Positions 1 through 64,000 of a DNA stretch of 64,000 nt are shown piece by piece (positions within the stretch are counted from its first letter, which is position 1; every line of letters starts with the position of its first letter). The notes under the pieces are model-generated. The model did not search any database. It was not told the DNA's origin and saw nothing but the letters and a program-made list of their open reading frames with translations. Made by a program: the position numbers and the translations under genes. The stretch is from Caldilineaceae bacterium SB0661_bin_32 (lineage in GTDB: Bacteria > Chloroflexota > Anaerolineae > Caldilineales > Caldilineaceae): positions 1 to 64,000 of the forward strand of contig VXMH01000036.1 of assembly GCA_009841235.1 (NCBI GenBank). Reading direction: 5' to 3'.

Positions 1-45
1 CCCCTTTTTTTTTTTCCAGCCCTACCCTGATACCCCGATTGCCGG

Positions 46-939
46 TTGTCTCGTGGGCTCGGTGTTGTGTATATCCGACCGGCGGCGCCGGGGGGGGGGG
101 CGCGGGTGCGGTGGGCGGACGTGGACGTGGAGAGCGGCACGCTGGATATGGAGGATGTGCGGAGGCAGATCGGGCCGTGCACGAAGATGGTTGCGGTCGG
201 TTACGCCAGCAACGCGACGGGGACGATCAATGACGTGGGCAGGATCATCGGGTGGGCCGGGGAGGTGGGCGCGCTGACGTTTGTGGATGCGGTCCAGTAT
301 GCGCCGCACGGGTTGATCGACGTGCGGGGGCTGGGGTGCGATTTCCTGGCGTGCTCGTCGTACAAGTTTTTCGGGCCGCACAGCGGGCAGCTTTACGGCA
401 GGCGGGAACATTTGGAGGGGCTGGAGGCTTACCGGGTGCGGCCGGCGGGGGACAGGCCGCCGGACAAGTGGGAGACGGGCACGCAGAATCATGAGGGGAT
501 GGCGGGGGTGACGGCGGCGGTAGACTATTTGGCTGGGCTGGGCGTTGCGTATGGCGGGGCAAAGCCCGCGGATAGCCGGAGGCGGAAGCTAGTCGCGGCC
601 TGGTCGGTTGTCGGCGCGTATGAACGGATGCTGACGGAGCGGCTGATCACGGATTTGCTGAGCGTGCCGGGCATCCGAATTTTCGGTCTGACGGAGCGGG
701 GGGACTGGGACAAGAGGGTGGCGACGGTCTCGCTGCGGAAGCAGGGGACGACGCCGGAGCAGCTGGCGCGGGCGCTGGCGGAGGAGAATATTTTTGCGTG
801 GAACGGCACCTTTTACGCGCAGGCGGTGAGCGAGAGGATGGGTGTGGAGGAGAGCGGGGGCTGGCTGCGGCTGGGTCTGGCGCACTATAACACGGTGGAG
901 GAGATTGAGCGGTGCGTGCGGGTATTGGAGGGGGTCTGA
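46..939 (+). CDS. Cysteine desulfurase-like aminotransferase (VC1184-type), 5' end missing
   Basis: This is a fold-type I PLP enzyme of the class V aminotransferase group, closest in pattern to the cysteine desulfurase-like VC1184 family. Visible family motifs are FVDAVQYAPHG, the PLP-lysine motif CSSYKFFGPH and WETGTQNHEG. The N-terminal third (about 120 residues, including part of the PLP site) is absent. Family similarity starts only at about base 97, just after a run of ten or more G. Upstream, a TGA at 28-30 closes the frame and the sequence begins with poly-C/poly-T. The TTG at 46 is therefore only the first possible codon, not a credible start. Either the gene is truncated at a contig edge or the first 100 bases are wrong. 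The exact substrate cannot be told. Confidence 0.75.
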   Translation: MSRGLGVVYIRPAAPGGGARVRWADVDVESGTLDMEDVRRQIGPCTKMVAVGYASNATGTINDVGRIIGWAGEVGALTFVDAVQYAPHGLIDVRGLGCDFLACSSYKFFGPHSGQLYGRREHLEGLEAYRVRPAGDRPPDKWETGTQNHEGMAGVTAAVDYLAGLGVAYGGAKPADSRRRKLVAAWSVVGAYERMLTERLITDLLSVPGIRIFGLTERGDWDKRVATVSLRKQGTTPEQLARALAEENIFAWNGTFYAQAVSERMGVEESGGWLRLGLAHYNTVEEIERCVRVLEGV

Positions 940-1031
940 ACGGCAGTGGTCGGTGGCTTGAGACGGCAAAGGGAGCGGTGTAGTTTTTGTGCGTTTCGCA
1001 TTGGACGGGATGCGTAGGATCATCGTGGGCA

Positions 1032-1045
1032 AATTCATATGAATT
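1032..1045. promoter_or_regulatory. 14-bp perfect palindrome upstream of dnaK
   Basis: AATTCATATGAATT reads identically on both strands, 157 bases before the dnaK start and about 40 bases upstream of a TATAAT box. It could be an operator. The HrcA/CIRCE consensus (TTAGCACTC-N9-GAGTGCTAA) is not present in this leader, so if it is regulatory the factor is a different one. Confidence 0.35.
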
Positions 1046-1083
1046 GCTAATACTCGCCCAATACCATACTTACAGAAGTTTTT

Positions 1084-1089
1084 TATAAT
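1084..1089 (+). promoter_or_regulatory. Possible -10 box of the dnaK promoter
   Basis: A TATAAT hexamer lies 112 bases before the dnaK start in an AT-rich pocket of an otherwise GC-rich region. No convincing -35 hexamer lies 16-18 bases upstream, so the assignment is tentative. Confidence 0.35.
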
Positions 1090-1201
1090 GGATAGGGTAT
1101 CAGGTGAATAGTGAAGAATAGTTCATAAATGGCGTCATGGACTGGGTTGCCGCGGACCGGACGGGCGCCCAGCATCATTTCGTACAGGAGGCTAAGGACA
1201 G

Positions 1202-3112
<1,911 letters not shown>

Positions 3113-3166
3113 GCTACGACCTGAACCAGGAATTTCGACCTGGGCGCAGTAACGATATGAGGAAGA

Positions 3167-3193
3167 GAAACCGGGCGCCCTGTGCCCGGTTTC
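3167..3193 (+). terminator. Hairpin between dnaK and the dnaJ-like gene
   Basis: A perfect 10-bp stem (GAAACCGGGC at 3167-3176 with GCCCGGTTTC at 3184-3193) has a 7-base loop. No clear T-run follows, so it may attenuate or protect the dnaK mRNA end rather than fully terminate. Confidence 0.5.
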
Positions 3194-3302
3194 GCGTCCT
3201 TCGAGTTGGATCAGTTGTCAGTTGACGGCGTGCCAGCGTTGGTTTCACGCGGCGCAAGCGGGGTGTGTGAGATAGAGGCCAAATAGAGCGGAGAACGGAT
3301 CA

Positions 3303-4253
3303 GTGGACTACAGGGACTACTACGCAGTGCTGGGCGTGCGCCGCAAGGCGAGCGCCGATGACATCAAGAAGGCGTATCGCAAGCTGGCGCGCAAGTATCA
3401 TCCCGATGTCAACAGCGGCGATGCGGCTGCCGAACAGAAGTTCAAAGAGATCAGTGAGGCCTATGCTGTCCTGTCTGACGATACGAAGCGGCGGACGTAC
3501 GACAAGTTTGGCGCGCAGTGGAAGCAGTACGAGCAGAGCGGGCAGAATTTCGATTGGTCTCAATGGTACAATGCCGGCGGCGCGGAGCGTCAGCAGGGCC
3601 GGGCGGTGAGTCCTGAGGAGTTTGAGCAGATGTTCGGGAGCATCGCGGGCGGGGGCAGCTCATTTTCTGATTTCTTTCAGCAGCTTTTTGGCGGCGGGCC
3701 GGCGCAGACGCGCAAAGCATCCCGGCAGACGCATCATCCCAGTTTCGGCCGTCCCAACAGCGACCAGACGGTTCCGGTAGAGATCGCGCTGGAAGAGGCG
3801 TTCACGGGGACGAAGCGGACGGTGCAGCAGGGCGATTCCCGGTTCGAGGTGACGATTCCGGCCGGGGTCAAGACGGGCTCGAAGGTGCGGGCGGGCGACC
3901 TGATCATGACCGTGTCCGTTCAGCCGCACAAGGATTTTGAGGTGGCTGGAACGGACTTGCGCACGAGGGCGCCGGTGGACCTTTTTTGCGCGCTCCTTGG
4001 AGGCGAGGCGCGCGTCCCGACCATGCAGGGCGCGGTGGCGCTGACGATCCCGCCGGATACACAGAACGGGAAGGTTTTCCGGTTGAAAGGGCAGGGAATG
4101 CCGGACGTGAAAGACAACAGGAATCGGGGAGACTTGCTGGTGGAGGTGGTGGTAGAACTGCCCGTGCCTCTCAGTGGGGAAGCGAAGCGGCTTGTCGAGA
4201 GTTTGCAGCGAGAAGCGCCGGGTGTGAATTCGCCGCAGCAGAGGCATTGGTAG
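3303..4253 (+). CDS. DnaJ/CbpA-type co-chaperone without zinc finger
   Basis: J-domain co-chaperone expected to stimulate the ATPase of the upstream DnaK. The J domain occupies residues 1-70 with the HPD motif in KYHPDVN. A Gly/Ser/Gln-rich linker follows (about 80-150), then the two beta-barrel substrate-binding domains (about 155-300), ending in the family-typical KGQGMP and [12 protein letters not shown]. There is no CxxCxGxG zinc-finger region, so it is a type II (CbpA/DjlA-like) rather than classical DnaJ. The GTG start at 3303 is supported by GGAG at 3290-3293. It ends two bases before the GTG of the peptidase gene, suggesting coupled translation. Confidence 0.93.
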
Positions 4254-4255
4254 AT

Positions 4256-5926
4256 GTGACTGAACGGAAACGCGGGGGCGGGCGCCGGGCGCAACTCCGT
4301 TACGTTGTTTTGTTAGCCGTCGCGCTGGCGTTGTCTGCCGTGCTGGCAGCTTGTGAAAGAGAGGCGAATCCGACATCTGACGAACCTGAAGTCACCGTCC
4401 TTGCGCCAACCCCGTCAGCGACAGTTGCCCCTGCGACCTTTACACCAGAGCCGACAGCCCCGCCGCCTACGCCCACACAGGTCCCACAAGCAGTAGAGGA
4501 ACCGCCTCCTTTTCCGACGCCGGATATTGATCTGACCGACTATTCGATCTACGGCGAGACGCTGCTGGAGGCTTTTGCCGAGGATGCGGGCCGGCTGCCT
4601 GACGCGCCACACTATTTTATTCAGGTCCGCCTTCTGCCGGGGGAAGTTCCGAGCCTGGAAGGTGTACAACGTGTGCGGATTACGAATCAGGAGGAGACCA
4701 GCCTCACCGAGCTTTATTTCCGGCTGTATCCCAATTTGCCTGCCTACGGCGGCGCGGCGGAGGTGAGCCGGGCGCTGGTTGACGGGAAGGCCGCGACGGT
4801 TGGGGATCTTTTCGACGGTACGGCTGTGTTTATCCCGCTTGAAGGCGGTCTGTCTCCGGGGGCCACAACGGATGTGACGCTCTGGTTTCGGGCGACGCTG
4901 CCGACGCAGGTGAACGCCGGTACGGCGGGGGCGGGCCTGTACGGGTTTGTGGAAGGCGTCTACGATCTGGCCGGCTTTTACCCCACGCTGGCTGTCTATG
5001 ACCACAGGGGTTGGGACCTGGACGCCGGCGCCCGTTTCGGTGACTCGCTCTTTGCGGACAGCGGCTACTACCAGGTGGAGCTTACTGTGCCTGAGGCGCT
5101 GACGGTGGTTGCGAGCGGCTCGACAGTGGCGCGGGAACCCAATGATGACAGGACGACTCTGTGGCGAATAGCAGCAGGGCCAGTGCGCTCCTTTTATGCG
5201 GCCGTGACCGACCGCTGGGAGGCGATCAGTGAGGAGGTGGACGGGATCACGGTCAATTCGTACTATCCGGTTGGGGGGCTGGCATCTGCGCAGACGGCAC
5301 TGGGCCATACAACGGGCAGCCTGGCGGTCTTTAACCGCATGTTCGGTCATTATCCGTATCGCGAGTTGGATGTTGTACCGCTGCCGACAACGGCGTTTGG
5401 GATGGAGCATGCCGGGCTGCTTGCGCTGGCGGCGAGCTTTTACACGGAGGCTGGAGGCGGTTTCGGCATTGCTACGCCCCACGAGGTTGCCCACCAGTGG
5501 TTTTTCAATCTGATTGGTAACGACCAGCCGGATGAGCCGTGGCTGGACGAGTCAGTTGCCAATTATGCAGTCTATCTGTATTACGAAGCAGTGGACTGGC
5601 CGCAGATGCAGACCGCGTTGCTGGAGAATGTTTTCCGATACCGCTACGATGCGGCGCGGAATCTGGGGATTGACAGGCCGGTGAGCGGCGCCGTCGCCGG
5701 GTTCGATCAGAGCAATTACATCAACATCATATATAGTAAAGGACCGTTGTTCCTGCACGCCGTGCGTGAACGCATCGGGGACGAGGCGTTCTTTGCGGCT
5801 CTGCTGGACTATGTGCAGAGTTATCGCTACGGGATCGCCTATGCCGAGGATCTTCTGGACGTTTTTCGGCGTCACAGCGGCACACCAATCGATGATCTTA
5901 TCGCTTTCTGGATTTACGGAGAGTGA
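4256..5926 (+). CDS. M1-family metallopeptidase, predicted lipoprotein
   Basis: Zinc aminopeptidase-like protein, 556 residues, probably anchored outside the cytoplasmic membrane. From GTG 4256 it has a basic N-terminus, a hydrophobic segment and a lipobox LAAC near residue 30, followed by a Thr/Pro-rich linker. The catalytic block has HEVAH at 409-413, and a downstream Glu at 432 completes HExxH-x18-E. The upstream GMEHA sequence replaces the classical GAMEN exopeptidase motif. The open frame continues upstream inside the dnaJ-like gene, but that extension has no coding sense and would hide the signal sequence. Location directly after the chaperones hints at co-transcription. Substrates are unknown. 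Confidence 0.9.
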   Translation: MTERKRGGGRRAQLRYVVLLAVALALSAVLAACEREANPTSDEPEVTVLAPTPSATVAPATFTPEPTAPPPTPTQVPQAVEEPPPFPTPDIDLTDYSIYGETLLEAFAEDAGRLPDAPHYFIQVRLLPGEVPSLEGVQRVRITNQEETSLTELYFRLYPNLPAYGGAAEVSRALVDGKAATVGDLFDGTAVFIPLEGGLSPGATTDVTLWFRATLPTQVNAGTAGAGLYGFVEGVYDLAGFYPTLAVYDHRGWDLDAGARFGDSLFADSGYYQVELTVPEALTVVASGSTVAREPNDDRTTLWRIAAGPVRSFYAAVTDRWEAISEEVDGITVNSYYPVGGLASAQTALGHTTGSLAVFNRMFGHYPYRELDVVPLPTTAFGMEHAGLLALAASFYTEAGGGFGIATPHEVAHQWFFNLIGNDQPDEPWLDESVANYAVYLYYEAVDWPQMQTALLENVFRYRYDAARNLGIDRPVSGAVAGFDQSNYINIIYSKGPLFLHAVRERIGDEAFFAALLDYVQSYRYGIAYAEDLLDVFRRHSGTPIDDLIAFWIYGE

Positions 5927-5937
5927 CGAAACAGTAG

Positions 5938-6747
5938 ATGAAAGAGTTTCCCCTTGCCTCTCTGCGGCGGCGCTGGCTTGACCGCGCCGCTGACATTCTT
6001 GCCCAACAGGAACACCGCCGCTGGCCGCTGCCCGTTCGTTCGTGGTTCATGTTTCAGTCGTGGCAGGACCTCCTGTTTGCCCACTGGCCCATGCCTGCGC
6101 CTCAGATCGAAAAACTGTTGCCAGATGGGCTGGCGCTAGATACGTACGCGGGTGAGGCGTGGGTGACGGTTGTCCCTTTTCGTATGCACGGCGTGCGGCA
6201 GCGGTTTACGCCGGCGGCGCCGTGGGTTTCTTCTTTTCCGGAACTAAACGTGCGTACTCACGTAAAGGGTAGCAACAGGGAGGAGCCGCGACCGGGCGTG
6301 TTCTTTTTCAGCCTGGATGCGGGCAACCCGCTGGCGGTGGCGATGGCGCGGAAGTTCTATCATCTGCCTTATTTTCGGGCGCAGATGGCGTGCAGGGTCC
6401 GAGATGACGGCATTCGCTATACCAGCCGACGCACACACAGAGGCGCGCCGGAGGCAGAGTTCAGGGCAGTCTACCGGCCGACAGGTCCGGTCTATCCGGC
6501 GGCGCCCGACTCGTTGGAGCAGTGGCTGGTCGAGAGGTACTGTCTTTACAGTGTGGACAGCAGGGGGCGCATCTATCGGGGTGAGATCCACCACCGTCCC
6601 TGGCCGCTTCAGCCGGCCGAAGCGGAGTTCGAGCGCAATTGGGTCGCGCAGGCGCACGGGGTGTTTCTGCCGGATACGGAGCCTTTGCTCCACTTTGCCA
6701 AGCGGCTGGACGTGTTGACCTGGCGAATAGAGGAAGTTAATACATGA
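5938..6747 (+). CDS. DUF2071 (YqjF-like) protein
   Basis: A 269-residue protein with the DUF2071/YqjF pattern. The segment with FAHWPMP and LLPDGLALDTYAGEAWVTVVPF (about residues 41-85) is followed by the family SFPELNVRTHV block and a conserved FFSLDA region. The biochemical role of the family is unknown; it adopts an acetoacetate-decarboxylase-like fold in predictions. The start lies 11 bases after the peptidase gene and its stop overlaps the ATG of the next gene (ATGA), so the three are probably one transcript. Confidence 0.85.
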   Translation: MKEFPLASLRRRWLDRAADILAQQEHRRWPLPVRSWFMFQSWQDLLFAHWPMPAPQIEKLLPDGLALDTYAGEAWVTVVPFRMHGVRQRFTPAAPWVSSFPELNVRTHVKGSNREEPRPGVFFFSLDAGNPLAVAMARKFYHLPYFRAQMACRVRDDGIRYTSRRTHRGAPEAEFRAVYRPTGPVYPAAPDSLEQWLVERYCLYSVDSRGRIYRGEIHHRPWPLQPAEAEFERNWVAQAHGVFLPDTEPLLHFAKRLDVLTWRIEEVNT

Positions 6748-7532
6748 ACCCTATTTCCGAGATATTCGATACAGTTTTGAATCTGCTGCGCAGCGAGGGA
6801 TTGCAGGAGTGGGGCGTCTGGAGCTATCCATTGCTGACTGTTCTGGTTATTCTGGAGGGGCGAGTCGTTACGCTGCTGGCTGCGGTGGCGGCTTCGTTGG
6901 GGTATATGCGGCTGCCGCTGGTGATGGTCTGCGCGATCGTTGGCGGCATCGTTGCGGACGGTCTATGGTACCTTCTAGGGTACAAGTATGGGAGTGGACC
7001 TATTTTGCGCTTTGGCCGCTGGCTGGGGCTGCGGCGTCATCATTTGGAACAGCTGCAGTCGGAGATGCGGGAGAGCGGGCCGAGGCTCCTGTTCGCGGCC
7101 AAGGCCTTCTCTGTGCTTGTGATTCCGGTGCTGGTGGCGGCGGGGATGGCTCGTGTGCCATTCCGGCGCTGGTTTCCAATTGTCTTGCTGGGTGAGCTGA
7201 TCTGGGTACCGGCGCTGGCTGTCATCGGTTATCAGACAACGGAGGTGGCGCGCCGTGTGGAGTTGGGCCTGCACTATCTGCCCCTGGCAGGCGGCCTGGC
7301 GCTGTTGATCCTGATGGCGGCGGCGGCGCGGCGTCTGAAAGCCGGCCGCGTGGTGGAGAAGGCTGCACAGCCAGCGCTCGCCGGGGGAAGGAAACGTTCG
7401 GTTTCTGCGCCCGGCGCGTACGCTGCCGCTCTGGCCGCGGCGGTGCAGACCCCTCAAGATGGCGAGGAGCAGGGAAAGAGAAGAGAGGGGCAAGGAGCGA
7501 GCGCTTCTTCACTTCTCGCGCCTCTAAGTTGA
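6744..7532 (+). CDS. DedA/VTT-family membrane protein
   Basis: Integral membrane protein of the DedA (SNARE-associated/VTT) superfamily, thought to act in lipid flipping or membrane homeostasis. Hydrophobic segments span about residues 24-50, 52-78, 118-140, 145-165 and 172-195. The family re-entrant motif appears as the G-x-x-x-D stretch in VGGIVADGLWYLLGY, and an RF(x)nG-type block follows. The last 60 residues are an Ala/Gly-rich polar tail without recognisable domain. The start overlaps the upstream stop (ATGA). Confidence 0.85.
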   Translation: MNPISEIFDTVLNLLRSEGLQEWGVWSYPLLTVLVILEGRVVTLLAAVAASLGYMRLPLVMVCAIVGGIVADGLWYLLGYKYGSGPILRFGRWLGLRRHHLEQLQSEMRESGPRLLFAAKAFSVLVIPVLVAAGMARVPFRRWFPIVLLGELIWVPALAVIGYQTTEVARRVELGLHYLPLAGGLALLILMAAAARRLKAGRVVEKAAQPALAGGRKRSVSAPGAYAAALAAAVQTPQDGEEQGKRREGQGASASSLLAPLS

Positions 7533-7661
7533 ATTGGGGATTTACTTACGATACTAACCATCAGGTTTATTCGGGCCAAGATGGTCTGGCGGTCGAGCCA
7601 AGTCTGATTGCTCGGCCGTTTTCGATGCGATCCGACTACGTTCAGGCAGACCTGAGAACTA

Positions 7662-7693
7662 AAGACCTGATGCTGCGGGCATCAGGTCTTTTT
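7662..7693 (+). terminator. Rho-independent terminator
   Basis: An 11-bp perfect stem (AAGACCTGATG at 7662-7672, CATCAGGTCTT at 7680-7690) with a 7-base loop runs into five consecutive T. It lies 130 bases after the DedA-like gene and probably ends the dnaK-to-dedA transcription block. Confidence 0.85.
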
Positions 7694-7872
7694 GACCTAG
7701 CCAAAGAACGGCGCAATGTCGTAAACGTGGGTGTATCCCAGATTTGGGGTGGGAACAGTCTGGTAGGGAATTGATGGCGGCGGTGGGTGGGATTGTCTAC
7801 GGGTTTTTGGAGAGACGCAGGGCAGGCGCCAAGCATGGCCTTATCGGGAGCTCCGTCAATTGGGAGGGCAGA

Positions 7873-7893
7873 GGGCAGGCCCAAGGCCTGCCC
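7873..7893. repeat. REP-like GGGCAGGC/GCCTGCCC palindrome
   Basis: GGGCAGGC, five bases, then GCCTGCCC, followed by CTACCGG. Short intergenic palindromes of the form GTAGGGGC-stem-GCCCCTAC are familiar from many Chloroflexota and cyanobacterial genomes as dispersed repeats. Only one copy is evident in this window, so its repeat status is inferred from resemblance. Confidence 0.5.
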
Positions 7894-8206
7894 CTACCGG
7901 AACTTTGAGGGGGAAGGTGGAGGCGGCGCTTCTGCTGCCTCAGAGTCGATTACGGACCGGTCATCGTTATGTCGCTGCCATAGGTTTGGGAGAGCTCATC
8001 CCCATTTTGGGATGCACCCTTGACATGGTGTGGGCGGTGGTGGGACGATTTCCAAGGACAGGCTATTGTACACGCCTCCGGTCAGCTACGCGGGGTGAGG
8101 GCGTGGCGACCATTCTCGAAGGTTGGGGCCCTGAAAAGAAGCCTTGAAACCGGCACGAATTCTGAGGAGAATTTTGGCCGAGAATGTTGGAAGGAGGGCC
8201 ATTTCT

Positions 8207-9187
8207 GTGCTAGTCTGCCGCATGGCGAATGAGACGCGTATCCGTTTGGGCTTTCCCGTCAAGGTGCTGGGCGCGGCGGGGTTGCGCTCGCACGACAGCC
8301 GGCGCTGGCAGAACCAACCCCACCTGAGCGTAAGTCTGGTCTATCTGCGCGACATTTTTCTCTATCTGGAGCGAAGTGCGATCCGGTTTTATCGAATGGC
8401 GGGGCAGCTTGCCCCCTATCTGACCCACCCTGATCTGCCGGCGTTCCACGGTCAATTGGAGGAGTGTTCGACGGAGCTGGCTGCGATTGGGGATATGGCG
8501 CGGCAGCAGCGGGTGCGCTTGACGCTGCATCCGGGGTTCTACGTGCAGTTGAGCCACCCGGACCCGGAGCTGGCGGCGCGGTCGAGCCGGGAGCTGGCCG
8601 CCGCGACCGCTTTGCTGGATGGGATGGGTCTGGACGCGGCCAGCGTGGTTGTCGTTCACGTGGGGGGCGGGCACGAGAACGTACCGGCGGCACTGGACCG
8701 GTTCGCGCGTACGGCCAATTTGCTGCCAGACGGAGTGCGGAGGCGCCTGGTATTGGAAAACGGAGACCGGCAGTTCAGTCTGCGTGACGTGCTGTGGGTT
8801 CACCGGCGGACGGGAATCCCGGTGGTCCTGGATACGCTGCACCACCGGTGCCACAATCCGGATGCAATCCCGCAGCTGGATGCGCTGAAGATTGCACTGG
8901 CGACCTGGCCGGAGGACATATGTCCGAAGATTCACGTGAGCAGCCCGCGTACGGCGGTGCGAACACTCTTTCGCGATGGCGAGGCCCGCGTACAGATGCC
9001 GCTGGCGCATCAGCACAGCGACTTTCTGCACCCGTTTGAAGTGATCGACCTGCTGCAGGCGGCGGTCTCGGCACAGTTGCGGTCGTTTGACGTGATGCTG
9101 GAGGCCAAGGGGAAGGATGTCGCGTTGTTGCGGCTGCGGGAGCAGATCGGCAGGTATGCGCCTGAGCTGGCGAGGCAGGTGCATTAA
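8207..9187 (+). CDS. uvsE: UV damage endonuclease (UvsE/UvdE family)
   Basis: TIM-barrel, metal-dependent endonuclease that nicks DNA 5' of UV photoproducts, initiating an alternative excision repair. Conserved family features are visible: RIRLGFPVKVLG at the N-terminus, LHPGFYVQL, VVVHVGGGHEN, the metal-site block LVLENGD and VLDTLHHRCHN, and HVSSPR near residue 245. The GTG at 8207 is preferred because GGAGG lies at 8193-8197 with nine bases of spacing; ATG 8222 is the alternative. The gene after it starts 17 bases downstream. Confidence 0.88.
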   Translation: MLVCRMANETRIRLGFPVKVLGAAGLRSHDSRRWQNQPHLSVSLVYLRDIFLYLERSAIRFYRMAGQLAPYLTHPDLPAFHGQLEECSTELAAIGDMARQQRVRLTLHPGFYVQLSHPDPELAARSSRELAAATALLDGMGLDAASVVVVHVGGGHENVPAALDRFARTANLLPDGVRRRLVLENGDRQFSLRDVLWVHRRTGIPVVLDTLHHRCHNPDAIPQLDALKIALATWPEDICPKIHVSSPRTAVRTLFRDGEARVQMPLAHQHSDFLHPFEVIDLLQAAVSAQLRSFDVMLEAKGKDVALLRLREQIGRYAPELARQVH

Positions 9188-9204
9188 GGAGTAACGGCGG
9201 GGAT

Positions 9205-9945
9205 ATGTCCCAAGAATATACAGACCCCTATCATCTCAAGCGGACGGTGCTGGTCGCGGTCGTCAACAACCGGGCGGACCTGCGGCGGGCGGCGTCTGAG
9301 GGCTGGTATCGGATTCCGCAGAGGCGGGCGCCGCGGCGGGTCGGCGCCGACTATCTGGCCTTCTATCAGACGAGCGCTTTCGGGAGCGAAACGGAGGCGC
9401 GGACGATCAGCTACTATGCGGCAGTCCGCCGCTATCAGCTGCTTGCGCGCGCGGAGCTGATGCCGGAGGAGGCGGACCATGCGCGGGCGGAGGAGTACTA
9501 TTTCCGCATTGAGCTCGGGCCGTTGATGCGTTTGGCGCAGCCGGTCCCGGCAACTACGTTCAAGCGGCTGACCTTTATCCACACGACGCTGGAGCGTCTG
9601 TTGAGCGCGAAGGACGTAAAGGAGCTGAGGCTGGAGGGAGAGCCGTTCCAGGCGTTGTGGAGCGCGCTGCGGGCGAGCCGACTGCGGCCGCTACCCAACC
9701 GGTTGGCGGGAGAGTGGCCGGTGGACATCGCGTTGCGCGTGCGCAATGGGTACCTGGGCATCCGGCTTGATGAGGCCAGCGATATGCGTGAGGCGTCCGA
9801 GCCGGCAGATCGCTGGACGATACTGCGAATACCTGAGAGCCAGATTGCGGCTGACCTGGAGGGCTGCCTGCGGGCGGTCGGGGCGGCGCTGGTGGATCTG
9901 GGCGGTTCGCTGGACGCGAAGCCGGGACGGGAGATTGCGCTGTAG
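9205..9945 (+). CDS. DUF559-associated protein with degenerate nuclease-like C-terminus
   Basis: A 246-residue protein with no sure function. Residues 12-150 resemble the N-terminal module found ahead of DUF559 (Vsr-like) endonuclease domains: GWYRIP near 33, DYLAFYQTSAFG, ISYYAAV, an EYYFRIELGPL block and FKRLTFIHTT. Residues 170-240 align in pattern with a DUF559 domain (VDIALRVRNGYLGI, then WTILRIPESQI), but the loop between them is much shortened and the usual acidic IEVDG-type motif reads IRLDE. I infer a non-catalytic relic of a nuclease. It sits directly after uvsE, hinting at a DNA-related role. Confidence 0.6.
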   Translation: MSQEYTDPYHLKRTVLVAVVNNRADLRRAASEGWYRIPQRRAPRRVGADYLAFYQTSAFGSETEARTISYYAAVRRYQLLARAELMPEEADHARAEEYYFRIELGPLMRLAQPVPATTFKRLTFIHTTLERLLSAKDVKELRLEGEPFQALWSALRASRLRPLPNRLAGEWPVDIALRVRNGYLGIRLDEASDMREASEPADRWTILRIPESQIAADLEGCLRAVGAALVDLGGSLDAKPGREIAL

Positions 9946-9972
9946 CACAGGAGTGATCAGGAGAAGGTTTGT

Positions 9973-10461
9973 ATGGAACTGCATGTGAACGGGAAAAGCT
10001 ATACGCTGGAGGCGCCTGCAGAAGAAAGGCTGCTATGGGTACTGCGGGACTGGCTGGGGCTGACGGGTACAAAGTTTGGCTGCGGCATCGGAATCTGCGG
10101 CGCGTGCACGGTCCACGTGAACGGGGCGGCGGTCCGATCGTGTCTGATGCCGCTGGCGGCGGTTGCGGGGGCCGACATTCGAACGATTGAGGGGCTGGCC
10201 GAGGGGGACGGGGGCGAGACGATCGCGCTGCATCCGGTCCAGCAGGCGTTCATTGACCACCAGGTCCCGCAGTGCGGCTGGTGCATGAGCGGGCAGATCA
10301 TGCAGGCGGCTTCGTTCCTGGCACAGAATCCGCAGCCTTCAGAAGAGGAGACTGCGCGCGCGATGAGCGGGAATTACTGTCGTTGCGGTTGCTATGTGCG
10401 CATCCGGCAGGCGGTCCAACAGGCGGCCGCGGCGGTGGGTGGGGAGGAGGCCGCGGCATGA
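9973..10461 (+). CDS. 2Fe-2S subunit of a molybdenum hydroxylase (IorA-like)
   Basis: Small iron-sulfur subunit of the xanthine-oxidase superfamily, resembling isoquinoline 1-oxidoreductase alpha subunit and aldehyde dehydrogenase small subunits. The 162 residues hold the plant-type ferredoxin cluster motif CGIGICGACTVHVNG (about 37-51) with the fourth Cys near 57. The second [2Fe-2S] site is CGWCMSGQ and NYCRCGCY (about 100-141). It passes electrons from the Mo site in the next gene. Its stop overlaps the following ATG (ATGA), so the two subunits are translationally coupled. Confidence 0.92.
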   Translation: MELHVNGKSYTLEAPAEERLLWVLRDWLGLTGTKFGCGIGICGACTVHVNGAAVRSCLMPLAAVAGADIRTIEGLAEGDGGETIALHPVQQAFIDHQVPQCGWCMSGQIMQAASFLAQNPQPSEEETARAMSGNYCRCGCYVRIRQAVQQAAAAVGGEEAAA

Positions 10462-12776
10462 CGCAGGATCGGAACCACACTGAGCAGGCGGGGCCGCCGG
10501 CCGGCTCGCCTAACGAAGGCGGCGAAGTTAAGGGAGCGGAGAGGGCCGACGCTACTCCGGCCAAGAAACGGCGCTGGCGGCTGACGCGGCGCGGATTTCT
10601 GATCGGTCTGGGGGCGGCAGGGGCTGGTCTGGCCGTGGGCGCGTACTTGGGCAGGCCGGTTCTCCACGAGATCATGGCGGAGAGCATGGCCGAGGCTGAA
10701 CACGCCGGGAGCGGTTTTATGCAGCTGCCTGAGGAGCCGCCGCTCTGGCTGGACGTATTGGAGGACAGCCGCATACGTCTCTCTCTGACCAAGGTAGAGA
10801 TGGGGCAGGGTGTTCACACGTCGATTGCGCAGATTGCGGTTGAGGAGCTGGGCATCAGCTGGGATGACCTGGTGGTGGAGCAGGCGGACACCTCTTCAAA
10901 GCTGGTGGACGGCTTCGGCACCGGCGGGAGCTTTTCGGTTGCAACCAGTTACGAACCACTGCGCCGCGCGGCGGCAGGAATGCGCAGTTTGCTGCAGCAG
11001 GAGGCGGCGGCGGCGTTAAAGCAGCCGGAGGCTGCACTGCGGGTTGAGGGGCGGGGGTTTGCGGTCGCGGACAGTCCGGAGAGGCGCGCTGACTTCTACA
11101 GTTTGGTTGACGCAGTTACGAACTGGGACCTTCCCGCGGAGGAGGCGCTGCAGCTGAAGGCGGCGGATGAATATACCGTCGTCGGACAGCCTGTTGCGCG
11201 CATCGACATTCCCGACAAAGTGACGGGGAAGGCAATCTACGGCTATGACATGCGCGTGCCCAATATGCTTTACGGGGCTGTCGCGCGGCCGCCAACGCTG
11301 GAGGCGAGACTGCTCAGCGCTTCAGCGGGCGAGGCCGAGGCGGTGGAAGGTGTCGTAGAGATTGTGATCGATGTGGAAAGCGGTTTTGCCGGGGTGGTGG
11401 CAGATACGCGCAGCGCGGCCTGGTCGGCGGTGAAGGCGATGGAGACGGAGTGGGATGAAGGGCATCTGTGGCAGCAGGAGGAGATCGAGGCGCTGATCGA
11501 GCCGGCAGGGGAAGGCGGAGTGACGATCCAGCGCGAAGGAAATGCGGCGGACGCGCTGGGGAAAGAGACCACGATCACGGCCACTTACCGTTCGCCGTTT
11601 GCCGTACAGGCACCGCTCGAAGCGCCGGCGGCGCTGGCGGATGTAAGGGACGGTCAGGTGACGGTGTGGGTATCGACGCAGTCTCAGGAACGGGTCAAAG
11701 GGCTGATCGCGGAGACGCTCGGGGTAGAGGCCGACGGTGTTCGGGTTGTCCCGACCTATCTCGGGGGCGGCTTTGGCAGCAAGCTGGATACGGGGGCGGC
11801 AGTTGAAGCGGCGCGCCTGTCCAAGGCAGCTGGCGCGCCTGTACACGTGGGATGGGATCGAACGGAAGCGATGCTTCATGGCTACCTGCGGCCGCCGACG
11901 AAAAGCGTTCTCTCCGGGGCACTGGACGGGGCTGGGCGGATTATCGCCATGGAGCACCGGCAAGGGAGCAGCGACGTGGCTTTCAGTTTCATGCCGGGTT
12001 TCATGGCGTTCGTCATGGGCGCAGACTTCGGCGCGACGATAGGGGCGCGTATCAACTATGATGTGCCCAACCGCACGGTGACGGCCTGGCGAAAGAGGCT
12101 GCCGGTATGGACCGGCTGGTGGCGCGGGTTGGGGCTTTTCGCGAATACATTTGCGGTGGAGAGTTTCGTTGATGAGCTGGCGGCGGCGGCGGGCGCGGAC
12201 CCACTCCGGTTCCGGATCGATCATCTGCCGGACAGTCCTGCAGGCGGACGCATGAGGGCCGTCCTGGAGGCGGTCGCGGAACTGAGCGGCTGGGGGACGG
12301 CGCCGCCTGCGGGCCGGGCGCGGGGCATCGCCTGTTTTGCATCCAACACAGTGGTGGCACAGGTGGCGGAGGTATCGGTGGACGTAGAGTCCGGCGAGAT
12401 CACAGTTCATGAGGTTGCCTGCGCTGTGGACTGCGGGCTGGTCGTGAACCCCGATGGGGCGAAGGCGCAGATAGAGGGGAACGTGATGTGGGGCGTGGGG
12501 TCGACGCTGATCGAGCAGGCGTATGTTAAGGATGGACGCCTGAAACTGAACAACTTCGAGAGTTACCCGCTGCTGACGATGCGTGATGCGCCCAACGTCC
12601 GTTCCGTTCTTGTGGACAATGGTATTGAAACGCCGTACGGTATGGGCGAGCCGCCGATCGGGCCGGTCGGCGGGGCAGTTGCCAACGCGTTTACGGCGGC
12701 GACGGGGCGGCGCATCCGCACACTGCCAATGACGCCGGCGCGTGTTTTGGATGCGCTGGCTGGGGGCGAGTCCTGA
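10458..12776 (+). CDS. Molybdopterin-binding subunit of a molybdenum hydroxylase (IorB-like), Tat-exported
   Basis: Large catalytic subunit (772 residues) of a xanthine-oxidase-family hydroxylase of IorB type, acting on N-heterocycles or aldehydes with water as oxygen source. A twin-arginine signal (LTRRGFLIG near residues 42-50 followed by a Gly/Ala stretch) predicts periplasmic or extracytoplasmic location with folded cofactor. MPT-contact blocks are visible: EMGQGVHT, a GGSFS segment, YLGGGFGSK, and the Glu motif GMGEPPIGPVGGAVANAF near the C-terminus. The substrate cannot be told. The open frame starts earlier at 10272, inside the small subunit, but ATG 10458 with the ATGA overlap is the natural start. 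No third FAD subunit or maturation chaperone is adjacent. Confidence 0.92.
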   Translation: MTQDRNHTEQAGPPAGSPNEGGEVKGAERADATPAKKRRWRLTRRGFLIGLGAAGAGLAVGAYLGRPVLHEIMAESMAEAEHAGSGFMQLPEEPPLWLDVLEDSRIRLSLTKVEMGQGVHTSIAQIAVEELGISWDDLVVEQADTSSKLVDGFGTGGSFSVATSYEPLRRAAAGMRSLLQQEAAAALKQPEAALRVEGRGFAVADSPERRADFYSLVDAVTNWDLPAEEALQLKAADEYTVVGQPVARIDIPDKVTGKAIYGYDMRVPNMLYGAVARPPTLEARLLSASAGEAEAVEGVVEIVIDVESGFAGVVADTRSAAWSAVKAMETEWDEGHLWQQEEIEALIEPAGEGGVTIQREGNAADALGKETTITATYRSPFAVQAPLEAPAALADVRDGQVTVWVSTQSQERVKGLIAETLGVEADGVRVVPTYLGGGFGSKLDTGAAVEAARLSKAAGAPVHVGWDRTEAMLHGYLRPPTKSVLSGALDGAGRIIAMEHRQGSSDVAFSFMPGFMAFVMGADFGATIGARINYDVPNRTVTAWRKRLPVWTGWWRGLGLFANTFAVESFVDELAAAAGADPLRFRIDHLPDSPAGGRMRAVLEAVAELSGWGTAPPAGRARGIACFASNTVVAQVAEVSVDVESGEITVHEVACAVDCGLVVNPDGAKAQIEGNVMWGVGSTLIEQAYVKDGRLKLNNFESYPLLTMRDAPNVRSVLVDNGIETPYGMGEPPIGPVGGAVANAFTAATGRRIRTLPMTPARVLDALAGGES

Positions 12777-12811
12777 ACTGGGGGCGGCCCGATAATGCGC
12801 TGCGGGCGTAG

Positions 12812-13399
12812 TCAGCTTTGTTCGCCTGAGACGCCCAGCTCCGGGGCGACTTCTTTCATGGCGTCGAGAACGCGCTGCACGTGCTCATCGAAGGGTTCGC
12901 CCAGCTCCTCGATAAAGTGGAGGTTTTCGGCGCGGTCGATGGCGGCGGTGAAGCGCTTGTCCTTCCACTTCTTTTTGACGGATTTGAGCCTGACGCCGCG
13001 CAGGTCCTTGTCGGGGCGCACGTAGGCGCAGGCGAGGATCAGGCCGGTGAGCTCGTCACAGGCCAGGAGCGCTTTGTCGAGCCTGGACTGGCGCGGAACG
13101 CCGAGGAAGGTGGCGTGGGCCTCGACGGCGTGGATGAATTCCGGCGGGTAGTCGTGCTGGCGGAAGAGGCGGAGCGCGGTACGGGGATGGCCGTTTTCCT
13201 GGTCGTCCATGTCGGGAAAGCGGTCGTAGTCCAGATCGTGGAGCAGACCTGTCAGTCCCCAGAGATCCTCATCCTCGCCATAGTGACGGGCGTAGACGCG
13301 CATGGCGGCTTCTACAGCCAGCATGTGGCGGCGCAGCCCCTCATTTTCGACCCAATCATGCAGTAGTTGTATCGCTTCGTTTCGGCTAGGCAGGGGCAT
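12812..13399 (-). CDS. HD-superfamily predicted hydrolase (COG2316-like)
   Basis: A 195-residue HD-domain protein. Metal ligands are visible as H25 region (LRRHMLAVEAAM), the HD doublet in GLLHDLDYD (about 53-54) and a later histidine/aspartate pair in AVEAHA and ACDELTGL. The family (predicted HD hydrolase, HDIG-like) is widespread and acts on phosphomonoesters or nucleotides; the substrate is not known. It is the last gene of a compact minus-strand group, starting 10 bases after the caspase-like gene ends. Confidence 0.85.
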   Translation of the reverse strand: MPLPSRNEAIQLLHDWVENEGLRRHMLAVEAAMRVYARHYGEDEDLWGLTGLLHDLDYDRFPDMDDQENGHPRTALRLFRQHDYPPEFIHAVEAHATFLGVPRQSRLDKALLACDELTGLILACAYVRPDKDLRGVRLKSVKKKWKDKRFTAAIDRAENLHFIEELGEPFDEHVQRVLDAMKEVAPELGVSGEQS

Positions 13400-13409
13400 G
13401 GCGGCTCCT

Positions 13410-14276
13410 CTAGTCTGGTGTGGGCAGTTCGCCGTCTGTCGCGAGCTGGGGGCGTGCGGCGGCTTTTTGAACTGGTGTGAATTGGGCGGTTCGAGCCAGG
13501 TCGGTAACCGAAGTTATGGTCACGTCGCGCCGGCCGTAGACGATCTGGCGGCTGCCGGCGATGTTAGGGTGTTCGCTGCCGTCGGGCCGGTCCTGCCAGA
13601 GGCGTTTGCCGATTGCGCGGGCGCGGCGGGCGCTGCAGCCTACGGCTTCACTGAAAGGGGCGCCGCTGAGCCACTTGCGCAGAAAGAGGCTGAGGCTTGG
13701 CTCCGGCAGCCAGTTGACGGCCTGGGCGCCGTTGACGGCTTGGGCGCCCAAGGCCAGCCAGGTGGAGGCCAGGCTGGCGCCGTAGCAGTTGAGTCCGTAG
13801 ACCATGCGCAGGTCGAGCAGGGAGCTGTCCTCGACATAGCGGGCCAGAAGCCGGTCGAACGCGGCTGCGTCGACGAGTTCCCGTCCCTTGTAACCGATCA
13901 GGCAGCGGTTCTGTCCATGCACGAGCAGAAGTTGATCGACGGTATGGGTGGCGCTGACGCGAATGAGGGCGGCGGTCAGGTTGGCGGCGGTGGCTGCTTC
14001 ATCTTCGAGGATAACGATGCGGTGGTAGCGGCGGTAGGCGCCGAGGAGACGCAGCAGGAGCTTGGCGTACTCTTCGGTAACCCAATCGATGACGGCCGTC
14101 ACCCATTGGGGCAGATCGACGCCGTGGATGTGGCCAACGTTTTCGAGGAAGACGACCAGCGCCAAGGGTCTGCCGGCAGTCGACGCGGCGGCGTCATGAA
14201 GTTCTGAGGATGGCTTTGAAGCCTTACGAGGGCGAACTGCGGCAGCGGAATCCTTGAGCGACCGGGCAAGAGCCAT
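13410..14276 (-). CDS. Predicted caspase-like (HC-dyad) protein
   Basis: I do not recognise a named family. From ATG 14276 it is 288 residues. The order of elements is that of caspase/CHAT-type cysteine peptidases: a beta strand LALVVFLENV, the pattern IVILEDEAATAANLTAAL, a strand ending in a histidine-glycine (LLLVHG, H120), a second strand ending in Asn-Cys (VYGLNCYGASLAS, C164), then GA-AVNW and PFSEAV. H120 and C164 would be the dyad. A six-residue tandem duplication (GAQAVN twice) follows the putative nucleophile. A TTG at 14342 could extend the frame but would overlap the upstream gene. Peptidase activity is inferred. Confidence 0.55.
   Translation of the reverse strand: MALARSLKDSAAAVRPRKASKPSSELHDAAASTAGRPLALVVFLENVGHIHGVDLPQWVTAVIDWVTEEYAKLLLRLLGAYRRYHRIVILEDEAATAANLTAALIRVSATHTVDQLLLVHGQNRCLIGYKGRELVDAAAFDRLLARYVEDSSLLDLRMVYGLNCYGASLASTWLALGAQAVNGAQAVNWLPEPSLSLFLRKWLSGAPFSEAVGCSARRARAIGKRLWQDRPDGSEHPNIAGSRQIVYGRRDVTITSVTDLARTAQFTPVQKAAARPQLATDGELPTPD
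13713..13748. repeat. Tandem duplication, two 18-bp units
   Basis: GTTGACGGCCTGGGCGCC (13713-13730) is followed immediately by the same unit with one C-to-T change (13731-13748). Inside the caspase-like gene it adds six residues in frame just after the putative catalytic cysteine strand. Confidence 0.9.
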
Positions 14277-14313
14277 GGGGCGTGCAATGTGACGCGGCGC
14301 GGGGACAGGCCGC

Positions 14314-14613
14314 TCAGAATTGGAAGCGGCCGTTGGCGTCAACGACCCGAACTTTGAAGTTTTCGACGAACGGTTCGAGGCCGGCGATCAGTTCCTGCCA
14401 CTCGTCTGAGCTCAGGATGCGTGCGGCGTCTTCTTTGTCCTCAAGAACGCCGCCGCCGAGGATCTGGGGGGCTTCTCCCCAGAGGGTGTACCAGGCGTCG
14501 GTAATGCGCAGGCCCAGTTGCGCCAAGCCGGGAGCGAGCGTCTGCACGACGTAACGCTGACAGTCTTCTTCGTGCCCTTCCCGCATATCGTAACTCAGTA
14601 GTACTTTGACCAT
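14314..14613 (-). CDS. Small ferredoxin-like (dimeric alpha-beta barrel) protein, function unknown
   Basis: A 99-residue cytoplasmic protein beginning MVKVLLSYDMREGHEEDCQ. Length, the beta start, the Glu-rich first helix and the WYTLWG and EWQELI elements fit a dimeric alpha-beta barrel (ABM/NIPSNAP/EthD-like) fold. No catalytic residue set is recognisable. ATG 14613 is chosen because the 13 preceding residues in frame do not look structural. It is the first gene of the minus-strand trio that continues with the caspase-like and HD genes. Confidence 0.65.
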   Translation of the reverse strand: MVKVLLSYDMREGHEEDCQRYVVQTLAPGLAQLGLRITDAWYTLWGEAPQILGGGVLEDKEDAARILSSDEWQELIAGLEPFVENFKVRVVDANGRFQF

Positions 14614-14728
14614 GCTACTGTCCTCAAGGGCTGGGAGACAGTCCTGCGGCACCTTGGCTGTTGCCCGTTTTCGGAAGACCCGAAGCCGGCAGCAGCCAGC
14701 CCGGGCAGTATATCCGGTTCTGCGAACC

Positions 14729-14734
14729 AGTATA
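14729..14734 (-). promoter_or_regulatory. Possible extended -10 for the minus-strand trio
   Basis: Read on the minus strand the sequence is TGCTATACT, an extended -10 (TG-N-TATACT), 116 bases upstream of the 14613 start. There is no good -35, which extended -10 promoters can lack. Confidence 0.35.
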
Positions 14735-14847
14735 GCACAGACAAACAGCTACAGCGCATAGCCGAAGCCTTTGAGGAACAAAGTTCCGGGGATCCTAACC
14801 TTCAAAAAACAGATGGAACTTTGCCTCAAGCCAGGGCCGCCGCCGCG

Positions 14848-16152
14848 TCAATCAGAGGCAAGGGAGAGAACAGTATGCAGACGCACTTCAGCCTGGCGAC
14901 GGAACTGTTCGACACTGATTGAACGGAAGAGCCAAACTGCCAGCAGCAGGCCAACGATTTCGAGAGAGAAGACGGCTGAGTACCCCATGAGCGGGTTGCC
15001 CGTCAGCCAGAAGAACATATCATAAAGCAGACCGCTGATGACATTGCCGATGGCCTGACCGACGAAGTTTGCTACGCTCCAGGCGCCAATGTAGAGTCCG
15101 GCGGCCTGGGGTACGGTCATATCCAGCATAAAACTGAGGTTGCTGACGGTCATGAGGCCGCCGCCCAGCCCCAACAGGAAGACAGAGCCGAGAAACAGGT
15201 TTGGCTGGCCGAGCAGGCCGGCGGAGATAATGGAAGCGAAGGCAACGGCGGCCACGCAGGCGCCGACATTTGCGCCCGTTTTTTTTCCAAAGCGTTTTAC
15301 AAACAGGATTCCGGCAAGGAGGGTGATGAAGATGCCGACGCCCCAGATCGATGTCAGGCGGGAGGTGGCCGCGACCGACATACCCAATGCTTCTGCTCCG
15401 AACGGCTCCAGCACAACGTCCTGTGCGTGGATGCTGATCAACACGATCATCAGATAGAGAAAGAAGCGGCGGGCCTGTGGATTCAGAGCCAGCAGGCGGA
15501 GCACCAGCAAGGGATCATCGGCGCTGTTGGAAGGTTGGGCGGTTCTGGCTGATGCCCGGGGTTCTATGCGATAGCTGCCCACAAGGACGAAGATAACGGA
15601 TACGAGCCAGATCGCGCCAAAGGCTGTGTAGAGCGTCTCCTTCGAGAAGGTCGCTAACATGCGGGATAACGCATAGGCGGTGACGATAGTCGCCGCGATC
15701 ATTGCAGTCCACATGATGCTGACGGCGCGGCTACGCCCCTCTTCGTCGGCGAGGTCGGTGACCAGAGAGAGGTAGCTGACCGAGGCGGCGTTGATGCCGG
15801 CTCCCCAGAGGCAGAAAACGACGACAGCGGCCCCGAGACCTAACATGAAGTTACTGTCCAGCAGATAGGCTACGTGGACTGTGAAGTAACTGCCGGTCGC
15901 GGCGACAAGCCCGCCGAGGAGAATCCAGGGTGTGCGGTGGTAATCGGCCGCAGGATGGCGGTCCGACCAGTTTCCCAGGAATATCTGCAGAGGGGAAAGC
16001 AGGTAGGGCAAGGCGACCAGGACGGCCACCAGCGTTACCGACATCTGCATATCGGCGATCATGACGCGATTAAGCGTGCTGGTGACCGGGACGACGGTAA
16101 TGGAAACCCCTACATGTACGAGGGCAAGCTGGGCGAGAATGCGGGCATTCAT
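14848..16152 (-). CDS. MFS transporter of the PucC / bacteriochlorophyll-delivery type
   Basis: A 434-residue, roughly 12-helix membrane protein. The N-terminal half has the PucC-family pattern: VVPVTSTLNRVMI, LVALPYLLSPLQI, GNWSDRHP and RTPWILLGGL. In phototrophs this family (PucC, LhaA, bacteriochlorophyll synthase 44 kDa chain) supports light-harvesting complex assembly; homologues in non-phototrophs have unknown substrates. The in-frame extension upstream of ATG 16152 is hydrophilic and not family-like. No photosynthesis gene lies in this window. A divergent gene starts 209 bases away. Confidence 0.78.
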   Translation of the reverse strand: MNARILAQLALVHVGVSITVVPVTSTLNRVMIADMQMSVTLVAVLVALPYLLSPLQIFLGNWSDRHPAADYHRTPWILLGGLVAATGSYFTVHVAYLLDSNFMLGLGAAVVVFCLWGAGINAASVSYLSLVTDLADEEGRSRAVSIMWTAMIAATIVTAYALSRMLATFSKETLYTAFGAIWLVSVIFVLVGSYRIEPRASARTAQPSNSADDPLLVLRLLALNPQARRFFLYLMIVLISIHAQDVVLEPFGAEALGMSVAATSRLTSIWGVGIFITLLAGILFVKRFGKKTGANVGACVAAVAFASIISAGLLGQPNLFLGSVFLLGLGGGLMTVSNLSFMLDMTVPQAAGLYIGAWSVANFVGQAIGNVISGLLYDMFFWLTGNPLMGYSAVFSLEIVGLLLAVWLFRSISVEQFRRQAEVRLHTVLSLASD

Positions 16153-16266
16153 GGCTGAAGCGTACCATAGGGTTCTTGAGAATTCCAAGATTCTGACATC
16201 GAAAAGCAGGTCCTGAAAGTGGGTTTGCGATGTTCGGATCATGGCGCCGGCCAGACAGCCTATCGG

Positions 16267-16296
16267 TTGACGGAGCGTACGCGGGGGTGATAGACT
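16267..16296 (+). promoter_or_regulatory. Sigma-70-type promoter before the 16362 gene
   Basis: TTGACG (16267-16272), an 18-base spacer, and TAGACT (16291-16296) preceded by TGA, which also makes an extended -10. Distance to the GTG start is 65 bases. Confidence 0.5.
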
Positions 16297-16361
16297 CTTG
16301 CCCGTGATACTGAACTGCAACGCGCAGGCTTCTTTTTCCGTATTCTTATACAGGAGGGGTT

Positions 16362-17060
16362 GTGACTGAGGTAGGCACTGAAGCCGGGCCCCGACCGGTT
16401 CCCGGCGTCGATCTTGCGGGTAGTGTTCCTATATTCGGCAGCTGCCCGGGCAGCCAGCTGGTTGACGGCGCATCGTTCGCCGACTTCAGCCGGAAGCGGC
16501 TCATTTTCGGGGCGTTCACACGGCTTGGCGAGACGCACGTGTACCGGGTGGACTGCAAGGCGGGCGACCGTCTGCGGGCGCAGATGTTCGCGCCTGTCCT
16601 GCCCCGCGGCGGTTCGGTGGTGCCGACGTTTGCGATCGTTGCGCGGAGCCTGCCGTACAGTGCGGACACGGAGAAGCTGCCATTGGAGCTGCCCCAGGGC
16701 TACAGCGCGATTGTGGCGCCGCCGCCAAGCGAACTTCTGCAGCCGGTCAAGGACGTGCTGACCCGTGTGCGTTACTACCCCGGCCCTCTCATCGACACGC
16801 GTACCCTGGTGGGCGGGCGCTGCTATCTTGTCGTGTGGACGCCCCACAACCGGATGGGCAAATATGTAGTGTCGATCGGCCATCGCTGGCATGTGAGGTG
16901 GAGCTATTGGGCCCAGCTGCCGCTGTATTGGTGGCGGATACGGGGCTGGTTCGGTCTAAGCCGTGCGGCTGCGCTGTATGTACTGGCCGGGGCCGTGTTG
17001 ATCGCGCTGGCTGTCGCCGCGATGTTGAGGCGCGGGGCGGGCGGCGGCCAAAACAGATGA
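16362..17060 (+). CDS. Membrane-anchored protein of unknown function
   Basis: A 232-residue protein that I do not recognise. It has no clear N-terminal signal. The first 170 residues look like a beta-sandwich ectodomain (ETHVYRVDCKAGDRL, then CYLVVWTPHN) reminiscent of pre-peptidase/PPC-type domains. A single membrane helix near residues 200-222 is followed by a basic tail, giving a type II-like or tail-anchored topology. GTG 16362 is supported by GGAGGGG six bases upstream. The downstream neighbour is a Get3/ArsA ATPase, which in other systems handles tail-anchored proteins; a link is only a suggestion. Confidence 0.6.
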   Translation: MTEVGTEAGPRPVPGVDLAGSVPIFGSCPGSQLVDGASFADFSRKRLIFGAFTRLGETHVYRVDCKAGDRLRAQMFAPVLPRGGSVVPTFAIVARSLPYSADTEKLPLELPQGYSAIVAPPPSELLQPVKDVLTRVRYYPGPLIDTRTLVGGRCYLVVWTPHNRMGKYVVSIGHRWHVRWSYWAQLPLYWWRIRGWFGLSRAAALYVLAGAVLIALAVAAMLRRGAGGGQNR

Positions 17061-17139
17061 TTGAGCGGGCGGATCTGACTTCTGCGACGGCAGGCGAATC
17101 AGATGCCCCGTTTTTATGCAGCGGCGAGAGGTGGAAACA

Positions 17140-18378
17140 GTGCGCATCCTTCTGTATTTGGGTAAGGGGGGCGTAGGCAAGACGACGACGGCGGCGGCGA
17201 CGGCGTTGCGCTGCGCGCAGATGGGCTACCGTACGCTGGTGGTGAGCACGGACATCGCGCACAGTCTGGCAGACAGCCTGGACCGGCCGCTGAAAAATGA
17301 ACCGACGGAGATAGCTGACAATCTGTTTGCGCAGGAGATCAACGTCCTGGACGAAGTACGGAAGAACTGGGGCGCGTTGCAGGGCTACATGGGCAAGATC
17401 TTGCGTAAGCAGGGCATGAGCAAACCGGTTGCCGAAGAGATGGCGATAATTCCGGGCATGGAGGAGATCTTCAGCCTCATACAGATCTACCGCAACGCGG
17501 CGACGCGTGAGTTTGACCGGGTGATCGTGGATGCGGCGCCGACGGGCGAGTCGATGCGGTTGCTGGCGATGCCGGAGAGCTTCCAGTGGTATGTCGAGCG
17601 CTTTTTCGGTTGGGGGGAGACGGCGATGCGCCTGACCGGGGGGCTGTTGCGGCGGCTGATGCCGGAGCAGGACGCGCTGGCCGGTCTGCCCAAGCTGGTG
17701 GATGATGTAAAGGAGTTGCAGGAGGTACTGAGCGACCCTCAGACCACCAGTTACCGGGTTGTGGTCAATCCTGAAAAGATGGTGATCAAGGAGGGCGCCC
17801 GGGCCGTAACCTATCTGTCCCTTTACGGATGTCCAGTGGATGCGGTGGTTGTGAACCGCATCCTGCCGGGTGTGCGGGCGCATGGGAGTGACGGGGGCGC
17901 GGCGGACGACGAGGGGGGCCGGCGAGCCGGGGAAGCAGCCGTTTTTGCGCCAAGCAGCGATCCGTATCTGCGCCAGCTTCAGGAGCAACAGGCCCGCTAC
18001 CTGGCTGAAATCGAGCGGGACTTCTACCCGCTGCCGATTCTGTACAGCGGCTGGCGCAGCGAAGAGGTGGTCGGCTTTGGCCCGTTGCGGTCGCTAGCGG
18101 ATGAGCTGTACGGACAACGGGACCCGGGCGAAGTGATGTTTGTCGGTCAGGCACAGGAGATCGAGGAGCAGGGCAACGACTTCGTGCTCAAACTGCCTTT
18201 GCCCCACATTGAATTGGACAAGATCCGTCTGACGAAACGGGGCGACGAACTTTTCATTTCGATCGGCAACTTTAAGCGGGAGTTTCTGCTGCCTGCGGTC
18301 CTGGCACAACGGGACGCCAGCGGCGCCGTTTTTGCCGGGGGGATTCTGAGCATCCGTTTTCCCTGTAGCAGCCAGTGA
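17140..18378 (+). CDS. ArsA/Get3-type ATPase with C-terminal HSP20-like domain
   Basis: A 412-residue SIMIBI-class ATPase of the ArsA/Get3 group. The deviant Walker [10 protein letters not shown] is at residues 8-16, switch I sits in [13 protein letters not shown], and a DAAPTGES Walker B/switch II block follows near 134. The last 70 residues ([26 protein letters not shown]) are the small HSP20-like beta domain of bacterial ArsA homologues. Only one ATPase half is present, unlike tandem ArsA of arsenite pumps, and there is no arsB/arsR nearby, so arsenic resistance is doubtful. GTG 17140 has AGGTGG five bases upstream; ATG 17116 is an alternative. Confidence 0.85.
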
Positions 18379-18434
18379 TCAGTTGGCGGTTGCCTGCGTA
18401 CCGGCACAGTTTGGCAGCCACGGGAGCTTGACGA

Positions 18435-19070
18435 ATGGGACTGGGAAATCTTCTGATACGATGCGTGGGCATGACTGTCGGCGCGCAGGTCGGTACGCGT
18501 ATCGCGCACCGCATGCGGCCCCGCCCGTATCCTGGACCGCTGCGGGAGCTCCTCGACCATCCGGTGCGGATGAGGTATCGCGATCCCGTATCCACGCTGG
18601 GCCCGTTCGGCATTGGTCCTGGCGAGACGGTGCTGGATTTGGGGTGCGGCACGGGTACATTTACTGTCGAGATGGCGCGGCAGGTCGGCAGCGAGGGGCG
18701 CGTGCACGCGGTGGACATTCAGGCGTCGATGGTTGACGCGGCGCGGGCGAAGGTGGAGAGCGCCGGCTTTGCCTCGCGCGTCAGTTTTCATCATTGCGGC
18801 GCGTACCGCCTGCCGCTGGAGAGGGAGAGTGTGGACGTTGTGGTTGCGATCGCTTCGCTCTCCGAGATGCCGCAGCCGCTTTTTGCCCTGGAAGAGATTC
18901 GGCGGGTCCTGAAAGCGGGCGGGCGTCTGGCGGTCAGTGAAGAGATGCCTCACACGGGATATGCACTGCAGAGAACGGTGCGGCGCTGGCTGCAGGAAGT
19001 GGGTTTTCGCTACGGGGGGCTGCGGGGCACTCCTTTTTGCTACAGCTTGCTTTATTTCAAGGACGAATAG
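18435..19070 (+). CDS. Class I SAM-dependent methyltransferase
   Basis: A 211-residue methyltransferase of the UbiE/Methyltransf_11 type. Motif I VLDLGCGTGTFTVEMA (about 68-83), the acidic motif AVDIQASMV, and the post-motif block LFALEEIRRVLKAGGRLAVSEE are clear. The substrate is unknown. A hydrophobic N-terminal patch with a basic stretch (residues 1-35) might associate it with the membrane. It lies 56 bases after the Get3-like gene, same strand. Confidence 0.85.
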   Translation: MGLGNLLIRCVGMTVGAQVGTRIAHRMRPRPYPGPLRELLDHPVRMRYRDPVSTLGPFGIGPGETVLDLGCGTGTFTVEMARQVGSEGRVHAVDIQASMVDAARAKVESAGFASRVSFHHCGAYRLPLERESVDVVVAIASLSEMPQPLFALEEIRRVLKAGGRLAVSEEMPHTGYALQRTVRRWLQEVGFRYGGLRGTPFCYSLLYFKDE

Positions 19071-19175
19071 CCGCGGCGGCACAGTGCCATTGGAACATTT
19101 CTTCCTAATCAGTCCACACCGATCTGCTATAATTTCATGAGACGGTGTAGACAGCCCCGCAGGCGTGGAGTTGGC

Positions 19176-20285
19176 GTGGAACTGGATTTGAGACTGCCGT
19201 ACAGTACGGAGGGGCTGCCGGGGCTCGGCGGACAGTTACGGGCCGCGCCGGATGCCTTTATCGTTGAGGAGATACCGCTATACGAAGCCAGTGGGGCGGG
19301 CCAGCATCTCTATGTCAACATAACGAAAGAGGAGCTGACCAGCCGAGAAGTGCAGCGGGGGCTGGCCGAGGCGTTCGACCTGCCGTACAGAGCGGTCGGT
19401 TTTGCGGGCATGAAGGACAAGCATGCTCGGGCAACGCAGACGTTCAGCCTATTGGTCGGCCACGTAGACGATGAGTTTCTGAAGGCGGCGCCGGCGCGCA
19501 TCGGCGCGAAGACGCCGGTGACGGTGAACTGGGTGCGCCTGCATCGCAACAAGCTCAAGAAGGGGCACCTGCTGGGCAACCGCTTTACGATTACGGTTAC
19601 CCGACCATCTGTCGATGGCGAGGAGGTGATGGCGCGGGCGACGGCCATCGCGGCGCAGGTGCGGAGTTGCGGGCTTCCCAACTATTACGGCCCGCAGCGC
19701 CTGGGGCAGAACGGCGCGAATGTCCGGCGCGGCTGGGAGCTGCTCCAGGGAAACAAGAGAATGGCCAACCGCTGGTTGCGCAGCCTCCTGCTTGCCAGTG
19801 TGCAAAGCTATCTGTGCAACCGTTACCTGGCCCTGCGGCAGCAACAAGGCAGGTTCACCAAGCTGCTGAAAGGAGACATCGCCAAAAAGCACGACACCGG
19901 CGGCCTGTTCGTTGTCGCCGATCAGGCGGCGGAGCAGGGACGTTTCGAACGGAAGGAGATCAGCTTTACCGCACCGATTTATGGACCAAAGATGTGGGAG
20001 GCGGAGGCTGAATCGGGTGATCTGGAGCAGGGGCTCCTGGCAGAGAGCGGCCTGGATATGGGCTCGTTAGCCAAGGCGAAGATGATGGGTACGCGGCGGC
20101 TGGGCCGCATTCTGCTCAACGATCTGTCGGTCAGGCAGAAGGGCAGGGAGATGGTTGTGGCGTTTTCGTTGCCGAAAGGGGCTTTTGCCACAACGGTGCT
20201 GCGGGAGTTCATGAAAGTATCTGACGATCTGCTGGCGCAGACAGCAACGGACAACGGCGAGATTGATGAGGATGGCGGGATTTAA
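19176..20285 (+). CDS. truD: tRNA pseudouridine(13) synthase TruD
   Basis: Modifies U13 of certain tRNAs. The family signatures are present: a start rich in LPGLGGQLRAAPDAFIVEEIP, the catalytic Asp block GFAGMKDKHARATQTFS (about 78-94), NYYGPQRLGQNG, and the TruD insertion domain. About 369 residues is within family range. GTG 19176 is preferred: GGAG lies five bases upstream and the protein then begins like its relatives. ATG 19137 would add a basic 13-residue extension. Confidence 0.9.
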   Translation: MELDLRLPYSTEGLPGLGGQLRAAPDAFIVEEIPLYEASGAGQHLYVNITKEELTSREVQRGLAEAFDLPYRAVGFAGMKDKHARATQTFSLLVGHVDDEFLKAAPARIGAKTPVTVNWVRLHRNKLKKGHLLGNRFTITVTRPSVDGEEVMARATAIAAQVRSCGLPNYYGPQRLGQNGANVRRGWELLQGNKRMANRWLRSLLLASVQSYLCNRYLALRQQQGRFTKLLKGDIAKKHDTGGLFVVADQAAEQGRFERKEISFTAPIYGPKMWEAEAESGDLEQGLLAESGLDMGSLAKAKMMGTRRLGRILLNDLSVRQKGREMVVAFSLPKGAFATTVLREFMKVSDDLLAQTATDNGEIDEDGGI

Positions 20286-20348
20286 ACGGTGCACGACGAA
20301 AAGCCCATAAGCGACAACGAATTCTCCATCAGGCAACGGAGTACCAAC

Positions 20349-21014
20349 ATGGAAATGCCGTTATTCCCTCTGAATGTTGTGCTTTTCCCGGGTATGGCGC
20401 TGCCCCTGCACATCTTTGAGCCCCGCTACCGGGAGATGATCAACCGCTGCCTGGACGAGAACCTGGCGTTCGGGGTTGTGTTGATCAAGGAGGGCCTGGA
20501 GGTAGGGGGCGATGCGGTGCCGCGCCGGGTGGGGACGGCTGCGCGAATCGTGAAGGTGGACCGTCAAGCGGACGGCAGGATGAACATTCAGGTTGTGGGC
20601 ACACGTCGATTTCGGATCGAGGCGTTGAACCGCGAGCTTCCCTATCTTACGGGACGTGTGCGACATTTTCCGGTAACCGACGGGGATACGAAACTGGCGG
20701 TCGAGCGGGCGCACAAGGTACGCCCCAAGATCACGCGCTATGTTGAACTGTTGACGAAGGCTACGGGCGTGCAGCTGAAATTGGACCGTCTGCCGGAGGA
20801 TGCTACCAGCCTGGCGTTTCTCACGGCAATCACTTTGCAGGTGCGGCCCGAAGACAAGCACCGCATGCTGGCGCTGCCGGGGGTGCCGCAGCTTTTGGCG
20901 CTGGGCAACTACTATCTGGGGCGCGAACTTCAGCTGCTTGACCATATGATCAGCAGTCAAGAAGCGCTACCGGCAATGACCATTGGCCCGACAGGGCAGT
21001 TGTTTGCCAATTGA
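20349..21014 (+). CDS. LON substrate-binding (N-terminal) domain protein
   Basis: A 221-residue stand-alone LON-SB domain protein, without the AAA or protease domains of Lon. It begins PLFPLNVVLFPGMALPLHIFEPRYREMI, the hallmark of the domain, and ends in a helical bundle with LDRLPED and LLALGNYYL. Such proteins may recruit substrates or bind cereblon-type ligands; the role in bacteria is not settled. ATG 20349 has GGAG seven bases upstream; an in-frame GTG at 20289 is less likely. Confidence 0.87.
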   Translation: MEMPLFPLNVVLFPGMALPLHIFEPRYREMINRCLDENLAFGVVLIKEGLEVGGDAVPRRVGTAARIVKVDRQADGRMNIQVVGTRRFRIEALNRELPYLTGRVRHFPVTDGDTKLAVERAHKVRPKITRYVELLTKATGVQLKLDRLPEDATSLAFLTAITLQVRPEDKHRMLALPGVPQLLALGNYYLGRELQLLDHMISSQEALPAMTIGPTGQLFAN

Positions 21015-21142
21015 TAACGTGACCGGCGCGGCTGGCTGCTGCCGACGGTCTGGCTGTTTTTCCCCGGGCAACTACTGTAGATCAGTCCCAAGAGTATACA
21101 AATCCGAGACGTCTTAGCAGACAGCCGCGAAAGGACAGATGT

Positions 21143-22060
21143 ATGGCTACTCATCAGTTCCAGCCGGACCATTATTTCAGCACGATCGGCTCGCATCCAC
21201 CTGTGTTACGCGTGCAGCCGGGTGACAGCATCGAAACAACGACGGTCGATGCCAGAGGACAGGACAGCAGCGGCCAGCCGGTAACGTCAGGGGGCAATCC
21301 GATGACCGGCCCATTTTATGTAGACGGGGCCGAACCCGGGGACACGCTGGTGGTGCATCTGGACAAGCTGCTCTGCAACCGCCCTTACGGGTGGACGCGG
21401 ACGATGGTGGCCCCAAATGTCGTCGACCCGGAGCAGGTGCCCAATATGCCATGGCCGGCGGAGGGGCAGGAGCTGGCCAGCTGGCGGGTGGACAACGAGG
21501 CGGGTACGGTGACGCTGGAGGAGCCGCAGACGAGCCTGGGGGCGCTGACGCTGCCGCTGGCGCCGATGCCGGGCTGTTTTGGGGTGGCGCCGGACCGGGG
21601 CGAGGCGATCTCGACGGCTACGTCCGGTCCCCACGGCGGCAACATGGACTATCGCGGGTTTGTGGAAGGTGTGACCGTCTATCTTCCTGTTTTTGTGCCC
21701 GGGGCGCTCTTTCACATAGGTGACGGCCATGCGGTGCAGGGGGATGGCGAGATCGTGGGTACCGGCGTGGAGATCTCTTTCGACGTGGGTTTTACGGTGG
21801 ATGTGCAGAAGGGGCGGCGCATCTACTGGCCGAGAGGGGAAAACGAGGCGTATATCTTTACGGCGGGCAACGCGCGTCCGCTGGATCAGGCTACGCAACA
21901 TGCGACCACGGAGATGATCCGCTGGCTGGAGAAGGATCTGGGGATCGATCCGGTGGGCGCGCACATTCTGATGGGGCAGACGGTGGAATACGACCTTGGA
22001 AACATCTATGACCCGGCCTACACGATGATCTGCAAGATGCCGAAAGCGGTGCTGCCTTAG
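21143..22060 (+). CDS. Acetamidase/formamidase family protein
   Basis: A 305-residue amidase of the FmdA_AmdA family, which hydrolyses formamide, acetamide or similar short amides to ammonia and carboxylate. Family blocks seen are GNPMTGPFYVDGAEPGDTLVV, PMPGCFGVAPD, GPHGGNMDYR, and LFHIGDGHAVQGDGEIVGTGVE. There is no signal peptide. It appears monocistronic and convergent with the YfhO-like gene. Confidence 0.9.
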   Translation: MATHQFQPDHYFSTIGSHPPVLRVQPGDSIETTTVDARGQDSSGQPVTSGGNPMTGPFYVDGAEPGDTLVVHLDKLLCNRPYGWTRTMVAPNVVDPEQVPNMPWPAEGQELASWRVDNEAGTVTLEEPQTSLGALTLPLAPMPGCFGVAPDRGEAISTATSGPHGGNMDYRGFVEGVTVYLPVFVPGALFHIGDGHAVQGDGEIVGTGVEISFDVGFTVDVQKGRRIYWPRGENEAYIFTAGNARPLDQATQHATTEMIRWLEKDLGIDPVGAHILMGQTVEYDLGNIYDPAYTMICKMPKAVLP

Positions 22061-22072
22061 GTGAGGAGTGAG

Positions 22073-22120
22073 GGAAGAGGAGAGAGGGGCGACAGGAGGC
22101 AGATCGTCCTCTCTCTCTTC
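22073..22120. terminator. Possible bidirectional terminator
   Basis: Purine-rich GGAAGAGGAGAGAGG (22073-22087) can pair with CCTCTCTCTCTTC (22108-22120) with one bulge, between two convergent genes (stops at 22060 and 22131). The loop is 20 bases. Confidence 0.45.
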
Positions 22121-22130
22121 AGTTAATTGT

Positions 22131-24698
22131 TTAGACGCCCCGCTGGACGCCTCGCCTTTTAAGAGCGACTAGCCGCGACAGAAACAGACCCGCCAGCAGC
22201 AGGAACCCCACGCCAAAGAGCGCGAGCCCGCGACGCCAGCTTTCGGGCGCGTACCATAGCCGTATTTCCAGATCTCCGGGGGGAACGGGCAGGGCCCGGA
22301 AGGTGTAGTTGGCCCTCCGCACGGGGGCGGGCTCCCTGTTTACGGTCGCGAGCCAGCCGGGGAACCAGACTTCGCTGAGAACAAGATAGCCCGGCCTTTC
22401 GGCATGGACAGCCAGCACGATCTCATTCGGGCTGTATGCGAGAACCGACACGGGTCCTGCCATGCTCGATGGGTCTGACTCGTCCGCGGTCGCGGGGATG
22501 GACGGGATGTCGTCATGGCGCTGCGCCAAGACGACGGCATGCATTGGTTCAAAGGACGGCTGTTTCAGGGCAGCGAGCACGGCTTCTTCGTCGGGGAGGA
22601 GCTGGGCTACGGGAACCAGCCAGGCCCGGGGCAATGGATCGGGGTTTTCGTAGACGGCGAGGGGGCCGGGGGCGTCGTATGCGAGTGTATATTGGTCATC
22701 CAAGGGCGTACCGTCGCGCACGATGACGAAACGCACGTTGTACATATCGTAGATCCGCGTGTGGCGCCCGGGGTTATTGTTCCACAGCCCCTGCCAGTGC
22801 GTGAGTACCAGGGGGTTGTATATCCCCCACACATCCTGGAGCCCAAAGAGCGCGGCGGTATTGGGCTGCCACAGATCGTAGATGCCGGTGCGGACGTCGA
22901 TGCGAAAGTGGTCGAGATTGGTGTTGGGTGGAGCGGGGTTGGCCGAGTCGCGGTCGGCTGCCACATTGGTGCCGGCCTGTCCTTGCAGATAGGCGATAAC
23001 CTCGGGTTGGGCGAAACTGCGTGACGGGTCGTTTTCGCTAACGTCGATATTTATGCCAGCGGCGGTTAGCTCCAGCAACAGGAGGATGAGTAGCAGCGGG
23101 GCAAACATGCCGCTGGCGAGACGTTTGCGCCGATACAGGGCGAGCAGCAGCGACACAGCCAGCCAGACGGTAATTGCGATGAGGACAGCCTGGGCCGACA
23201 TGGCGGCGCGCTGCATTGCGACGGAGTCCCCATCCAGAACGCGGGTGGTTACCAGCGCTAGCGGAATGGCGACGACGAGGAGCACGGGGGCGCCGAAGCG
23301 AATCAGGTAGAGATATAGTGTGTGATGGAGGGATGGGGCATCTTCCTGACTTCTGCTCCTTCCCCTCAGCAGGGCATCCAACCCGAAGGCGGCAAGCACG
23401 GAGAGTGCCAAGGCCCACAGTACGATGGTTCTGGCGGGGGCCTGGAAGCTGCCGTAGACGGGCAGGATACGAGTCAGCCAGCCGTGAACTGGCGTGTTGC
23501 CGCCGAGGGCGATGACGAAGCCGGACAGGGCCAGCGCGAGCCAGGGAAGCAGGCGGCGACGCTTTTCCGGCATGGGCAACAGGATGGCGCCGGCCGCGAC
23601 GAGGATAGTCACCAGTCCTGTATAGGGCAGTTCGACCCGGTCCCATGAACCCCAGTAGTCCCAAGGTCCGCGCCCGAAGAAGCCGGGTGTCAGCAGGCCG
23701 ATGAAGGCGGGTCCGGGTTCCAGTGAGTAGGATATGGTGTCCTGGTAGTCGAATGCTCCCCTTTGGGTGAAGGGGAGCATTTCAAAGGCGGGGAGAAGGA
23801 TTGGCGCCGAGAGAAGGGCTGTAAGGATGAAGACGGTGAGGGGGTATTGAAGGCCTGCTATGGACTTGCGTAGGGCAGTCTGGTGGGAGACCGTAGCCAG
23901 GCTTTCCCAATAGTCAGCCCCCATTCTCCCCAATGAGTAGATCCCCACAGTCATTGCCAGATAGTAGCTGCTCTGGGCGTGGCCGGCGTAGTTGGCGATT
24001 GCAAAGAGCGCGGCGGCGACGCCGGCCCAAGGGAGGCTGCGGCGGGTCAGTGCCAAGTGACAGGCGGTGAGGATCCAGCCGCTCCACGAAAGGACGGCGA
24101 CCAGATTGAGGTTGCCGAGATGGATGAAGAGAATATCGCAGAGACCGAACGCCAGTCCGGCCAGCAGGGCAGCGGGGCGGCTGCGGCCCAGGGTGCGCAC
24201 AAGCACATACACACCAAGCCCGGCCCACCAGAGATGACCGATGCTGAGGAGCTGCATCCAGCGGTAGTCGAAGGCAGGATTGAGCAGGAAGAGCAGCAGG
24301 TTGGGTGGATAGAGGAATCCGGCCTGAATGTCGGTGATGAAGGGCGCGCCGCCGTAGAGGTGTGGATTCCAGAGAGGCAGCTGTCCCTGGCTGAGGGTGC
24401 GGGCGGCGAATCGGTAGATGGGGAAGAGGAAGCTGACCAGGTCGCCGCCGTCGGCAGGCTGGTAGACGGCACCGCTGATGGTGCGCCCGAAGAAGGCTGC
24501 AAACATTCCGGCCAGCAGGGCTGCGCCCAGGAGATCCCAACGCCGCTCGTCACGGCGGTATGTCAGCCAGGCAGTTGCGCCGGCCCAGAGCAGAAGGATG
24601 AGAAGGCCGGTGCTGACGGGGAGGAGATCCGATGGTGTACTCATCAGGCGGTTCAGTGCTGCGGGCTGGAGAAAGGGAGTTGCAGTGCCTTGATTCAT
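22131..24698 (-). CDS. YfhO-family multi-spanning membrane protein
   Basis: An 855-residue GT-C-like membrane protein of the YfhO group. It has about 12 hydrophobic segments: the first near residue 30, then the loop with PADGGDLVSFLFP, LPLWNPHLYGGAPF and more helices to about 560. A large soluble C-terminal portion follows (NLDHFRIDVRTGIY onward), then a last helix near 830 with a basic end. Such proteins are candidate glycosyl- or lipid-linked-sugar transferases; in Bacillus YfhO glycosylates lipoteichoic acid. The acceptor here is unknown. ATG 24698 is chosen; ATG 24644 is possible. Confidence 0.82.
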   Translation of the reverse strand: MNQGTATPFLQPAALNRLMSTPSDLLPVSTGLLILLLWAGATAWLTYRRDERRWDLLGAALLAGMFAAFFGRTISGAVYQPADGGDLVSFLFPIYRFAARTLSQGQLPLWNPHLYGGAPFITDIQAGFLYPPNLLLFLLNPAFDYRWMQLLSIGHLWWAGLGVYVLVRTLGRSRPAALLAGLAFGLCDILFIHLGNLNLVAVLSWSGWILTACHLALTRRSLPWAGVAAALFAIANYAGHAQSSYYLAMTVGIYSLGRMGADYWESLATVSHQTALRKSIAGLQYPLTVFILTALLSAPILLPAFEMLPFTQRGAFDYQDTISYSLEPGPAFIGLLTPGFFGRGPWDYWGSWDRVELPYTGLVTILVAAGAILLPMPEKRRRLLPWLALALSGFVIALGGNTPVHGWLTRILPVYGSFQAPARTIVLWALALSVLAAFGLDALLRGRSRSQEDAPSLHHTLYLYLIRFGAPVLLVVAIPLALVTTRVLDGDSVAMQRAAMSAQAVLIAITVWLAVSLLLALYRRKRLASGMFAPLLLILLLLELTAAGINIDVSENDPSRSFAQPEVIAYLQGQAGTNVAADRDSANPAPPNTNLDHFRIDVRTGIYDLWQPNTAALFGLQDVWGIYNPLVLTHWQGLWNNNPGRHTRIYDMYNVRFVIVRDGTPLDDQYTLAYDAPGPLAVYENPDPLPRAWLVPVAQLLPDEEAVLAALKQPSFEPMHAVVLAQRHDDIPSIPATADESDPSSMAGPVSVLAYSPNEIVLAVHAERPGYLVLSEVWFPGWLATVNREPAPVRRANYTFRALPVPPGDLEIRLWYAPESWRRGLALFGVGFLLLAGLFLSRLVALKRRGVQRGV

Positions 24699-24876
24699 CG
24701 CGGGGGAGCACCCCCGTGCCGACTCCGGTTTTGTCGCAAACTTGTGTGGTGGCGAATCTTTACAGTGGCGCTCCGACGGCTGTATGGTATAACAGAAGAA
24801 GAGTGAACAAAAGGTTTTGATGGCTCGAAAGCAGCAGATGCGCGGCGTTTCGGGACAATCCACAGTAGAGGCGGCC

Positions 24877-26475
24877 ATGCAAGCGGACCTGGCGCTATTC
24901 AACGGCAATATCCACACGATGGATCTGCGTCAGCCGCGGGTTTCGGCGGCGGCGATCGCGGGCGACCGTTTTCTGGCTACGGGCAGCGACAGTGATATGC
25001 GGTCGTTTCTGGCGCCGGGCGGGCGGGAGGTTGATCTGCGGGGCGCGACCGTCGTGCCCGGTTTCATTGACGCCCACATCCACTTTCTTTCCTATGGGCT
25101 GAGTCTGCGGGAGATCGATCTGAGCGGGGCGGCGACGCTGTCGTCGGCATTGGAGCGGGTCGGGCGGCGGGCGGCGGATACGCCCCCCGGTCAGTGGCTC
25201 ACAGGCCGCGGCTGGGACCAGTCGGTCTGGGAGGGCGGCGCGTTTCCTGCGGCTGCACAGTTGGACGCGGTCGCGGGGGAGCATCCAGTTTACCTGGCGC
25301 GCAAGTGCGGCCACGCGGCGTGGGTGAACAGCCTGGCATTGGAACGGGTGGGGATCACAGCCCATACTGAGGACCCGGAGGGCGGCGAGATTGTGCGCGG
25401 TGGGGAGGGGAAGCCGACGGGCATTCTGTTGGAAAAGGCGATGGAGCTGGCCTTTCCCTGCATGGCGGAACCGTCTGATGCTGAGGCGCTGGCCGCGGTG
25501 CGCCACGCGCAGGAGGTCGCCAACCGCATGGGGATCGTGGGCGTACACACGAAGGAGGCGGCGGGCTCTCTGCGGGCCTTTCAGCAGCTGCGCGCGGAGG
25601 GAGATCTCACGCTGCGGACGGTGGCGCAGATCCCCGTGGCCGAGCTGGACAGCGCGATCCGGCTGGGGCTGCGCACGGGGCTAGGCGATGAGTTTTTGCG
25701 CATCGGCGGGGTGAAGGTCTTCAGCGACGGCGCGCTGGGACCGCGGACGGCGTGGATGCTGGCGCCGTATGACGGCGAACCCGAGAACACCGGCATCGCG
25801 GTGACCGGGGCCGAAGAGATGGCGGACATCATTGCCAGGGCTACGGACGCGGGGCTGGCGGTGGTCACACATGCGATCGGCGACAGGGCGAATCGGATGG
25901 TGCTGGACGCGCTGGAAACGAGCCGCCGCGCCGGGCGGGGTCTGCATTTGCGGCACCGCATCGAGCATGCGCAGGTGCTGCATGCGGACGACATTGCCCG
26001 TTTCGCGGCGCTGGATGTCATTGCGTCGGTGCAGCCGATTCACGCCACTCAGGACATGCTCCTTGCCGACAGATATTGGGGGGAGCGCAGCCGCTATGCC
26101 TACGCGTTTCGGAGCCTGTGGGACAGCGGGGCAAGGCTGGCCTTCGGATCGGACGCGCCGGTGGAGACGCCGGACGTGATCCAGGGGATTCACGCGGCGG
26201 TTACGCGGATGCGGGCGGACGGCAGCCCCGGCGGTGACGGGTGGTATCCTGAGGAGCGGCTGACTGTGGAGGAGGCGGTGTGGGCGTATACGGTTGGGGC
26301 GGCATACGCCGGCGGAACGGAGAGCAGCCAAGGCAGCATTACGCCGGGTAAGTTGGCTGATCTGGTGGTGCTGTCACAGGATATTTTCACGATCCATCCG
26401 ATGGCGATATTGGAGACGGACGTGGAGGCTACGCTGTTTGGCGGCGCGTTTGTGTGGGGGGCGTCTGCATTCTGA
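24877..26475 (+). CDS. Amidohydrolase family 3 (YtcJ-like)
   Basis: A 532-residue TIM-barrel metal-dependent amidohydrolase. The HxH metal motif sits in PGFIDAHIHFLSYG (about residues 60-73). The later ligands lie in VVTHAIGDRA and HRIEHAQVL, with the catalytic Asp in AFGSDAPVE. Relatives hydrolyse varied amides, and many have no known substrate. ATG 24877 follows AGAGGCGG; an in-frame start at 24817-24820 would add a non-conserved leader. It is divergent from the YfhO-like gene. Confidence 0.9.
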   Translation: MQADLALFNGNIHTMDLRQPRVSAAAIAGDRFLATGSDSDMRSFLAPGGREVDLRGATVVPGFIDAHIHFLSYGLSLREIDLSGAATLSSALERVGRRAADTPPGQWLTGRGWDQSVWEGGAFPAAAQLDAVAGEHPVYLARKCGHAAWVNSLALERVGITAHTEDPEGGEIVRGGEGKPTGILLEKAMELAFPCMAEPSDAEALAAVRHAQEVANRMGIVGVHTKEAAGSLRAFQQLRAEGDLTLRTVAQIPVAELDSAIRLGLRTGLGDEFLRIGGVKVFSDGALGPRTAWMLAPYDGEPENTGIAVTGAEEMADIIARATDAGLAVVTHAIGDRANRMVLDALETSRRAGRGLHLRHRIEHAQVLHADDIARFAALDVIASVQPIHATQDMLLADRYWGERSRYAYAFRSLWDSGARLAFGSDAPVETPDVIQGIHAAVTRMRADGSPGGDGWYPEERLTVEEAVWAYTVGAAYAGGTESSQGSITPGKLADLVVLSQDIFTIHPMAILETDVEATLFGGAFVWGASAF

Positions 26476-26552
26476 ACAGGTGCTGATTTGCTCCGTTTTT
26501 GACCCTTCGAAACGAAAGCAGCGACCTTCCTTTCGATCTGGCGATGTAGAGA

Positions 26553-27653
26553 ATGGGATTCATCCCCGGCCTGGAATTGAGCAGACGGTTTTATTGGGAG
26601 GCGGTGCGGCCGGTGCTGGAGGGGTCGTTCAGCGGGCTGCGGCATAGCGCGGCCTTGATAGGGCCGGGGTCGGAGACGCTTGGGTTTGACGACGAGATGT
26701 CGACGGACCATGGCTGGGGGCCGCGACTACAGCTTTTTCTGCGGCCGGCCGATTGGGAAATTCACGCTGGAGATATCGACTCGGCGCTGCGCGACGGTTT
26801 GCCGCACAGTTTTCTGGGCTACCCGACGAATTTCAGTCAACCGAACCCCGATGACAATGGAGTCCAGCTCTTGGAGGCGTCGGAAGGCGGGCCGGTCAAT
26901 CACCGGGTGGAAACGCAGACGGTTGGCGGGTTTTTCTGCGGGTACCTGGGTTTTGACATCAGCAGGACGATCGGTGCGGCGGACTGGCTGACTTTTCCCC
27001 AGCAGAAGCTACGCACGATCACGGCAGGCGGGGTCTTCCACGACAAAATCGGGTTGGAGAGCGTGCGGGCGCGGTTCAGCTGGTATCCGCAGGATGTGTG
27101 GCGGTATCTGCTGGCTGCGGGATGGGCTCGCATTGGGCAGGAGGAGCATCTGATGGGGCGGGCGGGGCTGGTGGGCGACGAGCTGGGCTCGGCGTTAATC
27201 GGGGCGCGGCTGGTCCGGGACGTGATGCGGCTGTGTTTTCTGATGGAAAGACAGTATGCTCCGTATGCTAAGTGGTTTGGGTCCGCATTCTCGCAGTTGG
27301 AAAGCGCAGCTGCTTTGACCGATATATTGGTGAAAGTACAGAGGGCGTCCACCTGGCAGGAGCGGGACCGCTGGCTGAGCGAGGCATACCGGGTCGCGGC
27401 TGGCCGGCACAACCGGCTTGGGCTCACTGAACCGATGCCGGAGAGGCCGATGCACTTTTTTGGCCGGCCGTTTCGCGTGATGGCGTTGCACGGTTTCGCG
27501 GACGCGCTGCTGCGGTCTGTCCGGGATCCGAAGATAGTGCAACTGGCCAAGCGCCGACCCATAGGGAGCATTGACCAGTTCAGTGACAACACTGATTTGC
27601 TGGAGGCGACGGAGCTCAGGGAGTCGCTGCGGGCGCTGTACGGACCTCGCTAG
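26553..27653 (+). CDS. DUF4037 protein (nucleotidyltransferase-like)
   Basis: A 366-residue protein with the DUF4037 pattern. A nucleotidyltransferase-like start (IGPGSETLGFDDEMSTDHGWGPRL, about 36-60) is followed by the conserved DUF blocks FCGYLGFD, RARFSWYPQDVWRYLLA, GDELGSALIGARLVRDVMRLCFLMER and YAPYAKWFGSAF. No biochemical role is established. It starts 77 bases after the amidohydrolase, same strand. Confidence 0.8.
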   Translation: MGFIPGLELSRRFYWEAVRPVLEGSFSGLRHSAALIGPGSETLGFDDEMSTDHGWGPRLQLFLRPADWEIHAGDIDSALRDGLPHSFLGYPTNFSQPNPDDNGVQLLEASEGGPVNHRVETQTVGGFFCGYLGFDISRTIGAADWLTFPQQKLRTITAGGVFHDKIGLESVRARFSWYPQDVWRYLLAAGWARIGQEEHLMGRAGLVGDELGSALIGARLVRDVMRLCFLMERQYAPYAKWFGSAFSQLESAAALTDILVKVQRASTWQERDRWLSEAYRVAAGRHNRLGLTEPMPERPMHFFGRPFRVMALHGFADALLRSVRDPKIVQLAKRRPIGSIDQFSDNTDLLEATELRESLRALYGPR

Positions 27654-27786
27654 TGGTTCGCGTCGAGAAGCAGGAGACAGCTGGGTGCGGCTGTTTCGCT
27701 TGGGCGCGTTTGGACTGAAGCCAAATCATTAGAGAATCACATAGACATATTCGATGGAGTACTAAGACAGTTTTGGAGACGCTTCG

Positions 27787-28698
27787 ATGCATTCGACACT
27801 TAGGACTGAGCGACTGATTTTGCGACCTCTTGCAGCGGCGGATGCGGAGGACCTATTTGACGCGTATCGCAGGCCGGTAGCGATGCGGTTTATGGACGAT
27901 GCGGCGCACACTTCTGCGGCGGAGACAAAGAAGATGGTCGATGGCATGCTCGATGGGTCAGGGACAGTGTGGACCGTTCGCACGACCGAGGACGGCCCGG
28001 CCCTGGGATTTGTCGATTACATCGGAAACGCCGGCGTGCCCGGGATGGGCTACTTTCTACACCCGGATCATTGGGGAAACGGCTATATGAGCGAGGCTGT
28101 ACGGGCGGCGCTTGACTACGGTTTTGACGTGATGGGGCTGGACCGGGTGGAGCTGTGGATCAGTGAGGAGAACAGGGCGTCATTGCGTGTCGCCGAGCGG
28201 GTCGGGTTCAGGCGGCGGGGGCGGATGCGGCAGAAGTATCACCAGGACGAGACCGGCCACGACAAGATCGTTTACGGGATCACGGCGGAGCAGTGGCGCA
28301 CGGGGGAACTGGCGGGCAACGCGCAGGCTGCTTACAGTATGGCGCCGATTCTGGCTGTGCCGGATGTGCTGGCCGCGGCGGAGTATTATTGCGACAAGCT
28401 GGGCTTTACGATCGGATTTCTGTACGGCGATCCGCCCACGCACGGCGGCATCCACCGCGGCGAATGGACGTCGGAGGGCGCGCATATTCAACTCACGCTC
28501 ACGGACCAACCTTTGCCGGAGAAACCGCCGGTGGGGTTCTATGTTTTCATGGGCGAGGACGTTGACGGTCTGTTTGAGAAGTACCAGGCGGCGGGGGTAC
28601 AAATCGAACGGGAGCCGACGGACGAGCCCTGGGGGATGAGGGAGTTCGCGATACGCGACTGTAATGGATATCTGCTGCGTTTTGGCAGGTCGAGCTGA
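27787..28698 (+). CDS. Fusion of GNAT acetyltransferase and glyoxalase/VOC domain
   Basis: A 303-residue two-domain protein. Residues 5-170 are a RimJ/RimL-type GNAT N-acetyltransferase (LRTERLILRPL at the start, acetyl-CoA loop GYFLHPDHWGNGYMSEA, ENRASLRVAERVGF). Residues 180-300 are a VOC/glyoxalase fold domain (APILAVPDVLAAAEYYCDKLGF and the terminal RDCNGYLLRFG) of the bleomycin-resistance type. The pair could acetylate and sequester a toxic small molecule, but this is inference. Both domains are intact. Confidence 0.85.
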   Translation: MHSTLRTERLILRPLAAADAEDLFDAYRRPVAMRFMDDAAHTSAAETKKMVDGMLDGSGTVWTVRTTEDGPALGFVDYIGNAGVPGMGYFLHPDHWGNGYMSEAVRAALDYGFDVMGLDRVELWISEENRASLRVAERVGFRRRGRMRQKYHQDETGHDKIVYGITAEQWRTGELAGNAQAAYSMAPILAVPDVLAAAEYYCDKLGFTIGFLYGDPPTHGGIHRGEWTSEGAHIQLTLTDQPLPEKPPVGFYVFMGEDVDGLFEKYQAAGVQIEREPTDEPWGMREFAIRDCNGYLLRFGRSS

Positions 28699-28790
28699 GT
28701 GAATAACCGTTCATGATCGGTGCGAGCTGACTGCGCCCGCGCCGGTGATTTGGACTGCCGGCAGATTGTTGTGGTCGGGAGGGCGCTGGG

Positions 28791-30059
28791 ATGACAGCAA
28801 AGAGTTTGGGATTACGGAAGGACTCTGAAGGGAGAGGTGGGATCTGGCAGCTCGCGCGTGAGCGAGGCATGAGCCGGCGTCGCTTTTTGCAGCTACTGTC
28901 GGCCGGCGGGACTGCGGCTGTGCTGGCGTCTTGTACGGGTCTGCCACTGCCAACGGCGACATTGCCGGCGGCAGAAGAGAGCACGGCGGAGGCTCCCCTT
29001 TACTACAAGAACCCAGCACCGTTTATCGATCACGGCGGCGGGAATCTGGAGACGCGCCTGGAGAACATGGAGGCGTTGATCACGCCGAGCCAGTACTTTT
29101 TTGTGCGCAACAACTCAGCCAGTCTGGTCGTGGACGCGGCCGACTGGCGACTCTCGATTGAAGGCGACGCGGTCGCTAATCCGCTGGAGCTTACCTACGA
29201 TGACGTTTTGGATTTGCCCAGCCGGACGTTTATTTCGTACCTGGAATGTGCGGGCAACCATCGGTCCATGTTCGACTTGGTGAAGGGGCAGGCGGCCAAA
29301 GGGACGCAATGGGGGACCGGTGCGATCAGCAACGGCAGATGGACGGGCGCGGCGCTGCGGGATGTGCTGGTTCAGGCAGATATTACAGATGAGGCGGTCA
29401 GCGTGCTTCTGATTGGGTTGGACAGCGGTTCGCCGGAGAAGGGATTTCGGCGCGTGATGCCGGTTGAAAAGGCGATGGACCCGGATACGCTGCTCGCCTA
29501 CTCCCTGAACGGGGAGGCTTTGCCGAAGGATCACGGTTTCCCGTTGCGGGCGCTGGCGCCAGGATGGGTGGGAGCCGCCAGCATCAAGTGGCTTGGGCGG
29601 ATTGTTGTCTCTTCTGAACAGCTTTGGACGCGAAACAACACAACCTCTTACACATTGATCGGCGATGCCTATCCGCCGGAGGGGGAATCGTTGGGCAAGC
29701 CGGTGACGATGCAGACGATCAAGAGCGCACTGGCGCTGCCGCGGCCCGCTGAGCTGGCGGCAGGGACGCAGCGCATTCACGGCTACGCACAGTCGCCGTC
29801 CGGACCGATTGCGAAGGTGGAGTGGAGCCTTGATGCCGGGACGACCTGGAGAGGCGCGACCGTAGTCGAGCCGAGCGAAGACGTTTCGAGGTATTCGTGG
29901 GCGCGTTTCGAATTCATGTGGGATGCTCGGCCGGGCGAGCACACGATTATGACGCGGGCGACGGACGCCGCGGGCAATAGACAACCGGACGAGATTCCTT
30001 TCAACGAGAAGGGTTATCTCTTCAACCAGCCGGTACCCCACCCGATACGCGTGGCGTAG
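28791..30059 (+). CDS. Sulfite-oxidase-fold molybdopterin oxidoreductase, exported
   Basis: A 422-residue protein of the sulfite oxidase family. The N-terminus carries a twin-arginine sequence (SRRRFLQLL near 24-32) and then LASC, so it may be a Tat-exported lipoprotein. The Moco-ligand cysteine is in YLECAGNHR (about 150). Further family blocks are RALAPGWVGAASIKWL and the C-terminal dimerisation/Ig-like domain with KVEWSLDAGTTW. The electron acceptor and natural substrate are unknown; no heme domain is present. Confidence 0.88.
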   Translation: MTAKSLGLRKDSEGRGGIWQLARERGMSRRRFLQLLSAGGTAAVLASCTGLPLPTATLPAAEESTAEAPLYYKNPAPFIDHGGGNLETRLENMEALITPSQYFFVRNNSASLVVDAADWRLSIEGDAVANPLELTYDDVLDLPSRTFISYLECAGNHRSMFDLVKGQAAKGTQWGTGAISNGRWTGAALRDVLVQADITDEAVSVLLIGLDSGSPEKGFRRVMPVEKAMDPDTLLAYSLNGEALPKDHGFPLRALAPGWVGAASIKWLGRIVVSSEQLWTRNNTTSYTLIGDAYPPEGESLGKPVTMQTIKSALALPRPAELAAGTQRIHGYAQSPSGPIAKVEWSLDAGTTWRGATVVEPSEDVSRYSWARFEFMWDARPGEHTIMTRATDAAGNRQPDEIPFNEKGYLFNQPVPHPIRVA

Positions 30060-30091
30060 TAATGACGAGACCGGTTTGACAGAGGCACGCT

Positions 30092-31951
30092 ATGATTGAG
30101 ATCGCCGACCATACACGAATCGTATCCGTCGCGGAGATGCAGCTTCTGGAGAAAGAGGCCGATGCAGGCGGCCAGAGCTATGCGGCGATGATGGAACAGG
30201 CGGGTACTGCCCTGGCAGAAGCAGTTCAGGAGAACTATACCCTCAGTGGGGACGGCACGGTGTTGGTCCTGTCGGGGCCGGGCAACAACGGGGGCGACGG
30301 GCTTGTCTGCGCACGGCATCTCAACGACGCCGGCTACCAGGTGAGGGTCTATCTGTGGAAGAGGGGCGGCTCTGCGGTCAAGGAAGAGCGGGCTGGGAGT
30401 AAGCGGCGGAAAAGAGGCTCGCGCATGAGAGTGGACCCGCCGGAAGATTACGAGGGCCATTTGGGCAAGCTGGTTGAGCGCAATGTGCCCGTCCACAACG
30501 CAGAAGAAGACGAGGATGCGGTGCAGCTGCGAGCCTGGCTGGACGCAGCGGATGTCGTGGTTGATGCGCTGCTGGGTACGGGCGCCAACCGGCCCATTGA
30601 GGGTGAACTGGCCGGCATCCTGCAGCAGGTGGCAGAGGTGCGCAACAGCCGCCCTTTGCATGGGAAATTTTCTGCGGGGGAAGCTGGCCCCGAGGCGGGT
30701 GATCCGAAAGCTCAACCGCCGCTGGCTGTGGTCGCTGTCGATGTGCCCAGCGGTTTGAATGCGGACAGCGGCGCGCTCGATGCGGCTACGGTTGCAGCCG
30801 ATATGACGGTGACATTTGGTTGCGCGAAGACGGGGCAGTTCCAGTTTCCCGGCGCGGGCGTCCTCGGCGAACTGGTGGTGGCGGACATTGGTATTCCCCC
30901 TGAACTTACCGCCGACATGCGGACGTTTTTCCTGACGCCGGAACAGGTGGGCGGCCTCTTGCCGACGCGCAGCCGCAACAGTCACAAGGGTACTTTTGGC
31001 AAGGGGATGGCAGTGGTGGGCAGCGTGAACTATCCGGGCGCCGCCTATCTCAGCTGTGCGGCGATGGGCCGTGTGGGAGCAGGGCTGGTAACGGGCGCGA
31101 TTCCTCAGCCGGTGTGGGTACCGGTGTCGTCGGCGCTGGCTGAACCGACGTGGATCCTCCTGAGCCATGATCTGGGGGTGGTGAATGAGACTGCGGCGGC
31201 CAATGTCACGGCAAAGCTGGGGGAGTATGACGCGCTGCTTATCGGCTGCGGGCTGGGGCAGGAAAGCGCAACGCGGGCCTTTATGGAGCGGCTGCTGCTG
31301 AGGAATCACAGGCGGCGCCCGTCAGCATTGCCGGGCGCGTTTGTTCCGTCTGACGGTCAAGCGGTCGAAGACGGGCAACAGGGATCAGACACAAATTCGT
31401 CAACCGACTCGCCATTCGGTACGATCCGCCGCCGCGACCAATTGCCGGTTGAAGGGCCCTTGTTGCCGCCTACGGTGATCGACGCGGACGGCCTCAACCT
31501 TCTGGCACAACTGGAGGACTGGCCGTCGCTGCTGCCGGCAGACTGCGTCCTGACTCCGCACCCTGCGGAGATGGCGCGTCTCTGCGGGCTGTCATCGGTG
31601 CAGGAGGTTGCAGACAACCGCTGGGAGTTGGCGCGGAAGCGGGCGGCGGCCTGGCAGGCGGTCGTGCTGCTCAAAGGGCCGTATACGGTCATTGCCACGC
31701 CGGAAGGGGAGCTGGCTGTGTTGCCGGTGGCCACTGCTGCGCTGGCTACGGCGGGGACTGGGGACATTCTGGCCGGCGCGATCACGGGGTTGCTGGCTCA
31801 GGGTCTGTCTCCATTTCAGGCCGCGTGTCTGGGGGCCTGGCTCCATGGACGTGCCGGAGAGCTGTGCGAGCAGAGGATTGGAAGCGCCGGGGGCATCGCC
31901 TCGGATCTGCTGACACTTCTGCCTGCGGCGATGAACGAGTTGCGGGAATAG
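30092..31951 (+). CDS. nnr: Bifunctional NAD(P)H-hydrate epimerase / ADP-dependent dehydratase
   Basis: Repairs hydrated NAD(P)H. The N-terminal epimerase domain (about 1-260) carries GPGNNGGDGLVCARHL. The C-terminal ribokinase-like dehydratase (about 285-615) ends in the ATP/ADP motif TAGTGDILAG and has the LTPHPAEMARL and LKGPYTVIATP blocks. At 619 residues it is longer than usual (about 500-530). Two lengthening inserts are a basic/acidic loop around residues 88-135 and a polar loop near 405-455. Both catalytic halves look intact. Confidence 0.92.
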   Translation: MIEIADHTRIVSVAEMQLLEKEADAGGQSYAAMMEQAGTALAEAVQENYTLSGDGTVLVLSGPGNNGGDGLVCARHLNDAGYQVRVYLWKRGGSAVKEERAGSKRRKRGSRMRVDPPEDYEGHLGKLVERNVPVHNAEEDEDAVQLRAWLDAADVVVDALLGTGANRPIEGELAGILQQVAEVRNSRPLHGKFSAGEAGPEAGDPKAQPPLAVVAVDVPSGLNADSGALDAATVAADMTVTFGCAKTGQFQFPGAGVLGELVVADIGIPPELTADMRTFFLTPEQVGGLLPTRSRNSHKGTFGKGMAVVGSVNYPGAAYLSCAAMGRVGAGLVTGAIPQPVWVPVSSALAEPTWILLSHDLGVVNETAAANVTAKLGEYDALLIGCGLGQESATRAFMERLLLRNHRRRPSALPGAFVPSDGQAVEDGQQGSDTNSSTDSPFGTIRRRDQLPVEGPLLPPTVIDADGLNLLAQLEDWPSLLPADCVLTPHPAEMARLCGLSSVQEVADNRWELARKRAAAWQAVVLLKGPYTVIATPEGELAVLPVATAALATAGTGDILAGAITGLLAQGLSPFQAACLGAWLHGRAGELCEQRIGSAGGIASDLLTLLPAAMNELRE

Positions 31952-31969
31952 AGGGGAAACGGCCGCCAA

Positions 31970-32629
31970 CTAGGAACTTCTGCCGGATTCCCACGCCTGA
32001 CGTAAGGCGCGCGCCTGCTCGATCAAGTCAGCCATGGTCTGGTCCGGTCCGGTGACGAGGGAGCTGCCGACGCCCAGAGCGTCGGCACCGGCCGCGGCCC
32101 AGGCGGCGGCGTTTCCCGGGCCGATGCCGCCGGTGGGCACGAACCGGACATCATCGAGCGGGGCGCGCAGGGCTTTGAGATAAGCAGGGCCACCGAGATT
32201 GGCGGGGAAGAGTTTCAGGAGGCGGGAGCCCGCGGCGTGGGCCGTCTCGGCTTCGGTGGCGGTGTAGATACCTGGAATGTGCAAAACGCCGGCCTTACGG
32301 GCCTGTTCAACTACGGCTGGATTGAGCCCGGGCGCGACGGTGAACTGTGCGCCGGCGGCAACGGCGGCATCGAACTGGTCTTCGGTACGCACGGTGCCGG
32401 CGCCGATGCACATATTCTGGCCAAAACGTGCCCGCAACATTTGGATAAGTTCGAGCGCACCGGGCGTGTTCAGAGTTATCTCCATCACAAGCACGGGGGC
32501 GGCCAGGAGCGCGTCGCCGATTTCGAGCACTTTCTGGGCGGGAAAGTCCCCGCGTACGATAGCGACGATGCCGTCGTCCTGCACTTTGCGCGCCATCTCT
32601 TCAGGACCGAAAATCATTCTCGCGCTCAT
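31970..32629 (-). CDS. KDPG/KHG aldolase family protein
   Basis: A 219-residue TIM-barrel class I aldolase of the Eda family, cleaving 2-keto-3-deoxy-6-phosphogluconate or 4-hydroxy-2-oxoglutarate type substrates to pyruvate and an aldehyde. Motifs are IVAIVRG, the Glu in [12 protein letters not shown] (about 49), CIGAGTVRT and the Schiff-base lysine in [11 protein letters not shown] (about 138), then PTGGIG. ATG 32629 is taken; the longer frame to 32713 adds a Cys/Arg-rich stretch unlike the family. Confidence 0.88.
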
Positions 32630-32771
32630 TAATGTTTGCGGCAGCACATTGGCAGCCCCTCCAGGAAAATCGAATCCGATACGGCATCTCTTGCATTTGG
32701 GGCGATTTCTCAAATGCTCCGAACCTATAGTAGTATAGCATTGATTCTATTGCCGATTGGAGGAAAGTCGC

Positions 32772-33800
32772 ATGAATATTGCCCTTGACGTCATGGGCGG
32801 CGACAATGCACCGCGCGAAATCGTAGCCGGCGCGATATTGGCGGCACGACAGTACGACGTTACTGTTTCGCTGGTGGGGCGGCCGGACGTCATAGAAAGG
32901 GAGCTGGCGAGGCATCCGACTCACAGGCTGGACCTGCCGATCGTGCCAGCCTATGAAGTGATCGAAATGTCGGACAAGCCGGCGAAGGCGGTACGCACAA
33001 AGAAGAACAGTTCGATGGCGGTAGCCTGCAAGCTGGTGAAGGAAGGCAAAGCGGATGCATTTGTGACGGCGGGCAACACGGGCGGCGCGCTGGCTGCCGG
33101 CATTCTGCACTTTGGTCGGATGCAGAGTATCCTGCGTCCGGCGTTGATCGTTCCCTTTCCCACATTGCGGGGTTTCTGCCTGATTCTGGATGTTGGGGCC
33201 AATACCGACGTCAAGCCGGAGCAGCTGCAGCAATTCAGCGTGATGGGCAGTGTCTACTCGCGACGCATCATGGGCGTGCGTAATCCGAGCGTTCGCATTT
33301 TGAGCAATGGTGAAGAGGAAGGCAAAGGCAATCAGCTGGTTCTGGAGGCGACGGCGCTGCTAGAGGAGACGCCCGGCATCCGGTTTATGGGGAATATCGA
33401 GGCGCGGGACGTGACCAGCGGCATTGCCGATGTGGTGGTCACGGACGGCTTTACGGGCAATGTCTTTATGAAGGGCGCGGAGGGCATTGTCAAGTTGCTT
33501 CAAGGTGTACTGTTGGACGAGATCACGGCCGGTCCGATCAGCAGCATTGGCGGTCTGCTGGTTCGCTCCGCGCTGCGCAGGATGGCGCGAAGGCTTGACG
33601 ACAGTGAGTTTGGAGGGGCGGTCCTGCTGGGCCTGTCTAATTTGATGGTCGTCGGCCACGGCAGAAGCAACGCCAACGCCATCCGCCACACGATTCGCAA
33701 TGCGAAGCAGTTGATCGATTCGCGGCTGGTTGAAGAGATTCAGTCGGGCGTCAGCGAAGTTATCGACAACGCCGATGAAATGGTCGCCCTCCAACGGTAG
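32772..33800 (+). CDS. plsX: Phosphate acyltransferase PlsX
   Basis: Converts acyl-ACP and phosphate to acyl-phosphate for phospholipid synthesis with PlsY. The 342 residues start [12 protein letters not shown] and include [48 protein letters not shown] and [19 protein letters not shown] 32772 has GGAGG eight bases upstream. Unusually the acyl-carrier/fab genes and rpmF that often adjoin plsX are not here. Confidence 0.95.
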
Positions 33801-33829
33801 CCAGCCAAATCACCGAAGAATTCAACTCC

Positions 33830-34627
33830 ATGAAAGTATACCGCAATCTGCCGGCGATTAAGTCAAGAGAGCAGAGGGGGCGGCGAATTGCCTTGGGTGG
33901 TTTGGCGATCCTTTTTGTCGGCCTTCTCGCCAGCTTTACGCCGACCTGGTTCCCGCCGGATGAACCGACATCCAATGCTCTGACCGGTTTTATTCAGCGA
34001 TACTGGACGGTCGTCAGTTTTGGCGCGCTGGCGGTGGGCTTTATCGCCTCCAATGTCGGGAGCTACTATATTAACCGCTTTGCGCCGCGGCGCTGGCCTG
34101 GCAGCAAGCGAATTGCGCGACCGGATGAGCTTGTCGAGAACGGTCTGAAAGGGTTTGACGACAAGTACGCGCTTTTTCTATGGGGACTGGATGAAGTCCC
34201 GTACATTTTGGTGGGGCCGTCCGGCGTACGGGTCTTTCTTGTGCGCAGCGACAAAGGAACTGTGCGCGTGTACGGGGACAGATGGCGGGAACGGTTCAGT
34301 CTGGGCCGATTGCTCACGTTTCTCAACAGGGAGGGACTGGGCAACCCCGTACGTGAAATCGAGGAGACCGAACGGAAAGTCCGGGAGTTGCTTCAAGAGG
34401 GAGAGTCGAGCGGTGAATTAGCGGTCAACGCTGCCGACATTCCGATCGAGAGCGCGGCGGTCTTCATCAATCCGGCCATGCAACTGGAGCTTGAGAACCC
34501 CTCGATGCCGGTGTTGCGGGTCGATCAGTTGAAGAAGTATGTGCGCACAAAGAGGGACCATCAACTGAATGCGGGCGATGTGCGCGCGGTGACTGATTAT
34601 CTACTGAGTGTCAGCGCGCTGGCGTAA
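33830..34627 (+). CDS. Two-helix membrane protein with a NERD-like domain lacking catalytic residues
   Basis: A 265-residue protein. Two hydrophobic segments lie near residues 22-41 and 62-84, then a cytoplasmic domain runs to the end. Its order of elements (VENGLKGFDD, PYILVGPSGVRVFLVRSDKGTVRV, NPVREIEETERKV, AVFINPAMQLELE) follows the nuclease-related NERD domain. However, the metal-binding Asp and the E-x-K of active nucleases are replaced (PY and LVRS at those places). I infer a NERD-fold pseudo-enzyme; the assignment is from pattern only. It starts 29 bases after plsX. Confidence 0.55.
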   Translation: MKVYRNLPAIKSREQRGRRIALGGLAILFVGLLASFTPTWFPPDEPTSNALTGFIQRYWTVVSFGALAVGFIASNVGSYYINRFAPRRWPGSKRIARPDELVENGLKGFDDKYALFLWGLDEVPYILVGPSGVRVFLVRSDKGTVRVYGDRWRERFSLGRLLTFLNREGLGNPVREIEETERKVRELLQEGESSGELAVNAADIPIESAAVFINPAMQLELENPSMPVLRVDQLKKYVRTKRDHQLNAGDVRAVTDYLLSVSALA

Positions 34628-34642
34628 CAGCGGCGCTTCGCA

Positions 34643-35422
34643 TCAATCGAACCCCAGCCTTCTTTCCTTCAAACTGACATATTTATCGCGGGTGATGATC
34701 AGATGATCGAGAACATCGATCTGCAGGAGCTTGCCCGCGGCGACGATCTGTTTTGTCACCTGCACGTCTTCGGGGCTGGGTGTTGGGTCGCCGCTGGGAT
34801 GGTTGTGGACGACAATGAGTGATGCGCTGTTGGCGCGCACGGCCTCGGTAAAGATTTCACCTACACGAATTACGGCGGCGTTGAGGCTGCCGGAATAGAC
34901 GACGGGAGTACGTTGGACATTGTTTTTCGTGTCCAGGAGTACGACCCGCACCTGTTCCCGCTCCAGCATACCCATTTCCAACATCAGAAGATTGGCGACA
35001 TCGGAGGGGCTCTGGATCTTGTCGCGCTCCAAGGGCGCGGCGAGCAGGAGTCTGCGTCCCAGTTCGAGGGCGGCTTTGATTTGTGTGACCTTGGCCTTGC
35101 CAACGCCGCGGGTCTTTGTCAACTCCTCAAAACTGGCGTGGGCCAGACCGGGCAGGCCATTGAATTCGGTCAGCAGACGCTCGGCCTGGCGGATGACGTT
35201 TTCGCCCCGGCCGCCGGTACGCAGCACGATTGCGAGGAGTTCGGCGGCGCTGAGGGCACCGGCGCCGACATACTCCAGCCTCTCTCTAGGACGGAGATCC
35301 TCCGGCATCTCCTTGATTGTGTAGGCTGTGCGGGAAGGAGTTGCCTGATCGTGGTTATCAGGTCGTTCTTTGCGGGAAGAGTCGATAGCAGGGGTGATAT
35401 TGTCTACAGGTGTCAGTTGCAT
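34643..35422 (-). CDS. radC: RadC / JAMM-motif DNA repair-associated protein
   Basis: A 259-residue protein of the RadC family. A helix-hairpin-helix part ([23 protein letters not shown], then TRGVGKAKV) precedes the MPN/JAMM metallohydrolase core with [14 protein letters not shown]. Despite the name, a role in recombination is not proven, and many homologues travel with mobile elements. It converges with the NERD-like gene, with 15 bases between the stops. Confidence 0.93.
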
Positions 35423-35589
35423 ACAGGTTTAACCGGGAGATAGTCGTGGACCGATATTGAATTAGTGCAACACAGTTGGGATCAGGGCTGGCTTTTTTTT
35501 AAGACCAGGAATCGCGTTTCTTTGAAGTTGTGGGCGAGGCATCAAGGGTTGGAGGTGAAGAATAGGGCCAGTTTCAATCCAACCTGAAA

Positions 35590-36079
35590 TCACTTAAGAG
35601 GTCCAGCAATGCAGTGGTCGCCGTTCTTCATCACGACGAGGTCAAACTGCTCCCCCTGGATATTCTTCTCTTCCACAGTGGCTGCGAAGGATTCTTCGAG
35701 CACGGACTTCATGGTTTTGCGGAAGAGGTCTTCGCTGTGGATTCCCCCGCGCAAGCCAAAGCGTGCCAGAGCCATTTCAAATGAATCGAAACGCTCGTCC
35801 AGCTTGTCGAAACGCTCATCTATTCTGTTGAAACCTGCTTCGGTTTCTCTTGTATAGTTATGTTTCCTGACGACTTACCTCCACTTGAGCCAGGAGACGC
35901 GCAAACTCGTCCCGTCGCGGAAACTTCTTGGCGACCACCCCTTCAACAAATACGACAAATTCGGGTGATTGCTCCAGTATCTGCGGCAGGCTATTCAGGA
36001 TATATCGTTTGGCCTGTTCCAACTGCTCGGTTGTTAGCGGCTGAGCGTTCATCGATTCCGTTGTCTCCACCATGGTCAT
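35590..36079 (-). pseudogene. Frameshifted remnant of a DUF3782-type PD-(D/E)XK protein
   Basis: Two neighbouring minus-strand frames form one interrupted protein. 36079 to 35858 encodes an N-terminal helix region (LEQAKRYILNSLPQILEQSPEFVVFVEGVV, ending VSRQET). The second frame continues RETEAGFNRIDERFDKLDERFDS and then RFGLRGGIHSEDLFRKTMKSVLEESF, the DUF3782 pattern. Removing one base near 35859 restores a single frame. The second part stops at GEQFDLVVMKNGD, just before the family's catalytic E-x-K strand, so the nuclease core is also truncated. Confidence 0.65.
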
Positions 36080-36209
36080 GAGTATACCACGAGTGCGTCA
36101 GTCTTCAGGTGTTTGCGATGGCTGGAGTCAGCAGCTGACAGATCATATGGCAGGTAGCGCACGACAGTTTCTGGTCAGAGTCCAACTAAGAGCAGGAATT
36201 GTCGTCCAC

Positions 36210-37364
36210 TCAACGAATGAAGCGGGTCACAGAAAAGGGCGCTAAATCCCAGGCGATCGGTTGATCGAGAGCTTGCTCGACCACCAGCTTTGCACTAAAC
36301 GGGCCAAGGGTGAGACCGGTAGGCCCGTGCCCAGTTGCAAGGTAGACACCTTTGGTTCCTGGAATGGCACCCAGCAGCGGCAGGTGATCAGTGGTATAGG
36401 GACGCAGACCGACTCGAATTTCATGGATAGCGGCGTTGCGCAGGCCGGGGGCGAGGCGCAGGGCTTCGTGCAGAACTTCCTGGATGCCCGAAACGGTTGC
36501 GTTAGGAGCGAAGCCGCTGTCGGTTTCGCGCGTGGCGCCGACAGCGACGCGACCACCGGGCCAGGGCACCTGATAGTGACCGCTGAATCCCCCCACGATC
36601 GACCAGGCGCTCGTATCCTGGCCGGGGACATGCAGATGGATGATCTGCCCGCGCTGGGGCGCAACGGGAATCCGGACGTCCAGCTGATCTGCGAAGGCGG
36701 CTGACCAGGCGCCGCCTGCGATGAGAACGGTGCCGGCCGTGTATTCTTCGCCTGAAGCGATGCGGATGCCGTTCACCTGGCCCTCTTCCAGCAGCAGGGC
36801 CGAGACGTCGGCGTCGATTGTCCGGACGCAGCGGCTGCGCAGGCCGTGTTCGAGAGCTGCTGTCATCAGGCGGCCGTCGACGCGGCGGGAGACAGGCTGG
36901 AGCAATACTGCGCTGGCGTCGGCCAGTGGAGGGAAGAAGGAGTTGCGGGCTTCTGCGGGAGAGATGCGTCGAATCAACTCCGCGGAGGGAGGGCGCCGCT
37001 CCTCCTGGCGGGCGTAGATTTCCTGCTCCATCTCGGCGAGGGCGGCCGCTTCGGTGTCGTCGAGGGCGATGGATAACTTGGAACACAGGCTATAGGCCCG
37101 AGAGAGTTCTTCGATGGACGCGCCGTCGGCAGTGAGATCATCGATCAGCACGGAATAGTAGTCCACGGCGTCGAGAGCGAAGTCGTACCAGAGCCGGCCA
37201 TCACGTGTGCTGCTTTCGGGAGCGAGGATGCCGGCGCCGGCGTCGGTGGCGCGGCCTGTGTCACGGCGGTCGCACAGCAGAGTGCGGGCGCCCAGCTGAC
37301 CGGCGCGGTAGGCGGCGGCCGCTCCGACGATACCGCCGCCGATGATGATCAGGTCGAAATCCAT
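36210..37364 (-). CDS. FAD-dependent amino acid oxidase (DAAO / glycine oxidase type)
   Basis: A 384-residue DAO-family flavoprotein. It begins with the dinucleotide-binding motif FDLIIIGGGIVGAAAAY, has the substrate-domain block APQRGQIIHLHVPG and ends with the FAD-closing motif YLATGHGPTGLTLGP. Glycine oxidase (ThiO), D-amino acid dehydrogenase and sarcosine oxidase types cannot be separated by eye. No thiamine genes are adjacent, which argues against a dedicated ThiO role. Confidence 0.88.
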   Translation of the reverse strand: MDFDLIIIGGGIVGAAAAYRAGQLGARTLLCDRRDTGRATDAGAGILAPESSTRDGRLWYDFALDAVDYYSVLIDDLTADGASIEELSRAYSLCSKLSIALDDTEAAALAEMEQEIYARQEERRPPSAELIRRISPAEARNSFFPPLADASAVLLQPVSRRVDGRLMTAALEHGLRSRCVRTIDADVSALLLEEGQVNGIRIASGEEYTAGTVLIAGGAWSAAFADQLDVRIPVAPQRGQIIHLHVPGQDTSAWSIVGGFSGHYQVPWPGGRVAVGATRETDSGFAPNATVSGIQEVLHEALRLAPGLRNAAIHEIRVGLRPYTTDHLPLLGAIPGTKGVYLATGHGPTGLTLGPFSAKLVVEQALDQPIAWDLAPFSVTRFIR

Positions 37365-37457
37365 AGCAAGGCCTCCAGGTTGTGCCGTGCCGTCATAAGG
37401 CTGATCGGAAGAATTCTTTCGCGGTGTGTACGCGTTCTCATCTTCAACTCAGTTGCT

Positions 37458-38765
37458 TCAGTTTTGGCCAGCAGCCTGAATCTGAAAGATTGTGCCGCTG
37501 TAATGGAGGAGATAGAGATTGCCAGCCTCATCCTCACCGAAGCTGCTGACGTTGTAGGGGCTGTCCAGGAGCAGCTTGGACTCCCATACGCCGTTCACCC
37601 GCCTCAGGCCCCAGATATTGCCGGTGACATAGTCCGCAAAAAAGTAAATGCCCTGCAGAGAGGGTTGGTCCTGCCCCCTGTAGACATACCCGCCGGTGAT
37701 GGACATACCGCTGACACGATCATACTCGACCACCGGCATGATCAGTCCTGCTGTGGGACAGCCGGTGGAGGGATTGAAGCAGTGGAAACCTTCCATGATG
37801 CGCCAGCCGTAGTTTTCGCCGCCGGGGCTGTCGGCCGGTTGGAAGTTCACTTCCTCCCAGGCGTTCTGGCCTACGTCAGCGATGTAGAGGTCGCCGGTCT
37901 CGCGGTCGAAGGAGAAACGCCAGGGATTGCGCAGACCGTAGGCCCAGATCTCGTCGAGAAATTGATCATTTCCGACGAAAGGGTTGTCCTCTGGGATGGA
38001 GTAGGGTGAATCGCTGGCAGGAGAGACATCGATGCGGAGGAGTTTGCCCAGTAGCGTCTGGCCCTTCTGCCCGTTGTCCTGGGGGTCGGCGGCGCTGCCG
38101 CCGTCGCCGGTCCCGATCCAGAGATAGTCGTCAGGGCCGAATGCGATCTGGCCGCCGTTGTGATTGCGCCAGGGTTGGTGGAACTGCAGGAGGATTTCTT
38201 CGGTATCCGGATCGACCTGATGGACGTCAGGGAGAAGGCGGAAGCGGGAGACGCGAGTATGAAGACGGCCGGGGACGGTGGTCGTGTAGTTGACATAAAG
38301 GGTTCGGCTGCTGGAAAAGTCGGAGGGGAAGGCGATGCCAAGCAACCCCATTTCCCCGCAGCAGTTGACTTGGTCGCGGATGTCCATGAACGGGGTCTGG
38401 CCTTGGAAGCCATTGTTGAACGCCTGTACCAACCCCCTCTGCTCAACCACATAGACGCGCCCGGAGCCATCCCGGGCGTGAGCCAGATCTACAGGATTCT
38501 TCAGTCCAGACATTGTTTTGATCAAGACAATGCCGGGCCAAGCCGGCCTTTGTTGGGAGTCGGGCGCGGGGGCCGGCGTGCTGGTTTCTACGGCGGCGGT
38601 TGCCGGGGTGGCGGCAGACGTCTGGGCTGGCGCCGTCGTGGGAGTGGACGATGCCGCGCCGTTCGCGTCCGACTGCGGAGAACTGGGAGGGTCGCTTGGG
38701 GCACAAGCGGCAAACAGGACCGCGCCGATCAGTGCGCAGATTCTCCAGGAGACTCCAATCTTCAT
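37458..38765 (-). CDS. PQQ-dependent sugar dehydrogenase-like lipoprotein
   Basis: A 435-residue exported protein of the GSDH/sorbosone dehydrogenase beta-propeller family (soluble glucose dehydrogenase type). The signal peptide ends in a lipobox FAAC, then a Thr/Pro/Ala-rich linker precedes the catalytic propeller: GLKNPVDLAHARDGSGRVYVVEQRG, GLLGIAFPSDF, DYLWIGTGDGG, EIWAYGLRNPWRFSFD, and ENYGWRIMEG. ATG 38765 follows AAGGAAGGA. The frame's longer start at 39050 overlaps the oxygenase gene and is unlikely. Sugar substrate is unknown; PQQ synthesis genes are not in the window. Confidence 0.88.
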   Translation of the reverse strand: MKIGVSWRICALIGAVLFAACAPSDPPSSPQSDANGAASSTPTTAPAQTSAATPATAAVETSTPAPAPDSQQRPAWPGIVLIKTMSGLKNPVDLAHARDGSGRVYVVEQRGLVQAFNNGFQGQTPFMDIRDQVNCCGEMGLLGIAFPSDFSSSRTLYVNYTTTVPGRLHTRVSRFRLLPDVHQVDPDTEEILLQFHQPWRNHNGGQIAFGPDDYLWIGTGDGGSAADPQDNGQKGQTLLGKLLRIDVSPASDSPYSIPEDNPFVGNDQFLDEIWAYGLRNPWRFSFDRETGDLYIADVGQNAWEEVNFQPADSPGGENYGWRIMEGFHCFNPSTGCPTAGLIMPVVEYDRVSGMSITGGYVYRGQDQPSLQGIYFFADYVTGNIWGLRRVNGVWESKLLLDSPYNVSSFGEDEAGNLYLLHYSGTIFQIQAAGQN

Positions 38766-39009
38766 GTTCTGTCCTTCCTTCAGATAGCGATCGCGACGAA
38801 CACGCGGCTGCAATCCGCACTGTGCAGGAACGGCATCTTGCATTTCGAGCGCTGTCCAACTCGAACTGCCGCCTGGCTGAAGCGCTACTACGGCAAGACT
38901 GCGACCCGGTGCACGAGAAACCATCCTACCAGCAGAGTCGATTGTCAGTCCAGTTTTGAGGGTCATCGCGATGGGGGACCCAAAGCTGCCGGAGGCCGTT
39001 TGGCGACTC

Positions 39010-39876
39010 TTATCCCCAGCGCTGTTCGGGCGGGTCGAAAAGAAAGCCATGGAACAGCTTGCGTCGAGCAGGTGAGAGGCGGTTATAGAATTCGCTGGGA
39101 TAGCTCCAGTGCTCTTGCGACGCGATCATCCAGGGATGCTCGTAGGCATAGTAAAGCATAGCGCGGCGACCCTTCTCACTGCTGAACGGGCCGGCGGAAT
39201 GCCAGAGGGCATTGTGGAACAGGACGGCGGTCCCTGCCGGCGCGCAGATTTCCGTAACTCCGGCGGCCGTCCCCCACCGCTGCAGATCTTCGAGATTTGG
39301 CGCAAAGGCGGCCTTATGGCTGCCCGGCACGACGCATAGATTACCCTGTCCGGGTTGGGTCATGTCGCTGAGATAGTAGCCGATTTTAAGTTGCAACAGC
39401 GGAATTTGCGGACCCAGGTTTCTGAATCCGTCATCAATACCGTCGATATGCCATCTCATGCCGCGGCCGATGAGATCGCTGCCATGCTCGACGATTGCGT
39501 CCGATGCATGGTGATGGGGGCGGGCATTAAGCAGGCCGGTGACGTAGGGCCAGATGGCGGGCCAGTCGAGCATCTCCAGGAACAGGGGATCGTCATCGAG
39601 AATGTAGAAGATGCGGGCGCTCTTTTTGCCCATCGGCGTCGTTATGCCGGTATGAGGGAGCTCCTGCTCCTGCAGGCTGCGCCGGTGTTTCATTACGCGG
39701 CGGAGGGCCTGGAGCAAGGCATTGACGTGGTCGACGTCCAGAAACTCTTCGAGGACCAGGTAGCCGTTGTTGTCGAAAAAGAAGCGTTCTGCGAGGGCGG
39801 GGCAGGCAGCTGCGTCTGTGTCAGCGGCATCTGTCTTAGAGGCCGATGTTCTGTTCTCTATTTTCATTTGTGTCAT
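39010..39876 (-). CDS. Phytanoyl-CoA dioxygenase (PhyH) family protein, first copy
   Basis: A 288-residue Fe(II)/2-oxoglutarate-dependent oxygenase. The double-stranded beta-helix is marked by the HxD iron ligands in MRWHIDGIDDG, the proline-rich GNLCVVPGSHK strand, and the distal His followed by a likely 2OG-binding segment in FHNALWHSAGPF and RRAMLYYAYE. These enzymes hydroxylate diverse small molecules. No substrate clue is visible in this gene. It precedes the sugar dehydrogenase gene on the same strand. Confidence 0.9.
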   Translation of the reverse strand: MTQMKIENRTSASKTDAADTDAAACPALAERFFFDNNGYLVLEEFLDVDHVNALLQALRRVMKHRRSLQEQELPHTGITTPMGKKSARIFYILDDDPLFLEMLDWPAIWPYVTGLLNARPHHHASDAIVEHGSDLIGRGMRWHIDGIDDGFRNLGPQIPLLQLKIGYYLSDMTQPGQGNLCVVPGSHKAAFAPNLEDLQRWGTAAGVTEICAPAGTAVLFHNALWHSAGPFSSEKGRRAMLYYAYEHPWMIASQEHWSYPSEFYNRLSPARRKLFHGFLFDPPEQRWG

Positions 39877-40033
39877 GATTGGACCTCACCAGGTCAAATG
39901 CATAGGTATTCACTTCAGCCTTTACGAGTCCGAGGGAGATTCTCGGGACAGGAGGCAGGTTGGCGCTGGCTGAAGCGGCTGCGCAGTGCCGTTGCACTCC
40001 GGAGTCCGCAGCCGCCGGCAAGTGTGCGGAGCG

Positions 40034-40699
40034 CTATGCTTCATCGATGATGGCGACTGCCCTCACCGGGGATCCGTCACGGCCGGTGATTTTCAGGGGG
40101 AGGGCGGCAAATTCGAACAGAGGTTGGCCGATCTGGTCGAGGTTGGTCAAATTCTCGACGATCAGAACGTCGTTTCCCAGGAGCACAAAGTGGGCATCAT
40201 TGGGCGAATAGTCGACCGACGGAGTATCGATGCCTACGAGTTCGACAGCGCAGTCTACGAGGAAGCGGGCTGCGTCCTCTGTCAGCGGCGGATAGTCGGT
40301 GAAATACCGGGGTTTGCCCCAGTTCTGCGCCCAGCCGGTGTTGAGAATCAGTTTGGACGCGCGACCGATGGCCTGGCGATGGGGAGTCAGATCATCCGCG
40401 GTGATTTCTTCTTTGGGCTGTTTGGTAGAGAGGTCCAACAGCATGGCCGGGCCGATGCACTGTGCCAGCGGAATCTGATCGATGGTCGTTCCGTCATGAT
40501 AGAAGTGGAAGAAGGCATCCATGTGGGTGCCGGTGTGGAGGGAAGTGCGCAGGTTGCTTGTATTCATGTGTCCCGGTGTGCCGGATGGGAGATGGGCTGG
40601 GATAGAGGTGCGCACTTCGATTTCGACCGGAGAATCACCGGGAAAGGGTGGTGTCGAAGGAGCAAGAGGGTAACTCAGGTCGACAATTTTGCGCTGCAT
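40034..40699 (-). CDS. Cyclase family / kynurenine formamidase-like hydrolase
   Basis: A 221-residue metal-dependent hydrolase of the Cyclase (KynB-like) family. It begins KIVDLSYPLAPSTPPFPGD and has the metal motif HTGTHMDAFFHF (H-x-G-T-H-x-D-x3-H, about residues 50-61) and DTPSVDY near 161. Members act as arylformamidases or as isatin or polyketide hydrolases. No other tryptophan-catabolism gene is adjacent. ATG 40699 follows GGAAAG; the longer frame adds a non-homologous leader. Confidence 0.88.
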   Translation of the reverse strand: MQRKIVDLSYPLAPSTPPFPGDSPVEIEVRTSIPAHLPSGTPGHMNTSNLRTSLHTGTHMDAFFHFYHDGTTIDQIPLAQCIGPAMLLDLSTKQPKEEITADDLTPHRQAIGRASKLILNTGWAQNWGKPRYFTDYPPLTEDAARFLVDCAVELVGIDTPSVDYSPNDAHFVLLGNDVLIVENLTNLDQIGQPLFEFAALPLKITGRDGSPVRAVAIIDEA

Positions 40700-40844
40700 A
40701 AGGTCTTTCCGTAGATACCTCAACCGGAGCCGGCTGAGGAGGGTCGGGATCGAGAGGAGCGACGTGAGAATGGCAGTATTTGCTGCCCAAGCCGGGCAAA
40801 ACGGCAACGAAAAACCGACATCACTTGACTATACCGATTCAGTG

Positions 40845-40873
40845 TTGACAACGAATAGACGGCGTACTATAAT
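40845..40873 (+). promoter_or_regulatory. Consensus sigma-70 promoter of the DtxR-type regulator
   Basis: TTGACA (40845-40850), a 17-base spacer and TATAAT (40868-40873): a perfect match to both consensus hexamers with optimal spacing, 53 bases before the regulator ATG. It is the strongest promoter I see in the window. Confidence 0.8.
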
Positions 40874-40926
40874 TCGGCCATTGGCAGGCTGCCCATTCAT
40901 CTCCCAGCGGTTGAACTATAGCGATC

Positions 40927-41640
40927 ATGCGTACTTTCTGCAACATCATCACCGATGGGATGCTCGACTACCTGGTTGCGATCTACGAGTTGAGCGAAAC
41001 CAACGACAGAATCTCCACCTCTGTGCTGGCGCAGAAGATGGAGGTGACGCCGGCTGCGGCCAGCAGCATGGCAAAACGCCTGACAGAGACCGGTCACGTG
41101 GTGCGCTCTGCCAAGGCCGGAATCCAATTGACTGATCAGGGGCGGCTGGCGGCGTTGCAGCTGCTGCGAAGGCACCGGCTGTTGGAGGTGTTTCTGATCG
41201 AGGTAATGGGCTTTACCTGGGACCAGGTCAAGGCGGAGGCCATGCGGCTGGAGCACGCTATCAGCTCAGAGTTCGAGAAGCGGATGGAAATCCTGTGCAA
41301 CTTCCCGACCCATTGCCCGCATGGAGACCCGGTTCCGAGCGAAGACGGTCATGTCCAGAGCGAGAATCTGGTCAGTCTGGCGGATCTGCGGCCGGGGCAG
41401 GTGGGAGAATTACGGCGCGTAGCCAACCACAATGCGCCGATGCTGCGGTATCTGACGCAGATGAATCTTGAACCCGGATACCGGGTCAAAGTGTTGAACG
41501 TAGAACCGTTTGACGGGCCGAGCATCGTGCAGATTGAGGACAGTGCCACACAGACGGAACCGGGGGGGATCGTAAAGATAATTGGCCGCTCCCTCGCGCA
41601 ATGTCTCTTTGTAAGATTGACTGAGCAGCCTGCCGCGTAG
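40927..41640 (+). CDS. DtxR/MntR-family metal-dependent regulator
   Basis: A 237-residue transcription factor. The N-terminal winged helix (MLDYLVAIYELSETNDRISTSVLAQKM, then VTPAAASSMAKRL) is followed by the dimerisation/metal domain with LEHAISSEFEKRME and the family motif CPHGDPVP. A C-terminal FeoA/SH3-like domain runs from about 150 (LADLRPGQVGELRRV to the end). It senses Mn(II) or Fe(II). The strong promoter in front is likely autoregulated. ccmH-like and ccmG-like genes follow 27 bases later. Confidence 0.92.
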   Translation: MRTFCNIITDGMLDYLVAIYELSETNDRISTSVLAQKMEVTPAAASSMAKRLTETGHVVRSAKAGIQLTDQGRLAALQLLRRHRLLEVFLIEVMGFTWDQVKAEAMRLEHAISSEFEKRMEILCNFPTHCPHGDPVPSEDGHVQSENLVSLADLRPGQVGELRRVANHNAPMLRYLTQMNLEPGYRVKVLNVEPFDGPSIVQIEDSATQTEPGGIVKIIGRSLAQCLFVRLTEQPAA

Positions 41641-41667
41641 TCGGGCATCGTTCTGCACAGTACACGC

Positions 41668-42204
41668 ATGACCTCTCCCCTCACAGAGCGCACAATCCGC
41701 GAAACTGCACCGTTCTCAACCACTCTACGTATTGTCCTTCCAGCCCTTTGCCTGCTGATCATTTGCATCGGCAGCAGCACTCCCCTTTCAGCCCAAAGCG
41801 AATCCACCAGCATCACCGCTGATGAAGTGAACACCGTTGCACGGGACTTGTGGTGCCCGCTGTGCGGCGGCAGGTTGCGGTTGGACAGCTGCGAACTGAA
41901 GGCATGTGCGCAGATGCGGGAGGTGATCGAGATCAAATTGGCGGAGGGGGAGGACGCGGAGTCGATCCGGGACTATTTTCTGGAGCAGTACGGGCCGCAG
42001 GTGCTGGGGGAACCGCCGCGGCGGGGGTTCAACTGGCTGGCGTGGATCTTGCCGCTGGTTGCGGTCGCGGGCGGCGGCGTCTTCCTCTGGCTACGCCTGC
42101 AACAGATGGCGGGTCCGTCGCGACCGGCGGCGGCCAGAGTAGCCGGTCCCGAACACGACGAGCGGGAGCGGCGATTGGATGAGGAACTGGCCCGCTATGA
42201 CTGA
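41668..42204 (+). CDS. CcmH/CycL-type cytochrome c maturation protein
   Basis: A 178-residue membrane-anchored thiol protein. A signal/anchor segment spans residues 21-42. The periplasmic thiol motif WCPLCGG (about 62-68) is followed by the CcmH three-helix pattern ([34 protein letters not shown]), a membrane helix near 124-146 and a charged tail. Two further Cys (DSCELKAC) are unusual for the family. CcmH presents reduced apocytochrome heme-binding cysteines for heme attachment. Its stop overlaps the next start by eight bases. Confidence 0.85.
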
Positions 42205-42817
42205 ATTGAGCGGGTCGGAGCGCGGCGCACCACATCTTCCTGAAAGAGACACACCGCTAGAGTCGCAAACTGAACGACAGACGAAAACGCCTTCCAGACG
42301 GGCGGTGCGTTTCTGGCGCGTCTTGTTCCTTGGTGTCGTCATGGCATTCATTGTGCTGCTGGCGGTGCGGTTGTGGCAGACAAATGTGCAGGAACAGCGG
42401 GCCGCGGGTGAGGCGCCGGAACTACGTTTCACGACTTTCGACGGCGTAGAGGTCGATTTGGGCGGGTTGCGGGGGAAGGGCGTTGTCATCAATTTCTGGG
42501 CGAGCTGGTGTACGCCCTGTCGCGAGGAGGCGGATCTGCTGGAGCAGACATGGCGCCGGGAGAAGGAGAACGGTATCGTCTTTCTAGGGCTGGACTATCT
42601 GGACCAGGAGCCGGCCGCGCTCGCTTATCTAACGGAGTTTGATATCACCTACCCCAACGGGCCAGACCTGCGCAGCCAGGCAGCCCGGCGTTACCGGATT
42701 CAGGGAGTGCCGGAGACCTTCTTCATCAACCCCGAAGGGAGAATCGTGGAAACGGTTGTCGGGCCGATCTCAAGCCAGCAGGAGTTGGACGAGTTGCTGG
42801 ATCGTATTCGCCCCTGA
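42197..42817 (+). CDS. Membrane-anchored thioredoxin-like protein (CcmG/ResA/TlpA)
   Basis: A 206-residue protein with a single N-terminal anchor (about residues 38-61) and a periplasmic thioredoxin fold containing [18 protein letters not shown] (CxxC about 109-112) and the cis-Pro segment [14 protein letters not shown]. It probably reduces apocytochrome or CcmH disulfides. ATG 42197 overlaps the end of the CcmH-like gene; the pair is translationally coupled. Other ccm genes (A-F) are outside the window. Confidence 0.9.
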
Positions 42818-42988
42818 TTGTAAGTACCCTCGCGTGCGCCACCGCTGTGAACGGATTTTCCCCGGCGGCTGAATCCAACTTCACTGAAATCTGTGCTAGA
42901 ATGGCTGGGCTGTGCGAGGCCCTTCCTGCCCTGGCGGCGAGGCCGAGTGTTGCATGAACGCGAACGAGATTAAGTAAGAGCTTTATTG

Positions 42989-44398
42989 ATGAAGATGAAT
43001 CAGACCTATCACCTGGTCACCCTCGGATGTCCGAAGAATGAGGTTGACAGTGACGGCATGGAGATGCTGTTGCGGCAGGCCGACTTTGGCATCAGTGCCG
43101 ATGCGCGGCAGGCGGATGTGTTGATCGTGAACACGTGCGGCTTTCTTGAGGCGGCGAAAGAGGAGTCGATCGGGGTATTGCAGGAACTGGCGGACGGCAA
43201 GCGGAGACACCAGATGCTGATCGCGGCCGGCTGTCTGGCGCAGCGCAACGGCAAGGAGGTGCTGGCGCGGGTGCCGGAGGTGGACGGCCTGTTGGGAACG
43301 CGGCGCTGGATGGACGTGGTGGAACTGGTCAAGCAGGTGCGGGGCGGTTCGGAGCAGCGTCGACTGCAGAGGTACAGCCTTTTGGGTGAGCCGGACGAGA
43401 CTTACGTGCAGGCGGTGCCGCGGCCGCCGGTGGCCGGGGGCAGCGCCTATCTCAAGATTTCGGACGGCTGCAACGCGCCGTGCGCATTCTGTACGATCCC
43501 CAGCTTTAAGGGAAAACTGCGCAGCCGCCCAATTGAGGCAGTTATCGACGAGGCCAATGCACTGGTGGAGGCGGGCGCCAAGGAGCTGGTGGTCGTCGCG
43601 CAGGATACAACCGACTTTGGACGGGACCAGGGTGAGCCGGACAGCCTGCCCCGCCTGTTGAGCGCGCTCTGCAACCGCACCAGCGACGCTCTGAAGTGGG
43701 TACGGCTGATGTACGCCTACCCCGGGCACGTGAGCGACGGCCTGATCGAGGTGATGGCGAGCCAGGAAAAGATCGTGCCCTATCTGGATATGCCGCTGCA
43801 GCACGGGGACCCGCGCACGTTGCGGCGCATGCGCAGACCGTCGCGACTGGAGATGGTCTATGAGCACGTGGAGAAGCTGCGCGCGGCGATGCCGGATATC
43901 GCTTTGCGCACGACGTTTATCGTCGGCTACCCGGGCGAGACTGAAGAGGAGTTCCAAGGTCTGCTGCAGTTCGTGCAGGCGATGGAGTTCGACAAGGTGG
44001 GCGCATTTCCCTTCAGCCCGGAGCCGGGAACGCCGGCTGCCGAGTTGCCCGACCCCGTTCCGGAGGAAGAGAAGGAGGGGCGTTACGGCCGGCTGATGGA
44101 AGTCCAGCAGCCGATCAGTTTGCGGAAGAATCAAGAGCAGGTTGGGAAGGTGCTCGACATCCTCGTCGAGGGCCAGGGCGAAATCGCTGAGAGCGGCGCG
44201 CCGCTGGTGATGGGCCGCAGCTACCGAGACGCGCCGGAGGTGGACGGCCTAGTGCTGGTGCCGGGTATTGCGGACGCGCCGGCCGGGGCCATCCTGCAGG
44301 TGCATATCAACGGGGCGCTGGAATATGACCTGGTGGGTGAACCACTGATCGCCGAGACATTTTCCAGCAGAACGGAACTGCTCGCAGAGTTCAAGTAG
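42989..44398 (+). CDS. rimO: Ribosomal protein uS12 methylthiotransferase RimO
   Basis: Radical-SAM, double [4Fe-4S] enzyme that methylthiolates Asp of ribosomal protein S12. The 469 residues include the N-terminal cluster motifs (LGCPKNEVDSDGM, NTCGFLEAAK, AAGCLAQR), the radical-SAM triad CNAPCAFCTIPSFKG (about 155-169), the RimO-typical YPGHVSD and PLQHGDPRTLRRMRR, and a C-terminal TRAM domain (about 385-455). RimO rather than MiaB is chosen from the CPKN N-terminal motif and spacing. Confidence 0.94.
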   Translation: MKMNQTYHLVTLGCPKNEVDSDGMEMLLRQADFGISADARQADVLIVNTCGFLEAAKEESIGVLQELADGKRRHQMLIAAGCLAQRNGKEVLARVPEVDGLLGTRRWMDVVELVKQVRGGSEQRRLQRYSLLGEPDETYVQAVPRPPVAGGSAYLKISDGCNAPCAFCTIPSFKGKLRSRPIEAVIDEANALVEAGAKELVVVAQDTTDFGRDQGEPDSLPRLLSALCNRTSDALKWVRLMYAYPGHVSDGLIEVMASQEKIVPYLDMPLQHGDPRTLRRMRRPSRLEMVYEHVEKLRAAMPDIALRTTFIVGYPGETEEEFQGLLQFVQAMEFDKVGAFPFSPEPGTPAAELPDPVPEEEKEGRYGRLMEVQQPISLRKNQEQVGKVLDILVEGQGEIAESGAPLVMGRSYRDAPEVDGLVLVPGIADAPAGAILQVHINGALEYDLVGEPLIAETFSSRTELLAEFK

Positions 44399-44427
44399 GA
44401 AGCGTAATACCTCCCGCGGAGACCGTC

Positions 44428-45318
44428 ATGGCCGATCTGTCGAAGTTGGAACGGGATCTGGCCGCTTTGGAACGGGACTCCACTCTCCATGACAGTGACA
44501 ATCTGGCGGCGCGCTTCGAGGCGCTGAAAACTCTCGACTTTCTGGAGGAGGCGTTCCAGATACAGGCCGGGCACCGGTTCGCGGCAAGCGGGCTGCGGCG
44601 CGTGCACGCATTGCAGGGCGACTTGGAAGGGCGTAACCAGGCTCTCTTTCGGAATCTGCGTTCCGGTATCCGAACAGGAACGGTAACGCCGGGCCAGCTG
44701 CGGACGCTGCTTGAAAGCAACTGCCGTTACCGGCGCGGCGACACTGCGTGCATGCACTGGGGCGCGGATGCCGCGGACGCGTTGGCCGCAGGGTTATTCC
44801 GCAGCGACTGCCCGCCGCATGAGTGGGATGGCGGCGACAGTGAAATGATTCACTATGAATCGACGCCGGTGAGCGCGGTGCTGGAACTGGTGGACCGCGT
44901 GCCGATGACGTGCGCCGACCGATTTGTCGATATCGGCTCGGGGCTGGGCCAGGTGGTGCTGCTGCTTCATTTGCTGGCTGGCGTAGAGGCGATGGGGCTG
45001 GAGGTCGTGCCGGCGTATGTGGAGCGGGCCCGCGGTGAAGCGGCCAGGCTGGGAGTTGACGGGGTCTCTTTCAGAGAAGGTGACGCTCGCAGCGCGGACC
45101 TGTGCGGGGGAACGATCTATTTTCTGTTCTCCCCTTTTCGAGGGCAAATGCTGCAGACGGTGCTCAACAGGCTGAGGCACGAAGCTCGCACGCGGCGGTT
45201 GACAGTCTGTTCGTTCGGCCCGTGTACAGAGCAGATCGCCGGTGAGCCGTGGCTGACCTTGCAGGAGGCGGGGATGAACCACGAGTTCCGGCTGGCTGTC
45301 TTCCACAGTAATAGCTAG
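44428..45318 (+). CDS. Class I SAM-dependent methyltransferase (DOT1-like layout)
   Basis: A 296-residue methyltransferase. The first 130 residues are a helical, poorly conserved domain. The catalytic domain begins after a YESTPVSAVLELV segment with motif I DIGSGLGQVVLLLHLLAG (about 170-187), the acidic EVVPAYVERAR, and the FSPFRGQML block. The arrangement recalls DOT1-like or histone-methyltransferase-like bacterial enzymes; the substrate is unknown. It follows rimO by 29 bases and probably shares its transcript. Confidence 0.78.
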   Translation: MADLSKLERDLAALERDSTLHDSDNLAARFEALKTLDFLEEAFQIQAGHRFAASGLRRVHALQGDLEGRNQALFRNLRSGIRTGTVTPGQLRTLLESNCRYRRGDTACMHWGADAADALAAGLFRSDCPPHEWDGGDSEMIHYESTPVSAVLELVDRVPMTCADRFVDIGSGLGQVVLLLHLLAGVEAMGLEVVPAYVERARGEAARLGVDGVSFREGDARSADLCGGTIYFLFSPFRGQMLQTVLNRLRHEARTRRLTVCSFGPCTEQIAGEPWLTLQEAGMNHEFRLAVFHSNS

Positions 45319-45329
45319 GGGCTGAGAAT

Positions 45330-45373
45330 AGAAAGGCATCGACACGGGGACAGGCCCGCGCCGATGCCTTTCT
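45330..45373. terminator. Bidirectional intrinsic terminator
   Basis: AGAAAGGCATCG (45330-45341) and CGATGCCTTTCT (45362-45373) form a perfect 12-bp stem with a 20-base loop between the convergent methyltransferase and aldehyde dehydrogenase genes. The T/A-rich arm ends serve both directions. Confidence 0.75.
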
Positions 45374-45420
45374 TAGTCGAAAGCTTCTTTTTTCGGCTGG
45401 GGTGAATCCAGCCCACCCTA

Positions 45421-46836
45421 TTAGCTCAGGTGGAAGACCGCCATCTTGGTTTCGGTCATTTCCTCGATCGCGTACTTGGGCCCTTCCTTGCCCATGCCGC
45501 TCTCCTTGACCCCGCCATAGGGCATCAGGTCGGCGCGCCACTGGGTGCCCCAATTGACGTGCAGATTGCCGGACTCCACCTCCTGCACGAATCTCATGGC
45601 CCAATCGATATTCTGCGTAAAGATGGCCGCGCTCAGGCCGTAGTTGGTGTCGTTGGCGAGGGCGATGGCCTCATCGATATCGCTGACGCGGGTCACGCCG
45701 ACGACGGGGCCAAAGACCTCATCGCAGGAGATCTTCATCTCCGGGCTGACGTTGGAGACGATGGTCGGCTGGTACATCTGGCCGTTGCGCTGGCCGCCCA
45801 AGACGAGCTCGGCGCCGCCGCTCACGGCTTCTTCGACCCACTGATCGACGCGCACGGCGTCCTCTTCGCGAATCATCGGACCCATTTTGGTGGATTCGAC
45901 CAGCGGGTTGCCGGTTGTAATGTCTTCGACGGTCGCCTTGAAGGCATCGAGAAAGTCGCCGTAGATCTTTTCGTGGGTGACGACGCGCTGGGTGGAGATG
46001 CAGACCTGGCCGGCGTTTGAGTAACCGGAGGCAGCGGCGGCCTGGGCAACGCGCTCGGGGTCGGCATCGGGCATGACGATTAGAGGCGCGTTTGAGCCGA
46101 GCTCCATGGTTACGCGCTTGAGGCCGGCGGTGCGGCAGATGTGCTCGCCAATGTCGCGGCTGCCGGTGAAGGTGATCTTGCGGACGCGGGGGTCGGCGCA
46201 GAGGGCGTCGCCGATGACGCCGCCGGAGCCGGTGAGGCACTGGAGCGCCTCGGGCGGTGTGCCGGCTTCGAGGAAGATCTCGACCAGCTTCAGGGCCGAG
46301 AGCGGCGTGTCGGTGGCCGGTTTGAGAATGATGGCGTTGCCGGCGGCCAGGGCGGGACCGATCTTGTGGCAGACCAGATGGAGGGGGAAGTTGAAGGGGC
46401 TGATGCCGACGATGACGCCGCAAGGGACGCGGACGGTGAAGCCAAACTTGCCTGCCGCGCCGGGTGCGCCGTCAAGTGGGACGACTTCGCCGCCGAGACG
46501 CTTGGCCTCTTCGGCGGAGAGGGCGATGATTTCGACGGCCCGTGAGGCTTCAATACGGCCTTCGCCGATGATCTTGCCTTCTTCGAGCGTAATGGTGCGG
46601 GCGAGATCTTCGTTGCGCTCTTCCATCAGGTGGGCGGCTTTGTGCAGGATCTCGTAGCGTTCGTAGCCGGTCATACTTGCCATGACTTTGGCGCCGCGTT
46701 CGGCGGTTGCGAGGGCCAGCTCGACGTCGGCCGCGTCGCCTCTGGGAATCGTATCGACGACGGAGCCGTCAAACGGGTGCAGGACTTCGATCTTTTCGGA
46801 CTTGTCCACCCATTGCCCGCCAATGTGCATCTTCAT
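45421..46836 (-). CDS. Aldehyde dehydrogenase family protein
   Basis: A 471-residue NAD(P)-dependent aldehyde dehydrogenase. The Rossmann segment ISPFNFPLHLVCHKIGPALAAGN, coenzyme-region ITFTGSRDIGEHI, the general-base Glu in MELGSNAPLIV and the catalytic cysteine in SNAGQVCISTQRV are intact. It resembles lactaldehyde/glyceraldehyde-3-phosphate (GapN-like) and succinate-semialdehyde relatives, but the substrate cannot be named. The PhyH gene lies upstream on the same strand, 86 bases away. Confidence 0.93.
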   Translation of the reverse strand: MKMHIGGQWVDKSEKIEVLHPFDGSVVDTIPRGDAADVELALATAERGAKVMASMTGYERYEILHKAAHLMEERNEDLARTITLEEGKIIGEGRIEASRAVEIIALSAEEAKRLGGEVVPLDGAPGAAGKFGFTVRVPCGVIVGISPFNFPLHLVCHKIGPALAAGNAIILKPATDTPLSALKLVEIFLEAGTPPEALQCLTGSGGVIGDALCADPRVRKITFTGSRDIGEHICRTAGLKRVTMELGSNAPLIVMPDADPERVAQAAAASGYSNAGQVCISTQRVVTHEKIYGDFLDAFKATVEDITTGNPLVESTKMGPMIREEDAVRVDQWVEEAVSGGAELVLGGQRNGQMYQPTIVSNVSPEMKISCDEVFGPVVGVTRVSDIDEAIALANDTNYGLSAAIFTQNIDWAMRFVQEVESGNLHVNWGTQWRADLMPYGGVKESGMGKEGPKYAIEEMTETKMAVFHLS

Positions 46837-46922
46837 TGAACTGTTCTCCTTGTTGTCAGAATCTTTTCAGAATGGTTGCGTTGACTCATTTAATATCGCC
46901 GCGCGATTTGCGGCGGCGAATT

Positions 46923-47768
46923 TCACTTCAAATCAGGTCCGGGCACGCGGTTCCACTCCAGCGGTTCTTCGTCACCCTCGTAAGTGGGAACCAATCTCTG
47001 GACGAGTTTCTGCGCCTGCGGCGGCCAGTCGACCACTCGTGTCTGGGTTCGGCTCAAATTGGACTGAATGCGAGGCGAGGAGATGTCGAAATTGGGATGG
47101 TACCAGATCGTAATTACTGTGCGCCGCTCATCGGTCTGGTTGGCGTAGGAGCCATGGAGAAGCCTGGAATCACCGATCACCAGATCTCCGGCGCGTACGG
47201 GCACGGCCTGATCTTCCGGCATCGGTTGGTAGGCAGGATGGGTGGGGTCGGTGGCGCGGCGCAGTTCATCGGTATGGGCGGTGGGCACGGCGTCGTGCAT
47301 ACGGTGACGCTTGCGGTGGGAGCCGGAGATGACCCGCAGGCAGCCGTTCTCGATGCGCGTGTCGACCAGATAGTACATTGCAAAGACCTGCAGGGGGAGG
47401 TCGGTATAGCTGAGCGGATCGTTCCACCCCCACCAGTCCTGATGCCAGAATAATGGCGGCGAGTGGCCTGGCTTGCTGATCACGAAGCCGGAGGACCAGC
47501 GCGGCTTTGAGTAGCCCATTGAGGCCAGCGCGTCGAGGGCAGGCGGATAGGCGACCAGTTCGGCGAAGAAGGGATCATCGTAGACGCTGATCATGCTGCC
47601 GGTGGATTTCTGCTCCTCGAAGTGCTCGGCGGTCTGCGCATCAATGAGGCCGTCGCTGGCGGCGCGCACACGGGCCAGCATCTCGGGTGACAGCACCTGG
47701 TCAAAGACGCAGTAGCCGTCTTCTACCAACTGGGTCCTTTTGTCTTGGGCGATGGTGGTTGTTGTCAT
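46923..47768 (-). CDS. Phytanoyl-CoA dioxygenase (PhyH) family protein, second copy
   Basis: A 281-residue Fe(II)/2-oxoglutarate oxygenase distinct from the copy at 39010-39876. Iron ligands are in LFWHQDWWGWNDP (HxD about 107-109) and the distal His in SRLLHGSYANQT, followed by RRTVITIWYHP with the probable 2OG arginine. GCLRVISGSHRKRH is the conserved strand. Proximity to an aldehyde dehydrogenase suggests an oxygenation-then-oxidation route, unproven. Confidence 0.9.
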   Translation of the reverse strand: MTTTTIAQDKRTQLVEDGYCVFDQVLSPEMLARVRAASDGLIDAQTAEHFEEQKSTGSMISVYDDPFFAELVAYPPALDALASMGYSKPRWSSGFVISKPGHSPPLFWHQDWWGWNDPLSYTDLPLQVFAMYYLVDTRIENGCLRVISGSHRKRHRMHDAVPTAHTDELRRATDPTHPAYQPMPEDQAVPVRAGDLVIGDSRLLHGSYANQTDERRTVITIWYHPNFDISSPRIQSNLSRTQTRVVDWPPQAQKLVQRLVPTYEGDEEPLEWNRVPGPDLK

Positions 47769-48005
47769 GATGCCTCCCCTGCGTTGTATAGCATGGAATT
47801 CAAGGAAAAACGGAAAGGCGAGGGTGCAAATTCATGTTTATCTGCAGAGCACAGAATTGCGGCGCCGCTCTCGCAAGAGCGTCTCTATTGTAACAGAGAG
47901 GCGGGGGTCTTTCCATACTGGCCCAGCGATGCGCGTATGTTCCCAAACGGTTCCATGGGATACAATCTCATTGCAATAGGTGTATTTTTGGAAAAGGAAA
48001 TCACT

Positions 48006-49448
48006 ATGCTCATCGGACTCGACATCGGCACAACCTCATTGAGCGCGGTCGTACTGGACCCGGCGAGCGGCAGCCAAGCGGCCCACCGGACTGTTGCCAA
48101 TCGCGCCGGTTCGTCTCCGGGACCTGGACGCGCTGAGTTGGACCTGGCGCGTCTATACGAGTTGGCCGTGCAGTGCCTGGCGGAGTTGGTGGCGCAGGCC
48201 GATTTGGCCCCTACCGACATACAAGGCATCGGTGTTACCGGCCAGCAGCATGGCGTTGCTCTTATTGGGCAGGATGCTTTGCCGGCTGGGCCCGCGATTA
48301 CGTGGCAGGACTTGCGGGTGCAGGAGCCGCTGCCCGGTTCTGACAGGCCGGTGCTGGAGCGGTTCATTTCGGCCGCGGGAGGGCGTGAGGCCTTTCGCAA
48401 TACCGGTTGTCTGCCGGCGGCGGGGTTTCTGGGCCCCAGCCTTTACTGGCTCAGATTGCAGGATGCTCTGCCCGATCTCCCGGTGACTGCCTGCTTCGTC
48501 CCGGATGCTGTGGTCTCGTTCCTGACCGGCGCCGCGGTGGTGTGTGAGCCGACGCTGGCGGGCAGTTCCGGAATCTTCGACATTCGGGCGAATTGCTGGG
48601 ACACGACGCTGTTGGAGCGGTTGGAGCTGCCGGAGGGCCTCTTTCCGCCGATTGGGGGCGCCGGGGATATTGTGGGAGGCCTGCGCCGTGAACTGGCTGA
48701 AGCTGCCGGCCTGGAACCGGGGACGCCGGTGACGGTTGCGCTGGGGGACAATCAGGCCAGTTTCATCGGCAGCGCGCCGGAGCCGGGTCATAGTCTGCTC
48801 TTGAACGTGGGAACCGGCGGACAGATTTCTGCTCGCACGGATAGTTTTCATTTCATTCCCGGGTTGGAAAACCGCCCATTTCCCGGGGAACTGTATCTGC
48901 TAATTGGGGGAGGGCTGTTCGGGGGTCGTTCTTATGCCTACTTGCAGGGCTTTTTCCAGCAGGTGGGCGCCGAACTCCTGGAAGCGGATGTGCCCGACGA
49001 CCTCTATGACCGGATGACGGAGCTGGCGGCGACGGTTCCGGCCGGGAGCGATGGGCTGCGCTGTGAACCGTTCTTCACTGGCAGCCGCATTGACCCGGGG
49101 CTGCGTGCCTCCTTCAGCGGGTTGTCACCGGACAACTTCACGCCTGCTCATTTCGCGCGCGCACTGCTTGAGGGGATGGCAGACGGCTTTGTCGCCTTTT
49201 TCGAACAGATGGAGCCGGTGGTGGGAAAGCCGCCGCTCCTGGTGGGCGCGGGCAACGGTGTTCGCCAGAACCGTCTGCTGGCCCAGATCCTGGCACGCCG
49301 TTTCGAGAAGACGCTGCTGATTTCAAGCCATATGGAAGAGGCGGCGGTCGGTGCGGCGGTGGCGGCTTCGGTTGGACTGGGTATCTTCGGGGACCTGGAG
49401 ACGGCAGCGGCCGCACTGCTTGACTACGCGGACGCAGTCGAACCGTAG
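48006..49448 (+). CDS. FGGY-family carbohydrate kinase
   Basis: A 480-residue sugar kinase of the FGGY/actin-like ATPase family. The N-terminal domain starts LIGLDIGTTSLSAVVLD. Other blocks are IGVTGQQHGVALIG, TWQD, ALGDNQASFIGS, LNVGTGGQIS and the late VGAGNGVRQNRLLAQIL. The combination (ISAAGG, LPAAGFLGPSLYWL) looks closer to sedoheptulokinase or xylulokinase-like members than to glycerol kinase, but the sugar is not determined. ATG 48006 follows AAGGAAATCACT; the long upstream frame is not coding. Confidence 0.88.
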   Translation: MLIGLDIGTTSLSAVVLDPASGSQAAHRTVANRAGSSPGPGRAELDLARLYELAVQCLAELVAQADLAPTDIQGIGVTGQQHGVALIGQDALPAGPAITWQDLRVQEPLPGSDRPVLERFISAAGGREAFRNTGCLPAAGFLGPSLYWLRLQDALPDLPVTACFVPDAVVSFLTGAAVVCEPTLAGSSGIFDIRANCWDTTLLERLELPEGLFPPIGGAGDIVGGLRRELAEAAGLEPGTPVTVALGDNQASFIGSAPEPGHSLLLNVGTGGQISARTDSFHFIPGLENRPFPGELYLLIGGGLFGGRSYAYLQGFFQQVGAELLEADVPDDLYDRMTELAATVPAGSDGLRCEPFFTGSRIDPGLRASFSGLSPDNFTPAHFARALLEGMADGFVAFFEQMEPVVGKPPLLVGAGNGVRQNRLLAQILARRFEKTLLISSHMEEAAVGAAVAASVGLGIFGDLETAAAALLDYADAVEP

Positions 49449-49456
49449 CAAGGAAA

Positions 49457-49478
49457 ATCGGGGCCGCGCGACCCCGGT
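49457..49478 (-). terminator. Possible terminator after proA
   Basis: On the minus strand a 7-bp stem with one wobble (ACCGGGG-type arm and CCCCGAT arm, 8-base loop) runs directly into TTTTCC. It lies 22 bases past the proA stop and before the convergent kinase stop. Confidence 0.5.
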
Positions 49479-49500
49479 CGAAAGAAAGATCGCTTAAGAG

Positions 49501-50847
49501 CTACTCCCGCACCTGCATATCTCCCAGCACAATCCACTTGTAGGTGGTCAGCTCCTCCAGGCCCATCGGTCCGCGTGCGTGGAGTTTCTGCGTACTGATC
49601 GCGACTTCGGCGCCGAGGCCAAACTCGCCGCCGTCGTTGAAGCGGGTGCTGGCGTTTACGAAGACGGCTGAGGAGTTGACGGCATCCACGAAGCGTTGGG
49701 CGTTGTTCCAGTCCTGGGTGAGGATGCCGTCGGAGTGGTCCTGGCTGTGCTCCTGAATATGCGCGATGGCCTCGTCGAGTGAGTCCACCAGTTTCACGCC
49801 GAGGATCAGTGTCATCCACTCCGTGTCCCAGTCGTCAGGCCCTGCGGGGAGGACCGTTGCTCCGCGGTCTGTGAGATGCGGCATAGCGTCGGGTGTCGCG
49901 CGTAGCTCGACACCGCACTCGGCCATGCGCTGCGCCAGTTTGGGCAGAAACTCCGGCGCGATTTGGCGATTGACGAGGAGCGTATCGAGGGCGTTGCAGA
50001 CGGAAGGACGTTGGGTGCGGGCGTTGACGATGACGTCCATTCCCCGCTCCTGATCTGCGCTGATGTCGATGTAGTAGTGGCAGATGCCGATGCCCCCGGT
50101 GATGACTGGAATGGTGCTCTGTTCGCGGCATAGGCGGTGTAGACTATTGCCGCCGCGAGGGATGAGCATATCGACATATTCATCCATGCGCAAAAACTGG
50201 GAGACCAGCGCCCTGTCCGGGTTGCCGATGTATTGGATGGCCTCGCTGGGCAGGCCTCGGGCTTGCAGCGCGCCGGCGATAACGGAAACGAGTGCCAGGT
50301 TGCTGCGTAAGGTCTCCTTTCCGCCGCGCAGTATGACTGCGTTGCCGGTCTTGAGGCTGAGGACAGCGATATCGATTGTGGTGTTGGGGCGGGCCTCGTA
50401 GATGACGCCGAGGACGCCGATGGGAATGCGCCGACGGCTGAGGCGTAATCCGTTGGGCAGCAGGCGGCTTTCGAGCTCGGCGCCGACGGGGTCGGGGAGA
50501 GCAGCTACTTTGCGCGTGTCGTCGGCCAGACCTCGTATACGATCGGGTGTCAGGAGCAGGCGGTCGAGCAGGGCTTCGCTGAGACCGCTGGCGCGGCCGT
50601 CGGCGATGTCGAGCTCATTCTGCGCCAGAACCTCTGCGCTGCGTGCTTCCAAGGCGTCGGCGATGGCATGGAGCGCTTCATTTTTGCGCGTTGATGACAG
50701 CCCGGCCAGTTTGCGGCTTGCCTGGCGCGCGGCCTTTCCCATCGCCTCGAGGTCTACCTGCTGCGCTGCGGGCTGAGAAGACTCATTTTGAGGAAGCTGA
50801 ACTGTACTTTGGTCGTTCGTGCCTTGTTTCTTGACAGCTATAGTCAT
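49501..50847 (-). CDS. proA: Gamma-glutamyl phosphate reductase
   Basis: Reduces gamma-glutamyl phosphate to glutamate semialdehyde, the second step of proline synthesis. The 448 residues show aldehyde-dehydrogenase-like folding with [41 protein letters not shown] and the C-terminal [37 protein letters not shown] pattern; catalytic Cys is in [15 protein letters not shown] 50847 follows GAGGAG. It starts 16 bases after proB ends, on the same strand. Confidence 0.96.
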
Positions 50848-50863
50848 AAATCTCCTCACAGTC

Positions 50864-51967
50864 CTATTCCAAAAGGATCATATCATTGCGGTGGAGCGCG
50901 ACCGGCCCGTAGCCATAACCGAGCCGTTCGCTAATCTCGTGCGACTGGCAGCCGCGAATTCGTTTCAGGTCAGCGCTGCTGTAGCGAGTGATGCCGCGAG
51001 CCAGGTCCGGCCCGCTTTTTTCTTTCACATAGACTGCGTCGCCGCGTTCGAACTCGCCTTCGACCGAAGTGATACCAACGGGAAGGAGGCTGTTGCCGTG
51101 AAGGCGCAGGGCTTTGGCCGCGCCGGCATCCACCAGAAGACGGCCCGAAGGCGCGGGGCCGGCCAGGATCCATCTTTTGCGATTCTCCAGCGGTGCTTCC
51201 TGTGCTGGGAAACGGGTGCCAACTTGCGCACCGGAGGCCGCGCGCAAAATCACGTCCGGTGAATTGCCGTCGGCGATTACGACGTCAGTTCCGGCGCGGC
51301 AGGCGATGTCCGCAGCCTGCAGCTTGGTGCTCATGCCGCCAATCCCCAAGGCGGAGTGCGTGTTGCCGGCGAGGGCGCGCAGGGAATCGTCGATCGTCTG
51401 GACTTCAGGAATCAGTTGTGCGTTCGGGTCGGTGCGCGGGTCGGCCGTAAAGAGGCCCTCTTGGTCGGTCAACATCAGCAGCAGGTCGGCGTCGGTCAGA
51501 ACAGCCACCAGCGCAGAGAGATTGTCATTGTCGCCAACCTTGATCTCTTCGACAACCACGGCGTCGTTTTCATTGACGATCGGAACGATCTGGTGCTTGA
51601 GCAGGGCGCTGAACGTGTCGCGGGCGTTGAGAAACCGCTGGCGGTTTTCGGTATCCGCCCTCGTCAGCAGAATCTGCCCGACATGGATACCATAGATTTC
51701 GAAGAACCTCTCCCACATGAGCATCAGCCGGCTCTGGCCGACGGCGGCCAGCATCTGGCGGCTGGACAGCGTATCAGGCAGGTCGGGGAAGCGCAGGCGG
51801 GCCCGCCCGGCGGCCTGCGCGCCGGAGGAGCAGACGATCAACTCCTTTTCCTGATGATGGAGCGACGCGATCTGGCGGGTCAGTTCCACCATCTGGGGTT
51901 GGTTGAGGAAACGGGTGCCCTTGGTCAGTACACCTGTACCCAACTTGACGACGATTTTGCGATACAT
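50864..51967 (-). CDS. proB: Glutamate 5-kinase
   Basis: First enzyme of proline synthesis (glutamate plus ATP to gamma-glutamyl phosphate). The amino acid kinase domain (about 1-255) has [30 protein letters not shown] and [14 protein letters not shown]-terminal PUA domain (about 275-355) begins at [21 protein letters not shown]. It is the first gene of proBA. ATG 51967 gives the normal N-terminus. Feedback inhibition by proline is expected from the family. Confidence 0.96.
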
Positions 51968-52054
51968 ACTTCCCGTCCCACTGGAAAAAGGGAAACTGCC
52001 CACCGGGTGCAAGTTTGCCAGTGGACAATTACAGGCCACCGGGATGGCGCTAAC

Positions 52055-52084
52055 AGTATAATGCAGTGAAGAAGGATCCGGCAA
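52055..52084 (-). promoter_or_regulatory. Probable proBA promoter
   Basis: On the minus strand TTGCCG (52084-52079), an 18-base spacer and TATACT (52060-52055), about 88 bases upstream of the proB ATG. Confidence 0.5.
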
Positions 52085-52181
52085 TCGATATCTTGTGAAA
52101 TCCAGCTGTTTTTGTTCAGTTTTTTGCCTGTGCTAAGATAGTTAGTGGACTGCGTGCGCCAAGCAGTTGGGTGCACCCCTT

Positions 52182-52330
52182 GCCCGGTTGCAGAACTTCT
52201 GCGTCAGGCGCGACAGCGCAATGGCCGGGTTCTCCTGCTGCCGGTTCCGGCAATTCTGACGGTTCGCGGCAGCCCGGTGACGCGGCAACGGGCGACACAG
52301 ACAGATTCCCCGGACTCAACAGCGTGCCGC
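52182..52330 (+). ncRNA. Candidate structured leader RNA (unassigned)
   Basis: Nested and adjacent stems can be drawn: GCAGA-ACT-TCTGC (52190-52202) enclosed by CCCGG (52183-52187) with CCGGG (52225-52229); GCCGG-TT-CCGGC (52240-52251); GCCCG (52272-52276) with CGGGC (52289-52293); and GCGGCA (52266-52271) with TGCCGC (52325-52330) closing a domain. It sits between a possible promoter at 52112-52139 and the ATG at 52472. It does not match riboswitch consensus sequences I can recall. High GC alone can produce such stems, so this is only a candidate. Confidence 0.3.
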
Positions 52331-52471
52331 AAAGAGCTGTAAAAAGACAATGCCTGGTCACTTCGGCATATGAAGGCGAAGCGACCGCTGAAAATGGGCA
52401 CATGCCAGTACAGAGGATTCACGTTCAATGCGCCCCTGCCCGAAAGCGGCGCGGACTGGAGGAAAAAGTAA

Positions 52472-55400
52472 ATGGGAAGGTCTTCTTTCGAATATGATGA
52501 GCCGCTCCGCCCTGAAACGAAACCGGCCTCCGGGCTGCGGAGGTTTGCAACGGCCATTCTTTCGCTTGTCCTGATTCCCGCCCTGATCATCGCGGCGCTG
52601 CTTTTGCCGCCGATCAGTTTGCTGGAGCGCATCCAGGGCCTTTCCTCAACGGCAATTGACAGGAACGGCGGTTCGCTCATGGATCCGGACGGGATGACGA
52701 TCGTTTTTCCACCGGAAGGTGTTATTGAGTCATTTCGAGTCAGCCTTGACAGCATACCGCGTGCAGAGTTTCTAAACGGGAATGCGGGAGAGGCATGGCT
52801 GACTGCGCTGAATGCCCTGGACGTCGCGGGTCTGGAAGCCAAGAGCCCGATCTACCAGGTGGAGGTGCAGGGTGGACGCTTGGAGCAAAGCATCGTGCGT
52901 ATCCCGATTCCCAACGACAGCCAGCCGTACGAAACGTTGGAACTGTACAGCTGGGATGGGGACAGTTGGGAATTTGTGCCCAGCGCTGTTCTGGCAGTGG
53001 AAGACAGAATTGAAGCCCGCTTAGGCGGTCCGCCGCCATCCAATTTTATCGTGATGCAGACCAGCGCGCCGCCGGCGCGGGTGGGGACCAACATAGGCGT
53101 AGGCGAGCAGCCTCCGGCCAGCCTGGCGAATGCGGCGATAACGACACTTGCAGTGGGCGGCTATTACTTGCGGGGGGACGGGGCGCTGGACATTGTGCGC
53201 ACCAATCCTCCTGCCGGCAACTATGCGATTGTGCCGGTGCTGCGCAACTGGCAGGGCGGCACGGCGCCGCGCAGTGACCTGCTCCACAATATGCTGGTGG
53301 AACCGGGCCAGCTGCAAAACCAACTTACTGCAATCGCGAATCTCCTGACCCAGTACAGTTTCCCTGGTGTCATCATCGACTATCGGGGCATGGAAACGAT
53401 ACCGGCTGGAGAAGCAGAGTTCACCCACTTCATCGAACAGCTGGCGAAGCGATTGCACGCGCCCGATATGAATCGCTGGCTGGCCGTGCGGGTGGAGTGG
53501 CCGCAGCAGATCTCCATGGTTGAGTGGAACACACGCGGCTACGACTGGAAGGCCTTGGGCGCCGCCGCGGATCGCGTTCTGATTCCAGGACCGGCTGACC
53601 CCGCGGCGTATCAGTTGGGTGGGCAGATGGGAGCCCTGCTGGCCTTCGCGACAGACCAGATTGACCGGAGCAAGGTGCAGGTGGAGCTGCCGGGCATGTC
53701 GGTGGAACGGAGCGGAAACCAGCTGTGGCTGAAGGGCTTTCAACAGTCTCTGCAACCGTTGGTGGCTCGGATCCGCCTGAGTGGAGAAGATGGCGTGATC
53801 GTTCCCGGCGCAGATGTCGAGGTTGCGGCGGTCAACCCGCGTGTCACTCGTCCATTGACCTGGGACGACGCGATAGGCGCTTATGTGTACGCGTACACGG
53901 ACGACCAGCAGATGGAGCGGACGGTTACGATCGAGAACAGCAGCAGCTTCGCCCGCAAACTGAACCTGCTGGAGCGCTATGAAGTGACCCAGGTGATGGT
54001 GCGTGATGCGGATTCCGGGGATGTGGACCCGGCCTTGTGGGAGGTCGCGCGCCAGTTCCAGACGGGAGGAGGCGTGAATACCGCGCCGACGATGTTGAAG
54101 GTCTCCTACAAGATTTTCCACCCTGACGGCGGCGTGATGGAGGAGGTAACGGTCCCGATCGAGAATCCGGTATATACCTTCATGGCGCCTGCCGGCGAGG
54201 GGGAGATTCATGTCGAGGCCCAGGTTGTGCAGATATCGAATCTGGGGAGCATGCAGGCGGCCAGTCCGCAGAACACGGTGGCGATGAGCCTGGCGACGCC
54301 GACACCGGTTGCAACCAACACTCCCGTACCGACACCAACGCCAGAATCTTCGAGACTGGTCAGCACGCAGAACACAAACGTGCGTGAAGGGCCGGGCACG
54401 AATTATCCCGTTGTAACCCAACTCAAGGCCGGTCAGCCCTATCTCATTTTTGGCAAGAACGACGCCGGTACCTGGTGGCAGATCGATATTGGCAATGGCA
54501 ATAAGGGTTGGGTGTTTGCTGAACTGACGACGGCCAGCGGTCCTCTGAACACAGTTGGCGTGATCACCGATATCCCAGACCCGCCTGCCGCCGCGCCCGC
54601 AGCGGCAGCACCGCTCCCAGCGGGTGGCGGCGGCTTCGGTTACGGTGTGCAGGCGCATATGGTCCACAACAACCAGGCCGGCCAGGTCATGCAGAAGACG
54701 CGCGAGATGGGCTTCGGCTGGGTGAAGCAGCAGATCGAATGGAAGGTCTTCGAGCACAATCAAGGTCAGTATGACTGGGGCTCGATGCAGGGCATCATCG
54801 ACGCGGCCAACAACGCGGGCATCAGCCTCCTGTTCAGCGTTGTGAATGCGCCGCCATGGGCGCGCGAAGGAGGATTCGAGCCGAATGTCGGCGGTCCTCC
54901 GGCGGACCCGAACACGTTTGCCAGGTTCCTGGGGGCGATGGCGGGCAAGTACTGCGGGACATCGCTGAAGGCGATCGAGGTCTGGAATGAGCAGAATTTG
55001 CATTACGAGTGGGGCAACCTGCCCTTGGATCCGGCCAAATATGTGGCGCTCTTGAGACCTGCCTACACGGAGATTAAAAAAGCGTGTCCACAGATGTTCG
55101 TGATCAGCGGGGCGCTGACGCCGGCCGCCAGCAACGGAGCGCCGCAGAGCAGGGGCGGTATCGCGGCGATGGATGATTTCGAATATCTTGAGAAGATGTT
55201 CCAGGCCGGGCTGAACAACTACATGGACGGCATCGGCGCGCATCCGAGCGGATACAACGTGCCGCCTCAATACACGTGGGAGCAGGGCTGTGAGGCGATT
55301 CAGAGGCATGGCAACAGCGGTTTCAACGGGGCGTGCGACAGCCCGCACCACTCCTGGAGTTTCCGCAGTACGATGGAGGGATATCGAAACATCGCGGTCA

Positions 55401-55693
55401 AGTACGGCGCGGGCAACAAGCGCATCTGGCCGACCGAGTTTGGCTGGGCTGCCGGCGGCGCGTTTGATCCGCGTTACGGATATGCGAATGACAACGACTT
55501 TAACGAGCAGGCCGTGTGGACGGTCGAGGCCTTTCAGATGATGAAGAGATGGGGCTGGGTGGGCCCGGCGATCCTGTGGAATCTGAATTTCCGCGTGGTG
55601 GCGAATCATACGGAGAAGGCGCAGTGGGGGATTGTGGACCATAATTGGGGCAATCTGCCGGTGTTCAATGCGCTGCGTGATATGCCGAAGTAG
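52472..55693 (+). CDS. Large secreted or membrane-anchored two-barrel glycosidase-like protein with SH3b domain
   Basis: A 1073-residue protein. A cytoplasmic leader and one membrane helix (about 24-48) precede a beta-rich region (50-210). Then comes a GH18/YaaH-like TIM-barrel segment (about 220-450; SFPGVIIDYRGMETIPAGEAEF, with Asp and Glu in DYRGME). Further beta domains and a Thr/Pro linker (about 608-626) lead to an SH3b domain (630-690; NTNVREGPGTNYPVV). An Ala/Pro linker is followed by a C-terminal clan GH-A barrel (about 715-1073) with acid/base E840 in WNEQN and nucleophile E989 in WPTEFGW. A cell-wall or polysaccharide target is likely. ATG 52472 follows GGAGGAAAAAGTAA. Confidence 0.82.
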   Translation: MGRSSFEYDEPLRPETKPASGLRRFATAILSLVLIPALIIAALLLPPISLLERIQGLSSTAIDRNGGSLMDPDGMTIVFPPEGVIESFRVSLDSIPRAEFLNGNAGEAWLTALNALDVAGLEAKSPIYQVEVQGGRLEQSIVRIPIPNDSQPYETLELYSWDGDSWEFVPSAVLAVEDRIEARLGGPPPSNFIVMQTSAPPARVGTNIGVGEQPPASLANAAITTLAVGGYYLRGDGALDIVRTNPPAGNYAIVPVLRNWQGGTAPRSDLLHNMLVEPGQLQNQLTAIANLLTQYSFPGVIIDYRGMETIPAGEAEFTHFIEQLAKRLHAPDMNRWLAVRVEWPQQISMVEWNTRGYDWKALGAAADRVLIPGPADPAAYQLGGQMGALLAFATDQIDRSKVQVELPGMSVERSGNQLWLKGFQQSLQPLVARIRLSGEDGVIVPGADVEVAAVNPRVTRPLTWDDAIGAYVYAYTDDQQMERTVTIENSSSFARKLNLLERYEVTQVMVRDADSGDVDPALWEVARQFQTGGGVNTAPTMLKVSYKIFHPDGGVMEEVTVPIENPVYTFMAPAGEGEIHVEAQVVQISNLGSMQAASPQNTVAMSLATPTPVATNTPVPTPTPESSRLVSTQNTNVREGPGTNYPVVTQLKAGQPYLIFGKNDAGTWWQIDIGNGNKGWVFAELTTASGPLNTVGVITDIPDPPAAAPAAAAPLPAGGGGFGYGVQAHMVHNNQAGQVMQKTREMGFGWVKQQIEWKVFEHNQGQYDWGSMQGIIDAANNAGISLLFSVVNAPPWAREGGFEPNVGGPPADPNTFARFLGAMAGKYCGTSLKAIEVWNEQNLHYEWGNLPLDPAKYVALLRPAYTEIKKACPQMFVISGALTPAASNGAPQSRGGIAAMDDFEYLEKMFQAGLNNYMDGIGAHPSGYNVPPQYTWEQGCEAIQRHGNSGFNGACDSPHHSWSFRSTMEGYRNIAVKYGAGNKRIWPTEFGWAAGGAFDPRYGYANDNDFNEQAVWTVEAFQMMKRWGWVGPAILWNLNFRVVANHTEKAQWGIVDHNWGNLPVFNALRDMPK

Positions 55694-55728
55694 GAGTTCT
55701 GACATGAATTTCTGCAGGTCTTAGCTCT

Positions 55729-56604
55729 GTGCTGGTTCGCTTTCAGTCACATCAGGTTCTCGGCAGGCTGTTGCAATTGTCCCTGGCGCCGGTAGAGATT
55801 ACGGTAAATGTAGAGGTTGATCTCCTGGGGGAGTCGCCCAAAGCCGATATCCTTCTCCTGCGTAGAGAGGGGGAAGAGTGGAACGCGGCGCAAAGAGCGC
55901 GGCTGCCAGATGGCGTGCGCGACAGCGCGGCAGGACACGCTTTGTTGGAATTCAAATATACGGAATCGGTAAACGAAACCGCGCTCGCCCAAGCGGTCTC
56001 GTACGACCATTTCTACCGGCAGGCGCAAAGGTTGTCCGAAGAGCAGGCGATCACCGTCGTACTGAGCGCTAGAACGCCGCAAACGACCAGGCTGGCAGAG
56101 TGGGGTTACGAGGAGATGCAAGAGGGCGTTTTCCGCAGCCCTCTACCACTGCTGCGGCGCGTCTGGTTGCTGGTGTTGAACGATCTGCCGCCAACCCCCC
56201 ACAACGCCTTTGTCAAGCTCTTCGCCAGCCGAGAGCAGGAACGGAAGGCGGCCTTTGGGGCGCTGGCTGCGACCGAGGTAACTATGTCGCCCCAGCTGCA
56301 TGCCTACATGTTTGGCCTGCAAGAGACGTTGGAGGTGAAAGGAGAGATCGATATGGCCGAGATGTTGACCCCGGACAAGATCATGGAGATAGGTGAAAAG
56401 ATACGCCAGCGCGTTCTTGAAACGGCTACCCCCGAAGAAAAGCTAGCAGGATTAGACCCCCAGGAAAGACTAGAAGGGCTTGAACCACAGGAAAGACTAG
56501 AAGGGCTGACCGATGCGGAACGAAAGCTGCTCTTTCGATTGCTTCGGGAAGAGTTGGGCATTCCCCCCGGGGGCGAGGGAGACAGCGATGGTGGCACTGC
56601 ATGA
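55729..56604 (+). CDS. Rpn-like PD-(D/E)XK nuclease-fold protein with C-terminal nonapeptide repeats
   Basis: A 291-residue protein of a family common in Chloroflexota and cyanobacteria but unnamed. The PD-(D/E)XK pattern is visible: Asp in PKADILLLRREGEEW (about 39) and E-x-K in HALLEFKYTES (about 74-76), then a helical region to about 225. The tail has three 9-residue units (EEKLAGLDP, QERLEGLEP, QERLEGLTD) ending in an amphipathic helix LLFRLLREELG. The GTG at 55729 is a weak start and the N-terminus may be clipped: a TGA at 55705-55707 closes the frame. Rpn-type proteins are recombination-promoting nucleases. Confidence 0.68.
   Translation: MLVRFQSHQVLGRLLQLSLAPVEITVNVEVDLLGESPKADILLLRREGEEWNAAQRARLPDGVRDSAAGHALLEFKYTESVNETALAQAVSYDHFYRQAQRLSEEQAITVVLSARTPQTTRLAEWGYEEMQEGVFRSPLPLLRRVWLLVLNDLPPTPHNAFVKLFASREQERKAAFGALAATEVTMSPQLHAYMFGLQETLEVKGEIDMAEMLTPDKIMEIGEKIRQRVLETATPEEKLAGLDPQERLEGLEPQERLEGLTDAERKLLFRLLREELGIPPGGEGDSDGGTA
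56434..56514 (+). repeat. Three 27-bp repeats encoding a nonapeptide
   Basis: Units at 56434-56460, 56461-56487 and 56488-56514. The last two share CAGGAAAGACTAGAAGGGCT exactly; the first is divergent. They encode EEKLAGLDP, QERLEGLEP and QERLEGLTD. Confidence 0.85.
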
Positions 56605-56737
56605 CACATGCCGCCCTGTCGTGGATGGCGAAAAGGACGTTTAATGCGGCGCTATCTTCCAAGCCTATGTGCTCAAGCGCCGCTTCCTGAATTAGAGAGT
56701 GTGTGATTTGCCGGAGAAGTCGACCAAGGACGACTTA

Positions 56738-56950
56738 ATGGAGATTAAGATTAGCGAAAAGACGCGCCGGTTCGTCCTCCAAATGATTCCCAAAGAAGAG
56801 TTGCTAGCCGAACTTAGTCCCAAGGAGAGACTGGCGGGTCTGACAATTGGGGGACGCCGGCAACTCCTCCGATTGCTTCAGGAAGAGATGGGCAATGCCT
56901 CCGGGGATGCGTCGAACAACGATAAGGAAGCTGCAAAACCTACGGATTAA
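56738..56950 (+). CDS. Orphan copy of the Rpn-like C-terminal tail
   Basis: A 70-residue peptide whose sequence parallels only the last 75 residues of the preceding protein: MEIKISEKTRRFVLQMIPKEE, then LLAELSPKERLAGL, then RRQLLRLLQEEMG. The nuclease portion is missing. It may be a decayed duplicate or a separate small protein that pairs with the tail. A GTG at 56699 could extend it by 13 residues; ATG 56738 follows AAGGA. Confidence 0.5.
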   Translation: MEIKISEKTRRFVLQMIPKEELLAELSPKERLAGLTIGGRRQLLRLLQEEMGNASGDASNNDKEAAKPTD

Positions 56951-57170
56951 GGCATTGGCACGCATATTGGAAAGAATCTTCGCGACAGAGGGTAGAGCCA
57001 GCTGAGCTGCTTCAACAGGAGAGCGACGCCGCTCGAATCTATGCTTCCCTCCCGAGGAAGGCGGACAGTAAAAATATCCTATCGATGTAGATCCCTTGTC
57101 CATCCCTGAGCCGACCTCTTTCAGCGCTTGTAACGACGATCTACCATTCCAAGAACTGACGCAGTTGACA

Positions 57171-58232
57171 ATGCAGGAAAGTCGAGTGGGAGAATCCCCA
57201 GGCGCCTTCTTCGAAGATGTACATGTCGTAAAAATGCCCAGGCGTTTCGTCGGCTACCGGGGGAGTGCGGGCGACGTCGAGTTGCTCGGTGATGGACGGT
57301 TGCTGCTTGCTTACACCGGTTATCGCGAAAACGCCGGGGAAGGAAGCATCTTTGGTGACATCGAGGGACGGTTCTCCTTGGACCGGGGCAGGAGTTGGGG
57401 AGAGCCGTTTCTGCTGGTTGGCCGCCCAAAGCACGACCGCAAGGATGAAACCTGCCAGCACCCCAGCTTCCTGCGGCTGGCGAACGGCCAGTTACTGTTG
57501 ACTTACATTTACTTTGCGGGATCACATCCTCGTTTCGCGCACACGTACTACCGGCGTTCGACCGACGATGGGGCGACGTGGGGCGACCAGTTTATCGTCA
57601 CACCCCATGCCGGTACAAATCATGTTTTCAATGACAAGTTGATCCAACTGCCATCGGGTCGGATACTCGCGCCGTGCGAGAGAGAAATCAGGGAGGAGGG
57701 CGGCGACCACCGCGGTTATGTGAGCGCGGTCTTCTATTCCGATGACGACGGCTATTCCTGGCGCCAGTCGGAGAATGTCGTCGATATGCTGCCGGTGGAG
57801 GCGCAGGAGCCGCACGTGGTCCCGTTGCGCGACGGCCGGGTGATGATGCTCTGCCGGACGTACAGCGGCTACGTTGTGCGATCCTACTCGGACGACGAAG
57901 GGGTCACGTGGTCGCCGGGTGAGGCGGTGCGCAGTCTGAAGCTTCCAACCAACTCGTCGGCGCTTAATGTCAAGCGTATCCCATCTACCGGCGATTTGGT
58001 TCTGCTGCGCTCGACCGGCACAAAGGGCAGATTCCGGACACCGTTCGTCTCCACGATTTCAACGGATGAGGGTCTTACCTGGAGCTATGAACGGGCGATT
58101 GGTTCTGATCCTGATGACGACTATGGCTATCCGAGTCTGACCTTTATCGATGATGTAGCCCTGGTCAGCTATCACAAGCGCGACGGCATCTATGTGGCGC
58201 GAATCGGAATCGACTGGTTCTACGGCAATTAG
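57171..58232 (+). CDS. Sialidase-fold (BNR/Asp-box) protein
   Basis: A six-bladed propeller protein of the sialidase superfamily, 353 residues from ATG 57171. Five Asp-box repeats (S-x-D-x-G-x-T/S-W) are visible: SLDRGRSW, STDDGATW, SDDDGYSW, SDDEGVTW, STDEGLTW. There is no signal peptide at the chosen start. True sialidases need an Arg triad and Tyr nucleophile that I cannot confirm by eye, so it may act on another glycoside or only bind. A TTG at 57096 could lengthen it. It converges with the ATP synthase operon. Confidence 0.82.
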   Translation: MQESRVGESPGAFFEDVHVVKMPRRFVGYRGSAGDVELLGDGRLLLAYTGYRENAGEGSIFGDIEGRFSLDRGRSWGEPFLLVGRPKHDRKDETCQHPSFLRLANGQLLLTYIYFAGSHPRFAHTYYRRSTDDGATWGDQFIVTPHAGTNHVFNDKLIQLPSGRILAPCEREIREEGGDHRGYVSAVFYSDDDGYSWRQSENVVDMLPVEAQEPHVVPLRDGRVMMLCRTYSGYVVRSYSDDEGVTWSPGEAVRSLKLPTNSSALNVKRIPSTGDLVLLRSTGTKGRFRTPFVSTISTDEGLTWSYERAIGSDPDDDYGYPSLTFIDDVALVSYHKRDGIYVARIGIDWFYGN

Positions 58233-58252
58233 GATCAACTGTTGAATCGAAA

Positions 58253-58280
58253 AGGCCGGGTCTTAGCTAAGACCCGGCCT
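58253..58280. terminator. Strong bidirectional terminator
   Basis: A 28-base perfect palindrome (arms AGGCCGGGTCTTAG and CTAAGACCCGGCCT) followed by CGTTTT, between the sialidase-fold gene and atpC. On the minus strand it is followed by TTTTCG. Confidence 0.9.
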
Positions 58281-58304
58281 CGTTTTGCCTGTTGAAAAGG
58301 GGCG

Positions 58305-60193
<1,889 letters not shown>

Positions 60194-60208
60194 TCAGCCC
60201 GCTCAGTT

Positions 60209-61081
60209 CTATTCGAGGCCGATCGAACCGCCGATAATGTCCATCAGTTCACGGGTGATGCCTTCCTGACGGGCCTTGTTGTAGGTCAATGTCAACTCGT
60301 CGACGAGCTCATTGGCGGCTTCGGTGGCGTTGCGCATGGCGACCATGCGGGCCGAATGTTCGCTGGCGATGCTTTCGTACATGGCCTGCAAGATCTGCAC
60401 TTCGGTGAAGCCGATCAGTACCTGCTCCAACACGGCCTCGACGCTTGGCTCAAAGATATAGTCCGGCGGCATCGTTGCGGTTGTCTCTGCCGGAACGACG
60501 GGCAGAATCTGTTGCACTGTGGGCCGCTGGATCAGCGTGTTGACGAAGTCGGTAAAGATGATATGGACCTCATCGAAGCGCTCGGAGCGAAAGTCATCGA
60601 TGACAGTTCGGGAGATGGGCGCGATGTCGGCGGTGGCGAGGGTATCGGGCATGTTGGTGAATTCGGCGCGGATGGCCGGGTCGTAGCGCAGAAGCCAGTC
60701 ACGGCCCTTCCTGCCGACGACGACGACCTCTACTTCCCGTCCCTGGTCGCGCTGCTTCTTGATGAAGGCTGCATTTTCGCGCAACACATTGGCATTGAAG
60801 CCACCGGCCAGGCCGCGATCAGCCGTGATGAGAACGATCCCGACCCGCTTAATTTCGGCTCTGGAGGTGATGAGCGCGTCCATGGCGTCGCCGCTCCCGT
60901 GCAGGCGGGCGATGTGGCTCAGCACTTCGAGGGCTTTTTCCGCGTAGGGGCGGGTCGCCATTACCTGCTGCTGGGCGCGGCGCATCTTGGATGCAGCAAC
61001 GGCCTCCATCGCTCGCGTGACCTGAGAGATGTTCCTGACCGAACGGATGCGACGGCGAATCTCACGTGTGCTTGCCACCAA
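60209..61081 (-). CDS. atpG: ATP synthase F1 subunit gamma
   Basis: Central stalk subunit, 290 residues. The N-terminal helix [32 protein letters not shown] and the C-terminal helix [37 protein letters not shown] pattern are typical. [13 protein letters not shown] is the conserved middle block. Between atpA and atpD in the operon. Confidence 0.97.
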
Positions 61082-61154
61082 TGCCTCCTCAGACGCAGTG
61101 AGCTGTGGCCGAATGCCGGGTTACTGCGCTGGTCGCTGATAACCGATCTACGGT

Positions 61155-62684
61155 TTATTCAGACCCCGTCCAACTGCCGTTAAAGGTCTCCAGGGCCAGG
61201 CGCAGTGAATCGAGCGATTCATCGGGCAGGTCTTGCGCGCGCAGGATGGTCTGGCCAATCTCGGGATGGTTGGCATCCATGTAGGCGTGCATCTCCAGCT
61301 CCCAGCGCTTTACATCGGTGACATCGACTTCGTCTACGTAGCCGTTTGTCACTGCGAAGAGACTCATGACCTGCTTGTCCAACTGCAAGGGTTCGTACTG
61401 GGGCTGCTTCAGAGTTTCCTGAATGCGCTGACCGCGATTGAGCTGACGCTGGGTTGCTGCGTCAAGGTCCGATCCGAACTGGGCAAAGGCGGCCAGTTCA
61501 CGGAACTGGCTGAACTCCAGTTTGAGGCGGCCGGCAACGCCTTTCATGGCCCTGGTCTGGGCGGAGCTGCCGACGCGACTGACCGAAAGGCCGACATTCA
61601 TGGCAGGGCGAATACCGGCGTAAAACAGATCGCTCTCAAGGAAGATCTGGCCGTCGGTAATGGAAATGACGTTGGTGGGAATGTATGCCGAGACGTCGCC
61701 GGCCTGGGTTTCGATCACCGGCAGCGCGGTCAGGCTGCCGCCGCCGAACTCGTCGTCGAGGCGGGCGGCCCGTTCCAGGAGGCGGCTGTGCAGATAGAAG
61801 ACGTCGCCGGGATAGGCCTCGCGACCGGGCGGGCGCCGCAGCAGCAGCGAAACCTGGCGGTAGGCCTGGGCGTGTTTGGAGAGATCGTCGTAGACGATCA
61901 GCGCGTCGCGGCCCTGCTCCATGAACTCTTCGCCCATTGCGCAGCCGGCGTAGGGCGCCAGGAACTGCAGGGCGGCCGGATCGGCGGCGGAGGCGGTCAC
62001 GACGATCGTGTGATCCATAGCGCCGTATTTTTCGAGAGTACCGACGACCTGTGCCACGGTTGACTGCTTCTGACCGACGGCAACGTAGATGCAGATCAGG
62101 TCCTTGCCCTTCTGGTTGATGATCGTATCGACGGCGAGCGCGGTCTTGCCGGTCTGGCGGTCGCCGATGATCAACTCCCGCTGGCCGCGACCGATGGGAA
62201 TGAGCGCGTCGACAACGGTGATGCCGGTCTCGACGGGGGTATCGACGCCTTTGCGCAGCACGACGCCAGGGGCGATGCGCTCAACCGGACGGGTTGCGGT
62301 TGAATCAATAGGGCCTTTGCCGTCGAGCGGTTGACCGACGGCGTTGACCACGCGGCCGATGAGCGGGTCACCGACGGGGACGGAAGCCAGGCGGCCGGTG
62401 CTGCGCACGAGGTCACCCTCTTCGATCTCGGTGTATTCGCCCATGATGATGATACCGACGGAGTCATCGTTCAGGTTCTGGGCGATCCCGAGCACGCCGG
62501 TCTTGGTGAACTCGACCAACTCGCTGGCCATGACCCCTTGCAGGCCGGAGATGATAGCGATGCCGTCACCGACTTCGACGACTTCGCCCACGTCCACGCG
62601 GCTGGGGGCCGGCTGGAAGTTGAGGATCTGCTGCTTGAGCCGGTCGGTAAATTCCTGGGTCAGCTCCTCAGTCTGAACTGCCAT
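61155..62684 (-). CDS. atpA: ATP synthase F1 subunit alpha
   Basis: Non-catalytic nucleotide-binding subunit, 509 residues. It has [15 protein letters not shown] Walker A (about 170), the arginine finger region [15 protein letters not shown] near 370, and the typical start [13 protein letters not shown] and end. The family-conserved phosphate-loop and RELIIGDRQ are intact. Confidence 0.98.
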
Positions 62685-62776
62685 AAGCGCTGTCCTTTAT
62701 TATATATTTCAGTTTTCGGTTCCTGGCAGGCTTGCGTCCTGCAGGTCAGGTCCGAAACCGGCTGCCAATTCCAAAT

Positions 62777-63274
62777 TCACCGCACCGAAGACGCGACCAT
62801 TTCGCGCAGAGCCATCAGCCGATTTGCGACGGTGTTGTCGATCAACTGATCGCCGACGCGGATGCGCAGGCCGCCCATCAGGGATGGGTCAACGTCGAAG
62901 CTGAAGACGATATCCTCGCCGTACTGTGCGGTGAGTCGCTGGCGAATCTGCTCTTGCGCGTCGTCACCCAACTCGATGGCGCTTGTGATGTCAGCTGACT
63001 GCGGTCCGGTTTCACCCCGCAGACTGGCGCCCAAAGCGGCGATTACGCGCGGCAGGAGCGTTGCATCGCCCTCCTGCACGAGCATTTTGACGAAGTTTTG
63101 CAGTTCCGGGGCGGCGTCGTCGGGAATCGCGGCTGCGACGGAGTCGACGTCTGCGCCCAGTTTCGGGTCCTGCGCCAGGGCGTCAGCGATTTCGGTCAGC
63201 GTCGATTGCCACTGCTCTACGATTGCCTCGAGAATGGCCTGGGCATATCGTTCGGCCGTCGCGCGCTCGCTCAT
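62777..63274 (-). CDS. atpH: ATP synthase F1 subunit delta
   Basis: Peripheral stalk subunit (OSCP homologue), 165 residues. N-terminal helices with [13 protein letters not shown] and the C-terminal family block [25 protein letters not shown] are clear. Its start overlaps the atpF stop (ATGA). Confidence 0.95.
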
Positions 63275-63786
63275 GAACCGCTCCCGTTTTGCTGGGCCAG
63301 ATAGTCGGCGACAAAGCGTTCCTGCTCATCCCGGTTTGCCAGCTCACGGCCTAGGATCTGCTCGGTCGCGGCGATGGCCAGGTCGGCGATCTGCTTTCGG
63401 GCGTCGGCCATGACGGCGGCTGTCTGCGCCTCGGCGTCGGCTTGGGCCTTCATGCGGATTTCCTGGGCCTCCTGATCGGCGCGGCCGCGAACGTCCTGGG
63501 CGATGCGTTCGGCATCGCGGGTCGCCTGGGCGCGCACCTCCTGCGCTTCGCGGCGGGCCTCTTCGAGGATCGCCTGTTTCTCCGCTTCGGCTTCGGCGGC
63601 CGCGTTCGACGCCTTATCGGCCTGCTCCAAACCCTCGGCGATGCGCTGTTTGCGCTGCTCGATCATGTTCAGAACCGGCTTGTAGAGTAGCTGCTGCAGA
63701 ATAACCATCAACAGCCCGAAGTTGATGATCTGCGAGAGCAATAACTGCCAACTGATACCTAATTTATCGAGAGCGTCCAAGGCCAA
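63271..63786 (-). CDS. atpF: ATP synthase Fo subunit b
   Basis: A 171-residue peripheral stalk subunit with one N-terminal membrane helix (about 13-34, [20 protein letters not shown]) followed by a long charged coiled-coil rich in Ala, Glu, Arg and Gln. Only one b-type gene is visible, as in most non-photosynthetic operons. It overlaps atpH by four bases. Confidence 0.94.
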
Positions 63787-63894
63787 CCTCCTGGATACGC
63801 TGCAGTGGCTCGCGGTTCGGGGCCAGCCGTTTCACCGGCCTATGGAAGTGAACACAGGTCACTGACGACTGAACTCGGGCCACTGAGAACAGGT

Positions 63895-64000
63895 TTAGAC
63901 GAACTTGACCAACAGGGAGATAACGAGCGCATAGATAGCGACCGATTCACAGAAGGCGAAACCGAGCAGCATGTTCGTCTGCACAGTGTTGGTCACTTCA
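63895..64000 (-). CDS. atpE: ATP synthase Fo subunit c, C-terminal part (cut by window end)
   Basis: The last 34 residues of the ring subunit are in the window, followed by TAA. They form the second membrane helix with the ion-binding Glu in GFAFCESVAIYALVISL. The first helix and loop lie beyond 64000. The Glu is followed by Ser and, five residues on, Tyr. atpB and atpE's start are expected upstream on this strand. Confidence 0.92.
   Translation of the reverse strand, partial: EVTNTVQTNMLLGFAFCESVAIYALVISLLVKFV

Follow-up and report, generated by a model that had tools for sequence, protein, structure and literature searches.

Most of the bacterial caspase-fold proteins known so far are either large proteins of defence or signalling, or secreted proteases. 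CHAT proteins (PF12770), such as SAVED-CHAT (8tl0) and the TPR-CHAT protein Csx29, usually come fused to a sensor or to TPRs, a feature that is common but not strictly defining. Caspases, metacaspases and orthocaspases form a second group (MEROPS C14, PF00656), and the clan CD fold is also found in gingipains (C25), legumains (C13), separases (C50) and clostripain (C11). The defining arrangement of clan CD puts the His where strand 3 ends and the Cys where strand 4 ends (McLuskey and Mottram, PMC4357240). In Csx29 the two residues are 43 positions apart (H615/C658; PMC10028731).

Here we describe a 288-aa protein encoded in a 64,000-nucleotide stretch of DNA (the window) from the 5.2 Mb genome of Caldilineaceae bacterium SB0661_bin_32 (Chloroflexota). 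A sequence-only reading had taken it for a divergent HC-dyad peptidase or pseudo-peptidase of the caspase type. On the basis of a predicted structure, it is reasonably likely to be a stand-alone cytoplasmic clan CD cysteine endopeptidase of its own family, probably partnered with a 99-aa protein encoded directly upstream.

The gene and its setting in the window

The coordinates of the features are collected in Table 1. The minus-strand genes run in the order PUCC transporter, 99-aa protein, clan CD-like protein and HD-domain protein, with a gap of 37 bp between the 99-aa gene and the clan CD-like gene downstream of it. A 301-aa ORF on the opposite strand (13302-14207) was set aside as a mechanical antisense frame of the 288-aa gene. 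Elsewhere in the window, a molybdenum hydroxylase pair (9973-12776; 2Fe-2S subunit and MoCoBD subunit) has overlapping reading frames, and at locus L031 this pair is missing between its flanking genes. Two further stretches (9205-9945 and 16362-17060) encode genus-conserved proteins of 246 and 232 aa, which have no Pfam match at E ≤ 0.001.

Table 1. Positions in the window of the clan CD-like gene, its conserved parts and the neighbouring genes.
Feature	Coordinates	Strand	Remarks
Clan CD-like His-Cys protein gene, 288 aa	13410..14276	minus	ATG at 14276, stop at 13410
Conserved domain of the clan CD-like protein, residues ~36-258	~14171-13503	minus	
H120 codon, putative catalytic His	13917..13919	minus	motif LLLVHG; invariant; after strand 112-118 of the model
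C164 codon, putative catalytic Cys	13785..13787	minus	motif GLNCYGA; invariant; after strand 156-161 of the model
Conserved NWLPEPSLSLFLRKW segment, residues 188-202	13671..13715	minus	candidate substrate-binding loop and following helix
99-aa NIPSNAP-like / dimeric alpha-beta-barrel protein gene	14314..14613	minus	conserved upstream partner
PUCC (BCD) family MFS transporter gene	14848..16230	minus	upstream
HD-domain protein gene	12812..13399	minus	downstream, gap 10 bp

Conservation and distribution of the gene

The clan CD-like gene was found as a single copy in 43 of 46 Caldilineaceae genomes, the window's own included, and the other copies were 37-88% identical to the window protein. Within the genus, dN/dS was 0.25-0.40 over the whole gene and 0.14-0.29 over the core domain, which marks the gene as protein-coding and subject to purifying selection. 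Both ends of the protein (the first ~33 and last ~28 residues) vary and are predicted to be disordered. H120, G121 and C164 were invariant in all distinct homologues aligned (43/43), and N188, P191, P193, F198, L199 and W202 were invariant in a 36-row alignment. The most divergent genus of the family (g2, 38% identity) has ACHS around the Cys and retains the dyad.

The sequence-only reading had placed H120 in VHG and C164 in NCYGA, accompanied by EDEAATAANLTAAL, GA-AVNW and PFSEAV. The two residues lie at exactly these positions and all the accompanying motifs are present in the ORF. The occurrence of the ORF in nearly all genomes of the family, the invariance of H120, G121 and C164 and the low dN/dS indicate that the motif is more than a chance resemblance. 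Because both His and Cys are invariant, the pseudo-peptidase option offered by the same reading appears unlikely.

Relatives outside Caldilineaceae were sought in a class-wide draw of genomes, which yielded eight: five copies in one other family (f21, ~45% identity) and three distant singletons (~24-29%). The singletons, which come from other families, carry HLHG and TACYG/VACYG, and profile comparison identified them as true relatives (98% probability, E 1e-14). In a 16-row alignment with all eight outside-family relatives, in which row L093 has its corrected frame, the His, Gly and Cys were among only 17 invariant columns. At two of the three f21 loci listed (L095:4866-7385 and L096:223-2748), the tail-to-tail neighbour of the relative is a gene whose N-terminus suggests a Clp-type ATPase-like product.

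When 400 genomes were drawn evenly from the phylum, the window's own copy alone was returned; this search used a query profile (A3) that included the out-of-frame row L093, and as it scored no more than six top candidates in each genome, divergent phylum copies may be missed. The plasmid collection gave no match to the clan CD-like protein. The three family genomes without the gene were G005 and two genomes that are 84-86% complete. Absence from G005 had been considered as a co-loss with the partner gene, a reading that was dropped because G005 is also without the PUCC and HD genes; the gene is probably missing there through an assembly gap. The three gene-less genomes therefore say little. 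Overall, the gene looks like a vertically inherited member of the core genome and not a phage-defence cassette.

Sequence searches against known families

The window protein and 35 homologues were searched against Pfam at E ≤ 1, and no match was obtained, including to the CHAT, C14, C11, C13, C25 and C50 families. Similarly, no NCBIfam or PHROGs model matched the 288-aa protein, and no PADLOC model matched either the protein or its neighbours. The PDB sequence searches (phmmer and profile) gave nothing significant. The few weak matches of the profile search included caspase-2 and an ancestral effector caspase, and the caspase-2 alignment placed both His and Cys in register at an E of about 1, which is not significant alone. 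Tankyrase ankyrin matches in the sequence searches were short and were judged to be chance. The earlier remark that the protein lacks an obvious family name thus agrees with all of these searches.

In profile-profile comparison (hhalign), CHAT and C14 proteins from the same and related genomes scored no higher than unrelated controls; the alignments were shallow, secondary structure was not scored, the controls were unrelated neighbours and row L093 was excluded. Kinship with CHAT or C14 therefore rests on predicted structure.

Predicted fold and putative catalytic dyad

The AlphaFold2 model, built from 23 sequences, had a pLDDT of 76 overall (mostly 80-95 over the domain) and a pTM of 0.73. 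DSSP assigned six core strands to the model (38-44, 86-91, 112-118, 156-161, 180-184 and 244-248), with H120 two residues past the third strand and C164 three residues past the fourth. The predicted model thus has the clan CD arrangement of six strands with His and then Cys after strands 3 and 4, and the dyad is conserved family-wide.

The Foldseek search against the PDB placed SAVED-CHAT first (E 2.1e-8), followed by CED-3 and caspases, and all of the best 50 matches listed were SAVED-CHAT, CED-3 or caspases. With VIA-align, the best match was again SAVED-CHAT (Z 17.7; 188 residues aligned, 2.9 Å), and high scores were also obtained for gingipain RgpB (Z 15.4), legumain (Z ~14), separase (Z 12.9), the anti-sigma factor DdvA (Z 12.7) and caspase-7 (Z 12.5). 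TM-scores to the best structural matches were moderate (0.4-0.5 over the query). These results bear out the proposal of a divergent HC-dyad protein with a clan CD fold. On the model, fold and dyad of clan CD type are well supported, and strand order together with superposition would bring H120 and C164 next to each other.

Comparison with CHAT, C14 and other clan CD families

The His-Cys spacing of the 288-aa protein is 44, compared with 40-46 in CHAT proteins and 62 in C14 proteins (52-53 in two outliers) encoded in the same and related genomes. The order of GA-strand, loop, helix and EAL/EAV-like tail is presumably that of CHAT proteins. However, the protein has no Pfam CHAT match (E 1) and no TPR or SAVED domain, its partner gene is different, and it consists of a stand-alone domain of ~250 residues with disordered ends and no fused sensor or TPR region.

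The protein resembles caspases, metacaspases and orthocaspases in fold, in dyad order and in the weak caspase-2 profile alignment, but it lacks a PF00656 match and carries GLNCYGA in contrast to the QACRG or DCCHSG-type motifs of C14. A true C14 protein is encoded elsewhere in the window's own genome. Gingipains, legumains and separases share the modelled fold, whereas the protein has no Pfam match to C25, C13, C50 or C11, and no secretion signal or pro-domain is evident. In clostripain (C11), the P1-binding Asp229 lies two positions before the Cys (PMC11296011). In the 288-aa family, by contrast, this position is hydrophobic (Leu, Val or Ile), which would therefore argue against the usual Arg specificity by the clostripain route.

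The comparisons support a new clan CD sequence family that, on the model, is closest to CHAT in layout and by sequence is neither C14 nor CHAT. The literature search found nothing on this sequence family. Clan CD itself is known; the libraries and papers searched appear to contain no description of the sequence family, of its minimal stand-alone form or of its partner, and absence from these collections does not prove that the family has never been described.

The proposed partner gene upstream and the neighbourhood

In 15 of 17 genera, the most divergent included, the 99-aa gene is the next gene upstream and has the same orientation, and it overlaps the clan CD-like gene at an ATGA at two loci (L038 and L041). 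Three genomes of genus g6 retain the protease gene, the small gene and the PUCC gene, though on different contigs. The dN/dS of the partner was 0.005-0.04, making it far more constrained than the clan CD-like gene. Its predicted fold matched NIPSNAP (Foldseek E 4.7e-7) and ABM proteins (Z up to 12.1), and PF07978 (NIPSNAP) gave sub-threshold Pfam matches in 7 of 22 members of the partner family (best E 0.013). Unlike NIPSNAP and antibiotic-biosynthesis-monooxygenase dimeric alpha-beta barrels, the 99-aa protein pairs genetically with a clan CD protein. More distant copies of it, with no above-threshold Pfam match, occur in nearly the whole class (369 of 396 genomes), and Caldilineaceae carry a second, protease-linked copy. 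The relatives of the clan CD-like protein outside the family have no adjacent partner gene.

The PUCC gene is linked to the pair in many genera and is missing from several genera that retain both other genes. The 99-aa gene and the protease gene therefore form the core pair, and a bacteriochlorophyll link via PUCC was dropped on the same ground. The gene linkage could reflect slow rearrangement, with PUCC being dispensable. The HD-domain gene neighbours the protease gene in the window's genus only. At two g6 loci (L180:5462-8986 and L181:5858-9400), a gene for a ~1,180-aa protein with an N-terminal C14 domain lies just after PUCC; the domain was Pfam-checked in L180, and L181 starts alike and has a ~105-aa ORF between PUCC and this gene. 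In these genomes a different caspase-type protein is thus encoded next to the same transporter.

Proposed mechanism and competing explanations

We propose that Cys164 would act as the nucleophile that attacks the substrate, with His120 as the general base; two neighbouring parallel strands would carry these residues at their C-terminal ends. Substrate binding would fall to the conserved NWxPEPS loop that follows strand 5; such a role for this segment is suggested by its position, which matches that of the corresponding loop in peptidases of clan CD. Protease activity is quite likely. The putative protease is probably expressed with the 99-aa NIPSNAP-like protein, perhaps by co-transcription, and would be regulated by it or act on it. 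Conserved linkage and strong constraint make the small barrel protein the best candidate for a regulator or substrate, a relation for which we consider the chances evenly balanced. Family-wide single-copy inheritance and the lack of PADLOC matches favour a core regulatory or processing role.

It is unlikely, but worth weighing, that the clan CD fold serves no proteolysis here and that the protein is a pseudo-enzyme, a scaffold or another cysteine enzyme (transpeptidase, ligase or acyltransferase). Bacteria commonly carry pseudo-orthocaspases (PMC6426788), and among the legumain-type enzymes of clan CD, which have entries among the structural matches, some are ligases. However, pseudo-variants lose the dyad, whereas the His and Cys of this family are invariant down to ~24% identity.

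We regard it as improbable that the protein works as an effector in defence or in a nucleotide-signalled system, in the manner of SAVED-CHAT, Csx29 or the CBASS caspases. The closest structure is that of SAVED-CHAT, and in ten genera the protease gene lies tail-to-tail with a gene for a ~900-aa protein, in which Pfam identified four cNMP-binding domains at the three loci checked (L036:7627-10371, L058:150-2795 and L041:6739-9381). Genus g6 keeps this arrangement even though neither PUCC nor the small partner is still nearby. In the window's genome, however, the relative of the cNMP-binding gene is on another contig (C49), and the effector reading is further opposed by the missing sensor fusion, by the lack of any PADLOC match for the protein or its neighbours, and by single-copy, vertical inheritance in nearly the whole family. 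A coincidental motif match in an ordinary Rossmann-like enzyme would explain why no peptidase family gave a significant sequence-profile match, but it is very improbable, as the best structural matches are almost exclusively clan CD proteins and the dyad lies where the clan requires it.

Significance for Caldilineaceae

Returning to the putative protease and its partner, a bolder and rather doubtful extension is a two-gene module in which a clan CD protease absent from the family libraries is joined to a NIPSNAP-like inhibitor, activator or substrate, and which may connect to cyclic-nucleotide signalling in many genera via the tail-to-tail neighbour that carries four cNMP-binding domains. If true, this module would give Caldilineaceae a caspase-like switch for housekeeping. 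The results also suggest that current family libraries miss whole clan CD branches. In its unusual simplicity, a minimal, single-copy and near-family-wide clan CD protein with a single small, conserved partner suits asking what bacteria use caspase-like cleavage for beyond immunity.
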